Positions 1-64,000 of a stretch of DNA of 64,000 nt are shown one piece after another; position 1 is the stretch's first letter, and every line of letters begins with the position of its first letter. The notes under the pieces are model-generated. The model saw only the letters and a program-made list of their open reading frames with translations, searched no databases and was not told the origin of the DNA. The DNA is from Siphonodentalium dalli (taxonomy: Eukaryota; Mollusca; Scaphopoda; Gadilida; Siphonodentaliidae): the NCBI GenBank assembly GCA_032622095.1, contig CP136069.1:104374278-104438277 (forward strand). The letters are read 5' to 3'. The position numbers were made by a program, and so were the translations under genes.

Positions 1-2572
1 TTTGAAATAGGAGACCCAGTTTATTACAAATCTGGGAGAAGAACGGGTAAACTGAGTTTATCATGGCAAAGATTGAACTTGTGCTCCCGCACGCTCACAT
101 AAAGTGCATGAAACACATGCAAAAGTTTCTGTATGCAAAGCATGAGGTTCAATTTGATTTATGTATCTGAACAACGGGTCCAGGTATATCGTGTTAAGCC
201 ATTGACATGATTAATTTGCACATACGATTGTACTGACGAGCATGTGGTATGCAGAGACTCCCAAATCAGCCAACATGCATGTTATGTGGATTGTTTTATA
301 TATATAGGTAAGCACCGATGAGTTCCCACTGCCTATACATACAGTACAACATTCAATCGTAGCTGTCATAATATGCATAGTTTATCATTAATCATCATTG
401 ACCATGCCACCTTAGTATCACTATTGTCTGCAGACAAAGCATTGCCCTGATGGATTGAATATAGGTAGAGCGGAATTTCGAGTGGTATGCGCATCCCTCG
501 TTTTCCTGGTTTGACTAGTGATATGCAGGGATATACACCCTGATGTTGGCAATGCTAAGAATAATTAAATCAGAATGGTCGCAGATGGCATATACCAAGC
601 ATAAATATAATACTATTTTATTCAATCTGTAAACCACATATTAAGTTTCCTTTATAATTGCTAATATGTGCATATAATATGATATGATATAGATATCGGA
701 TAAGTACATGTATGTGGTAATGGTATTTCATTATCATGTGATTGTTCTTAAATAGCTGTGAATAGTCTAACGAAATCGCAATCATCTACTGATTGGTTCC
801 AATTTTACTGGAATGATGGACGATATTCACCCGATTTTAACAATAATTTCACACCAAAATAATTACACGATTGGTTTATTATACATGTAGTCGCGGCAGG
901 CATGTTTGGTTATCGCACAGCAATTGTTTTCAGCGACAATTATATTTTTTGGTGAAATTCTATGGCGTGATATACATATATATAGCGGTTCCCTTAATGT
1001 CATGATTCAAGACATATTTTTTAAATCCTACGATCACATTTTATTGATCATAAACCCAATTCCCCTAATGTGCATATCCCTCATTTATTGCATGACCATT
1101 TTCTTTACCTTTTATAGAAATGCTCTACGAACACGTTCAAATTTATGAAAATGCAATGATTTTGTTGCCTGATTCGTACTTTGGTTTCAAGATGCTTATT
1201 AGCTATTGTGGGTTTATTGTCTTCTTTTTACAAACACATTATTCAGCTTTCGTGTCATTTATGTCGAACAATTTGGGTTCGCCAAATACGATAAATGGTT
1301 GGTACTGTTAGTCAATCTAATGGGCTTACAGTCAAGTGATACCCGAGTCAAGTGATACCATACAAAGTGATACCCAAATCGGTCGACTGATACCCAGTAT
1401 GCACCGTGCAGACATACCAGACACGCAGACCTCACCGGACATTGGTGTTTCAACCACATCTTGCGACACTGCTGCTCATCTTCGAGCGTTCATGACACTG
1501 TCCAAACAAGATTATCGGACATAGCTATTCCACCGACTGTCCAAAATGAACACTCGTTGCTGCGTTTCCTCGTTCGACGTCTTGTATACAGTCGTCGTCT
1601 CACCGCTGACATCGACACAGTTCCTTAGATGATTACCCAAATAATGCATATGCTGCCAGATCGTTCCAGAGTATCGCTGATGTGACGTTACTACCTTTGA
1701 TATACATTTGCATAAAATGATTGACATTAAATTGATCGCAACTGTACCTTGCTGATACATTTGCATCTCTCATTACACATTACATCATTGAATCAACGTC
1801 TCTTGCTGCCAAAGACCAGATACCAACGCTATTCAGTGAAGCTGTGTTTGACAATATATATATACAACAAACATTTGCGTATTCCACTGATCGTACCGTT
1901 CTATAATGATTTTTTGTGTCTGAATATCCATGTGTTGATTTTTTTCAGGTTCGCGACTCGCGATTATAATCCCAGATCCAACTATCTTCTGTACACTCGG
2001 ATTTTATCAAACTTTTAGTTCCCAATACTATATATAGTGTTGAGAACTCTGAAGAGAGGGGACTCTGTCCGATAGTACAGAAGATATAGTACATTTGTTG
2101 TTATATGTTTCCTTCCCACAGCGATTGTAATGCTAACGTATTGTATAGATAAACACAGTACATCGAGATATAAATAATAGAATAGATACAAGCATAATTA
2201 TCAAGATCATATTCTAAATTGGATGTGACTTGCACTACCATCTTATATGTTGGAAGGATCAGACCACGATCGTTCCACAGTAACCGATGGTATGATACAC
2301 GTCACAGGCATGGGTATCATGATACCTCACACCTTATTTGGACGCATGATACACCATATGTTGTAATACCTACTAGCGTCGAGAGATACCAAGAACCACT
2401 CTCTCCGGCGGCCGAACCATCCACCTCTGTTCACCTTTTACCGATGCTCTTGCTGTGTTTATCAAGATAGACTTATACACATATAAAGTTATCAAAAGCT
2501 ACGGACAGTTATTGTTTATTAATGTTCCCGATATCATGGCCATTCAACATCTACACCCTAGACACCGGGACA
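1..2572. other. No gene recognised; AT-rich DNA with scattered GATACC motifs
   Basis: No reading frame here resembles a known protein, and the short open frames are what AT-rich DNA gives by chance. At about 1336-1400 the octamer GTGATACC recurs several times within 65 bases, and related GATAC words recur at about 2285-2395. This looks like a degenerate short repeat, not a gene. Confidence 0.5.
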
Positions 2573-2882
2573 CATCCTCCACCAATCCTGTTGACACAAT
2601 GTGATAAGTAAATATTTTTCACAGGATCACTATATAAAGTGTGAATTGTTGAAACTTTTGCACTCATGAAAAGGTTGGTGTAAGGATATATAAAAATAGC
2701 TAATCGCAATCGCATTTGGTTTATTTGCTTAAATATATTAACATCCTCCACCAATCCTGTTGACACAATGTGATAAGTAAATATTTTTTACAGGATTACT
2801 ATTTAAAGTGTGAATTGTTGAAACTTTTGCACTCATGAAAAGGTTGGTGTAAGGATTTATAAAAATAGCTAATCGCTATCGC
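2573..2882. repeat. Tandem direct duplication, two 141-bp copies
   Basis: Two nearly identical copies lie at 2573-2713 and 2742-2882, separated by 28 bases. Each starts CATCCTCCACCAATCC and ends near GCTAATCGC. Only a handful of substitutions separate them (for example TTTTTCACAGG versus TTTTTTACAGG), so the duplication is recent. The sequence is not recognised and has no coding potential. Confidence 0.9.
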
Positions 2883-3829
2883 CAAGGTATGGATTAAACA
2901 TCTGCCGATCGTGATCGGCCTCTCGTTAATTAAAGGAAATATAATAATATAATTGTCCGTACATAATCTCGACTTCGTGGTCATTATGACTAACCACATT
3001 ATCTGTTAACCCAATGTTTGAACCATAACGCAGATTTTATTGGAACTATGTTGACAATTATAAAAAAATAATTCTCTGCTCCAATTGGTACGTGGCTGTG
3101 GGAGGAGCTTACCAATATTTTGTTCTAATGTGGTATACGTTGACATCATAACCGATAAATCAGTAAATTAAATTATTCCCATTCTCTGCGTAAAGTTGTC
3201 AACATAAAATGAACTGGAGTATGTAGTTTGGGTTGTGCAACATTCACGATTTGGAGGCTGGAAACACAGAATAATTCTATAGATAATTTCCAGCCAGTCC
3301 TTCGAGCTACCTTTAACTAGTGTTTTTGAACATCCACTCTATTCGGGTATGTGGTTTTGTTGCTTGCGCCAGACTCAAATGTGCGACGTACGGTACGACA
3401 TTGCTTATAACGTTGTATTAGTGTTTTTAATCCAGTGGCAATTATGGGATAATCAGCATATTAAATAAAAGTGTAATATTCTCGATCCATATGTGGCAAA
3501 TCGATTGCCCCGTGAAAATTAACGAACTGCGAGGGCCAGAAACTGGAAATCTTCTATATTTTACGATTTTTTCTATAATTCCATGCACGGTATGCATGAG
3601 GATGAACTGAATAAAGATTACACAAACAACAAATACTTTTGGCTGGTAGTATATAACGATAATTGTGTGTTAAAAACTTGAGTACGACAACCCAAAATTA
3701 GGGGCGGGCGGCAAGGTTTTCATTTTACTTATTGTTTCCGTTTTATTATGCATTAACAAGCAATTGAAATCTGAAGCCTTTATACACAGTGGTGCAAGAT
3801 CGGCGGAGAAAACGGTGGAGAGTTTCAAG
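2883..3829. other. No gene recognised; flank upstream of the zinc-finger relic
   Basis: No convincing coding sequence or repeat is seen. The last 100 bases are relatively GC-rich and end in CAAGATGGCGAC, a context reminiscent of YY1-type start-site motifs. They could hold the promoter of the zinc-finger gene that follows, but this is inference only. Confidence 0.3.
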
Positions 3830-5229
3830 ATGGCGACGGACAAATTTAGCATAAGGTACGTGGTTCAACTCAATGAATGTTTTCTCTCATTTAAGTAATT
3901 CATTTCACTACAACAAAGTTGCACGGGCAGTCGAATTGTGTGTGGAATATATTCGGCATGTTGTTCAATTGATATTAAGTATTTTAAGTGTGCTAGAAAG
4001 GTCAGCATGTGGTGAATTTTTTTTTTTACTTTTTGAGGTGGCGAGATTCGTGCATTTTTGTGCATAAATTGTGAATCCGACAGGAATCAGATGTAACCCT
4101 AACGGATGTGTTTGCTAGAGGATATGAATTTACAAGAGTAATGGAATTTATACTTAACATCACACTTAGGACTAATTAAATTGGTAAAACTGAGATTATT
4201 TTCCAAATTGTCAAAATGGCGGTGCAGATGAAGACAATTTACACAATAATGATGATGGTGTAGAGTACAATATTTATGATGGTGTAGAGTATTTTATAAA
4301 TAATTCAAATACCTGGATGTAATTATAAGCAATCAACGTCGTTTGTGATGTCATTTCGGCCGTAGACCTAATTATCAATGTCAGGCATTATAGGCATACG
4401 GTATAGGCTATTTTGTACGGCAATTTCGGCCTCTGAGTCTGGCACATACATTGGCCTCTGCATAAATGACATCGCAAACGATGTTGATACCATAATTATA
4501 TTGTCTAGCACAGAGCAAAAATATACCATCAATTTGCATTTATGCTCGGAAGAGTCTTTTAATGAAACCTAATGAATTTAAAAAAATTAAAACATTAAAG
4601 GGTCTAGATATGATCAATTGGATTGTATCGGTGTCCGGTCATCATGGATGAAGGTCATGAAGACCATGCATTGCTTCTATAATGGAATTTATAACTATAA
4701 TAGCCATTATTATGCCTACTTAATAGAGATGACAAATATAAGAAATTATGTGTATTAAGAGTAATTTGGTACCGTATCTCTTTCGCCACGTCCCTGTATA
4801 CATATATTGAACTTTGCTCTCCATAACCTCACTTGTGATTGTTGTTTTTTTATTTCAGAGTTGAAGCAATGGAAGAATCCTTTAACGAATAATCAGGCTC
4901 AACGTCTCAGATAACGAGTGGTCAATCGGACTCGGACAAGCGATTCAGACATGTGTGTGCAAAGGAATTTCCAAATTCCTTCAACATGAAAAAGCACGAG
5001 AATACACACACAAATTCACAACCACCCCCGTGTGGTGATGGTGGCCAAAAGTTTAATGAGAAACATTTGTTGCTTGCACATCGTCACCAAATTGGAAAGT
5101 GGCACACATGTGATACATGCGGTTCTGTCTTTCTGTATTTACCAGGAAGGATACCTTAAGAAATCACACGAAAGCTGTACACGACAAGGACGTCCTTCGT
5201 CGATGCCGCAGCTGAAAGCTAGGCGTCAC
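3830..5229 (+). pseudogene. Two-exon C2H2 zinc-finger gene relic with in-frame stop
   Basis: Proposed exon 1 is 3830-3855: an ATG in good context (AAGATGGCG), nine codons encoding MATDKFSI plus the first two bases of an Arg codon, then a GTACGT donor. A TTTTTTTATTTCAG acceptor at 4845-4858 joins in the same phase and continues VEAMEESFNE, then hits TAA at 4890-4892. The same frame reopens immediately (SGSTSQITSGQSDSDKRFRH...) into zinc-finger-like sequence with CDTCGSVF at the end. The finger copy is damaged: the first finger lacks its second Cys (HVCAKEF), and an 8-base near-duplication around 5127-5142 (CTGTCTTT then CTGTATTT) shifts the last finger out of frame. A nuclear nucleic-acid-binding protein is expected from the family. 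Either this is a pseudogene or the stop is an allele or assembly error; the splice model is inferred. Confidence 0.5.
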
Positions 5230-5244
5230 TAACTGACAACGGAC

Positions 5245-5644
5245 CTATAGACAAGCGTTTCAGACATGTTTGTGCATATTGTGCAAATTCCTTCAACATG
5301 AAAAAGCATGAGAATACACACACAAATTCACAACCACTCCCGTGTGGTGATGGAAGCCAAAAGTTTATTGAGAAACATTTGCACATCGTGTAAAGCACGG
5401 TGGTGGATCTAAATTTTAATGCGATAAATGGCCCAAATTTTTTCTCACAAGTACACTTTGAATCACCATATAGAAAGTCACCAAATTGGAAAGTGGTACA
5501 CATTGTGATAAATGTGGTTCTGTATTTACCAGGAAGGTTACCTTAAGAAATCACACGAAAGCTGTACACGACAAGGACGTTCTTCATCGATGCCGCAGCT
5601 GCGGGATAGTATATATGGCGCGCAGCCCTGTCTGCACACGTTGA
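5245..5644 (+). pseudogene. Duplicated zinc-finger block (C2H2 remnant)
   Basis: This repeats the finger-coding part of the upstream relic almost base for base (AAGCG-TTCAGACATGT-TGTGCA at the start). It keeps residues lost upstream: HVCAYCANSFNMKKH restores the first Cys pair. At 5504-5644 there is a canonical finger, CDKCGSVFTRKVTLRNH followed four residues later by His (C-x2-C-x12-H-x4-H), then the start of another, CRSCGIVY, ending at TGA 5642-5644. The two halves are in different frames and separated by a stop, so this copy is also broken. The two blocks complement each other's losses, which fits tandem duplication of one zinc-finger exon followed by decay. Confidence 0.6.
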
Positions 5645-5955
5645 CATGTGTCACTTACTGACAACGGACATTTATAGACACAGTATTATGCATGAAAAAA
5701 CCACAAACATTTATGTTGTTATTATGTTTTGAAGATTGGAATTGATCTTTTTGAGAGTAAATATATATATATATGTTATGTATATATGTTATGCGTTACT
5801 GATAAAGAGGCAAGGTCTACTTTGTTTATACTTTAAATGGTCTTTATTCAATAAAGGGAAGTTGTCACAAAAATACCATAGTCTGTAATTATATAAGCCT
5901 TGTCACTGTGTCGAGACCATCAATCCAGGCCCGTTCTATTGTTTTAGTGATACAG

Positions 5956-6122
5956 GTCAAAGTTCTGGAGTAGCATTCCATATATGGAATTCATGAACAT
6001 TCAGAACTTAACAGAAGCTGCATATATGACAAATATAAGAAATTATTTTTATTAAGAGTAATTCATGGAGCTTCTGAATGTTCATGAATTCCATATATGG
6101 ATTGCTACTCCAGAACTTTGAC
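5956..6122. mobile_element. Hairpin MITE with 51-bp arms
   Basis: The arm at 5956-6006 is the reverse complement of 6072-6122 with only one or two mismatches, around a 65-base loop. Both arms carry CCATATATGG. Part of the loop (GACAAATATAAGAAATTAT...AAGAGTAATT) also occurs at about 4729-4765, so the element belongs to a small repeat family. No coding capacity. Confidence 0.7.
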
Positions 6123-9100
6123 ATTGTATGTAGCACTAAACGGAACGGGGCTGGATGGATCCAATATGGCAGCGAATCAGTGCCAAGGCTTATTGTATAT
6201 GTCAATATACATTTGAAAATATATCATGCCTTACGGGGAACGAAATAAGCCTTATAAGAATTCACGAATTGCAGAGTAACCATTCTTTCCGATGAGTGGG
6301 GGTAAACAGGAAGGGCAATATATAATGTATAATATATACATATCGTGTGTTTATTCTTTATATATTCTTAAAGTTTAATCCCCGCCTGATATCTGCAAAT
6401 ATTTTTATTCCTGCATGGACACATTGAAATTCTCTCACAGGAAATGGGTTTCTCGCTGGTTCCTCTGGCTGTGACACTTTCCCACTTTTAAGCTTTCGTT
6501 TAAGATGTGTGCGCTCTTCTAAATCGAATTGATGATCCTTGCAATGGAGTAAATTATATTATATGTATATTAATTGTAGCTATAGCATCATTTTTACAAA
6601 GAATGTCTTGTGACAATCGACTAGAGCTTCAGTTGATTCACCAAACATACATTATCATGGAACATTATAATTTGGGACCAAAATATCTTAATGCAGAGTT
6701 TATATTTACATTAAGACACGCATCCTTGTGGTGTTTGGAGTTGTTTGTTATGCATATCTAATCGAGCGCCACCGGTCATTTTTCATGAAATATATCTACC
6801 TATAGGTATCACGCATTCCCCTGTAGATTATCTCAATGTCGGGGTCAAATATGACTTTTTATGAGGCAATTATATAATTTTGTTTTCTGCTTTTTCAACT
6901 ATTTCAATTTCGAACCTATTCCAATACTAACGTAGCAGTCGTCAAACAAATATTATGGGTTGTATGGTTTTCTGAAACATGATACACTGGTATCCACCCC
7001 AATGAACAAACTTCTCTCTCAATGTATTCACCAGAATATGGAAGAAAGGGGATTTTTCGTGTTCTCGAAATTAATTGACATTATTAGGCAAGTGACATCA
7101 CGTCATTTATATTAGACAGGCGGGAATAGCTACTGGGGTGTAGAATAATTCTGATAAGACGTGACATCCATGTACATACCTTAGCCGGATCGCAGATACA
7201 TCTAGCACATCTGCTATGTCTTGAGAACTGGATTAAGATGACAGCTTTCGATTATGGCCATTTGTATTAGTACATGTATATCACGATTTTCCCCAACACC
7301 ACCATGTCTAAATATCATCTACACCATCATCGTGTATTTCATCTGCACCATCATTACTAATTGTTATTCGCAGTAAACAGGCAACATTCTGCACAGTCAT
7401 AAACATTCATCTGCACCGCCAAAAATGGTTGTTTGTATTGATGTAAATTCAACCGATTTTGAAGGTGACCATGCGAAGTATCTTACTCCTGTGTATCTAG
7501 AACTATCAAATATACATTCTGGTGATGTTTCATGCCCATTAACAACATCCTGACCAAATAATACGGTAAAATAACAATTTAATTCCACCTCAAATTTTAG
7601 CAATTTCATGAATGTTGGATTCGAACATGTTTCTAACATTAAAAGTGAAGAAAAACGTCAATTATTTTTCATCCCCCTAACAGCCAATTTATAACCAGTA
7701 AAGTTGCGGAAATGTGCGGTTACTATACTGTCCGAAATATACCACTAATACCACGATTTACAACCCACATACTCATCAAAACATACTTCCTCCGCCATAT
7801 TGGATCATCTACACTGTTCTCTCCATCGTTTTCTCCACCGATCTTGCACCACTGTGTTATATCGGCAACTAAATTGTCGTATTCTCTACCAACATTTCTT
7901 TAGATAATATTTTAGTCATCATATTCGAATACAAATTGCCATTCTGACAAGTTATGAAAACCGCTAGCCCTGATAATTTAGGGAAACCTCCGCGCAGAAA
8001 AAAAAAACCATGCGGTCATTACGTCGATCATGCATGCATGTGTCCGTATTCCTGGTATATAATGCATGTATGAATCTGAATTTTAAAAACACGGACAACG
8101 ATGACATTATATATTGACAAGTATAGTATCTCAACAAACATGTTTACTGTTTAAAGAACTTCATCCAAGGGTTAATGAGACAGAGTTTCCTTTAAGGAAT
8201 AAACGTTAGAATATACAGCGGCACCGTGTTTATTAATGCATGTTCAGCCATCATTGTTTGAAAATTAACTGCAGTATATACGCCAATATCAAAATCGGAG
8301 AACCAGTCCACATGCTTGCGTTCTGAAACACAAAAATAAATATTCATACAGTAATGTTACGTACATTGCCACAAAAAAGTTAATAAAAACCTTATTATCA
8401 TGGTTATTTTTTGCACGCATCTGTATATCTCAAAATGCCAGGTGCATGCAAATTACATCAGCATTATTGAGAAATTGGGTCACGAGGACTGTGTAGCAAT
8501 CGACATGGTTTGATACATCGTAACTGTTGTTTGAGTGAGCATGATGTCAATTTCTCCGGGTTCTTCCATTTCAAGTTTCATCAAAGGTCCGCTGGCATGC
8601 TGTCGCGGCTTTGTCATTAACTATTGAAAATATTTGAACATAAATACTCAGGTACATGAAATGTTTGTGGGCGAAAAATACCATGCACAAACGCTCTTTA
8701 TTTTTCATTCTGAAGAAAATTCTGTCCCCGATTTTTAAACATTCAATGACCGGCAGTAAATTCCAAAAGGAGGCCCACATGGGTGGATGTAGTCAGTGTA
8801 ATTTCAAACCAAATAATATTTTAAATTAGTCGTATAAAATGTATTAGAACAAGATAAAACAGAACAGAACATTAAAATATTTAAACATGGACAAACAAAC
8901 AGTTCAAAGGAGTATGCGACAACAAGCCATAATCCTTATTTTATAATCACTTTTAAATGACAGGCTCTTAAATGGCAGGTCAATTCTCCAATGATGAAGC
9001 TGTCACTTGTGCACAGGCATTCCAATGCTACTTCTCAAATAGACACACGCTATCAAATCTATAGGGAGCTTGTTGTCAGCGTCATCACACACCCGTGCCA

Positions 9101-9989
9101 CCACCTAATAATAACCAGGGGGACCTCTTCTAATCAGGGTGGATTAGGACACCTTGATTTTTATGACAGTATAGGAAGTTAATTAATTGTGTTTATACAA
9201 TGTTTTGTCGTAAAAAAATGATTGTGTTTAGGCCTACACAACATTTTGCCATGCACGTGCACTGTCTCATCAAGGAAATCCTTGTATACATTGATTTAAT
9301 TGAAGTGATAATGAAAGTCAAGATATAATTCAATATAATCTTTTATAAATACAAATAAAATAACTCATAAAAACCCTTAAAAACAAAGAATTATTAAATG
9401 ACCATCCACATGAGACAAGTCGTCCCGAACACGTAATACAAAATCATCGTCGGGGTGAGTTTCTCCGGTCCAGTCACCCCGTCCCCCTTCGTGGATTGGA
9501 TACCAAGAGTAATACGCATAGCACTCGCTTACAATTATGACGACATGACGTCGTAATTTAAGTCCATCGATCAAATACTGACGCATCGGTCGACCATCGG
9601 TTATTGTGAACGTCGCCATATTCATCGGTCGAACCATCGGGCGTTTTTCACGACGACGTCACATCAGTCGACCGATGGTTTAACCGATGTACATCGGCTA
9701 TCGGTCGGTTATCGGTTTTGCATTAAGACACGACCCCTTATCGACATTAGTTTGTCAATTTTTTGTGATTTAGGTCTGTCCAGCTTGACAACTCAAACAA
9801 ATATGAATCGATTACAATCATTTTTGTTTTTCATGCAAGTTTTATTCAGTTGTCACAGGCTAGATTAAGAATCTTTTGAATTAAACCACATTAGAAAATA
9901 ACTAAACCTCAGTGGATAGCTGCCTTGGCAGGGGATATTCTTTTGGTGCAATTGTAAAAACTGAGTCAAAGAATAACTATATATTTTAG
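6123..9989. other. No gene recognised; presumed upstream GAK intron or flank
   Basis: I looked for the preceding GAK kinase exons (DFG loop, APE region, 'HPFED') and did not find them. Around 9540-9720 there is a cluster of palindromic CATCGGTCGACC / ACCGATGG words. The 86-residue minus-strand open frame at 9377-9637 overlaps this cluster and resembles no family I know. Confidence 0.4.
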
Positions 9990-10133
9990 TGGGAATGCTG
10001 CAGATCAATCCCTGTGATCGCCCAACAATCAACGATGTCATTGAAAGGTTACAGGAGATTTCAACAGCAAGGAATGTCAGCCTAAAGGAACCTCTTAAGT
10101 TTCTACTGAATGGTCAGCAACCACCTCCGTCAG
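9990..10133 (+). CDS. GAK: GAK exon: end of kinase domain
   Basis: Acceptor TATATATTTTAG is followed by a 144-base exon and a GTTAGC donor. In the only sensible frame (two leading bases, 47 codons, one trailing base) it reads GMLQINPCDRPTINDVIERL and continues QEISTARNVSL. This is the C-lobe end of the Numb-associated kinase family and most like cyclin-G-associated kinase: the LQ-NP--RP-I--V---LQEI--ARNV pattern is characteristic, with the conserved Arg of kinase subdomain XI present. GAK is a Ser/Thr kinase with an auxilin-like C-terminus that phosphorylates clathrin adaptor subunits and recruits Hsc70 to uncoat vesicles. Earlier kinase exons are not in the window as far as I can see. The following exons confirm GAK over AAK1/BIKE. 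Confidence 0.9.
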
Positions 10134-10499
10134 GTTAGCAGTTTATCCATTTAATATTTGGTCAAACATTTACCCTTTAGACTAATTGAGCAGGAATTGT
10201 CTGTGGCTTATAAGTAATTCATCCATTTACAAAGGACTAAATGGTTTCTTTTTTTAACTCTATAACAAGTAGCAACCCTGGCTCATTACTAGTTGAAATT
10301 CCATTAGTGATTGTCTTTAGTCATTCGCATAACAGGCACTGACTGAAGTTTTGCTTACATTGAACTTTGAACTGTATTATTATGAAATTGTTAAGTACAT
10401 GCACCATGTTCATTCTCTTGAAAATCTACTGGCATTTAGACTTGGAATTCATAAAATAAGCATTAGCTGTACTAAATTATAGTTGACAATTCATTTTAG

Positions 10500-10662
10500 A
10501 TTATCATCATACTCCAGAGCGACGGCCACAAAATTTAGGACCACCAAACAATGTTTCTGATAATGTAGGGACCAGCCAGCAGTCTGCTGCTGTTAATGTG
10601 CTGTTTGGATTTGTTAAAAATATCAAGGATGTATCTAACAAAGTGATAGAAACAGTCCAGTC
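10500..10662 (+). CDS. GAK: GAK exon: linker to PTEN-like domain
   Basis: A 366-base intron ends AATTCATTTTAG and this 163-base exon completes the codon left open upstream (G + AT = Asp). It then runs 53 codons with two bases left over, to a perfect GTGAGT donor; without splicing the frame would stop within one codon (TCG TGA). The first half is a low-complexity Pro/Asn/Ser linker (YHHTPERRPQNLGPP). The end, NVLFGFVKNIKDVSNKVIET, matches the segment just before the phosphatase-like domain of GAK ('LFTNLKDTSSKVIQSV' in the human protein, quoted from memory). The next exon lies 30.8 kb downstream. Confidence 0.9.
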
Positions 10663-10713
10663 GTGAGTAGCTCTTTCGTATACTATTGCAATGCCGGAGG
10701 TGACTTGAAATTT

Positions 10714-13700
10714 ATGTTTTTCCGCTAAAGGAAGCCTTCACACTGAACTATATTGATATATGTCCTGCTTTGTAAACCACAGTAGGAAAGGGTTAACTTT
10801 TTGGTCGCCTCCCGACGCCCATTGTCTTGCTCAGATTTGTCACGCGTGAACTGTCCAATATAAACCGCTGTACACAACGAAACCAACAGATCTAAAGGAT
10901 GTATCTTTTTGAATTTGTGTTTAACACACCTCAACCAATTAAATTTGTCGATACAATATATCTTTTGGTTGCCTTCTCGTTCATTTTTATATTTATCGGT
11001 TTCGAATTTATGGACCGTTTCGCTTAAAACATACAATTGTTCCATGTTTTCGAACAGGCCGATATCGGAATCAACCAGCGCGTCTGAAAATTGACAAATT
11101 CGTCATAGACCGGCCATCGTTTCATTGCCTTACGATGCGCATAGATTATTGTGAGAAATACATCTATAGAATTATTATTGAACCTCTAAGGTATGATAGA
11201 TTTGGTCCGATCGAAATTGCCACGTGGTTCGCTAAACGAAGTATCCTAATTTCTTGCGAATTTATTATATTTGGTGTTTCATCTCGCGGAATTTTCTTTC
11301 AATAATTCCCTCGCTACTGATGCTAATATCTATCATAATGTTATGAACAACGTGCATTCACATAATACTTAGTTGTTTTATGTTTCAATACTGTCACACA
11401 TGTATCCATGATCCAGATGTGTTAGTCGTCGCTTGACCTTGCCGTTGACTACATCTACGGTTTATCAATATCAGAATGGAACCGTTTCATGTATAATAAT
11501 AATTGTTAATTTGTTACTTAATATGACAGTTGTAGTACTACGAATCGGTAGTGTCATTATTAATTTCAGACAGGGATTGATATCTGACAAGGGTCAGAAT
11601 TCTGTTCATGGTTCGATTCTCGTAACAAGGAGCATCAACTTCACTGTAGAATTTAGAACTGCTATCATTTGATGATTGCGAACATGACATGCCATTGTCC
11701 CCCGGATATCATAGCTAATGATCAATCTCAGTCATGTGGGTCGATTTAATATCTATATAGTTGTTTCTGCTCTAATGAACAATAGCTGCGATTCTACGCA
11801 AGCCGGTCTGAACCGGTGGGCGTGTATTGCTCTCAGGTGCATGATAATCATGATGGACTAATAATCGTGATCTGTGGAGATTCCGACTAAAATTAATAAT
11901 AATGACAATTTCACTCTGTCTCAATTCCAAATTTTAGTTATTATTGTGAATTTCTCCAAAATTAACTATGCTGACATTGTTATTTGGCACCTGAGAGTAA
12001 AGACTATGTTCGTTATGACCTGTACAGATATGTTGTCGTGGGTGCCGACACTCTCAAGAAGGCGGAGGGTGTGAGGTTACTACGATTCTGGATATGGATC
12101 TGATTGGGACCCAAATTACAAATCATGGGCACTCAGGTTTGAACTCTTCCCTCTTGTCGACATTCTGAAGGTGTCTAATCATGGATTCACTATCTACATA
12201 ATTATTTGACGGTTCTTTCGATCCTTTCCCCATCTTGGTTAAATTATGGGAATGTGAATGTGTAATTTGCGATGGCACTATATCACAATGAATTGTTGCG
12301 GATAACTTTCCTTCTGATTCTATTTCGTTTTCAAGCCATCCTCGGTTTATTTGCATACCGGTCCACACATTGTCTCTCGTTGACTCAAATTCTTCATGAT
12401 CTCAGACTGACAAGATTTAGAATCGTGGTGACTTGACCCCTCCAGTTAACTGGCCAACAGTAAATTGCTGCTGTGGAATGTTTGATTCCCCATGTGGCCG
12501 CGATGTTTCTCGCAGCATTTCTTGAGACCATGGCCAAAATTTGAGATGCCTGGATGAAGGCCCCCAAAGAGATATAACAGCAGTGGTATTCCAAGAAGGT
12601 GAGGGATCTTAAATGGCAAGTAACCTTATCAAATGTGAGCTCGGTACACGAACATGCTGTGCATACAATGCAGGGAGCATTGTTCATAAAGGGCATGGTA
12701 GGCGTTTTGAATGTATTCATTGACCAGCAAGGAGTCTACATGAATTAACATATATACGAGTCCAGACCTTGGCTCTTCGCATTCTACTACTACCTTTCGT
12801 ACCTTTGATATGGCGAATAGACTTCACACAAGAATGAAGCATATTTACATGGAAAGCATTTATATTGTCACATGCCCCACGACCACTGCCAATAGCCTTT
12901 CCAAAAAGAGTCCATCACATGGCTCTTCATACTTCTATTGCCCATATCAATTTGATTATCTGGCACATACAAAATAAAAAAGGCGGGACGTTTGTGCTGT
13001 CCAGCTTAGCTTTCGAGGAAGCTCATTGACAAGCATTACAGACATTTCCCCTCAGGCAGAGGACCACCCCGAGTGGATCCCGACCCCATGGTGCCAGACG
13101 CCCGATCACAAGGCTGCCAACTCTGCGTTAATAGCCAAATTTAGGCTTAAAAATAATAGTAGTGATTGCAAATTTCGCTCTATGTCTCCATTCCATTTAA
13201 TAGTGATCATTGGGAATTTTCTCCAAAATTAATACTCGTACCGACACTATTGTTTGGCACCTGAGAGTAGTAGTTTGCTTTCTCAGTGGCTGCTCTGGTC
13301 ACCTGCGGTATTCGGCCATGAGCTCCATATGCTTACGGCTGTTCGTCATGTTCTCTGTGGGGCTATATATATATATTTTGTGATACATTGGATCATGCCA
13401 GGGATCTGTGCTCTGGCTCCGACCATTGGATTGCTGGGTGCAGCTTTGGTAGGGCCTTCTGACATGATCTCATGATGACTTATATATCACCCTGATATTT
13501 CTATTATATCAGTTTATATATCTATATACGCGAAAGATTTGTATCACAGGGTTTCTGCAATGATATCTTGTGATACATAGGTACCTCAGAGACATGTGAT
13601 AACTGTTCTAAGAAGGAAGGCAGGACCAGTTCACGCTCCTTCGATTACGCCTCGGCGGTACAATCCATTAGTGGGGCTGCGACCGGTGGAGCAGACGGGG

Positions 13701-14285
13701 TACTTGGGACCTCCAGGACGTTTTGTCCCCCACCGGACGCTAGCGGTTCTGGGCGCTAAAGCTGCCAAATCGTGTGCGCACAGCACGTTTGGCGAACAGC
13801 AGTTAGTTAACTCTTAATGTTGGTTGTCTAGCCATTTTATGGAGTGGGCCTCCTCCTGTGCAGGTCGTTCTGTCTCTAAGGCGGAGAATGAGTTAGTCTT
13901 CTTGCATCCCATGGCGGGTGGGACCTTAGAACTGACAGATGAAGAATGAAGAAGACGACAAAGAGAAGAAGAACGAACAGTATCTTCTTCAGTTATCCTT
14001 GCTCGGTTCGCTCGCAACTATGAATTGGATGGCACCTCCTGGGATGTTTCTTTCAAAATAAGGGGGGGAGGTACACGTTTGAGCCATATAGCACTCTAAC
14101 TATATGAGTTATTTCACGTAACTAATCATAACAGATTCATTAAGAGTTCATATTTATGTACAATCTGTTTTAGAAGAGTACATTCCTCTAAATTTGGCTA
14201 TTAACTTTATTGTTTGTGCCTCCTCCTGGGCTTGCATTCTAATCCATATAGTTCAGTGTGAAGGCTTCCTTTTGCGGAAAAATAT
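10714..14285. mobile_element. About 3.6-kb DNA transposon-like element with terminal inverted repeats
   Basis: The left end TTTTTCCGC-AAAGGAAGCC followed by TTCACACTGAACTATAT is mirrored at about 14247-14285 in inverted orientation (ATAGTTCAGTGTGAAGGCTTCC...GCGGAAAAA). The left end has about 170 bases of subterminal sequence related to the MITE next door. Inside, a block of about 115-130 bp is directly repeated (about 11880-11998 and 13138-13268, both ending TTTGGCACCTGAGAGTA). Near 12000 a short open stretch reads KDYVRYDLYRYVVVGADTL, and at 13596-13817 a GC-richer 73-residue frame is open. I recognise neither and see no transposase, so the element is probably non-autonomous. It sits in the long GAK intron. 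A clear target duplication was not identified, so the exact ends are uncertain. Confidence 0.6.
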
Positions 14286-14610
14286 TATTAAAAAAAGTAT
14301 AATACATTTTTCCTTAAAGAAAGCCTGAACACTGAACTATCATAGGGGCCTCCCATGGTGGTGCCATTCCCAACCCCGCAACTCGCCAATCTCCTGATTG
14401 AGTCGGAAATCAAACTAAAGTGTCCCGTCGTGTACAGCGGTTTATATTGGGACAGTTCATGCGTGACTAAACTGAGCAAGACAATGGGCGTCGGGAGGCG
14501 ACCAAAAAGTTAACCCTTTCCTACTGTGGTTTACAAAGCAGGACATATATCCATATAGTTCAGTGTTCAGGCTTTCTTTGAGGAAAAATGTATTATACTT
14601 TTAAAAATAA
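14286..14610. mobile_element. MITE with about 53-bp TIRs, abutting its larger relative
   Basis: Left TIR 14288-14340 (AAAGTATAATACATTTTTCC...) is the inverse of 14553-14608. The right half (14420-14560) is nearly identical, in reverse complement, to the left end of the 3.6-kb element (for example TTGTACACGACGGG-type sequence, CGGTTTATATTGG, GGGCGTCGGGAGGCGACC). A third diverged copy lies at 25503-25676. One family, three members in this window. Confidence 0.65.
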
Positions 14611-15655
14611 TATATTTATTTTCAAGTTCACTGGTACTGCATATTTTTCGACTGATATATTTTATGACATTGATATTAAATCTTCACGAAAGACCTAGTT
14701 TACGCCAAATCTACAGTTTCAATGCATTACTCCAGTAATGATGTATTTATATTACTAATTAAGACTCAGGTAATTGTCATGCATTGTGATAATCAAGCAT
14801 AGTTCCAACATGGTAATTCATGTTGTCGTGTTTTCGTCTTGGTGACAAAGGCACACCTATTTTTAGTTTCATTGACAGATATGTTTTAAGCCAATTAGCT
14901 TGGAGCCAACTCACTCACTTTTTAGTCGGGATAAAAAATAAATCCATACACTTGTGATTTGTAAAGAAAGACAAATAGTAAAAATAGTATTACTACACTA
15001 GCTATAAACATAAATACTGAATCAGAAGAATAAAGAAGTCAATTGCACGGAGACACAGGATTATTTTTAACAAAATAACTATCGTATGTGCATTACAGCA
15101 ATGTCAATGCTCCACCCACTGTGACAATTTTGCAGTAGCGCCCCTTTTACAGAAATCCAAAATTCACAGAGGTCCCTTAAAATCAGTAAACGAGACGACT
15201 TTAAAGGGGGAACTAGTGTGTATATATCAAATGAGAAGTTATTTAAATGAAGAATGACACTAAAATTGATAATAGTGGCTTGTTTATCAATAATATTCGG
15301 GGAACTTCTGCAAAGGGACCTTCACAAACGAAGACCTACTGCAAATCGTACCTTGAATCTATTTACATTTTGACAAACACTGGCTTTCGATTGTCAGTGT
15401 TATTTATAAATTGAAAAGAAATAGGAAGAAAGGTTTTTTGTCTTTGTAAAAATAAAAAGTAAATAAATTTTATTTATTAATGTTCGACGCTTTACCATAG
15501 TTTATGATTTTTTTAATCGGATAGAAAAGTTTCGGAAAATCCTACAAGATGCACATTGAAAATGATTTGTTGATATCTTAGATTTGAGCGCATGCAAAAT
15601 AAAAGTTGTGCACACAGACGATCCAGGATTGTCTCATTGTCATATTTATACCCTC
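14611..15655. other. No gene recognised; AT-rich intronic DNA
   Basis: No coding similarity, tRNA-like fold or clear repeat structure was seen. Homopolymer-rich AT sequence is common toward 15480. Confidence 0.4.
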
Positions 15656-16601
15656 ATAAAATGGGGGGTATACCGGATTACATCCATCTGTCTGTCTTTC
15701 CATCCATTCACTAATATATCTCAACCATGGGTTATCGGATCTCGATGAAATTTGGTATGCAGGTTTGTCATCAGGAGGGCTTTCAAAAGAGGTTTCATTG
15801 ACGATGTTAACATTTTCCTTTCAAGAGTTTCTGAAAATTTTGCATTTCTGTCCATGCCTAATAAGTAATTGACAACCAATCACTAAAATTATTCACATGT
15901 ATATACATCTGAAATTGCATCCTTTCTCACATTTTTGGCAAGATGAATATTGTTCCCGTAATTACAACTCCAACTCTGAGTTTATATTCAGTGTAAGGAA
16001 TTACAGGTTTTCGTTAGAAATAGTTAAAGACAAAGCCGTGGCATCATGGTCCTTTCTTTGATCGAGGATGAAAGGGAATCAGAATCAGAATACTTTATTT
16101 CATGACATAACATCTCATATATATTTTGAAGACCTCTGTTTGTCTGTATGTCATTTATACAAATCTACGATTCTCGACCGATCGGGACGAAACTTGGTAC
16201 GTGTGTGTAGTTTGACCAGGCGGTTGTCGTTGTCGTATTGGCGAGCCCGTGCGGCGCCCGCTTCGCGCATACGCAGACGAGATCTCGGAAACGGGTGGAG
16301 CTATCGACTTGAAATTTGGTATGTGAATGTATCTTGCCCCGGATACAAATTTTATCGGTCGCTGAGCCCGTGCTACGCCAGCTTCGCGCATGCGCAGACG
16401 AGATCTCGGAAACGGGTGGAGCTATCTACTTGAAATTTGGTATGTGAATGTATCTTGCCCCGGATACGAATTTTATCGGGTCGCCGAGCCCGTGCGACAC
16501 CAGCTTCGCGCATTCGCAGACCAGATCTCGGGCTGGGTAGAGCTATCGACTTGAAATTTGTTTTTTGAATAGCCCGGACAACGTCGGGCTCATCGGCTAG
16601 T
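15656..16601 (+). mobile_element. Helitron-like module array with hairpin-CTAG 3' end
   Basis: The stretch starts ATAAAATGGGGGGTATACCGG and carries repeated 'gatgaaatttggtatg' phrases. Three units of about 123 bp follow at 16255-16565, each with CGCATNCGCAGACGAGATCTCGG, GGGTGGAGCTATC and CCCCGGATAC. It ends at 16571-16601 with AGCCCG-gacaacgt-CGGGCT, a 20-base hairpin, then CATCGG and CTAG followed by T. A short GC hairpin six bases before CTAG/T is the hallmark 3' terminus of Helitrons and Helentron-derived HINE elements, which in bivalves often carry tandem core repeats of about 160 bp. I see no Rep/helicase, so it would be non-autonomous. The 5' end is not defined. The open frames over it are repeat shadows. 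Confidence 0.5.
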
Positions 16602-17430
16602 CTATTATATTTATTTATATATGTGTGTGTGTGTGTGTGTCTGTGTGATCGCGATGGACTCGAAAACGACCAAACCGATTTCGATGAATCTTGGTATGTG
16701 GGAGTACTTTCGGCCATGGAGTAGCATGGGCCTGTTAATTTGCCCGTGCGACGTGACCTTGACCTTGAAATTGGGTCATTTCAAGGTCGAACGCCCGAGT
16801 ATCACGGGATTTCGATGAAAATTAGAGTCTGGGGATACTTTCGTATGGGGAGTGTAGTAAGCCTATTCGTTTGCCAGTGCGACGTGACCTTGAAATTGGG
16901 TCAATTCAAGGTCAAATCGCGAATTTTGATGGGATTTCGACGAAATTTGATACATTGGGTTACTTTTGTCCACTGAGTGTTTTCGACGGGTCAAATCGTG
17001 ACCCCGACCTGACCTTGACCTTCAAAATGATCAATTCGAGGTCAAATCGGGTAAAACCGGATGGATTTCAACAGGTACTTTTGTCGGGTACTTTTGTCCG
17101 GGCAGTGTTTTGGACGGGTCAAATCGTGACCCCACCTGACCTTGACCTTCAAAATGGACAATTCAAGGTCAAATCCTGCAATTTGCCGAAAAGCAGAGGG
17201 GAAACAGCCCGGACGAAGTCCAGTCCACCTACTGGTCTAATATATATTTGAGGAAAGTTTGTCTGTCTGTGTGTCTTTCCGCGATGGACTCGAAAACGGC
17301 TGAACCGATTTTGACGAAACTTGGTACGGGTGTGTGGTTTGACCCGAGAAGTAACATGTGCCCATCCGTTTGCCCGTGCGGTGTGTCCTTGACCTTCAAA
17401 ACTCATATCTCGGGATCCGCTGAGCCGCAG
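16602..17430 (+). repeat. Second and third module copies (TG microsatellite, gatttcgatgaa units)
   Basis: After a TG microsatellite (16619-16648), units begin with GTGATCGCGATGGACTCGAA, contain 'ccgatttcgatgaatcttggtatg' and 'gcgacgtgaccttgacc', and repeat at about 16649, 16790, 16920 and 17040. A degenerate terminus (AGCCCGGACGAAGTCC then CTACTGGTCTA) is at 17206-17238, and another unit start follows at 17277 (TCCGCGATGGACTCGAAAAC). This is the same repeat family as the preceding feature. Translated frames look repetitive only because the DNA is. Confidence 0.6.
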
Positions 17431-17850
17431 TGCTAAATTGCCTTATACAATAACGCTCTTTATATTTCCCATATTTATGTTGGTTAACCGAATAACGCTC
17501 TTTATTCCCTTCGGCTTTTGTATATGAGGCTGGCGAAGCGTTTGTTTACAATCAACACAACGCTTCTACGAGTGAATTCAGACTGTTTCATAGTTTACAA
17601 TGAGCCGCATTGCTAAATTGCGATTTCAGACTGTTTTATAGTTTACAATGAGCCGCAGTGCTAAACTGCCTTAATACTGTGACTGTTCAGATTTGTTTTA
17701 GTATGCGTATTGTTTATAAACGGTCTATCGAAATGGTATTCTCGAGACATTGACATTCTTTTTGTGAATTCAGACTGTTTTATAGTTTACAATGAGCCGC
17801 AGTGCTAAATTGCCTTATACAATAACGCTCTTTATATTTCCCATATTTGG
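17407..17850 (+). repeat. Imperfect direct repeats with GAGCCGCAGTGCTAAA
   Basis: The phrase GAGCCGCAGTGCTAAATTGC occurs at about 17421, 17602 (GCATTGC variant), 17650 and 17794. The blocks at 17423-17520 and 17795-17890 share AATAACGCTCTTTATATTTC and GGTTAACCGAATAACGCTC. The pattern suggests local duplication of about 370 bp with internal shuffling. No coding function is apparent. Confidence 0.6.
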
Positions 17851-18094
17851 GTTGGTTAACCGAATAACGCTCTTTATTCCCTTCGGCGTTTGTATAGACA
17901 GTTTTCCCTTCCTCTTAACGATTGCCATTCATATTTTTGAAATCCTGCCTCTTTGTACATTTTCCTTCTGTCGTAAGTTGTTGAGATAATAATATACTTT
18001 TGTCAAATATTTACCTGTCTTTTTGTTGGTTTTAAGTCTCGCATCGGACAGATACCACCAAAGCTGACATCTCGCGTTCATGAAACAGACGAGC

Positions 18095-18725
18095 ATGATA
18101 TCAATTTGAAACTTTTCAATGTATTCTCATTACCTACTGACTGGTCAATTCATTTGTCTCATTCTCACGCCAATTAGCCATTCACTCAATTTGTAAATAT
18201 TAACTTTTCTTGACACTAATTTGAAGCTTTTTATTACATTCTGATTACCTGCTTTTGTAAATACTAACTTTACCTGACACCAATTTGAACCTTTTTTCAA
18301 TGCATTCTGATTACCTGCTGACTGATCGATTAATTTGCCTCATTCTCAAGCCAAGCAACCATTCACTCAATTTGTAAATATTAACTTTGTTAGGCGCCCA
18401 CTTGAAATTTATCAATGTATTCTGATTACCTGCTGACTGGTCAATTCATTTGCCTCTTTCTCACGCCAAGCAACCATTCACTCAATTTGTAAATATCAAC
18501 TTTGCTTGGCACCAATTCGAACTTTCTCAATGTATTCTGATGACCTGTTGACTGGGCGATTGGTGTACTTAATTGTGTAAATATAAACTTTGCTTGACAA
18601 CAATGTGAACATTTACAATGTATTCTGATTACCTGCTGACTGGTCAATTCACATGCCTCATTCTCACGCCAAGCTACCATCGATTTGTAAATATCAACTT
18701 AGGTTGACACCAATTTGAACAATCG
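18095..18725. repeat. Degenerate tandem array, about 60-120-bp units
   Basis: About six to seven units each carry CAATTTGAAC, CAATGTATTCTGATTACCTG, CTGACTGGTCAATTCA, CTCATTCTCACGCCAAG and ATTTGTAAATATTAAC, at roughly 18107, 18220, 18279, 18390, 18512, 18600 and 18710. Divergence between units is substantial and some are shortened. It lies between Helitron-like ends and may be the core repeat of one such element. Confidence 0.75.
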
Positions 18726-18849
18726 AGGACGATAGACCTGATATGAGTCGTTATGGCTGCTCGGCATATAGGACATTCCTTCTTAACTTTCATCCACTCA
18801 AGAATACAAACTTCACAAAAGGAATGAGAACAGCCCAAACTTTTTCGTC

Positions 18850-19017
18850 ACACCCGATGCCCGTGCGGCGTGATCTTGACCTTTCAAATGACCTTGAACC
18901 TGTATCTCGGTATCCGCTGGGCCGATTTCCACCATTTTTGGGGTGTTGGTGAGTTAAAACATAACTATAAAAAAAACATCACAACAACTCTCCCCGTCAG
19001 GACGGGTACCCAGCTAG
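18850..19017 (+). mobile_element. Second Helitron-like 3' terminus
   Basis: The sequence carries the module phrase GCCCGTGCGGCGTGATCTTG and ends CCCGTC-AG-GACGGG (18993-19006), TACCCAG, CTAG (19013-19016), then T. A perfect 6-bp stem hairpin seven bases before CTAG/T matches the Helitron end rule, as at 16571-16601. Two independent ends of this form in one region strengthen the assignment. Confidence 0.5.
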
Positions 19018-19418
19018 TAGTATATAAAATATAAACATAGACATAATAAGAAACAGAAGTGAGATGTCATGTGGAGGCAACATGACCTATCCAGGTCGTC
19101 TTCCTGTTGCCACCATCAATAACAACAAAATTTGGCTGATTCTTGGTTTATTTTATAATATAACCGGTCATATGACACATGAGAGCTGGATTGATTATGT
19201 TATAATCCTTGTTCATTACTAAAAGCTAATAAAAGGACAAATAGATTTAGAAATCATGACGAGAAACCACATAAGATTGGTTAAATAGACAATTTTTTAT
19301 AAATCAATTAATTGATTAATTAATCTATTAGCATTAATTCAATTAATCAACTGATCAATCAATTAGCACTGAATATAGGCACTGAATATAGGCATATAAA
19401 TATAAATATATTTATATA

Positions 19419-20035
19419 TCAGGCTTTATGAAAATTCATTTTACTAATGAGGGAAGGTCGTTCAATAGTAACAGTTTCTTTCCTTTTAACTGATTCATTG
19501 AAAGTTAGAGTTATTAAGTATATCATGTTTGTACAATCTGGACAAAACTTATTTTTGCACTTAATAATTATAGAATAATTATCAATACTGGATTTTGTGA
19601 ATTGGCTCTTAAAAGCTGACTTCGGTCGAATACTCTGTATCTTTTTATCCAGAGAGTTCCATTCCTTTGGAATCACTTGTAGGGGTAGTTTTTCAGTAAA
19701 TTTAATGCGAGCTCTTGATTCCTGCATTTTACCTGAAGACCTAGTATTCATACTATATATTTTAAAACTATTTATAAAAGATTTGGGTACATTTTCACAT
19801 TTATCCGTTGTCTGTTTTCATACTGTAATTTTAAGATGTTATTAGTTTTAAATAAGGGTTCAGTGTGATTATTGTAGTGTTTTTGATTGATAGCTCGAAT
19901 TGCTTTTTTCTGTATCACTACAACTTGATTTTGAGTACTCGCATTCCCCCATAACTCAATTCCATAGAGAATATGAGAATATACTAAAGTAAAATATAGC
20001 ATTCGAAGACAATCAAAGGGGAGGAATCTCATAGA
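19419..20035 (-). pseudogene. LINE ORF2 C-terminal fragment
   Basis: On the minus strand 20032-19772 reads LRMLYFTLVYSHILYGIELW, then VIQKKAIRAI and NNHTEPLFK. This is the post-palm region of CR1/Jockey-like LINE reverse transcriptases ('L...Y...L.Y....WG......I...QKKA.R.I'). After a frameshift, 19751-19419 continues with IKFTEKLPLQVIPKEWNSLD, the usual end of such ORFs. The catalytic palm is missing, so this is a 5'-truncated, frameshifted copy inside the GAK intron, antisense to it. Clade assignment is uncertain. Confidence 0.75.
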
Positions 20036-20298
20036 GAAAGTGACACCAAGTAATCATAATGTTCACTCAACCAGTTACGATGTAGCAGGTGCACAATTTC
20101 TGGACAATGCTGACGTAATTCTTGTTTGATGTTACCGCGAAGTTTGTGGGTGAGTGATGCCGATACTGTGAGCAGCACGACACAAAAATAAGTGCACGTA
20201 CATGGCGATTGGCCGGCTCAAAATCGTATATCGTTGAAAGTTATAGATAACAGTTAAATTTTATTGACCAATTAGTCGGGAGAATGAAGTTACAGTAA

Positions 20299-20772
20299 TT
20301 ACAGTTCAAAGTACCGAATGCAATGCAGATATTCGAAACACTCAACATCACGGTATGTGATCGACACACAGTAAATTGCCAGTACATCAAACAATGGAGC
20401 ATGTGCATGTCTCCAGATACCATGGGGGTTCACGATGGGTGAAAAGTTTCCATTTAATTTTCCTGTACGAATAAATTGGAGGTACATAAAAGGGATGAAA
20501 ACTAAAATATATATAAATGCATGTTCTGCATTGTATGCAGTACCAAATACCTCAAACTTATTTGGGTCCACTACTGCTGTATAAGTTCGAACCACAGTAA
20601 AATCTAGTGTCCATATCGCAACTGAACATTGTAAATTCTCTGACAATAGACCAACGTATTGCGCTTGAAAAATAGCATGTGCACGTTCGTGATTATTGTT
20701 TGATCTCTTGCAATGTTTAGTGGTCGCATGTATTTGCTGTACTCGGCAGTTCAGGGTACAAATTATTTTCAT
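20299..20772 (-). CDS. Unrecognised 157-residue open frame
   Basis: This is one of the longest uninterrupted frames outside recognised elements. The middle has a hydrophobic stretch (FIYILVFIPFMYLQFI) flanked by NPHGIWRHAHAPLFD, so it could be a membrane-protein fragment. I recognise no family, see no splice sites that extend it, and chance cannot be excluded in 62%-AT DNA. It begins about 270 bases upstream of the LINE fragment on the same strand but is not in a LINE-like frame. Confidence 0.2.
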   Translation of the reverse strand: MKIICTLNCRVQQIHATTKHCKRSNNNHERAHAIFQAQYVGLLSENLQCSVAIWTLDFTVVRTYTAVVDPNKFEVFGTAYNAEHAFIYILVFIPFMYLQFIRTGKLNGNFSPIVNPHGIWRHAHAPLFDVLAIYCVSITYRDVECFEYLHCIRYFEL

Positions 20773-20835
20773 ATATTCTTATCTAATCACAATTCGGATG
20801 AAACGCATGCATGTTTGGTATTGGAAAGGGGAAAA

Positions 20836-20979
20836 GTATTTTTTTTTTTTTTTTTATTATTATTGTTTATTCAATTTTTATATATATTATGTACATGTAG
20901 TATTGTATACATAACACAAAACATTTACTTATATAATACTACGAGATGGGGAGGGGTGGGGTCACTGGCACTCCCACTT

Positions 20980-21016
<37 letters not shown>

Positions 21017-21030
21017 CTCTCTCTCTCGCT
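20836..21030. repeat. Poly-T tract and CT microsatellite
   Basis: A run of about 19 T at 20838-20856 and a (CT)n tract at about 20984-21026 lie either side of a short AT-rich spacer. Open frames that cross them are low-complexity artefacts. Confidence 0.95.
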
Positions 21031-21869
21031 TAAACGAAAATATTTATATTCTAATTGTTCGGTGTTAGTGATTTTATATTAATTTCTAAATCTATTAGTT
21101 TAATAAAGATAAAATTGAAAAGATTAAATATTCATAAGAATTAAAAGGGGAAAAGTATGCCTCTATATAATAAGTCTGTTTGGTTCACGCAAGATAATTA
21201 CACACAAATCTGATAATCTGAGTAACGACAATAACACTAACTAAATTGAAAGTGTTTGTTGCAACAACAAAAAAACATACTGAATTCCAAGATGATTTAA
21301 ATTGTTTTGTATGTTCGTTCGTTTGTTTGATACACTCAGTCACTCGGTAAGACAATCAGGCACACACTATTTTGTATTGGCAATACAGTTCACGGAGACT
21401 GTCAACGAGCACCATTTGTTTGCAGATTGGCAGTCACACATCGCCTCCCTTCATTAACCTCGTTAAAAACCCTACTGCGTTGCGGTAATTTCGATTACTA
21501 GTACTAGTACTAGTATTCGTTACCGTTGGTAATGCGGTGGTACTGCGAATGTTCCGGCACGGTACCACATGGTAATGCAACCGCGAATCAGCGGTATCAC
21601 GCGGTGTAATACCGCGGTACTAATGCATGTACACCTCGTTAAAGCAGGTCGCTTTCTGTGAGCAGTGCTGTATTCTTCTTAGTTTATCTGGAAATGTTTT
21701 TGTTCGTTCGTATAGATATCTCAGTAGTGGGTTATGAGATCTCAATGAAAGTTGGTGTGAATTTTCACATAATGAGGACTTCCAAAGAAGTTTTAACTAG
21801 TTTTGTTTGCTCTCTTCATTCTAGTGTACTAGTAATTTCTCTTTGTTTATATAAAAATGTTGATATTTA
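21031..21869. other. No gene recognised; CTAGTA microsatellite and GCGGTA-rich patch
   Basis: A (CTAGTA)n microsatellite lies at about 21498-21516. It is followed to 21625 by repeated words GCGGTA, GGTACCACATGGTA and CCGCGGTA that form local palindromes. The phrase TCAATGAAAGTTGGTGTGAA near 21745 resembles the bivalve module family. No coding evidence. Confidence 0.4.
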
Positions 21870-22015
21870 TATAAAATGATTTATTAGCTCATTCCACAAT
21901 AAGTATATGTATAAAGTCCAGATAAAGGGACCAATTGTCACTAATATAAAATGATTTATTAGCTCATTCCACAATAAGTATATGTATAAAGTCCAGATAA
22001 AGGGACCAATTGTCA

Positions 22016-22263
22016 TTAACCCTTTGAGTGCCAGGGGCCGATCTGATCGGCCCTAAACCTACAAAATAAGTCTGTTAAAGAATATAAGAATAAATATTAA
22101 AATTGTAAAAAATTGTAAAAAAAAAAAAAAAAAAAAAATGATAGGCCAATGCATTCTCTTATATATGCGAGGCGACCTATGGTCGACTTGCATATATAAG
22201 AGAATGCATTGGCACAGGGATTATGGGTTGATACAAAAATCGACCTGGCACTCAAAGGGTTAA
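22016..22263. mobile_element. piggyBac-type MITE flanked by TTAA
   Basis: TTAA at 22016-22019 and 22260-22263 flank a 240-base insert with TIRs CCCTTTGAGTGCCAGG / CCTGGCACTCAAAGGG. Removing it with one TTAA restores the neighbouring tandem unit (GTCA-TTAA-TATAAAATG). Inside, 22144-22167 and 22190-22213 form a perfect 24-bp stem (GCCAATGCATTCTCTTATAT...) with a 22-base loop, next to an A-run at 22119-22138. TTAA target and CCC-starting TIRs are piggyBac-superfamily traits. Confidence 0.8.
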
Positions 22264-22727
22264 TATAAAATGATTTATTAGCTCATTCCACAATAAGTAT
22301 ATGTACAGTCAATTCCGCTTTATTGCATAGCGTCGGTGCATGGCCTTTCCCATGCATATAACCGAATATGCATAAAGCCGAAATCACCCCATCACCCCAT
22401 TTGAGGTTCTTAAGATTGTTTAGTTTGTACAGTACGTAGTACCACGAAATGGCGAAATCATTAGATTGCTGTATCATATTTTCATCTCATACCTTGTTGT
22501 AAATTACTATTATGTCAATAAACTGATTCATTAACATCTTTATTTGTTGTTACATGTATAAAATGATTACATACCATCATTATCACACACAAAAAAACAT
22601 TAAGAAAAAAAACCATTTTGTGAACGTCTTGTTTTTAATTTCCCATCCCATAATTTTATAGATAAATATGTATGGGAGGCCAGACCAAACACATTCCTTG
22701 TTATTTCCATTACAGAATGGATATGTA

Positions 22728-23366
22728 TTATGGCTGAATAATCGAGGTTGTATTTGGCGGAAGGAATGCGATCTTTATATTGGTCAGCTCCTTCGTAGAG
22801 TCGGGTGGGTGTGCTGAGCAGTTGTCGACGAGGAGTAGGATTTGTCGTTTCTGACGTCGCATGTCTCTGTCGAAGTCTTTTAGCCAGTCTATGAACAAGA
22901 TGGCGGTCATCCAGCTATTCTTATTATTTTTGTATGGCATCGGCAGGTTCTTCTTGCCACGGAAGCATCTCGGCTGTTTGGACTTCCCGATCACCAATGG
23001 TCGTCGCTTGTCCGAACCCGTCATGTTACAAGCCAGTCTATGAACAAGATGGCGGTCATCCAGCTATTCTTATTATTTTTGTATGGCATCGGCAGGTTCT
23101 TCTTGCCACGGAAGCATCTCGGCTGTTTGGACTTCCCGATCACCAATGGTCGTCGCTTGTCCGAACCCGTCATGTTACAAGCTACAAGAACTGTATATCT
23201 GTCTTTTGACTTCTTTCCGCCACTACACGACTCCGACTTCCTGGCTAATGTCCCATTTGGTAGCGCTCGATAGTAAAGGCCCGTCTCGTCCGCCTTGTAA
23301 ATATCAGCTGCGTCATATGTGTTCAGGTATTCTGGCAGTTTGTCGTTGAGCCACTGCTCGCTGTAT
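22728..23366 (-). pseudogene. Tigger/pogo DDE transposase fragment
   Basis: On the minus strand 23366 down reads EQWLNDKLPEYLNTYDAADI, KADETGLYYRALP (first catalytic Asp with the DETG hallmark), GGKKSKDRYTVLVACN, MTGSDKRRPLVIGKSKQPRC, WMTAILFIDWL, and finally ILLLVDNCSAHP (second Asp) and LPPNTTSIIQP. This is the DDE_1/CENP-B-like transposase of the pogo-Tigger group, which cuts and pastes DNA at TA sites. The N-terminal helix-turn-helix DNA-binding part and everything after IIQP (third catalytic acid) are missing. A 149-bp tandem duplication (22882-23030 and 23031-23179) repeats the central part and shifts the frame. Not functional. Confidence 0.9.
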
Positions 23367-23515
23367 ATGTATGGAATGAGCTAATAAATCATTTTATATT
23401 AATGAGAATTGGTCCCTTTATCTGGACTTTATACATATACTTATTGTGGAATGAGCTAATAAATCATTTTATATTGGTCCCTTTATCTGGACTTTATACA
23501 TATACTTGTTGATTT

Positions 23516-24469
23516 TTAGTTTGTCTACACAGATGTCTCAATCATGAATCGTCATATCTCAATAATGTGAAGTTATTCAATACAATGACAGCTTAAAAAA
23601 AAAAAAAAAGGATCCGTTGAGTGTGATCGATAATTGTCATCATTCTGTGACTTCTAATTAGGGTATGCCCACCCTAGGTGTTATGCCACATGACAGTATG
23701 CACCAGGCGATAGCCCAGCTCTTGTTTTCCTAGTATTCACAAGTTAAAACTTCTTGTACGAATGCAATAACAAACAATTTTAGTCACTGTTTGTGCTGAA
23801 TTTGAAGCATTTTTATGGATTTCATTTTGTGTGCTCATCCAATAATAATGAGGATTAAAAGGAGATAGTATGCTTGATTTTTAACACTTATATTAATAAC
23901 ATTCAGTTTGATATCTTTCTTTTGATTGTCTCTTTGAATTTTTTTTATTTTGAATTTTTTTAAATGGGGTCACATGGGTGAAAATATGCTGACAGGGTCG
24001 GGTCATTATCATCTGGGCTTATATTCAGCAGATAGCTCAATTTTAGAAGCTTTCGGCCTCTTGGCAATCTTCGACATTTAATATAAAGAGAGACAGCTAC
24101 ATATCCATCCTATATTTGGAAGAGCTCCACAGTATGTAGAACAAGGCGCACTCTTTTAATTTGTGGTCTTCTGTCCTTGTTTTTTCGGAAGATCACGTCT
24201 GTCCATTTATCAACATCTGCCTATATATCAATCTAATATGATTTCCAAACCATAAATCACTGATCTTTTTATATGGACATAGCAAAGGTAACTGAATATG
24301 AACTCAATATCTTTGTTGTCAATTTACAAAGTTATATATGTGACACGACAGATTTCATAAACTCACTATCTCTTGTTAAAGGTAGAATCCCTGACAATAC
24401 TATCCCATATTTAGCTCAACTTGCTGAGTCAAGTATGAGCTATTGCCATGGATTGTCGTCTTTGCTTGC
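23516..24469. other. No gene recognised; intronic DNA
   Basis: Contains a poly-A tract (23596-23609) and the phrase CACCAGGCGATAGCCCAGCTCTTGTT near 23700, which resembles the right end of the bivalve module family also seen near 48670. No coding similarity. Confidence 0.4.
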
Positions 24470-24870
24470 ATCTGTCTGTCCTTCAACGTTTTTCTTTAGC
24501 ACACCCTACAGGTCACATCTCTCACCTGATCATCACCAAACTTCATATGGATTTTCGTGGTGACCTCTAGATGGGAGCCATCAATTTTTCCGAAATTCGT
24601 TGAAAAACATGGCTGCCAGCAGCCATCTTGCATTCAAATTTGAATCCATCTCCATACTCTGCAGCCCGCATATTTGAGGATTGTTTTTAAAATTTACAGA
24701 CATGTTTAGGATCACCTTGATTTTCGATGAAAAACATGGCTGCTGGCAGTTATCTTGAATTTTACTCTTTGCATGACAAAATCTTTTGGCACACTCAACA
24801 GACCACATCCCTCATTCGATCATCATCAAACTTCATATGGATCTTTTGAGTGACTACTAGATATTTACTA
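24470..24870. repeat. Dispersed repeat, about 150-bp units (CACATCCCTCA..CATC family)
   Basis: Units carry ACACACCCTACAGGTCACATC, CATCACCAAACTTCATATGG, GGTGACC-CTAGATGGGAGC and ATGGCTGC-AGC-GCCATCTTG. Two diverged copies lie here and at least three more at about 44262-44735 in the same orientation. No coding function. Confidence 0.7.
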
Positions 24871-25029
24871 CAAATATTTGATGTATAGTCCATTATGGAT
24901 CTACAAAATCAAAATAGTACATTTTGGTAATTTCCTTTTTCACTGTTGACAACTTTGCACCAATATTTAATCAATTTTGTGCTAATGTGGATATCAAGTG
25001 AAAATACCAGTTCACTAACGATCATGAAG

Positions 25030-25503
25030 TTAAGGGGTTGAGGATTTTAGCTTCAGAATATGTTGGATAAATTTTCTCTGGACAGTTTGGAAAACGTCAT
25101 TATTCCCAAAACACCAAACCTCACTGCCGTACAGATTGATAGGGAGAACATAAATCAAAATAAAATAAATCCCAATGGTTACCTATGGTCAATGAATGTT
25201 TCCTTGATTTTTCTATTATTCCGTACATTGCTTGCGATGGAAGAGCCTGTTTTACAGAGAGTGATACTTATGTAGTTAAATTTTGGATTACATCAACTTT
25301 CTTGCCCTTAGAATAGAATTTTTTTTTTTAATGTGAGTTTTTTGGAAAACACATAATTTTGGTCTTTTCCACATTTACTGTCAATTTCCACTTGTTTCAA
25401 TATTCCTCAAACTGGTCCAGCAAATATTTCAAGTATCTTGTACTTTCGGCCATGAGTACTACATGTATATCATTTGCATATAATACAATGAAGATATTTC
25501 TGG
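25030..25503 (-). pseudogene. LINE reverse-transcriptase palm fragment
   Basis: Read on the minus strand, 25500 downward gives FIVLYANDIHVVLMAES, the catalytic YADD box altered to YAND (25469-25480). It continues LLDQFEEY-stop-NKWKLTVNVEKTKIM, the KxxIM motif following the palm. Further on come LPINLYGSEVW (25115-25141) and VQRKFIQHILKLKSSTP, typical of the LINE connection domain. Stop codons and an A-run frameshift near 25320 break it. The lost Asp of YADD would abolish polymerisation. The 3' part and the endonuclease are absent. Confidence 0.75.
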
Positions 25504-25676
25504 TAAAGGAGCCCTCATAAACTGAACTATATGGATTATATCTCTGGCTTTGTGTCAATCAGGAGGGTTAAAAGTTATTGTAGCTTACTCTGGGTACGTA
25601 CTCCCTGTGCTCAGATTAGTCACGCATGAATGCGATGAATGCACCCAGTATAAAGCTTGTGTTCTAACTGCTAACT
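25503..25676 (+). mobile_element. Partial copy of the 10.7/14.3-kb TIR family
   Basis: AAAGGAGCCCTCATAAACTG, AACTATATGGATTATATC and CAGATTAGTCACGCATGAA match, with divergence, the left end of the element at 10714 and the right end of the MITE at 14553. The copy is cut at 25676 by insertion of the foldback element; its other half may continue after 28297 (GGTCAGTTTTAATTTC...), where I see no clear further match. Confidence 0.6.
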
Positions 25677-28292
25677 CACGGGGCGTCATATGCCCCGCGA
25701 GAATCGGTTCGAAATCTGCAGACGACCCAGCGCGAAATCGCACGTGTCTCGGCGCCCTTCCGGTCACAAATGTCAGGGTCGGCTCCAAAATTGAATTAAA
25801 CAGCGACAAAGGTGAGTTAATGCAGAATATAACACACAATGCATACTCCACAATGATTACTGGTATCGAATCAGTAGCTTTTATGGAGTATTATGCGATA
25901 AGATTTGTTTATTTTACATGTTTACAAAAGTCATTATTTCCAAGTGCATTAATTTTCAATGGAATATTCCACCAATTTCCACGAGTGATTAACCGCTATT
26001 CTGGAAGCTACGTTTGAGTATACTGTTGCTCATTGTTAGATACATACATTTCCTAGCTCCCAAACCACACGTAAGTTTAGTATTATACTTGTATGCCACA
26101 AAAAATGAATCTTAAAATGACCCGAAAATGTCACGGTTCCCTTCCGGTCAACTGTTAGCATTTGGGTTCGCATCGGTTTGATCATGCCCCAGTTCCGAAT
26201 CTGCACGTATTTAGTTTTCGCATTATTTGACCAGCATTTTCGTGCTCGTTGGAGACTTATCACGCATATTTTATGTCCATATTTACTAGTAATGACTAGC
26301 ACCACATATAACACTATTTATACGGCGATATCTTGTTAAATGCACCTTGCTATGCTATAGGCGACTTCGAAGCACGAACTATTATTTTATTTAAAAGGAT
26401 GTCGTTTTTATGTGTAAACAATAAGTGGGAACACATATACACACCTGGCATTAATCCGATATGACTCGTGTTGCGTACACGTCGCTAAAATCATAATAAG
26501 CCTACTGCCTACATTATATAATGTATCGTCTCAAACTTACACAAGTTTGTTTCTGTTATCTGACCGAATAATGGTTGTTTATGCCTGTATTGTGGCTTCA
26601 TATACATGTCCAAGCATACACCATGCATATTGCATAGCATGATTTAAATTCATTTAACTTGACAAATCTGACACCCAAGTAGTGATGGACTTTTGCAAAT
26701 ATGCAATTAGAACAAAAGAGCACAACGCCACCGATTGATACCAATAGTCCAAACACATCGTTGCCCGCAAACATGTCTAGAATTGGTACACCTATGAGGG
26801 ATGTCCACTCAAGGAAATCGCTATTCAAAGAAGACTGCGATATGGACGAGTCGGAACTCGGAACGTGTCACCGAGGACGAGTCTTGTGACGTGATGTCTT
26901 CTTCCAACAATTCACCTGTCGTGGAAGAAACGACTCTCGTGGAAGAAATAAACAAGCTAATTCCATCGGCAATAGAATCTCTTATTTTGCATGACCAATT
27001 AGATGATTGGATGGCATTCCTCCGACTATTATCATCTGGAACGTTCCCCATGCAGAACATATCGTTCCAGCTATTTATGGATGTAGTGAAGTTTTTGGAA
27101 ACTGAACATGGGGATGAGATATAGTCCACAGACAAAACAATTCTGGGGAGTTGGTTATGAATGTTTCGGTTCAAAGTTCATTCGTTTTATGGGAGGTCCG
27201 AAATGTGCTGGCTTTTCTCGAAACCTCGAAACCGACACGGCTCGTGTTAACTTCGTTTGCCCCAGTGTAAATATACTATTTAAAGATCTCTAAAAGTCCA
27301 CCACTACTTGGGTGTCAGATTTGTCAAGTTAAATGAATTTAAATCCTGCTATGCAATATGCATGGTGTATGCTTGGACATGAAGCCACCAAACAGGCATA
27401 AACAACCATTATTCGGTCAGATAACAGAAACAAACTTGTGTAAGTTTGAGACGATACATTATATAATGTAGACAGTAGGCTTATTATGATTTTAGCGACG
27501 TGTACGCAACACGAGTCATATCGGATCAATGCCAGGTGTGTATATGTGTTCCCACTTATTGTTTACACATAAAAACGACATCCTTTTAAATAAAATAATA
27601 GTTCGTGCTTCGAAGTCGCCTAGCAAGGTGCATTTAACAAGATAACGCCGTATAAATTGTGTCATATGTGGTGCTAGTCATTACTAGCAAATATGGAAAT
27701 AAAATATGCGTGATAAGTCTCCAACGAGCACGAAAATACTGGTCAAATAATGCGAAAACTAAATACGTGCAGATTCGGAACTGGGGCATGATCAAACCGA
27801 TGCGAACCCAAATGCTAACAGTTGACCGCAAGGGAACCGTGACATTTTCGGGTCATTTTAAGATTAATTTTTTGTGGCATACAAGTATAATACTAAACTT
27901 ACTTGTGGTTTGGGAGCTAGGAAATGTATGTATGAAACATTGAGCAACAGTATACTCAAGCGTAGCTTCCAGAATTGCGGTTAATCACTCGTGGAAATTG
28001 GTGGAATATTCCATTGAAAATGCACTTGGAAATAATGACTTTTGTAAACATGTAAAATAAACAAATCTTATTGCATAATACTCCATAAAAGCTACTGATT
28101 CGATACTAGTAATCATTGTGGAGTATGCATTGTGTGTTATATTCTGTATTAACTCACCTTTGTCGCTGTTTAATTCAAGTTTGGAGCCGACCCTGACATT
28201 TGTGACCGGAAGGGCGCCGAGACACTTGCGATTTCGCGCTGGGTCGTCTGCAGATTTCGAACCGATTCTCGCGGGGCACATGACGCCCCGTG
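25677..28292. mobile_element. 2.6-kb foldback element with about 1-kb arms and 5-bp TSD
   Basis: The left arm (25677 to about 26695) and right arm (about 27293-28292) are near-identical reverse complements over roughly 1 kb. The ends are CACGGGGCGTCAT and ATGACGCCCCGTG. TAACT flanks both ends (25672-25676 and 28293-28297), a 5-bp target-site duplication. The centre of about 600 bp is unique and coding-like. CAC-type termini with 5-bp duplications are described for Transib/RAG-like transposons, and CAC ends also for CACTA/Chapaev. Very long arms are unusual for both, so I leave the superfamily open. No transposase is visible. It interrupts an older TIR element. Confidence 0.85.
26701..27292 (+). 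pseudogene. Cargo coding relic of the foldback element, unknown family
   Basis: Three consecutive frames form one protein of about 190 residues broken twice. The first (from ATG 26701) is acidic and Ser/Thr-rich, and is shifted by a 7-base tandem duplication (TCGGAAC twice, about 26850-26863). The second contains INKLIPSAIESLILHDQLDD, WMAFLRLLSSGTFPMQNISF and QLFMDVVKFLETEHG. An extra G near 27109-27113 shifts to the third, MRYSPQTKQFWGVGYECFGS then KFIRFMGGPKCAG, ending at TAA 27291-27293. The layout resembles uncharacterised proteins I have a vague sense of from other invertebrates; I cannot name a domain and do not assign a function. It may be captured host sequence or an element-borne accessory gene. 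Confidence 0.55.
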
Positions 28293-28297
28293 TAACT

Positions 28298-28980
28298 GGT
28301 CAGTTTTAATTTCTTCCTCGCTGTGGACAGATTCTAAAGGGAATATTTTTCTGAATTGCAAGTTTATCAACTCAATATGTATTGTTGATTACAAACTTGC
28401 AATTTACTTGTCACCCACCCGATTGTTTAGTTTAAACGTATTTATTCTCAAGCAAACATTAATAATTAATTACATCCAGTTTATAATAATCATGAATCAG
28501 AATAGGATTTGGCAGTAAGCTAAAAGCTTTTTGGTGCCATCTCCTATATATAAACTACGAATGAATGGATGATGGCATGAAATTACACAAGTACATGATG
28601 TAGTGATTGTGCATGTTAGTGTATTTGATGAGAAGTGGCCTGCTATTTCTCGTAGTTTGAGAGCCCCTCCAACAATTCCGATTGGCTTTATTATTGTGTG
28701 CATTTCGAGAAGTCTTCAGTATACACCTATTAATATGCATATTCATCAGCGGGAGATCGGTAATAGTGCTAAGAACCGAATTAATATAGCCCGTTAACAG
28801 CAATTTATGTTTAAAGCATAGTCATCTATTTTCGGACGACGGCATCCGTGGGTTAAATTTAGAACGGCTTTTATCCAAATCTATTTTTAGATCGCGGTAT
28901 ATTCCGATGACGTCTTCTCTTAAAATAAATAGAACTACATTTAAATCAAATCGGAGTGCTAAGATTATTCACTGCGGATA
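28298..28980. other. No gene recognised; spacer between foldback and DIRS-like element
   Basis: Contains short inverted words around 28360-28400 (TTGCAAGTTTATCAA / GATTACAAACTTGCAA). The last 100 bases may already be the 5' terminal repeat of the retroelement, but without a second copy this cannot be decided. Confidence 0.35.
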
Positions 28981-29522
28981 AGTTCCCGCGCTTGAGCAAG
29001 TCTTGCTAGGAATTCGCGAAGTGACGAGACCGAGATTAGTTAGTAGCGATCACCGCATCATTCTTCCTCACTACTCGGCGATCGATGCAAGCTCGATCAA
29101 GCGTTTAGCAAATTATATTGTTTTTATTCATACTTCGTTGGCGGAGAAACAAACTAAATTTCTCAGCCACATATATTCTTGCTGCCATGGAAAGCAATCT
29201 GCTGCATAATCCTATGCCTGGCGTAGCCTTGCTGTCGCCTTTTGTCAAACTTTTTTACGGGATTCCGTCTTGGTATGCCCTTTCCGAAGGAGAGATGCGG
29301 CGCCTTATTGAATTCATGCTTACAGAGCGTTAACCGTCACTAGCAAGAGCTCTCGATTGCGGAACTAGGCCAGCATGCCTATGTTTCTTCTGTGTACAGA
29401 ACTGGAACATTTAGAATTTAGTATCATGCAGCAAAGCTGTTTCTGGAACTGTGGCTGCACTTGGAGTTGGAATCGAGCTGTGACTGTTTCATTAAACTTA
29501 TAAGTTCATTCTTACCAAGGCG

Positions 29523-31013
29523 ATGGGTAGGACAAAAAATGCCAACAAAAGCAGGCAGCGCCCGGTGCCGGTGGTTTCCCGACCATCTAGGACATCGGCA
29601 GCGAGCGTTGCCGAGCAACATCGTGCAGCAGCATCCGGCGCCATTAATTCTCAGTCTTCCATAACTTGGGACGAGTCGAATGTAAAAAATTGGACTGTGA
29701 CCCGCCTAAGAAGTGCTCTACGGGGATTTAATATTACCGTCCCGGATTCTATCAAAAAACCGGAATTAATAAAACTTTATCAGATGAACTCTAATCGGAT
29801 GCCCGATCAGCAGCAAATCAGGACATCGCTCCTGCAAGACAATGCTTCAGTGCCACCAATTTTACCATCTCCTGTTTCCGCTTCAGTGCCTTCAGACATT
29901 ATGATGTAGCATTCATGCATGACAGCTGCCAGTGCTTCAGTGCCACCAAACAATCCCTCTCAGCATCTGTTTCATGCTCCACCGAATTATGGCAATATGA
30001 TGCCTATAAACGATGCGTCTTGCAGTAATAATGCAGACAATTATTCTTCGGGCCTTGGTTTAGGACAGACCATCTCCAGTCAAGAACATCAAATTGCCGA
30101 ATTGCTGGCAGCCAATAAGCAGCTAGTGGACAAACTCTCGGAGGTTCGTTCTCCAAACAATACCATGGTGCATTCAACAAACTCTCAGCAGCAGAACTCT
30201 AGTGAACATTTCGCTGAACCTAACTTGCTGCTCCGTTCAGGAGGTGTCCCTCTAGCTTCGCTACCTGAGATCGAGGCAGACATCCCACAGGGATTAAGAT
30301 CAGATATATTAGCAGGTAGAGACATTAATCTTGTGCGACTTATTATGCCTCAAATGGAAGCCAGCAAAGTAGATAAATTTGATGCTCGCTTGTCCAAAGC
30401 CTTATCTCTTCACGAGTTCATCAGAGCATTTGGTCGCTATAAGAACGTTATTTGTGAGATATTTCCTAACAGGCGAGAGGAAATGGATGCATATCTTTCT
30501 GATATCATTCAGATTGCCTCTCAATATGGCGAATCTTTTTACGCCTATCATTTGGCATTTTCAGCCAAAGCAGCTGCTTGGTTGACCCGGGGCAACAAAG
30601 TGGATTGGTCTCTTGGAGACAACCACCTTTACTGTACCATTTTTACCAGCCAAAAATCAATGGCATGTTACTTATGTCAGGGTACATCGCACTCAGCGAA
30701 ATTTTGTATTTTGGCTTCGACCACACGCAATTTTGGCCAATCTGCCCCACCCAAATTTTCGGCAGCACCCCCAACCAGTTCGCTCCCGGCTTTTACCAAC
30801 CCTGTTGTGTCAGGGACGCCATGTTTGCAATTCAATTCGGTCAGAGGCTGTACTTTCGGACCTTCATGCAAGTATGCGCATCAATGTCTGTCGTGTCAAG
30901 GCCCTCATTCACGACAGGTATGCAGTAAAAAGCAGCCTCGGCAAAAACCTTTTCAGTTTGCCCCCCCCTGGCAAATCGGCCTGACTAACCGATGTAAATC
31001 TACCTCCAGATAA
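29523..31013 (+). pseudogene. DIRS-like gag: SAP-like motif, CCHC and CCCH zinc fingers, one in-frame TAG
   Basis: One frame of about 496 codons is interrupted only by TAG at 29907-29909. The N-terminus is basic (MGRTKNANKSRQ) and residues about 57-87 (WTVTRLRSALRGFNITVP, KKPELIKLY) look like a SAP-type helix-extended-helix DNA-binding motif. A Gln/Ser/Pro-rich linker repeating ASVPP surrounds the stop. The middle (FDARLSKALSLHEFIRAFGR onward) is the likely capsid core. Near residue 381 is CYLCQGTSHSAKFC, a C-x2-C-x4-H-x4-C knuckle; near 434 a CCCH finger ends CTFGPSCKYAH; then CLSCQGPHSRQVC. It would coat genomic RNA. The stop may be a mutation or a programmed read-through. Confidence 0.7.
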
Positions 31014-31662
31014 GTTTAGGACTGCTATTCCGAAGTCAATTTTTACGCCAGTTAACGTCCCTTTTTTACGCTGGGCGCTTCAGAATTATCCAGATAAAGA
31101 ATTTGTGGATTTTTTATTACAAGGTTTTACTTCCGGCTTTGACACAGGAATATCCCAATTGCCAACCCAATCCTTATCATTAAGAAATCTGCAATCAGCA
31201 GTTCAAGATCCCGCAGCAGTGGACGAGTTGCTAGCGAAAGAACTGGACAAAGGTTTTATTTTTGGTCCGTTTTCAGAGCCGCCATTCGCCACTTACCGCA
31301 TTAATCCTATCGGAATCGCAGTCAGGAAGCTATCCAATAAAAAGCGCCTCGTAGTAGACCTGTCAGCCCCTCATAAATCGTCTAAGGCTAATTCTCTTAA
31401 TTCATTGATTAGCCAAGAAGACTTCTCCCTAACATATGTTTCAGTGGACCATGCTGCAAAGATCATTAAGCAACTACCTCCAGGCAGTCACCTTTTTCAT
31501 TGCGACATTTCCAGCGCTTTCAAATTATGTCCAACGAAGAAGTCATTGTGGCCATTCTACGGCATCAGCTGGAGGAACAAATTTTACTTTTATTCCAAAT
31601 TGTGTTTTGGCAGTCGTTCATCCCGGGGGGCTCTCCGCTGGTACCCAGCTTCGTTTGGGTAG
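30984..31662 (+). pseudogene. Partial reverse transcriptase, DIRS-like
   Basis: The frame opens inside the last 30 bases of gag, one base out of phase, and runs DKFRTAIPKSIFTPVNVPFL, LLQGFTSGFDTGI, LAKELDKGFIFGPFSEPPFA, INPIGIAVRKLSNKKRLVVD (RT finger block with the conserved Lys/Arg) and LFHCDISSAFKL (motif A, catalytic Asp in CDISSAF). It ends at FGSRSS and a stop, before the YxDD box. No ATG is needed if translation is by frameshift from gag. The truncation is either a deletion or decay; downstream DNA shows no RT similarity. Confidence 0.75.
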
Positions 31663-31695
31663 TTTAATTCTAAACGCCCCAAATTCAGGATAGCA

Positions 31696-33183
31696 TCTTA
31701 TGGCGAGGATCGATAGTTAAGCATGCGAACTCGCCATAATTCGACTTAGTAGCATATTATTTCAATAACTTTATGGTAAAGCGTAGGATACCAGCTCTGG
31801 AGAGTCCCATTAATCCAAATAAAAGCTAGGTATACATGTATATATATATATATAATCATAGTGGTCATTAACATATATATGGCTAACTTCATGCATGCGA
31901 AGAGAAGCGATATCACATTCATCTCAATCCTAGTCACATCTAGTCATGCATTAGCATGATTAGAGACCTTCAGAAGTTTTTGTTTTAAAAGCAAGTATAG
32001 TTACTTGTATGCTAAAGTCTTGTAAGGTCTCTTATACGAAAGTTCACTATGAGCAAAAAATGTAAAAGTCTAGAGCTTACATGTACTTCCCTTCGCACTT
32101 GTTATTTGTAATACATTTAGTCATAACATTAGTATGTTGACAGTCCGCAATTAAGATGTCAAGGTACTTATATTGTGACCCCTTCAGTTAAGTAGTTCAG
32201 TGGGAGTAATAGTAACTGTAATACTATAGAGACATCCAAGCTATTAAGCTAACATTTGTTTTATATAAAGTGCTATACAAGAAAGTGCCAGTCACGACGC
32301 GGCAATGACCCTCGGAATTAAAGTTCACCGTCGCTCGGTCATATACATGGAATCTTCAATACTAGTCTAGCATAACTCATAATTCCTGGGTCATTGACGC
32401 GTCTGCTCATACCTGGCAACTTTCATAATTCTAGTCGCTTCAGTAGAATCATCTAATTATGCCATTCTAGTCATTTTTACTATTATTATGTTTTGATTAT
32501 TCATGTTATAAATGTTGATGAATTAGTATTAGCTCCTGCGAGAGCACACTTGGCCTTTCATGTATATAATAAAGAAGATGTTAACGCTACTTAATTCATC
32601 TCGACAATGTCAAATTCCGTAAGAGGGGTTATCAAATCAAATATATATATTTTTGTGTTTGTCGGGGATTAGATACGCCCCTGTATATATCGGATGGTCA
32701 ACTGTTGTGACGACTGTGGGAGAGTGATCAACAGACAATGCATGTGATTACTCACAAGCTATTATATGTGTGTGAGTCAACTGTGAGCGTGACATATTTG
32801 ATTTTGTTGTTGAAGTCAGTTTGTGATTATGAGGTTCAGAGTAAAGGTGTGTTTTATGTAGTACTTCGCTTGTCCAACTTCTTCGATCTTCCCGATACTT
32901 ATTCGTACTTCCTAACATTTGGTCCCTCGAACCGGATACTTGGATACAATTCAACATGACTTTGACAAAGGAAACCACAGAATTAATGGCATGGACAAAT
33001 TTGTTCGATGATTCGGTAGAGTTAGTTGATCAGGCCGACATTCTTATGGACTTTCGATCACTCAAGTTTCAAGTTTTATTAGCAATACCAATGAATTTTG
33101 GTTTCTGCTATAACATAAACATACATTTAATACAAAAACAAAAAGAACAATTGTTACATGTATACAAATCCTCTCAAAATTAG
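31696..33183 (+). mobile_element. Possible BEL/Pao 5' LTR and leader with gag start
   Basis: After an AATAAA at about 32567 the sequence leads into ACATTTGGTCCCTCGAACCGG (about 32918-32938). This resembles the leader just upstream of gag in BEL/Pao elements ('TTTGGTCCTTCGAACCGG', from memory). An ATG follows at 32956, opening a 75-residue frame starting MTLTKETTELMAWTNLFDDS, after which no gag or pol similarity is seen. A 5' LTR plus leader fragment is the best reading, with unknown limits. It does not visibly match the minus-strand BEL/Pao element at 60-64 kb. Confidence 0.35.
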
Positions 33184-33189
33184 TGTCCC

Positions 33190-33436
33190 TCTCGACCGCG
33201 TTGGAACCGCGTTGAGACCGCGTTGAGAATTTACCATCAAAGCGGTTCTCATGTTAACGCAACGCGGTCATAATGCGGTCGTAACATTACTCCAACGTGG
33301 TCGAGGTAACCATCAACGCAACATAACGCTGTCGGCATGACCGTCAACGCAACAAATGCGGTCGAGGTAACCGTCAACATAACAAACGCAGTCGAGATAA
33401 CCGTCAACGCAACAGACGCAGTCGAGATAACAAAAT
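33190..33436. repeat. 30-bp minisatellite (GCGGTCGAGGTAACCGTCAAC)
   Basis: Units of about 30 bases, built on GCGGTCGAGGTAACCGTCAAC plus GCAACAAAC, repeat at least five times between 33270 and 33435, with more degenerate CGCGTTG words from 33190. Because 30 is divisible by three, the minus strand stays open and gives a spurious ALTVISTAFV peptide repeat. Confidence 0.85.
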
Positions 33437-33998
33437 GGAATGTTGCCAACATAATACAATGTTTTGGCGTGGTGGGAGGCACGGGTAATACATGATTGAT
33501 TGGTGTTAAATGTTTTACATATACATTTTGAATTTTTCCGGAAAAAAAACTAATAAATAAATGTAGATCACGTTGATCGCGCTGCACGAATTAACAGAGA
33601 TGCAATTGAGACTTCTAACAAACAAAAACCCCCGGTCCTTGTATATGATCAAGCGACAAGCACGTGTTCATTATCACGGAGACAAAGGCTGCGTGAAATA
33701 TGCGGAAAGGAAGATTATATGTAGAAACCGATAATTGTCAATAGTTTTCACCCACGCAAAAATACATGTAAATTAAAATAGTACACACCAGGCTACTTTC
33801 TTCTTCATGTATTAACTAACATTCTGGGGGTGAAGGGGTAGAATACGCAAACCGATGAACAGAGCTACAGGTGTCTGGTCTCAGATTAGTGTTTTCGCCA
33901 TTTGAAACACATAAATGTATACGAAACCGCACATACATATAACTTTCTTCTCAGTTTTACATGTTCATCCGTGTACAAATTGAGTAATTGTCTCTTTT
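33437..33998. other. No gene recognised; intronic spacer
   Basis: No repeat or coding signal was seen between the minisatellite and the next repeat field. Confidence 0.4.
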
Positions 33999-34860
33999 TA
34001 GCTCACCTGAGACAAAGTCTCCGGTGGAGCTATAGTCATCACTCCTCGTCCGTCGTCCGTCTGTCCGTCTGTCCGTCTGTCCGTCAACTTTTTTTTAAAA
34101 CATCTTCTCCACTGAAACCATCATACCAAATTGGTTCATATTTGGTGTGGATGTTTCCTAGGTGACTCTCATTCAGATTTGTTCAAATGAGGTCACTGGG
34201 TCAAATAGTTGCGAAACCAGGGCCATAATTCTATTCCTCCACAGTAATTCTTACAACAACTTCTTGTCCATAACCATTGTGCCGATTTAGCTAATATTTG
34301 GTATGGAGGGTCCTATGGTGACTGGTGTTCAGATTTGTTCAAATGAGGTCACCCGGTCAATTAGTTGAGAAACCAGGGCCATAACTCATAGTAATTCTTA
34401 CAATGACTTCTTCTACAAAAATGTTGGGCCGAATTAGCTTATATTTGGTACTGAGGGACCTTGGGTGACTGGGAATCAGATTTGTTCAAATTGGGTCACT
34501 GGGTCAATTAGGGGCAGAGCCAGGGACATAACTCTAAAAACCAAAAATTACATTTTTGCATTTTGATCATATTTGGGGTGGATGTTCCCTAGGTGACTGT
34601 CATTAATATTTGTTCAAATGAGGTCACTGTGTCAAACAGTTGCGAAACCAGGGCCATAACTATATTCCTCCTTGGTAATTCTTATAACGACTTCTTGTCA
34701 ATAACCATTAAGCCGATTTAGTTTATATTTGGTATGTGGGGTCATTGAATGACTGGGGTTCAGATTTGTTCAAATGGGGTCACTGGGTCAAATAGTGGTG
34801 GAGCCAGGGCCATAATTCCCCAAAAAATAATAAAAAATTCAGGAACTCCTTGATCAATTT
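33999..34860 (+). repeat. BIV160-like tandem field with hairpin start
   Basis: Starts with an inverted repeat, TAGCTCACCTGAGAC-aaa-GTCTCCGGTGGAGCTA (33999-34032), then CCGTCCGTCTG microsatellite. About five units of roughly 165-175 bp follow, each containing CCAGGGCCATAACTC, AGTAATTCTTACAA, CCGATTTAGCT-ATATTTGGTATG and GATTTGTTCAAATGAGGTCAC. The structure (short terminal hairpin, microsatellite, diverged units of about 160 bp) matches my recollection of bivalve 'pearl'/BIV160-type repeats. No coding function. Confidence 0.7.
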
Positions 34861-35199
34861 AACATACAAAAAAAATATATCACCCCCCCCCCACATGACC
34901 CAGAACCCCACCCCCAACCAACAGCATTCCACCCTATCTCATATCCTAACTCACAGGTAAATAAAGTATATTTATTTAAATTCCCATTACAAGGCAACTC
35001 TCCTATGAACTGATAGACATGGCAAGGCAGATAGAGAGATACAGATTCTGCAGCCTTAGACAGAGTCCCCAGGGAGTGTATTCATGTCATCCATAATTTA
35101 AATGAGATTAATGGTGTTATCAATGAAGCACCCTTGTTGTTTATATTATCACTCAGTGGTCATTAAAATCAGATTAATTTCATTTTCTCAGAGTGCCTG

Positions 35200-36310
35200 G
35201 CAGAGCCAGAATGAGGTTCCCAGAGGGTGAATTTAGTGACGCTATCCTACACAGCAGGCTAGCATAACCAAATACACCCTCTGAGAACCTTATTCCGCTT
35301 AGGCCTCATCTTCTGGGAAGTATCTAGAGTCTCAAGATCTCATTCTGCTTAGGCCTCATCTTCTGGGAAGTATCTATAGTATCAAATTTACATTGTTGTT
35401 AGTTAAATTTCCCTTCTAGGAAGTTTCTGTATCCCTTAATTTGCAGAAGATAAAATTCATGATTGAGGTGCCCAATGGGTGAACATCACCAATTTCAACT
35501 GGGGAACTTCAATCTTATTCTAGGTCTTCCATAGCAGTTGAGGGCCTTATCAGAATGAGGTCCCCAGAGGGTGAATTTAGTGATACTAGCCCGCTGTGCA
35601 GGATAGCCTCACTAAATTCACCCTCTGGGTACCTCATTCTGCAAATAACAGACAGACTATTTCAAAGCTTGATTCAAGGCTAGCATCACCAAATTCACCA
35701 TTTGGGGACCTCATTCTGCTTAGGCCTCATCTTCTGGGAAGTATCTATAGTATCAAATTTACATTGTTGTTAGTTAAATTTCCCTTCTAGGAAGTTTCTA
35801 TATCCCCTAATTTGCAGAAGATAAAATTCATAATTGAGGGGCCCAATGGGTGAACATCACCAACTTCAACTGGGGAAATTCAATTTTATTCTAGGTCTTC
35901 CATAGCAGTTGAGGACTTTATCAGAATGAGGTCCCCAGAGGGTGAATTTAGCATCACTAAATTCACCCTCTGGGGACCTCACTCTGCAAATGACAGACAC
36001 ACTATCACACTATTTCAAGGCTTATTGTATAATACATTGTGTTGCTTGAGGCCAGGCATACACAATGTAGGAACAGACACGCTTTTTGTGATGCTATCCG
36101 GCACAGCAGGCTAGCATCACCAAATTCACCCTCTGACGACCTCATTCTGCTTAGGCCTCATCTTCTGGGAAGTATCTATAGTATCAAATTTACATTGTTG
36201 TTAGTTAAATTTCCCTTCTAGGAAGTTTCTATATCCCCTAATTTGCAGAAGATAAAATTCATAAATGAGGTGCCCAATGGGTGAATATCACCAACTTCAA
36301 CTGGGGAACT
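35200..36310. repeat. Three tandem units of about 370-420 bp, each with a palindromic mini-element
   Basis: The sequence TTAGGCCTCATCTTCTGGGAAGTATCTAT...GTTAGTTAAATTTCCC...GAAGATAAAATTCAT...CAACTGGGGAA recurs from about 35348, 35727 and 36149 with few differences. Between units stand copies of a 92-bp palindrome (35207-35298, 35551-35641, 35932-35987 shortened) and two half copies (about 35678-35718 and 36103-36150). Confidence 0.8.
35551..35641. mobile_element. 92-bp palindromic mini-element (copy in cluster 1)
   Basis: CAGAATGAGGTCCCCAGAGG-GTGAATTTAGTGA... is followed by its near-perfect reverse complement ending CCTCATTCTG. Related copies lie at 35207-35298 and 35932-35987 and, better preserved, at 41932-42024 and 42035-42127. 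Transcribed with GAK, each would fold into a stem of about 40 bp. Confidence 0.8.
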
Positions 36311-36335
36311 TAATTTTTATCCTTATCAGATTTGT

Positions 36336-37306
36336 GAAAATGGGATCACAAAGTCAAATAAGGGCAGAGCAAGAGACTTAACTATTTCACTACATAGTAA
36401 TTCTTAAAATATGTTTGCAAGAACTAGTTGGCTTATATAGAATGGAATGTTCTTCCTTGACTGCAATTCAGATTTTTTTAATGGGGTCACCTGGTCAAAT
36501 AGGGGCCAAGCGAAGGACAGTTTCCCTCTTAATATGCTTCCTTCACAAGGACCATCAGGTCTATTTGACTGATATTTATGATATGTATGAAGGGTTCTTT
36601 GGTGTCTGGGATTCAAATTTATTCAGATGGGGTCACCAGGTTAAAAGGGTGGGACCAGGGACATAACTATATGTCTCTATAGTAATTCTTAAAATGTCTT
36701 CTCAAGGGATTTTGGACAATTTAGCTTACATATAGTATGGAGGAATCAGGAAGATCCTTTAGTGACTGAGATACAGATTTGTTAAAATGAGGTCAACCTG
36801 TCAAGAAATGGCAGTCTATGGGGAGTTAACACTTTTGTGTCCAATAAAATCATAGAAATACCAAATTCATTAAAACATCTACCTTGGAACCACCTGACTG
36901 ATTGGTCTGACATACATGTATTGTGTTTTGGGTCCATGGATAATTGGGCTTCAAACATGTTTAAATGGTTTTAGAAAAAGGCGCTTGTGAGATTGGAAAT
37001 TTCCAACAATTGAGAAAGTTTGAGGTGTCGGTTGTGAAATTCCAACCTAAGACTTGGGAGTCTGGATCCCGGTCGGGAGGGGACTTGTTGAGCTGGAGGA
37101 GGGGGGTGATCAGTAGTGTACAGTTGGCAATTTCAAGGTGGTTTTTTACCAAGCTACATACTTGAAGTCTCTCTAGCCACATATCCTGTTTAAATCTACT
37201 TCTTTTAAAGTGATTATGAAAAGTGCTCACTGTTTTGGTCTCCAGAGTCCCAGTCTTATCAGTCATTGCAGTCTGGTGAGCGACCCCACAGTCATTGACT
37301 GTCTTG
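36336..37306 (+). repeat. Segmental duplication, copy 1
   Basis: This 0.95-kb block, from AAAATGGGATCACAAAGTC to CAGTCATTGACTGTCTTGTT, is repeated at about 38187-39045 with high similarity and small indels. It includes module-type sequence (GGGACCATAACTATATGTCTC) and a unique part (GTGAGATTGGAAATTTCC, GTCTGGATCCCGGTCGGG). A more diverged relative of its end is at about 43770-44095. Confidence 0.85.
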
Positions 37307-38186
37307 TTATTGTGTCAGTTCCGATGTCAGCCGAAACTGTATTCTATAGCATGTAACAATAAAGAGCGTTCATATACTTTATGCCATGAACAAACGCCAT
37401 GAAAAAACCCAGAAATTTTCCAGTTGTTTTAAAATTTTCACACGCGCTAGTTATTCATTATTCAAATAGTTGCAAAGCCAGGGCCATAACTCTTTCCCCC
37501 ATAGTAATTCTTTTAAACATCTTCTCAAATACCATCAGACCAAATGGGTTCATATTTGGTATGAAGGATCCTTGGGTGACTGGGGTTCAGATTTGTTCAA
37601 ATGAGGTCACTGGGACAAATGTGGGCAGGGACATATACATTTTGAATTTGAATAATAAATGGCCCTTTTCTCAAGTTCACTGCTTCTGCCACCCTGGTCC
37701 CAAAAATAATATTTACTCAAATTCTTGACAGAATCATTAATAAGAAGCATTTACTTTGGCTCTAACTGTATGCCGGGTATGCCTACACATGTCAAGTGAA
37801 ATCTGACATTTTTATAAACATTCCCTAGAGCTGCTAGAGGTCATTAATTCTCAATTACAACAACAATCTATCATATGTATTGTTCAAATCTTTCAACAGG
37901 ACATTTAACACTCCCACATCCACCACTTCACTAGAACATATTTGGCAAACTTGAAAAGTGTTCTTTGAAAGAACCACCAGCTCTATTTAGCTCATATTTA
38001 ATATTGAGGCTCCTTTGGTGATTGTGATTCAGATTTGTTCAATCAGGGTCACCAGGTCAAGTAGGTGCAAGGCCAGCTACATTACTCTTTCTCTCCATAG
38101 TAATTCATGATATGTCTTCTATGCAAGAATCAAATGGCCTATTTTGCTTATATTTGGTATGAAATTACCTTGGGTGACAGATTTGT
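37307..38186. repeat. Further BIV160-like module copies
   Basis: CAGGGCCATAACTCTTTCC, AAATGGGTTCATATTTGGTATG and GGTTCAGATTTGTTCAAATG recur at about 37480-37620 and, more diverged, at 37990-38180. A 109-residue open frame over them is repeat-derived. Confidence 0.6.
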
Positions 38187-39045
38187 GAAAATGGGATCAC
38201 AAAGTCGAATAAGGGCAGAGCCAGAGACATAACTATTTCACCACATAGTAATTCTTAAAATATGTTTGCAAGAGCCCAGAACTAGTTGGCTTATTTCATC
38301 AGGTCTATTTTACTGATATTTAGTTTGAAGGGTTCTTTGGTGTCTGGGATTCAAATTTATTCAGATGGTGTCACCAGCTTAAATTGGGTGGGACCAGGGA
38401 CATAATTGTATGTCTCTATAGTAATTCTTACAATGTCTTCTCAAGAGAGGTTGGACTATTTAGCTTACATATAGTATGGAGGATCCTTTAGTGACTGAGA
38501 TTCAGATTTGTTAACATGAGGTCAACCTGTTAAGAAATGACAGGGCTATGGGCAGTTAACACTTTTGTGTCTAATAAAATCATTGAAATACAAAATTGAT
38601 TAAAACATCTACCTTGGAACTACCTGACTGATTAATCTGACATGTATACATGTATTGTGTTTTGGGTCCATGGATAATTGGGCGTCAAACATATTTAAAT
38701 GGTTTTATAAAAAGGCACTTGTGAGATTGGAAATTTCCAACAATTGAGAAAGTTTGAGATGTCGGTTGTGAAATTCCAACCTAGGACTTGGGAGTCTGGA
38801 GCCGGTCAGGAGGGGACTTGTTGAGCTGGAGGAGGGGGTGATCAGTAGTGTACAGTTGGTAATTCAAGGTGGATATTCACTGATCTACACACATGAAGCC
38901 TCTCTAGCCACATATCCTGTTTAGATCTACTTCTTTTAAAGTGATTATGAAAAGTTCTGACTGTTGTGGTCTCCAGAGTCCCAGTCTTATCAGTCTTTGC
39001 AGTCTGGTGAACGACCCCACAGTCATTGACTGTCTTGTTTGACTC
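38187..39045 (+). repeat. Segmental duplication, copy 2
   Basis: Direct-orientation counterpart of 36336-37306, with the same order of phrases: AGAACTAGTTGGCTTATT, GTTAACACTTTTGTGTC, TTTGGGTCCATGGATAATTG, GAGATTGGAAATTTCCAAC, GTCTCCAGAGTCCCAGTC. About 1.85 kb separates the starts. It lacks some internal stretches of copy 1. Confidence 0.85.
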
Positions 39046-39710
39046 ATAATCCTAACAGTTGTCCCATATTGAGGAGGCATATTCCAGCACAGGACGGATG
39101 AATGATAAATATATTCATTCTAATGATCATCGATTGTTTAATAATATTTATTACCTCAGCACAAAAACTTTTCGTTTCATTCGCAATTTGTTTCTGTGTT
39201 TCGCTGTCTATCTAAATCTGTGATAATGAATGTAAAAAAAGTTAGAAATAGATGGCCATCTTGACAATGACTGAAAAACCATGTAGCTTACTTTTGGAGA
39301 AAAATTTATTGTATTATTGTGCCACATATATGGTGTGATGACTTGTAAGATTGCAGATGCCACATGGTACGGTATGGGAAGTGTCCTAAGTTTGTGCTAA
39401 ACATGTTTCACGTTCAGTTGACTTGCAGCTTTTCTTTATTAAGTTTCATTGCTGTGTTTTATCATGTACACTGCCAAAGCATACATGGAACAGCTCTGTT
39501 CGTTCGCAGGACAAAATGCCTCCTTTGGAAATAATTTACATAAATAAATAAAAAAGATGGTCATTGTTATCCGATGAAATTTCTTTTGCCTGGGCGAAAT
39601 GTAAAGTTGAAGTTGAACACTGGAACTCAACTAACATTTGGGAAATGATTATCATAGGGCTTACGGACATCATTGTACATATCCAACATGTCATTATCAT
39701 TCATTATGCT
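39046..39710. other. No gene recognised; intronic DNA
   Basis: No coding similarity or repeat structure found. Confidence 0.4.
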
Positions 39711-39844
39711 TTAACTCTTTAACACCTACCTGGTGACACGATTTGACGTATTTTGCATATACCTGGACAGTTTTATAATTAGTATGTTAAAATACGTCAC
39801 CAGGTTTCCAGCGATATTTGATATTAGGTGCTAAAGAGATAACG
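39711..39844. mobile_element. Short TTAA-type MITE
   Basis: TTAACTCTTTAACACCTACC at 39711 is mirrored by TTAGGTGCTAAAGAGATAAC at 39824-39843. CCTGGTGAC with GACGTATTTT occurs in both arms in inverse order. One flank is TTAA and the other a degenerate TTAT, so it fits an old piggyBac-type MITE of about 130 bp. Confidence 0.55.
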
Positions 39845-40525
39845 ATAATTACCTGCGAATCTAAACACGCCATAATGTAAGCACAAGAGGGCTGTATTTT
39901 GGACACTTGGAATGTTTTAGTGGACATCAAGGTTTATTTGGATAATCTGCCTCATATCTCGCAACTCAATATGCTATAACTCATTGTATCATAAGCACAC
40001 TAGTTATTAACAAGGAGATTATGTTCATTATAACACTTCTAATTGCTATTTTGATATAATAAATAGTGTACAGTATGACTGAAAGAGTCGGGTTACTGCA
40101 AATCGGGCAACTTGTTTTATTGGGCCGAGGATAATCTGATGCACAAGATTTGGCGACAACCTAATTTCATTTAAAATTTCTATTATTGAATGAAATTCTC
40201 CATCAAATCATAATATATCGTTATTTCTGTGACACTCGTGTCTGTTTCTTTGCACCCACTACAATGTATATTGTTGAATAGGCTTCCCTGATCCAAGACT
40301 GCAAAGATATGAAAACGTAGTAACCTCACCCTCCAGTTGCAGTTTGCTTCACTATCCAAATAACGCGAACGAGTATGAGCAGTTTTCGTATTTTCGTTGT
40401 ATATTTTCATGTTACATCTGGTTGTATTAATTGAAAATAAGGTGTCAGCCTACATAATATAATAATGTTTATTGAATAAACACAGCTTTTGAATGAAATA
40501 ATATACAACACTAATAACAAAGTGG

Positions 40526-41200
40526 CTAACAATATGAAGATAATTTGCGCAAAGTAATGTTTACATGTTTGATGCTAGAAACTATAGCATATTCACTTTT
40601 TCCGGTTTCAAGAAAGATCGTTTGGCTTACTGGTTTCAGGCCAGCGATGAGAGCGTCCATCATTTGACTATCCTGCCATGTCGGAATAAGATGTGATGCC
40701 GTTTTGTGTGAACTTAGTGTCTTTAATACGAATAGCGGCATCCTGATCCACTATTCTTTGGACCTTCTCATATTTCCCACGCCACATAAGTTATAATGAA
40801 ACTTCGTGCATGTAGTTCATAAAACGTTTCACAAATCGTCTAATCGATGACAGAACATGCCCAATTGAGAATGCAACACACAGATATGATTCGATTCGAT
40901 TCGATATTCGATTCAATTTCCTGAATTCGATTCGATATTCGATTTGATCAATATCTCCAATTCGCAGGACCCTAATCCAACTGGTAGAGATATCAAACTT
41001 TGTGGACAGCCAAATTCAAATTGTGCCTGAAGCAGGAAAGGTGTTGCCATCCGAGAATGTTAACAGCTTTTGAGAATGTTTGATTGTCTGTTGTTATGCA
41101 TGACAGCTGATCAGGATTATTAAGACCCCATGACTTTAAACGACCAGACAGTACTTCTGTGATATTCTCGCCAGTGTGAATCTCAGGGAAGTACAACGTT
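40526..41200 (-). pseudogene. hAT transposase relic, ZBED-like
   Basis: On the minus strand 41196-40993 reads PEIHTGENITEVLSGRLKSW, QLSCITTDNQTFSKAVNILG and WQHLSCFRHNLNLAVHK. This is the catalytic-core pattern of ZBED-type hAT transposases (H-T--NI---L...W.L, ITTDN..N..KA, CF-H-LNLAV). After an internal deletion and the ATTCG-rich patch at 40879-40960, 40741-40526 continues with HKTASHLIPTWQDSQMMDAL, IAGLKPVSQ and YAIVSSIKHV, the later hAT region. The BED finger and the C-terminal dimerisation domain are missing. Dead copy, antisense to GAK. Confidence 0.7.
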
Positions 41201-41299
41201 TAATTACAACAATGACTCCTTGAGGGACATGCCGACATCATCAATAGATCTTAAATGGCATCACACCATATTATTCATGACAAAAATAATTTACTATCC

Positions 41300-41440
41300 C
41301 AACATAAAGGTCAAGTTCAAATTTGAGTTCCGCCTGCCAATTTTCACCAGAGTTATGGCCCTTCGTTGAAATTACCACAGGCGTATTTTGCCACGCCCTA
41401 GTGATGATCTTGTTATGAATATTGTATTATATAAAACTTT
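41300..41440 (+). repeat. Fragment of the 'caagttcgaatttgggtt' repeat family
   Basis: GGTCAAGTTCAAATTTGAG, CGCCTGCCAATTTTCACC, AGAGTTATGGCCC and CACGCCCTAGTGATGATCTTG match, in order, the units at 47870-48690. It ends about 20 bases before the GAK exon acceptor. Confidence 0.6.
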
Positions 41441-41458
41441 GTTGTGTCTCATTTTTAG

Positions 41459-41511
41459 GTCAATGAAACCTGGAGAAATTGATATATCCTATATTACATC
41501 CAGAATGGCAG
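41459..41511 (+). CDS. GAK: GAK exon: start of PTEN-like domain
   Basis: Acceptor CTCATTTTTAG and donor GTAAAG bound a 53-base exon. Joined to the exon ending at 10662 it completes a Ser codon (TC + G) and reads SMKPGEIDISYITSRMA with one base left over. DISYITSR is identical, as I recall it, to the human GAK sequence that follows 'KVIQSVANYAKGDL'; auxilin has DFTYVTSR. This opens the tensin/PTEN-like phosphoinositide-binding domain that helps recruit the protein to clathrin-coated vesicles. Phase and order both fit, so I regard it as the same gene across a 30.8-kb intron. The next exon, expected to begin with V/I-M-S-(F/Y)-P, was not found before 64000. Confidence 0.85.
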
Positions 41512-41899
41512 GTAAAGTATCAAATTGTATTTGATCTCCAAGATCTCACAATAAGTTAATGATGCTTGCAATTCTGAATAGTTTTTAAATAAATAAAAAC
41601 CCTCAATAGTAAAAAAAATTGAGTTCCCAGCATAACTCAAAATGATACTGCTGTATTCCCTGTATATAATTTCTTTTAAGTTATGTTTTTTGTTTTTATC
41701 TGCTTAACCCTTTTACCCAAATGCACATATGACCAACATTATTTCCCCCCAACCAACACAAGGTCACCCTAATTTCTTGCAGTATCATTTTATACACAAA
41801 AATCACCATTTGGGTTGCAATGATGTGTGTTGTTAGTTTTCTACATAGATGAAAAAATCATTTCTGTTAACTTTATATTTAGTATTTATTATTTTTTTA

Positions 41900-42166
41900 A
41901 ATCATGACCAAGCCTTGTGTGCCTGTCATTTGCAGAATGAGGTCCCCAGAGGGTGAATTTAGTGATGCTACCCCGCATAGCGGGCTAGCATCACCAAATT
42001 CACCCTCTGGGGACCTCATTCTGCTTACACCTCAGCAGAATGAGGTTCCCAGAGGGTGAATTTTGTGATGCTAGCCCGCTATGCGGGGTAGCATCACTAA
42101 ATTCAACTTCTGGGAACCTCATTCTGCAAATGACAGACACACTATTTCAAGGCTTGATCATGACAT
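41900..42166. mobile_element. Pair of 93-bp palindromes inside a larger inverted repeat
   Basis: 41932-42024 and 42035-42127 each start GCAGAATGAGGT-CCCAGAGG and end with the complement CCTC(A)TTCTGC. Their centres read CCCCGCATAGCGGG and CCCGCTATGCGGGG. The outer flanks ATCATGACCAAGCCTTG (41901-) and CAAGGCTTGATCATGA (42151-) are also inverse. The whole can fold as two hairpins or one long stem. It lies 390 bases after the GAK donor, within the next intron. This is the best-preserved copy of the family at 35.2-36.1 kb. Confidence 0.8.
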
Positions 42167-43015
42167 ATAAAATCAGGTTGTATGTTGTATTAAAATAGGT
42201 AAATTATTTGGTTTCCGAATCTTAGGTCGCAGAAAACACAACAAAATTGTGTGAGTTATTAACGGCTTTCAATGTATCGTTGCAAAAAATTAAAATCAAC
42301 TTCATTGTTAGTTGGTTATATTGATGAGTATATATTAGTGATGCCACTGACTAGGGGGTACAGTCCAGTTCGGTCCGGTACACTTGCCTGGACCGGTCCA
42401 AAGCGGTTCGATCTACCTACATGTGAATGATTACCCTTTCAGGAAAGTGTTCATCGTATACAGGGAAAATTAAGTTTACTTGATCAAAACGAGGTGTGCA
42501 GCATTGCTTTCCGCAGTTAACAAGGTGGCACTGCAAATAACCCAGTACATACTTTGAATATAAACTTTTAGAGATGATTTACCAGTGTTGTTGTGTAACA
42601 CATTGTGTGCCATTAAAAATGCACATTGCAAATCGCTTTTTGAAAAATTATTCTGGCGGGGAAGATTGTTATATGAACAGTATACATTATTCTGTTTCCT
42701 CCCATGGTACATGGTGTCATGTTGCTGGCATGGAATTTATATTCAACCGAGCCGCCACAGTGTCGAGTTTGTTTATCGGAATAATTAACTATGATATTTT
42801 ATAATTGTATCGTTACAAAAACAGAAACAAAAATAACAATGAATAGTCTTAGATTCTTAGTGTCAATGCCGAAGATGAAGGTTTACAGGGAAAATTGCAT
42901 TTGGCAGCATTTGAAACCTGACAGAATATGACAGCAGACAACAGTATTCATGTTGAAGTCACATACAATTGTAAACTATGAATAGTTCCACAAAAACTCT
43001 CCATATTAAATGTGT
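42167..43015. other. No gene recognised; intronic DNA
   Basis: No coding similarity. The overlapping short frames at 42476-42804 do not resemble any family, and no further GAK exon was found here. Confidence 0.4.
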
Positions 43016-43095
43016 TAACACGTTCACTGCCGACTACGGGTTATCCCATACCTTTTACATGTAATAGAATAGGAATAGACAGTGAACGTGGTAAA
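43016..43095. mobile_element. Very short TTAA-type MITE
   Basis: TTAACACGTTCACTGCCGAC at 43016 is mirrored by GACAGTGAACGTGGTAA at about 43077-43093 around CCGACTACGGGTTATCCC. The TTAA-like end and TIR sequence suggest a piggyBac-type MITE remnant of about 80 bases. Confidence 0.5.
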
Positions 43096-43239
43096 CTGTT
43101 TCATATCCTTCATTGGAAAGACATTTAAGGCAGCGTGAAAACAGGCAAACACTGAGCATCCTTTTGTACTGCTTCAAATGTTAAAATGATAGTTTAAAGA
43201 CCGATTCCTGTTGTAGAAGATTCCTTATTGGAGTAATAT

Positions 43240-44100
43240 AACTCTTTCCTTCCATAGTAATTCACAATATCTTCTCAAGAACCATCAGGCCTATTTAGCT
43301 TATGTTTGGTATGGAGGGTCCTTCGGTGACTGGGGTTAAATTTTTTCAGATTTGGGGTTATATTAGGAAATTTTTGAGGAAAATCACTTCAGTTCAACTC
43401 TTAAAATCTACCGTCTGAAAATACTAGATGAATGGATCTCATAGATGGGGATTCACATTTGTTCAAATAGGAGCGGAGATTTAACTCTCAACCAGCCACC
43501 CTATCTGTATCAATGCTTTTTGATACTGGTATAATAATATATAGATTCCTATTGATTTCTAAGCTGCCTGGGTGGGGGGCAATGGGGCGGAAGTGTAGAG
43601 TGGGTGGGTGTTTTGACCCCCCCCACTTTGATCAAAATTTTCGAATAGTTAGAAATTTCATGCCTGATAGTGTTACATTTGATTTTTCAACCAGTAACAG
43701 TCCATATTTTACTACTTTGGGTTAAACTGTAGGACCGAATTGGCCACATATTTTAACTTTATGGGGGATGTCAGGTTGGAAATTTCCAAGTTCAAGAGCT
43801 TGATGTACTGGTAACAGTTGTAAATTTTCATTCTAAGCTGGATGTGCAAAAGGAATTTTGTGAACTTAGGACTGTGGTCTGGTTGTCTTGTTTAAAAAGG
43901 ATATTTGTCAGTGGTGTGCAATTAAAAATTTCAAGGTGAAGAGCCTTGCTCATCTGAGAACCATCAGCTATGTCCCTGTTTAGAATTACTTATCTTAAGT
44001 GATTTTGACAATTACTGACTGTTGTAGTCTTCAGAGTCCCAGTCTTCTCAGTCTTTACAGTCACGTGAGCGACCCCCACAGTCATTGATTGTCTTGTTGT
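43240..44100 (+). repeat. BIV160-like module plus diverged copy of the segmental-duplication end
   Basis: 43240-43340 carries AACTCTTTCC-TCCATAGTAATTC, CATCAGGCCTATTTAGCTTA and GGTATGGAGGGTCCTT. 43770-44095 carries GTTGGAAATTTCCAAG, CTTCAGAGTCCCAGTCTTCTC and CCCACAGTCATTGATTGTC, a third, older relative of the duplicated block at 36.3 and 38.2 kb. Confidence 0.6.
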
Positions 44101-44261
44101 TTCTGTCTGTTGATCCACTGTGAGTATTGGATTGTAATTTGAAACCGTCTTATGAGGTGATAAAATTGCAGTTGTGATATATTGAAGTTTTTAGTTTTTC
44201 ACACTGATTCAATACAGTTTTTCTTTTCCAAATTGACTGTGGTCAATGTATTGAAATATCG

Positions 44262-44750
44262 CCCAGCCCTACAGACCACATCCTTGATACAATCGTCACC
44301 AAACTTCATATAGATATTTTGGGTGACCACTAGATGGTAGTCATAATTTATTTTCCAAATTTCATTGGGAAAACATGGTCGCCAGTGGCCATCTTGGATT
44401 GTACTCTTTGTAAGACTAAATCCTTTGGTACACCCTACAGATGACATCCCTTGTTCGATCAGCACTAAACTTCACATAGATCTTCAGGATGACCACAAGA
44501 TGGGAGTAATCTAATTTTTCCGAATTTCATTAAAAACAGTAGCCACCGGCAGCCATTTTGGATTTTACACTTTGAATGCCAAAGTCATTTAGCACGCCTA
44601 CAGACCACATCCCTCATCTGATCATCTCCAAACATCATATTGATCTTCGGGGTGACCACTAGATGGGAGCTATAAAATGTTTTAAATTTCATTGGAAAAC
44701 ATTACCGCCAGTGACCATCTTGGATTTTACTATATATATATATATATATC
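44262..44750 (+). repeat. Three units of the 'cagaccacatcc' repeat, ending in an AT microsatellite
   Basis: Units of about 155 bp start ACAGACCACATCC / ACAGATGACATCCC at about 44270, 44428 and 44602. Each carries CATC-CCAAAC-TCATAT, GGTGACCACTAGATGG and GCCAGTGGCCATCTTGGAT. An (AT)n tract at 44734-44749 follows. Same family as 24470-24870. Confidence 0.75.
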
Positions 44751-45655
44751 CTTCATATTGATACCTAGTATTACTTAGACATTTCAACTTTCTGCATTCC
44801 TAATCGCTCCATTGAATTACACATGACATTATCCCAAGTTGAGCTACAGTATCATTGACACTTTCATTTAGGCTCCAATAGAAAAAAAATTCATAAGCTG
44901 TTTCTAACCCTTCTTTGGTAAATCTTATTCAAAAACCTAAATTGATTTTGTAACGGGAGCGACATGAGAGTTAAGTTTGTAGTATGTAGTCCAGGCACAT
45001 TAGGCGTGAAAGGTGAAAATTAAGGAAATAAATTGATTTTTTTATATTATTTAGGCCATAACATCGTGGATGCGTCACGAAAAGTCCCCTAAAATCGGAG
45101 TTGAGCTTTCAGAGTTTTTTTTTTTTTATATTTTTCACAATCATAGGAATAATGGAATGATATAACAATTTTTCAGCCGAAACATATACCAAATGTACTC
45201 AATATTGTTCAATACACAATTCTCGAACCAGAGATACAAATTCAGCGGGGGATTTGAATGAATTTCGCAGATATGGATATAAAATAAAATAATGACCCCA
45301 AAAAATGACGATTTTTTCAGACAAACAGTTCTATTCGATGTCAAATTTCTCGGGCTATTCATTACGTAGGCGCAAGCAATTTGTTTTAAAAACTGCACAG
45401 AGATCACTCCTGCAATATAATATGCGGGATTAGCAACTATACGTATGATAAGTGGTCAATACTTGTAAAAACATAACCCTACACCTTAAACCGGCTCTCG
45501 TCACATTTTGCTCTTCCGCTAGTCCAAGTGCTTGTTGTAGAAAACACACCAACTGTGAAAAGGGTGATAAAAGCATGAAACTTGGCACATATGTTCCTTA
45601 TACGCTACTGCTCATTTTCACATGTGGCGACATTTGCGACAGGCTCTTCTTAGCA
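44751..45655. other. No gene recognised; intronic DNA
   Basis: Contains a T-run at 45115-45126 and the unit-like phrase CTTAGCAACGGTTGCTAGGCAAC at 45648-45670, which leads into the next repeat. No coding similarity. Confidence 0.4.
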
Positions 45656-46115
45656 ACGGTTGCTAGGCAACTACATGGCATCGGATTAATGCATATGACT
45701 GATATTATATGTGTTCTAACAAACTAAACTACGTCGTGTAGCATTTTTATGGTGAAAATAATTGTTGTCAGTTTTGACCTGACTGACAAATTACCATATT
45801 TCTTACTTAGAAGGGGGGTGACAGTTGCTAGGGACACACACACGATCTAAAATGCACATATGACTGATATTATGGTTGCTTTAACAAACTAAACTACACC
45901 TAATAGCACTTTTATGTTGAAAACAATTAGAATAGTTATTGTTAGTGTTGAGCTGGCTGAAAACAATACCCAATAATTCTTACTTATATGAGTGGTAACT
46001 GTTGCCAGGGTCATACCTGAAATACAAAAATGCACATATGACTGATATTATGGTAGTATTAACGTTTCTATGGTGAACACAATTATAAATGTTGTTAGTG
46101 TGAGCCTAACCAGAA
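45656..46115 (+). repeat. Three tandem units of about 160-180 bp ('gcacatatgactgatattatg')
   Basis: GCATATGACTGATATTATATG (45692), GCACATATGACTGATATTATG (about 45854) and again (about 46033) begin units that also share TTAACAAACTAAACTAC, GCACTTTTATGTTGAAAA and GTTGCTAGGGACA / GTTGCCAGGGTCA. Divergence rises along the array. Non-coding. Confidence 0.8.
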
Positions 46116-46244
46116 TGTGCTACAAATTTAGTTTTCATATGGGTACAATTATCCGTTATGCTCCATCAGTTCAGATATCGGGAATTCAAAGTGAGAGTTG
46201 AAAAGTTGTTGCTTATATTTAATATGACCATAATAGTTATATAA

Positions 46245-46930
46245 GCCATAGACCCACACAGCTAGTTGTATAATGTAAGTCACGGACCCACTCTACTATA
46301 CATGAAGAACATAGGGTCAGCCACCAATATGTTAGCCATGGGCCTAGCCTACAATAGTTAGGTTAGGACCCAGGCACATATATAGTCACAGGACTCATGT
46401 CCATACATATAGACTATTGACGTAGGATACGTATAGTCCATGAACCAGACCGCTTCATATAAGCCATTATATATTGGCATACTCCATTTAACCGCGATGC
46501 TAGGCTGGTTATACCTGGTCACCGAGGCCGCAATGGAGCGATGCCGTGTTATAGAAATACAATAGAAATACTCTATGGCGATGGACCCAGCCCATTATAC
46601 ATGTATGGTATCTATGACCATGACACTATTACATGGTGCAAATACCCAAGTGCCCACAGATATACCATGTACTAAGATATCATAGACCAAGTCCGATGCA
46701 CAATACATTAGTGCACCATGGATTCAGGACCCTATATATGGTATGAACATATGAGACGGTTTTGTGACAGACCAACCTATATAATAGATATTGGACCGAT
46801 GCCACATATACGACAGTTAAGGATGGGGCCCTTATAAATAGCGCATACACGTATGGCACTGTAGGTTGGCCATGGACACATACCCATGCGTGTAGACCAT
46901 GGACCAAGGCCGATATATGTATGTCATATA
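46245..46930. repeat. Highly degenerate 'CCATGGACC' array
   Basis: Words such as CCATAGACCCA, TCACGGACCCA, CCATGGGCC, TTAGGACCCAG, CCATGAACCAG, CGATGGACCCA, CCATGGATTC, CCATGGACAC and CCATGGACCAA recur about every 35-45 bases, often next to ATATA. This looks like an ancient minisatellite rather than selected sites. Confidence 0.5.
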
Positions 46931-47655
46931 GCATTGTACCCAGCTGCACACCATCTCACACACGTCCTAGGTTACTATTCCAACACAATTTCCATATATA
47001 CACAGTTCATTCTCTCATAAACTCATTTATTATCATTCATCAGTTGCACCCAGACACACTAATGAACATAGTATTAATGAATGAGGTAATGTGGTATGAA
47101 ATACATAAGATAATGAATGTTCAACAAAGTGAAAGATATAAATGACAAAGATATTAATATCTATATATGATTATCTGTAGTAAGCAGAAAAAGGAAGAAC
47201 TCTATCCTGGGACTCTGATGTTTCCAATTAGAACTTGGGAGGGAGTGTGGGTAAAATTGATGTTCCGAAATTGACTGACACATGTTGATTTCAAAGTGCT
47301 AGCAGGGATGCATTATTTTCGTCCCAAATAGGGAAAGTATGTAAATGTTAAAAATATTACCTGTTTTCCGAGAATTTTACAAAGCGAGTGTTTCTTCTTA
47401 ATAGATGCTACCTCGCGTGGGTTCCAAGCATGCCCACTCTCTCTGATTGGCTCCCTGCTGCCATCTTCTTATTAAAAGTGTCTTCAAAAGGTATTTCATG
47501 AATATTAAAGAGCGTTTCTTGTAAGTGGTCAATCTTTCCATTAATCTATCCTCTGACATTGGAAGTGTTTACATCCCTAATACGGCGAGTTCCAATCCTG
47601 AATTAACCTGGGTATTCCCCGGCAGTTCAAGGTCGTTTCTCCCTCGGTTTGATGA
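46931..47655. other. No gene recognised; intronic DNA
   Basis: No coding similarity, and no GAK exon matching the expected next residues. Confidence 0.35.
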
Positions 47656-48965
47656 TGAGTGTCCCCCGAAAAATTTATCAGCCCCGTCCGCCGTCCGTCT
47701 GTGCATCCATCCGTGTCCCATCCGTCCGTCCGTCCGTCCGTCCGGAGTTACAACTCCAGTAATGTCATCCGATTTGATTGAAACTTGGTATGTAGGTGTC
47801 TCAACCAAGAACACAGGTGCTCTGCAATTTTGGGTTTGATCCGAAGTTCTTTTATGGAGTTATTTCCATTTTTTATACGCCCGTTTGAAAAAACGGCTGT
47901 ATTATAGTATTGGTCTGTCCGTCCGGGCGTCCGTTAACCTGGTTTCCGGATGATAACTTTAGTTAGAGTGAACCAAATTTAATAAAATTTGGTATGTGGG
48001 TTTATTAGCCGAAAAGTAAGTTCAAGTTCGAATTTGGGTTCTGCCCGCCAATTTTCACCAGAGTTATGCCCCTTATTTGACGTTTTTTTTACTTAGAAAA
48101 TCCTTGAAATTTGTTGTCCGGATGATAACTTTAGTATAGTTTATCGGAATGAATCCAAACTTTTGGCAGAGTTATGCCCCTTTTTCGACTCAGAAAATTC
48201 AGTTTTTCTTATGTTTTTTGGTTTCCGGATGATAACTCGATTTTGGAATGTTTATACGCAAAACCCGTTTTTTTGTGGATTACATATATCGAAATACAGC
48301 TCAAGTCCGAATTTCGTTTTAATCCGATAATTTTTGCGAGAGTTATGGCCCCTTTTTTGACGTAATTTGACTTAGAAAATCCCTGAAATTTGTTGTCCGG
48401 ATGATAACTTTAGTTAGAGTGAACCGATTTCAATCAAATTAGGTTTATTAGGAGAAAAGACAGCTCAAGTTCGAATTTGGGTTCCGTCCGCCAATTTTCA
48501 CCGGAGTTATGCCCCTTATTTGACGTAATTCCGGATGATAACTTTAGTTAGAGTGAACCGATTTCAATAAAATTTGGTATGTGGGTTTATTAGGAGAAAA
48601 GACAGCTCAAGTTCGAATTTGGGTTCCATCCGCCAATTTTCCCCAGAGAGGGCATATTTTGCACGCCCAGCGTAGCTCTTGTTCAACTTTTTATTTACTT
48701 AGAAAATTTCTCACTTTTTCGGTTTCCGGATGATATCTCAAGTTTGGATCCTTTAATTACCGTTTTTATGTGGATCAGTCATATCAAGATACAGGTTGAG
48801 TTCGAACTTCTTCTTTTTTCTTTGGTTTCCGGATGATAACTCAAGTTTGGATTGTTTAATTTGGAAATTCTGTGTTTATGTGGGTCGTTCATATCAAAAT
48901 ACAGGTCAAGTTCGAATTTGAGTTTGATCCAATGATTTTTCCCAGAGTTATGGGCCTTTCGACTT
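47656..48965 (+). repeat. Repeat field with CCGTCCGT start and 'ggatgataactttag' units
   Basis: A CCGTCCGT microsatellite (47686-47746) leads into units with GATTTGATTGAAACTTGGTATG. From 47870 another member begins (TATACGCCCGTTTG-AAAAAACGGCTGTAT, a terminal hairpin) with at least five units containing TTTCCGGATGATAACTTTAG, AAAATTTGGTATGTGGG, CTCAAGTTCGAATTTGGGTT, CCGCCAATTTTCACC and GAGTTATGCCCCTT. It ends GCACGCCCAGCGTAGCTCTTGTT near 48670 and then continues with diverged units. A dispersed bivalve-type repeat. Confidence 0.75.
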
Positions 48966-49300
48966 TTTGTATGAGGGTACCTTCATGGTGTAATCAACTC
49001 CTCCTACAGTTTTGATCGTAGATATTTGATACTTCAGAGTATTGTTACCCACATATTGGAGATGTGCAACATGTATATAGATGACGGAAAAATTATTTTT
49101 TATGGAGTTCGACTTTATAGAACATTTCAACATTTTTTGTTATTTCTTGAATAAAGCAGCATCGACTTGCCATGTTGTCGGGGGACACTGTGGTCGGCTG
49201 ACTTTTTATTACATTAAGCCTTGTCTTGCTGCATAAAACCTGTTATGATTTAGACATAACTTGCATTTATGCAGCTAGCCCAGAGTAGGACAGGCTATCC
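48966..49300. other. No gene recognised
   Basis: No coding or repeat signal identified. Confidence 0.35.
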
Positions 49301-50245
49301 GAATTCAGAACAATTCGCGACCCAAGCTCCTAAATGTTTGTCTCAAGTCAAGAGTAGTGAGGATGACCCAACAACCAGTTCGAGAAAGAAAACTCTCTGA
49401 TGTAAGTAACAGCATTCAGCTCCAAACCTAAAACATACCTAGAATATTGTCTGCTATTATCTGATAAGAACCGAATATCCTAGCTAATATTGCTTACACA
49501 ATAATTTATTCCCAGCCAAAATAAGATAGCTATCCAAGATAGATGTAATAACAGTCACCAGCAAAAGCCGCTTGCCCAGGCTGGTTTAATTTAGCAAATA
49601 GTTCCCATGGAATGTGATCTGACATGTGGTGTACAAAGTAGCATTCAAGCTCAGGGGATTGCAGAGGATGCTTACCTCATGCAATCTTATTGCTTAAATG
49701 AATAAAACATACTTAGAATGTAGTCTGCTATATAAATATGCTATAATAATAACTATTACTTTGTGAATGTGATATGACATATTATCTGACTCACGCATGA
49801 TGTATGAAGTAGCATTCAAGCTGAGTGGATTGTGGAGGCCGCTAACCTCGCACAATCCTATTGCTTAAATGAACAACCGCACAGTAATAACTTTTTGCTT
49901 CGCTGTCATGCCCAACGAGAAAAGCTGAAGCTGCTTGCTGCAGCAATTCACCGAAGCCAAAATTTTACTTCACCCTCAGAACCCAGAGCGCTTTCAAGTG
50001 ACAACAGTTGCATGACAATATTATATTAATAAGATAGTAGCTTGATTGGTTGAGGCCACTTACCACAGACCATTCCCCCCATTAACAATATAGGTGTTGT
50101 TTAAAACTTGTTTAAACAATTTCATGTATTTGGCCATTTGCAAAGGCAGGTAGAAGAGCTGCCTTAGATATTTAGAATCATTCTACACTGGTGGTAATGG
50201 TATAGTTGTATTTCCATTGCGCGAAATATTGTGAGACTTGACAAA
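49301..50245 (-). repeat. 3' flank of the minus-strand DIRS element with imperfect direct repeats
   Basis: Two to three diverged units share AAACATAC-TAGAATGTAGTCTGCTAT (about 49430 and 49706), AAGTAGCATTCAAGCT (49638 and 49807), GTGATNTGACAT and TATTGCTTAAATGAA (49687 and 49859). Tyrosine-recombinase retroelements carry split direct or inverted terminal repeats beyond the recombinase gene, so these may be such termini, but I could not match a partner at the 5' side (57.1-57.5 kb). Confidence 0.5.
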
Positions 50246-51191
50246 CTAAGCTAGTGAGGCAGGTCGTATGTACTGCCGAAAAGCATTGGATTTCCATCGC
50301 CCTAGTGCGCGAATTTGGGTGTCTGAAGGGCCATTTGCTGCCGCATCAGTAGCTGCACCTATCCTAAAACTATGGCCTTTGTACATATCTAGGTCGAGGT
50401 TACACAGGCATAAGGTTTGTTTGAGACCTGATCGAATTTGTGTGTGGTGGTTGGACTGCCTCGGCCTGAGAGAAAGAGAGGGCCCGGATATTCGCCGCGG
50501 ATCATGCAATACTGAGACAGCTGTAGGACCGGACAAAAGACCTTATTAGTTTGTCGGGAAACTGAAATATAGTGAGGACGCAGATTTAAATTAAGTCTGT
50601 GTAAATGTGAGATCATCGCGCTGAAGCACTGTGAGCTCTGAGTGTGGTGTCGTATGCAAAGTTCGCCTATTCATGCAAATGCATAACATGTCAAAAGGAA
50701 CAAGCCCCTAAAAAGTTTTAAGCTGTATGAAGTGGTGACACAGCGAGTTATCATCTCTACTAACTGATGGAGAATTGGTCTATTAATTGGAAAACGCACG
50801 TCTGCTGAAGGTGACAATTGAGAAAAACCTGCCATGGCTCTTCTAACCATGAAGTTTTGTGTAGGGTCGGGTAAATCCCTAATTTTGTGATAAAAACCCA
50901 ATGCTGATAAGAATGTATTGACAGATTTCGAGCTCATATCTTTATGGTATAAATAGGCGAGGAATTGCACAGTCGGTGAACTGGTATCAGTAGTGTTAGC
51001 ACCGATCCCGAAGCCGAACAGAAATCTTGGAATAACAGCATGGCCCTGCGGTAGACTGCTTTAGACCCCGGTGGTAGAGAGTGAGATAACAGGTGATTCA
51101 CTGTTCCAGCAAATTCTGAAGGTGTAGGTGACGGGGAAGAGTGTCGGGCTGTGGATTGGCCCATGGTGCCAGTTTGCGAAAGGTGTCGCAC
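50246..51191 (-). pseudogene. Tyrosine recombinase of the DIRS element
   Basis: Three frames. 51191-50934 has the N-terminal core-binding start, FAGTVNHLLSHSLPPGSKAV then YRRAMLLFQDFC. 50970-50671 has FLAYLYHKDMSSKSVNTFLS and ALGFYHKIRDLPDPT, the SAM-like DNA-binding part. 50536-50246 has the catalytic end, YKGHSFRIGAATDAA with the His-x-x-Arg pair, IRALGRW, and FRQYIRP with the nucleophile Tyr. The first catalytic Arg should lie near 50640-50700, where the frame is broken. It would splice circular cDNA into the genome. Inactive as it stands because of two frameshifts, although the C-terminal catalytic motifs are still clean. Confidence 0.85.
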
Positions 51192-51867
51192 TGTAAGCGA
51201 GATATAAATGAATCACTCAACACGTTAGATTTTCCAGCTATGTGTCGCGAACGGAACAGAATGTTATGCTGCAAACAGAGCGATACCAAAATTCTTAGCA
51301 ATTTTAGGATTGTTTTGTCATTACCAGTTTGGTTATTGATAATGGTTACAACCGTTTCGTTGTCAGACAACATTATAATGCTTTTATTGGCGATGTCATG
51401 ACCCCACAAACCGATTGCGGCCACAATAGGATACAGCTTAAGTACTGCAATATTTTGAATTTCCGGTAAATCGAAAGGGCCATAGAACCACTTTGTTCCA
51501 AAAATAGCAGCATATCCCTTGGTCGTAGCTGTAATGTTTCGTTTGAGACCCATTGTTCATCCAAAAAGAATGTGCGGCCATTATAATTCTGTAGAAACGA
51601 AAGCCAAAGTTCTAGGTCTACCTTTACCTCCAGTGTGAGCCGAATGTGATGATTAGGGTGAGAAATATTCAGGGTCAAATTAATCAGGCGTCGGAGGAAG
51701 ACCCGCCCCGGGAGAACCACCGAACAGGCGAAATTTAGCAGGCCAATAACACTCTGGAGATCCCTCAAGGTCGTTTTCTTTTTGCGTAAAAGTTTTGAAA
51801 TGCGGAATTTACAATCACTTAAATTGTCCAATGGAAGGCGTGCTTCACTGATAAGGGACCTTGTCAA
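51098..51867 (-). pseudogene. RT thumb/connection and RNase H of the DIRS element
   Basis: 51867-51373 reads ISEARLPLDNLSDCKFRISK, TTLRDLQSVIGLLNFACSVV and PGRVFLRRLINLT, the conserved post-palm block of DIRS RT. After a frameshift 51553-51098 gives RNase H: YAAIFGTKWFYGPF, IMLSDNETVVTIINNQT (catalytic Asp, N-E-T-V-V) and RSRHIAGKSNVLSDSFISRL (with the final Asp). This continues directly into the recombinase region. Its first codons are in frame with the RT half left on the far side of the inserted TIR element. Confidence 0.85.
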
Positions 51868-54800
51868 ATTACAAGCAGAAATTCCGCCGGAGAACGTAGT
51901 TTTATCTCCTCTCTCTGCTCAAAAACTCCAATCTCCTGTAAGGTAAATAGCGTAAAACACGCCAGAGTTTTTGATAATTTCATCGGAGTTATAGCGAAGT
52001 GTCTGGCGGAGTTTTTGTTACGACGTAACAGAGTTTTTGTTATGACGTAACGGAGTTTGCGTGACGTTATAGCGGAGTTTTTGTTACATTCATCGGAATT
52101 TGCGAAGTTTTACTAGGAAACATACCGCATGTTTTATTATCAGCCATATATGAATGGCAAAGAAGAATTAATTCAGTCAGTAACTTGCACTGTAGCTTAT
52201 CTACGATTTACGCCTCTGTTAACATGTTGTTTGCGTTGTTTTATAATATTAGGTATTGTTTTATTAATTGGCAGTAATAATTAGTGATGGATGCATGCTC
52301 TGTTTCGATTCCGATTCCGTACTTTATTATATATACACACGTAAATCGTGTCATTTTACTTCACTTTTATCGCATTGAAGTACACTTTATTCGTACCAAA
52401 GTACATTTTATTCATCACTGATTGTCAAAGTATCTAATATTCTAGCAAGTTCGGTTCACAATCTGCATATTCATCTAGTTATCATTCAATTATCACTAAT
52501 TGTTTAGTATTTTGTCGGCAAGCCATCGTGCAATTTCTTCACTATTTATCTATTCGTTACGCGATTTAATAAGCTCCGCCCATGGCCTGTCACTCATATT
52601 AAACCGGCAGATTCAATCTTCTCGCTGGGTTGTGTTATTGGGTTAAATGATTTTTAAAATTTCGTTTCAACGCAATTGGATTATGCTTCTGTACATTTAA
52701 TTTAGCCTCCCATAATATTTGACTATTTTCTCCCCATTGGACTGTGATTGGAAATGTTTCTCGCTGTAAATAATGATGAATATTCAAATAACGACATTTT
52801 TTACGCTTGGAGTATACTGTACCAGGTCTATTTCGTGTCAAATTCCAATGACTGAAATAAACTGCGGCCGAATGAGGTTCAAGAGACCCAATTAATTTTA
52901 AACTTTTCAAGATACCATGCAGGCTGCTATAATTTAAAGCCTATATATAAATAGTTCCACAGTTACTGAACATAAAGTCCCAAAAATAAGTGTTTAATCG
53001 AGTTTATAAATCGGTATCCTGATATAATATATTCAAGTTATGCAGGCTTAACCAGGTTCCCGGACAAACTTATCTCAGATAAAAGCACTAAACACAAAAT
53101 ATCGGGAATATATCGCCTGTTTCCTATAAATAACTCAGCTACAACTCGGCAGCGATAAAATCGTTCTGGGCGCCAAATTAACAGAGTTTAAAACAGTTTT
53201 CACCATTAGCGACTCGTCGCCATCCATGTTTTCAATGTTTTCCTATACTTATTCAATCGGTACCGTAATTGGAAAGACTGGTGTTCTGCAACAAATAGTA
53301 TCTCGGAACAGATGCACCTTTTTCAGAACACCGGTTCCCTTAACACGATGCTTAGAAACAAAATTCATAAAGTCACTTATATCGTACAATTTTGAGATGG
53401 GACCTTCACGTACAGTGAAGTACATTATTTAGAACAGGTGATGATTAAGAAATATATTCCCTGTGTTATTCATTCGACTATAAGTTTCCCTGTCGAAACT
53501 TCAAAAAAAAATAATCTCTCTCTCTTGTACTGGTGGAATATGATCTCTAAAAAATACTACACTTGGAAAAATCGCACAAGAACTTTAATAGGGAGATATC
53601 ACGAAATCACAAATTTTGTCACACTGCTGACTTACCAAATATTGCATAAATGCCGACTAGCTGTCGGCATCATTGGGAGCATGTATAAAGATTTGCATTG
53701 TTTACGACAGTAACAGCACTGGGTTTACGGTATTCTCCGAATCCGACGATGTCGCAAATATTGCACGTGCAGAGATGACTGTGTAACATTTTAGGCTAGC
53801 TGTAAACCCCCTGTTTTGCGTTCACCATTAAAAGTGAGTTTGATATAATGACAAATTGAAACATGCCACACGGAAAGTATACTATAAACCGGGGTAGGGG
53901 AATAATTTATATGAGTCTTTATTCTTCTTTTGATACTGGTTTGCACATTAAACGGTGACCGATGAACCAAATGAGGACAAGTTACCTAATCGCAAAATTA
54001 CTCGTACAAAATCAAAATTTGCATTGTTTACGGCAGCACTGGATTACTGTATTATTTCACAATTAGACAACGCAGCAAATTAAGGAGGAGGTCAAGTGAC
54101 CAATTTTTAATGGACATTTCCGTGCAAATCTCCGCAGTAAAACTTACCAATTGCAGATATTTCTGGGTGTGACAGTTGTGCGGTATTGAAAACAATACAC
54201 ATTTATATGGCGGGTTGGATTAGAATTTGTTCCATTGAGAAAGTTGATGTTTTTGTTTTGTTTTTTTTGTTTTGTTTTTTTTCTTTCGTGTTGTAATTCC
54301 AAAAATAAATTTATAGAAAATATTGCATATTTACCAAACCCAGCCGCCAGTTAAATGTTATGTCTGTTTAATCATATGGCTGCTGTAAATAGTTCCCAGA
54401 CAATGTTTCATATATAACTTTTGTTGGTGTGGATTGCATGGAAATCCCCATTCAAAAGGATTGGTCATTTGACCTCCCCCTTAATAGCACCTGCTTCACG
54501 ATATATTCGGGGCTTTGTCACCCATTGTGACGGTTTTGCGGCAACATCAAAACGTAGAATTGAAATGTGACACGAAAATAGTCTGCGTGTGTTGCCTATA
54601 ATATAAACCGGGGTTTGAAATAATTTATTTGGGACTTTAATCTTCTATTTATAAAAGTTCTCCGATGGAAATTCCAATTTAATTTGCACAAGCTCCCCGG
54701 CCTAACAGAGGAATTTGGTACGCTCCGGTTTCAGCTCTAACATCATCGAAGTTTCCGCTCTCGGCACAGCGGAGTTACAGCTCTGGTTTCAGCGGAGTTT

Positions 54801-54967
54801 CTGCCAATTTGAACGGAGTTAACCGTAATGACTACGGGAGTTTACAGCGGAGGAAAAACTCCTGTGTGCGTTAAAATTTCACAAGCGGAGAACAGAGTTT
54901 TTAGCAGAGAGTGGAGAAAAAACTCCGTTCTCCGGCGGAATTTCCGCTTGTAATTTGACAAGGTCCC
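51854..54967. mobile_element. 3.1-kb TIR element inserted at TA inside the DIRS RT gene
   Basis: AGGGACCTTGTCAAATTACA-AGC-GAAATTCCGCCGGAGAACG at 51854 is mirrored at 54890-54968; the TIRs span about 75-80 bp. TA stands at both borders (51852-51853 and 54968-54969). Deleting the element with one TA rejoins the RT frame exactly: minus-strand codons GAT ACT GTT, then ATC AGT GAA. The subterminal zones repeat CGGAGTTTTTGTTA-CG words. No transposase is seen. One minus-strand frame (52635-52910) reads RNRPGTVYSKRKKCRYLN and looks protein-like, but I do not recognise it. Confidence 0.85.
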
Positions 54968-54969
54968 TA

Positions 54970-55850
54970 ACAGTATCAAGCTCAATATATAAGAACTTAA
55001 TTGATTGAGCGAATCTGAAAGTTTTTTCCAGTGCTATTGAAACGCCAACAAATTCACACATTTTAAGGAAAAGGTCGAGCGACTTACGACAAGCTTCATA
55101 GCTTGCTGATACAACGAAAAAGTCGTCTAAGACATGACATATTAAAGGAATACCAAGTTTTGTCTGGGCTATCCACTGTAGTGCTGAACTAAATTTCTCA
55201 AAATAATTCACAACTACTTGAAGCCCTCATTGCAAGATTTTGGTCATAAAAATACGGCCCGCGCCATGTGAAGCCTAGTAAGTGATGATCTTGTTCATCC
55301 ACGGCGAGGTTGCGGAAAGCTTGATAAACATCAGTACGTGCACAGTATGCTGATATTTCAGCCGTCTTTAATCAAGCGTACAGCATCCATTACTGTATGT
55401 ACTGAACGGTAGAATATTCTGCCGGAATACCATCATTAATTGAAGTCCCGTACGGGTACGATATATGGTGGATTAAACGATATTCATTCGGTGTTTTCTT
55501 AGGAACCAGTCCCAAGGGAGACACCCGGAAGTTCTTAAATGGAGGGGTAAAAAATGGGTGCGATTCAGCCTGCTGCGAGTTCTTTGCACAATTTGCTATC
55601 CATCACAACTTTCGTCCGCTAATTTCAAATTCCCTGACAGTTGTGAAAATTCAGGACCGAAATAACCCAGGCGAAAGCCCGATGTAAAGCCAATTTGTAG
55701 AAAGTTGAGCTTAGCCAAATTATAACCCTTAAGTAGAGCGACTAGCTGCCTAAACCAGAATTGGTGTTGAGATTGGAATTTGGTCTGTATTGCAAGCAGG
55801 ATGATTATTGACATCCTGGACATTAATGTTTGGACTGTCCGGTTGGCCCT
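54970..55850 (-). pseudogene. RT fingers and palm of the DIRS element
   Basis: From 55823 the minus strand reads FLQIGFTSGFRLGYFGPEFS. Then, across stops and frameshifts, come PLGLVPKKTPNEYRLIHHIS, YPYGTSINDGIP (finger block), TDVYQAFRNLAVDEQDHHLL (motif A), LGFTWRGPYF, and, at 55211-54970, LGIPLICHVLDDFFVVSASY, where LDDF is the catalytic YxDD-type box (first residue V-L instead of Y-L), followed by FLYIELDTV. After TV the frame is cut by the TIR element. At least two in-frame stops are present near 55370-55420. Confidence 0.8.
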
Positions 55851-57080
55851 CCCGGGGGACGGTTATTAGGTTTGCGAAAACGAAAGGGCTTGTTCGAATT
55901 GGCAGATTTGCGACAAAGATTCGCCGGGTGGGTGGCTAATATGCCTGATGAAATGCAAAGGTAGCATGTATGTTTATAGTTACAACGACCATAATAAATC
56001 CGCTCCTCATGAAAGCGAATGCAGAAGCCCAGGGGGACATTCAAAGCCTTTCATGGTTGCCTGGTGGAGAGTTTTTTTTATATTTTTGTGGTGCCTCGGC
56101 TGACTTATCCACTCAAGCTGTGAGCCACATGTCACTTTGGATGAAGGTCCACGGAATATCACGATTTTGTTTGAGGACCCGAAATTCCTTATCATACCAA
56201 AGCCAGTCGACTTTATTTCTGGCAATATTTCTGATTGTTCTCTTGTATCGTAGCAATTTCCGGGCTACAATGTTTTCTGGACCCCCCCCCCCGTCTTAAC
56301 AAACAAACCGCCATGAATGTATCAAATGCATCCTCCCAATGATCGAAGAATTGGATGCCCTTACTGGGTTTTTGAGTACATGAAAAGATTGGATTATTGT
56401 GGCGCTCATCCATGCCAGTCATGGTGAGGAAGAATGACTCATTTTCATGTTTATAGGAGGTGAGGAGTTTATGTAAATCTATGTACTCGCCAGCCCATAT
56501 TTTTTCTTTCAACTCGAATGGAACCGGTTCTTCCCGGGAACAGATTCCGAAAGAAAGGGATCATTTAACTGTGAATTGCCCCCCATGACTATTGCATTCC
56601 TTTGGCCGATAGAATGAAATGTATTCGGAATACCTTTTGATGAAACTGTGTGTAGCACCTTCGGGGACGATTGCAGTGATCTTCTGCACCAACGCTGGTA
56701 CATGGATGGCCTGAGCACCCAGAAAGGTATGCAGCTCGATGTTATGCATTGTTGCGCCGGAAAAAGCCCATGTATGTGCAGCTGTGGTACTTGGGCGAGA
56801 TTGTTCTCCCCTGTAAACTTCCGACAACAGTTCATTTTCTGGTTGTGAGTTATTTAACGCGTCGGGCTGTGGAGCAGCTTGATCGGTGCTAAACTGGTGG
56901 TGGTTGTGTGTTTGTAGCCGCCCACATTAGTGGTGAAATGTCATTCACAACGGCAGATGTGGAAGTTGCTTCAGTTGTGAATATTGGGATTGGTTCCATA
57001 ACTGCTGCGGTGGATGACATCCATGTGGACTTTTTCCGGCGAGCATTCTGGGTAGCGACTAATCGTCGTTTTGGTGCCAT
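55823..57080 (-). pseudogene. gag of the DIRS element
   Basis: The likely start is the ATG at 57080 (MAPKRRLVATQNARRKKSTW, basic N-terminus). Further on, in shifting frames, come FSGATMHNIELHTFLGAQAI, WEDAFDTFMAVCLLR and VDWLWYDKEFRVLKQ (capsid-like core of DIRS gags, W-x-YD-x-x-FR). Last is the zinc region GFCIRFHEERIYYGRCNYKH and CYLCISSGILATHPANLC (C-x2-C-x8-H-x4-C), in 56044-55823. Several frameshifts and stops; not expressible as one protein. Confidence 0.7.
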
Positions 57081-57119
57081 ATCTGCAAAATATTGAAGAA
57101 GAGGCTTTATCCTTATCAA

Positions 57120-57561
57120 AGATGTGCTCTACTTGTTGAATATGGACAGAAGAAGAAATGGTAAATTAAGGATGCACACATTAACCCTTTACCCACCAGC
57201 AATATGACTTTCTGGTGACGTCAATTTTTTTGGGGAAAAACATGTATTATTACAAAATGTTATGTGGCTCTTGTGTTATGAAATTATGTTCATCTGCACG
57301 GATGGGAACTGGGAGTAATTTTTTTCAGAGTTGTGAATCCCCCTCCCCCAAGCATGATAGTATGGTGAATATTTATTAGGATTTATATTTAAATGTAATA
57401 AACAAACAAAAGGTAAGTTTGTTTATCAACAGATCAATGTGACTTTCAGTTTCAATTTCTCCGTCGGAAAACCATATCACGAAATTGGTGATTTATTAAT
57501 ATTTTAATCAATGGCTACGTTGTGAAATGAAACATAAAATTAATCATCAAGTGGCATATCA
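57120..57561. other. No gene; half of a TTAA-type repeat
   Basis: TTAACCCTTTACCCACCAGC at 57181 resembles the outer end of a piggyBac-type MITE, but no mirror end was found. The rest is AT-rich and may include the 5' non-coding end of the DIRS element. Confidence 0.35.
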
Positions 57562-59001
57562 ATTCTTGGATAGTTTTTAATACATGTTGGTACCTAATGA
57601 CCCCATCTATTTTAAAGAAGCATGCTCAAGCTGTTGATAATCCTTTCTGGAGAGATGTAATTAACGCATGGATGGTATACTGTAATAAAATACATCCTAT
57701 AAGTCAGATAGACTTTGATACCCTACCATTGATTGGTTTTAATGCCACAGCCAAATTTGTAGAACCACGAATAAACATGTTTATGACCGAAAGGATAGTA
57801 ACTATTTCAGATTTTAAAATCCCATCTGGGAGTTTCATGTCATACAATGAGTTTACTTTAAAATATAAATCAAAATTGGATTTTGTAACATTTCATGGAA
57901 TAGTAAAATTAATAAAAAACTACGAAAAAATCATTAAAGAAATGTGATAACAAAATGACTGTGGATTATCCATTTATTCCATTCCAATTAAAAAACATTC
58001 TAAATACAACTAGCAAAAAAAATGTATATAAGATAATGATCCCATATGAAAATCAAAGCAAACAAATAGCTAAATGGGAGGATAAACTAAACAAAACATA
58101 TAGCATGGAATGGTGGAAAGAAGTTTTTAAATGTCCCTTTTACAATGTTACAGATACAAAACTTAAATGGTTTCAATATCGAATTAACGCACATATACTA
58201 CGTACAAATAAATTTTTGAAAATAATAGGTATCCAAGATGAAGATACATGTACATTCTGTAAAAACAAAATCGAAACAATACTTCATATCTTCTGGGAAT
58301 GTCATGTCATAAAAAAAAAATTGGCGGACTGTAGAGATGTGGGTATACAATATAACAAGCCAAAGAATTAAACTAAATAATATAATAGCTATTTTTAGCA
58401 ACACACCAGAGAAAAACCTTGAACCGTGGATACAATTTTTACTTCTATTTACCAGATACCATATATATAGGTCAAAATTAAATGAACACATACCAAATTA
58501 TCTATGCTTGCAAAGAGAGCTACATACTACCTTGCTGAACGTATATGTTATTATAACCAAGGCCGATATAAACAATTCACAGAAAGATGGTCATACTTAA
58601 AATATTTAGTTGAATAATCTATTATTCAGCCAACAGTTATAATAATAACAAGGTTTATAATGGAACTATTCCAACGAAATACATATCCAATCTGCCTGCA
58701 AACAAATTAGAACGTTGTTTTTCTTTATCTTATTAAGTCTTTGATAGAAAATTACATATATTAACATATATTACATACATTCAAAGAAACAACACATTTC
58801 TTGATAATTTCAAGTTCAAGCCAGCCCACTCCCCTCCCCTCCCCCCAAAGAAAAAATAAACCCCAGACAATATGAGACAATGATGCTTTAATTAATTTAG
58901 TCTAACAAGTTTATTGTGATGATGTATCCATAATGTGTACTGTATAAATGATTTTGTCTGAATAAAAATATATAAAAAAAACAAAACATTCTTGGATAGT
59001 T
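57562..59001 (+). mobile_element. 5'-truncated LINE insertion with 14-bp target-site duplication
   Basis: ATTCTTGGATAGTT occurs at 57562-57575 and again at 58988-59001. Between them lie 1,412 bases holding only the 3' end of a LINE ORF2, a 3' untranslated stretch, and the A-rich end AATAAAAATATATAAAAAAA then ACAAAAC. Target-primed reverse transcription produces exactly this: long duplication, 3' A-rich tail, missing 5' end. It is in the GAK intron in sense orientation. Confidence 0.9.
57597..58600 (+). pseudogene. LINE ORF2 C-terminus (L1/Tx1-like)
   Basis: Three frames in series, shifted at about 57945 and in the A-run at 58311-58320. The first has HAQAVDNPFWRDVINAWMVY and SGSFMSYNEF. The second has KWEDKLNKTYSMEWWKEVFK, LKWFQYRINAHILRTNKFL and the zinc-knuckle-like TCTFCKNKIETILHIFWECH. 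The third has WIQFLLLFTRYHIYRSKLNE. The C-x2-C...HIFW-C knuckle near the end of ORF2 is typical of L1/Tx1-group elements. Endonuclease and polymerase domains were lost by 5' truncation. Confidence 0.8.
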
Positions 59002-60460
59002 ACGTGTAAATTCAGTTACAATTGTCTGCATTATTAGTCAAAACTAGTCCACATTGTACCATCGATTACAACGCACATGTGTTTTTGTTTACTTCAATTT
59101 GGCGCACCGGTTTTTGACCTTGACATTGCAGTCAGCAGTCAATACATTCGCACCGCACATATCTTGTGCAATTAATAAATTAATTCTTTCGTGCCTACAT
59201 TGTATCTTACGATCGAGAAAAGTGATTTCTTTTAGTGACATTTTGAGCAAAATATTTAATATAAAATGACAAGACAGTGCCGATAAGTGATTCGCGGTAA
59301 ATGCAGCGCTATTCCGAATTGATTCGCGCATTTTCAATTTAAAAATAGCCGCTTATGTCTCGTGAACTCTGTGTTCAAATAAAAGTAACTAATGTAATAC
59401 GATGACATTTCTTCGATTTTTCACATCATGATATGGCCAATTTACTTGAGTATTTAGCAGTGGTAATGTGCGGAGAATAATAATTTTATTAATCAAACGA
59501 GATAACAAAACGGCCTGTCGATGCACATTTGTGCTATACTGTATTTCATCATTGCTGCGCTGACGTCGGCAAGGCTCCCAGATGTTTTCGTCGTCATCAG
59601 CTGATGAATAAGTTCAATGGCAACATTTGATAAATGGTCAATTGATATCTAAGATATATTCTGTTTGAATTTGCAATGAATGCCATTTATTTATTACCGA
59701 ATGGATAATAGTCATAACCATGATAAATGACAGTCCCCATTGTGCGCCCCACATGCCAACAAAACATGTTGAGAGAGAGAGATGTTTTTTGCGCACGTTA
59801 TCAGTGGGCGTTTCTTGGTGGGATTGTTTTTTAAATAAACCATTTGGATTGAATCGTGTCCATTCCTTTGAATTTTTGATTATATTGTGGAGAATATACT
59901 CAAGATTATGTATTTGTCAATGCGCTGTAACAACATAACTTATTTGGGTATTAATCTAGGCAATCCCCGTGCCCATAATATTGGGCTGAATTGACGTGAC
60001 GTTGGGATGTGTAACTCATTCTTCTACAGTGCGTGAAGAGAAAATAGAAAATTTTGTCGAAATTCCAATCAAAACTTTATTGAATTGTCAAAATTTCTCA
60101 CTCAAAGTATTAAAATAAAAATATTATGCATATAATCTTGTGATGAATGAGGAAACAAAGTCAAATCAAATTTCTAAACAGTTTTGCTGAAACGTACTGA
60201 ATATAATTAAATATCACTGCCGGCAACCCCACAGAAACATGTAGCAGCAGTCCGTAAATGAACCAGATAATTGTAAGAGATTGGGGGATGTCATACCCAA
60301 TTCAAAAGTAACAGCCAGATCCCATGGACCACAGCCCCCGAATACTCCAAAAGAACAGTTTTGTGCCCACCGAGTCCAGATGCACTCTCTAATATATACA
60401 ACACATTTCACAAGTATCAAACACAGTCACCACCGTATAGTTCAGAAATTCTTTGTCATG
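59002..60460. other. No gene recognised; may contain the 3' LTR of the BEL/Pao element
   Basis: The minus-strand BEL/Pao pol ends near 60464, so its 3' untranslated region and LTR should lie here. With the 5' LTR outside the window I cannot mark it. No coding similarity in the short frames. Confidence 0.35.
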
Positions 60461-60463
60461 CCC

Positions 60464-61219
60464 TTACTGCAGCATCTCGCGATTGACGTCTTGGGTTTGG
60501 TTCAGTTCTGGACTTGTAACTGTAGGTTCACTAACAAAGTCATGATGAACCTCGAGAGGATAGAGTTTGGCGATCGGCCTATTAGTCACACCCATTTTTG
60601 TACGCAACGTTGCCAATCTTACTTTGCCATCCGGTCCAACATGAACATCAGTGATTACGGCCAATTTCCGCTGTAATTGTGGGCAGTCGTCATGAATTTG
60701 CACAACATCTCCAACTTTGACATCATCCTCTCTTCCAGATTTTACCGTATTGTAATGTTCTCATAATGACAACAAATATTCAGTTTTCCACCTTGACCAC
60801 AGTTGGATCAATATGAGAGAAATATCGTTTGCCCTCTTAACATAAACTGAACACGTATTACTGGACGGGTCACTGTAGGTTGGATCAACTATTATGTCCT
60901 GGTCGACATCAACATGTGTTAATGTTAACAAATTCCTGCCGCATATCAGTTTTGAAGGCGTAACTGGTTGTGGATCAGCAATACTTGAAGAAACAAAGGT
61001 CAGTGGTCGATCGTTAATGGCTGCTTCCACTTCAGTTACGATAGTAACTAATTCGTGCATGTGAATTTTTCGGATTCCTAACACTTTTTTGAGAGATGTT
61101 TTGGTGAGCCCGATGAGTCGTTCCCAGAATCCTCCATACCATGGTGCTCTTTTGGGAATGAATGTCCACTGCACATTTCGTTTTGAAAGTTCATTTGAAA
61201 GCCGTGGGTCCGAAAACAA
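60464..61219 (-). pseudogene. Pao integrase C-terminal half and DUF5641-like domain
   Basis: 61219-60761 reads RNVQWTFIPKRAPWYGGFWE with the catalytic Glu (WER), LIGLTKTSLKKVLG, EVEAAINDRPLTFVSSSI and QPVTPSKLICGR. After a shift 60703-60464 gives MQIHDDCPQLQRKLAVITDV and GKVRLATLRTKMGV then NRPIAKLYPLEV, the small beta-barrel-like domain that follows Pao integrases. This would position viral-like DNA ends for insertion. Confidence 0.85.
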
Positions 61220-61232
61220 CTGTCACAGGTTA

Positions 61233-61765
61233 TTAGCCGCTTCCATTGTTCGATATGATCTTTGAGGGAAGTCCACATCTGCTCACAAATCGCCTGAAAC
61301 AGTGTATAAAGGAGTCCACAGTCAAATCTTGAACAACTTCAAGATGAACAGCACGGGTACTTGCACAAGTGAACAAATATATGTAAGCTTTATATGGAGC
61401 GTCTCTAATATTCAAATGGCCAGTGAAATCAACACCTGTCACATGAAATGGTTCACATTCGGTCACTCTATCCATCGGGAGATGAGGTGGAGCTGGAGGT
61501 CTAAATGCTTTACCAATGATCTTTTTGCACCTCACACACGACTTTACAGTTCGCTTTGTCACCTGTCTTTTGCGGGAATCCAAAATTTCTGTCGAATGGA
61601 TGACACGGTCTGGTTAATGCCAGAATGAAGGGTTAACATGTGATGGTGCATACTGACAAGCGCACTTAACGAACTGCTTGGATGTAGGATAATGGGATAT
61701 TTAGAATCCACAGTCCACAAAAGCGTTCCTGATTCGCCCGCGGCTATGGAGAATTCCTGCATCGT
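61233..61765 (-). pseudogene. Pao integrase zinc-binding and core N-terminal half
   Basis: 61762-61559 has HHHMLTLHSGINQTVSSIRQ and KFWI, the H-H half of the HHCC zinc module. 61583-61233 has CVRCKKIIGKAF (the C-C half), PFHVTGVDFTGHL (first catalytic Asp in GVDF) and RCGLPSKIISNNGSG. The last motif normally reads SDNG, so the second catalytic Asp is Asn. With the frame breaks either side, this integrase cannot be active. Confidence 0.85.
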
Positions 61766-62101
61766 CCAAGAACAACTTTAGTTGGGTTACTATTGGTTTC
61801 ACTCGTTAATTTCCGTCCAATAGGGATTCGATTACATCTGAATAATCATCACATTGTGACTGTTTATTTAACAACTGTTCAGCTTGTTCAAGTTCATTAA
61901 CTGACAATGGCCTGAAAAAACGATTCGTTCCATTTGAGATATTGTTTTTGAATCTGAGCACAAGCAGTAACATTAACTAATTTTAGGAGTGAAGAATAGC
62001 GAGAGGGGTTGATCACTTTGGGACTCGGTTTCGGTGATGTATTACCATCCGTCACTGTTAACGAAACCGAGGGCTGAATATCACATACATCATGTCCGTT
62101 C

Positions 62102-63004
62102 TCAGGTTCGTGTCCACTCCATGTGGGAAAATTTATAGTGTCGGATTGTAACCATGCGGGGCCAGAGTTTGTTTGACATCAACTGACTGCTTGAAATTCC
62201 ACGACTCACAATGTCTGCAGGGTTATCTGTAGACTCACAATGATGCCAATCGCCAACGTTCGTTAACATTTTGATTTCAGCCACCCTGTTTGATATGAAC
62301 ATTGGAAGATTTCTGGTTGAATTTAACCAGTACAACACGATCATACTGTCAGTCCACATCACAGTTTTTATTGGACGACTTAGTTGTAGAAATTTTATGA
62401 CATTTGAAGCCATGCATGCGGCTATCAGAGCTGCCATCAGTTCCAATTGCGGAATTGTCAATGGTTTCAACGGAGCGACTCTACTTTTCACTAGAATGAA
62501 CTGGGGCAAACATGAGTTACTTGATTTAAGGTAGCCCACCGTCCCATAAGCCTTGGCGCTCGCGTCAGCGAAGATATGCAGCTCTAGACTCTCATTGTCA
62601 ATTTCAGAATCACTTATGCGGCCGTTGAACGTAAAATCTGACGCTCTTTGTAGATCATTTCGAACAGAAACCCACTCTTGCACGAACTCGCTAGGTACCA
62701 ATTCATCCCGTTCTAAGTTTTGAAACCAAAGTTTTTGCATTAGGATTTTAGCACGGATTGTGATCGGTGAAACAAAACCTAATGGGTCGAACACGCTACA
62801 GCTGTCACTCAATATCTGTCGTTTGGTTACAAGTTCACTATTGTTCATTTGTTCGCATGGGAGAGACAATGTGTCGGAGTCTGTACTCCAATGCAGGCCA
62901 AGAACAGAAACAGTTTTTGACGAATCAGAAACGTTTTTGCTATCATGAACGAACATTAAATTGCCAGCTGCCATGATTTGTCGAGTTTGGTAGAAGTAGT
63001 TCAT
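62102..63004 (-). pseudogene. Pao RT connection and RNase H
   Basis: A clean 300-codon frame. VLGLHWSTDSDTLSL, TKRQILSDSCSVFDPLGFVS and PITIRAKILMQKLW form the Pao-specific post-RT block; then come RNase H motifs LHIFADASAKAYGTVGYL (Asp 1), TIPQLELMAALIAACMA (Glu), VMWTDSMIVLYWL (Asp 2) and ADIVSRGIS (Asp 3). All four acidic residues are present. Its apparent ATG at 63004 is internal; the frame should be continuous with the RT upstream but is shifted. Confidence 0.9.
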
Positions 63005-63726
63005 TTTCGGATTTGAAACTGGAGATGAAATTATAAAACATTGTTCAGTAAATTTTGAGAAACATCCGGCGATTCGGGTATGTTCATCATGAGATGTTTT
63101 AGGATTGTGGCATTTAATATAAATGGTGATGATTTCGCTCCGAACAACACAACATTGAACCTATAAACAACATCAAACGGTGATTCAGGGTCATTTGGAT
63201 CTGATAGCCACAAGAATCTTGTGAAGTTTTTATCATTGTCGGCTAAATTTACGTGCAAGAAGGCCTTTTCGACATCTGATACTACACCATATTTCTGTAA
63301 TCTGAATCGCACTAGAATTGCACACAAGTCATTTTGTAGAGCTGGACCCGATAACAAACAATCGTTTAGACTGGGAATAGATTTATTGTTCTTTATACAG
63401 CTGCAATCATATACTATCCTCATCGGCATTGTTGATGAAGTTTTGAAAACCGGGTGGTGTAGTATATAATGACAACTTCCCAATACGATTGCAGAAATCT
63501 CATCGCGGGGAACTTTTTCAGTGAAACCCTTCATAGTTTGTTCCTTAATAATTCTATCATAGTCATCATGTTGAGGTGGATATTTAGCGAGGCGACGAAC
63601 AGTGGATCTAGTTCTATTAGTAACAATGTTAAAGTTCGTAGATAATGGGGTGTGGTTTTCTGCCCATGGTAATTTGGCCATATATGATCCGTTCTCAAAC
63701 TGTATGAATTCACAATAAGTAGACAA
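63005..63726 (-). pseudogene. Pao reverse transcriptase, catalytic box deleted
   Basis: 63726-63031 reads WAENHTPLSTNFNIVTNRTR, LGSCHYILHHPVFKTSSTMP, MRIVYDCSC (finger), SLNDCLLSGPALQNDLCAIL, YGVVSDVEKAFLHVNLADND (motif A, Asp present), TRFLWLSDPNDPESP and YRFNVVLFGAKSSPFILNAT (motif B). It ends NLLNNVL then stop. The YVD(D/N) box should follow directly; instead about six bases are missing and the frame moves (LNNVL / YNFISSF), so the two palm aspartates are gone. Confidence 0.9.
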
Positions 63727-64000
63727 TACGTGTAGTTCATGATTACCTGTGGATGTCGGTGCGTCGATTCCAATTGACTCGAGATTCCAGAAGTTCTCAC
63801 GTTAAAATCGCTGTCGGAATGATCCATGAAGATGCTCATCATAGTTGCAGCATGACGTTTTTCTGTTGATTTACCAGCTGGTCCAGACAACAAGAATCCT
63901 AACTTTGACTTCACAGCCACTGGCACCTTTCACATGTTTTTCATCCATCACACTATAATAAAAGTCTGCACCAATGAGAATGTCAATCAGAAACGTGTCA
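63727..64000 (-). pseudogene. Pao aspartic-protease region (partial, window edge)
   Basis: The first minus-strand bases translate DTFLIDILIGADFYYSVMDE, matching the 'DILIGADYY' end of the BEL/Pao retropepsin (DUF1758-type), then VKSKLGFLLSGPAG after a frameshift near 63930. The catalytic DTG would be outside the window. A stop lies near 63885 in the protease frame. Confidence 0.75.

Follow-up and report, generated by a model that had tools for sequence, protein, structure and literature searches.

The 64-kb stretch of DNA analysed here (the window) contains one member of a dispersed family of foldback elements, whose copies share conserved ends and a target-site duplication (TSD) of 5 bp, and whose centres are dissimilar and include foreign cargo. 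We read this family as a non-autonomous, modular and Pack-TIR-like one, whose members would be mobilized with 5-bp staggered cuts by a transposase supplied in trans while their interiors are replaced, and we give this reading a probability of about 0.78.

In mechanistic terms, a transposase encoded elsewhere in the genome would bind the conserved outer ends (CACGGGGCGTCATRTGCCCCGCGAG..., with their hairpin-prone tip) in trans, and whatever stands between these ends would be excised and inserted with 5-bp staggered cuts, which would leave the 5-bp TSD. With the ends as the sole requirement, the interior would be free to change. Breaks or stalled replication within the long inverted arms could be repaired from unrelated templates, thereby generating new centres, with the interior nearly lost in some copies and unrelated DNA taking its place, or filling it, in others; at least three centre forms would then have been amplified. 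We infer cut-and-paste movement by a DDE enzyme, its supply in trans, and interior replacement via gap filling or template switching. Multicopy Pack-TIRs have been published from animals, one of them a foldback chimera of the fly whose transposase is unknown, and the portions of that article considered here propose gap filling for single copies, and replication fork switching followed by transposition for multicopy ones (PMC8277862). As far as these portions go, that work supports both the gap-filling and the transposition steps.

Structure of the element and its dispersed copies

The original prediction, made from the letters of the window, had described inverted arms of about 1 kb, CAC ends and the duplication TAACT at both borders, and our re-analysis bore out these features together with their coordinates (Table 1). 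The element ends are CACGGGGC and GCCCCGTG, and the inverted arms are 95.8% identical (1018 aligned columns, gaps counted), their divergence consisting of approximately 2.4-2.6% substitutions and four small indels, 19 bp in all. The property that defines a foldback element, namely long and near-identical inverted arms which make up most of its length, is found here and likewise in further paired copies. A 21-base end pattern, searched with up to three mismatches, occurs at only two places in the window, which are the two element ends (mean occurrence in 100 shuffles, 0.00), and the arms have no other match in the 64 kb apart from those of 16-18 bases. For the tips, CACGGGGCGTCATRTGCCCCGCG, a short hairpin is predicted with RNA parameters. 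The window gave no hit with Rfam or in a tRNA scan.

Table 1. Features of the window element, in positions of the window, and loci carrying the other types of centre
Feature	Position	Strand	Basis or remark
Whole element	25677..28292	.	2616 bp; ends, arms, dispersed copies
Left TSD, TAACT	25672..25676	.	read from sequence
Right TSD, TAACT	28293..28297	.	read from sequence
Left arm, 1018 bp	25677..26694	+	self-comparison of window
Right arm, 1001 bp	27292..28292	-	self-comparison of window
Left-arm tip, imperfectly palindromic, GGGGCGTCATATGCCCC	25680..25696	.	hairpin predicted (RNA parameters)
Right-arm tip, imperfectly palindromic	28273..28289	.	sequence and predicted fold
Class-C centre, 597 bp	26695..27291	+	window (= L001), also L017, L022, L070; absent from other loci compared
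Open piece 1 of putative relic	26701..26866	+	first ATG within the left arm, 7 bases from its end
Open piece 2 of putative relic	26867..27121	+	frame differs from piece 1; ends with TAG
Open piece 3 of putative relic	27114..27290	+	third frame; reaches right arm
Class-A centre			L009, L011, L019, L024, L059, L066, L067, L072; ~258-bp part in 19.3-kb copy
Class-B centre			L010, L012, L013, L016, L058, L063, L064, L065, L068, L071
Almost no centre			L020, L023, L026

The family was searched for in the genome of 2.23 Gb, which is assembled in nine contigs. This genome looks metazoan, and its repeats would suggest a mollusc. With the outer 229 bp as query, 165 candidate places were obtained, 40 of which were scored (window included, 97-100% identical); these 40 are spread over all nine contigs, so that the proposed transposon does have dispersed copies. 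We read 36 further stretches, which account for the other 39 scored places, and added two small stretches to complete ends. As these stretches represent the best-scoring 40 of 165 candidates, conserved copies will be over-represented among them. Both ends were read in 24 elements (the window copy, L058, L067, a copy of 19.3 kb described below, and 20 more), and a single complete end was read in 12 of the 36 stretches (L009, L014, L018, L021, L027, L028, L060, L061, L062, L069, L070 and L073).

The TSD is exactly 5 bp long in 23 of the 24 elements with both ends read, the sole inexact case being L019 (CTAAG/CTACG, with four of five positions matching), and no TSD of another length was found among these 24. 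The outcomes named beforehand as refuting the original prediction, namely differing TSD lengths or a lack of dispersed copies, thus did not occur in this sample. The first 15 TSDs are 73% A+T and lack a common sequence. Across 36 aligned arms, element positions 1-4 and 9-13 are invariant (36/36), each of the positions 1-23 is kept by at least 34 arms, and the ends read CACGGGGCGTCATRTGCCCC, with few variants. That the window would display a local inversion of the assembly, involving no mobile element, is virtually out of the question, since the dispersed copies with their independent flanks and TSDs refute it.

Dissimilar centres and foreign cargo

When 11 centres were compared all against all, no match between classes was found at an E value of 1e-4 except for arm-derived pieces, and each of the further loci matches a single class within its element (Table 1). 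Shared arms around dissimilar centres offer, within an animal genome, a natural and clear-cut test for the capture of interiors. The class-B copy L010 matches the deep interior of the 19.3-kb copy (L015:374-822) over 451 bp at 88%, and pieces of class-A centre, 74-85% identical, lie in the flank of L013, outside any element; the classes are thus not fully separate from other DNA. The pieces in the flank of L013 fit a dispersed repeat that was taken up.

Pack-TIRs are characterized by foreign sequence between shared TIRs, and such sequence is found in this family as a zinc finger in L012 and as the Polinton stretch of the 19.3-kb copy. In L012, approximately 520 bp are unique among the loci compared and contain a frame with C2H2 zinc-finger matches (E 9.7e-6 for zf-C2H2 and 2.9e-7 for zf-C2H2_8). 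A parental copy elsewhere in the genome, a further characteristic of Pack-TIRs, is present for the Polinton cargo. The non-autonomous, cargo-carrying nature that had been suggested for the window element is supported for the family. L058 was considered as a longer copy with a gene of its own; its extra 2.25 kb resembles a nested transposon instead, whose inverted ends are CTCTCCCCTGCC-like and which is flanked by a duplicated TA (junctions read by eye). In L022, part of the class-C centre is present twice, the second time inverted, and this copy shows by the example of its sequence how arms may grow.

The centre of the window copy had been called coding-like, a description that is favoured by its score and falls short of proof, the candidate reading being frameshifted into three pieces on the same strand (Table 1). 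In a coding test that left the frame free and let it switch at most twice, the plus strand of the centre outscored 595 of 600 comparison segments, which overlap and stem from the same window, the codon table being taken from the window's other open frames. The five top-scoring segments all begin at 56.3-56.6 kb. The minus strand of the centre is likewise in the top 5%, a hand-set framing with piece 3 in the wrong frame scored below 0, and a test for stop-free tiling of the centre was weak, with 95 of 2000 shuffles as good. In L022, an unaltered open stretch of 110 residues spans the place of the window's second frameshift. The class-C reading has no Pfam match, the fold predicted for the centre is poor (mean pLDDT 54), and a literature search with words for its protein motif found nothing; stretches resembling FWxxG...KFxRFMGG presumably occur in invertebrate proteins. 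Among the four copies of piece 2, the variable sites number 5, 5 and 5 by codon position, and these 15 sites, which are few, would give no sign of constraint on the class-C centre since the copies spread. The window copy belongs to class C, and its centre is best read as a decayed gene fragment.

The fragment could derive from the family's own transposase gene, with classes A and B as later replacements, and we regard this as possible and rather doubtful. The class-C reading opens 7 bases within the left arm and occupies all of the centre as far as the right arm, as if the left arm contained its promoter; however, it is carried only by the window and three other loci among those compared, it is without a Pfam match, and the variable sites of piece 2 are even over the codon positions (n = 15).

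The 19.3-kb copy and its Polinton sequence

One copy of the family extends over 19.3 kb, with its left end in L025, its right end in L015, the TSD ATATA on both sides, and arms of 617 bp that are 98.4% identical. Its interior contains an A32-like ATPase frame, an rve integrase frame with a chromodomain match just below the cut-off, and an endoprotease-like frame, whose counterpart in L057 gives a weak adenovirus-endoprotease match, also just below the cut-off. ATPase, integrase and endoprotease together form a set of Polinton/Maverick genes. From L025:1369 to about L029:2077, approximately 8.6 kb are 95-99% identical to other Polinton copies, and this match starts where the class-A match ends.

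For the integrase of the 19.3-kb copy, a search of the genome gave 3680 candidates, of which 109 were scored (97-100% identical); 77 of these 109 are free of stops. Out of the 108 scored copies besides this one, we took 20 and examined the place that lies 4.2 kb upstream of their integrase, and the CAC arms are present there in none of them (0/20). Nineteen of these upstream stretches are alike at 95-100%, L049 resembles none, and not one of the 20 gave a match to any of the three stretches read from the 19.3-kb copy. Since other Polintons continue past the junction, the Polinton in the 19.3-kb copy is an internal piece. The 19.3-kb copy is ruled out as the autonomous copy of the family, as the 20 Polinton copies are without these arms at the corresponding place, and the Polinton that it encloses is cargo, or else was inserted whole and has since been deprived of its ends. 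The insertion of a whole Polinton into a class-A copy was considered: no second pair of long inverted repeats was found between the stretches compared, and the Polinton is truncated at the left junction, although its ends may have been lost later. Between L029 and L015, only inverted matches of 45 and 132 bp were found, at 72-84%.

It is very improbable, in our view, that the whole family derives from Polinton/Maverick elements, with the 19.3-kb copy as master and the short copies as its deletion products. The 19.3-kb copy does combine the family's ends and TSD with Polinton genes, class-A centres have approximately 258 bp in common with it (at 95.7% identity for L024 and 84% for L019), and the overlap of L010 with its interior points in the same direction. 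However, the Polinton match begins only at position 1369 of L025, and the 20 Polinton copies are without the arms at the place 4.2 kb upstream of the integrase.

With Polinton as cargo, virus-like genes can come to sit between the ends of another transposon. We tentatively propose, at odds clearly below even, that the family, with its hairpin-prone CAC ends and 5-bp TSD, is a foldback lineage new to description, that its transposase stands for a superfamily or deep lineage which is likewise undescribed, and that the family serves as a general vehicle whose arms have repeatedly swapped their whole interiors and captured host or transposon genes, Polinton included. If this were true, it would open a direct route for arm-recognising transposases to move virus-like genes, and the enclosed 8.6 kb would stem from Polintons that are very numerous and young in this genome.

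Relationships to known transposons and age

Between the arms read, neither an autonomous partner nor a transposase of the family was found, which agrees with the original prediction for the window copy, and a Transib/RAG1-like transposase was likewise missing between these arms, by eye and by Pfam on a few frames. A single autonomous copy would make the family classifiable. In the meantime, its ends and TSD can be compared with those of described systems, for which we draw on excerpts of the cited articles.

The window element had been thought reminiscent of the Transib/RAG lineage, and the CAC ends and the 5-bp TSD on which this impression was based stand. Protostome RAG-like transposons and Transib share both characters with the family (PMC7204232), whose CAC..GTG ends and 5-bp TSD would accordingly suit a mover of the Transib/RAG-like, or of the wider EnSpm-Mirage-Chapaev-Transib, lineage, the long arms being a later expansion. 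The resemblance does not extend past CAC, where the family ends CACGGGGCGTCATRTGCCCC are unlike the protostome RAG-like TIR consensus CACTWMCAAACKTYKBB given in the excerpt (PMC7204232). In contrast to these transposons the family has 1-kb arms, and neither a RAG1L, RAG2L or Transib transposase nor any other of this group was found between the arms read. Furthermore, CA..TG ends with TSDs of 2-5 bp are common to several lineages and, according to the sections of the article consulted, are found in most of the EnSpm/Mirage/Chapaev/Transib group (PMC12730594). We consider a mover of this lineage unlikely.

That the mover belongs to another superfamily with 5-bp TSDs, for example hAT5, or to an undescribed one, has in our estimate a chance somewhat short of even. 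The same sections describe hAT5 families which also make 5-bp TSDs (PMC12730594), and the TSDs given for Galileo, Tetris, Tm1 and FB4 in the excerpts considered all differ from 5 bp; positive evidence for any single superfamily is, on the other hand, lacking.

The foldback families compared have, in the excerpts at hand, TSDs of 7-10 bp and, where assigned, belong to P or Mutator lineages (PMC3573991, PMC4079207, PMC3169594, PMC8277862). CAC ends together with a 5-bp TSD in a foldback family speak for another enzyme, and they suggest that arms of such length arose anew in a separate lineage. Galileo of Drosophila, of the P superfamily, resembles the window family in its TIRs of approximately 300 bp to 1.2 kb, its non-autonomous two-arm copies and its variable structure, and differs from it, as far as the excerpt goes, in a TSD of 7 bp and a known transposase (PMC3573991). 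FB4/Ssk-FB4 of Drosophila, as presented in part of the article, is similar in having TIRs of approximately 700 bp, an unknown transposase and a captured gene amplified by transposition, whereas its TSD is 9-10 bp and its captured gene a single one, compared with three centre classes and single cargoes in the window family (PMC8277862). Tetris of D. virilis and Tm1 of root-knot nematodes are likewise foldback elements with non-autonomous copies (PMC4079207, PMC3169594). They are unlike the window family, with its 5-bp TSD, in the lengths given in the excerpts, 8-10 bp for Tetris (PMC4079207) and 8-10, mostly 9 bp for Tm1 (PMC3169594), and also in their internally repeated arms and the Mutator affinity proposed for them (PMC4079207, PMC3169594). 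KolobokP, which is rich in bivalves, also has long terminal repeats; in the sections considered, however, these are direct and the ends are RR..YY, in contrast to the inverted repeats and CAC..GTG ends of the window family, and identity with KolobokP is ruled out on this structure (PMC9587614).

Members of the P superfamily in general make TSDs of 8 bp. The 7-8-bp TSD by which a P or Galileo element would be recognized is not what we found, the TSD being 5 bp in 23 of 24 elements. Among open-licence articles, searched by title and the start of the abstract, with repeat databases outside the scope, we found no paper evidently on the window family. Searches of viral contigs by DNA end, by protein and by a degenerate motif gave no match, as did searches of prokaryote genome contigs and of phages, and matches in PDB and PHROGs were at chance level or absent.

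With respect to age, the window element had been described as young, which holds only in a relative and moderate sense. Over the outer 260 bp, the 36 arms differ on average by 1.1% from the family majority; each window arm differs from this majority by 1.15%, and from its partner by 2.3%. For 11 of 30 arms (15 elements), the partner arm is the nearest or tied for nearest, and the two arms of the window copy are not among these 11. Judged by these distances, the picture would be that of a fairly recent, star-like spread of the family, in which the window copy is probably average and not especially young. Over the same outer 260 bp, the two arms of the 19.3-kb copy are identical, and so are those of L058.

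Polinton/Maverick integrase copies in the genome

The Polinton/Maverick integrase carried by the 19.3-kb foldback copy, whose left and right ends lie in loci L025 and L015, respectively, matches sequences across the genome. A first look gave 3680 candidates genome-wide, of which 109 were scored; these are 97-100% identical, and 77 of the 109 are stop-free. The Polinton population of the S. dalli genome is thus apparently both very large and very young.

Repeats and cargo within foldback copies

The class-B centre of the L010 copy (L010:4028-4477) has 451 bp in common, at 88%, with a region far inside the 19.3-kb copy (L015:374-822); this stretch is self-inverted in part and is probably a separate repeat. 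Within the 19.3-kb copy, a 142-bp unit present in about 30 tandem copies (L015:2609-6927) adjoins the right arm. The apparent nested transposon of L058, another class-B copy, contains a 357-residue open frame, for which Pfam gave no convincing match. In the left arm of the window copy, the stretch around CCCTTCCGGTCA at arm positions 69-90 recurs in direct orientation at 453-474, at 86% across 22 bp (E 0.029); this repeat may be an extra binding site or a chance occurrence.

Retrotransposon pieces and other repeats in the window

The five frames scanned against Pfam in connection with the DIRS-like ones gave no match at E 0.001. In the BEL/Pao-type pieces, an RVT_1 match falls below the cut-off of that profile; by eye, frames nearby (60761-61613) resemble an integrase, but Pfam matched none of them.

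Features of the window and of other loci
Feature	Location	Strand	Details
Polinton/Maverick integrase	L025:4635-5765		matches across genome
Nested transposon (apparent)	L058:1054-3308		inverted ends resembling CTCTCCCCTGCC; TA duplication
C2H2 zinc-finger frame	L012:5137-5553		between arms of this class-B copy
DIRS-type retrotransposon protein-like open frames (by eye)	window 29910-31662; 50671-51918	+; -	
LINE-like fragment	window 57919-58371	+	zf-RVT match
BEL/Pao-type retrotransposon pieces	window 62102-63801	-	Peptidase_A17, E 4.9e-43
Repeated inverted units around GATGCTAGCCCGC	window 35207-36382; 41917-42158		both orientations, several places
Tandem pair of 149-bp units	window 22882-23179		units 100% identical
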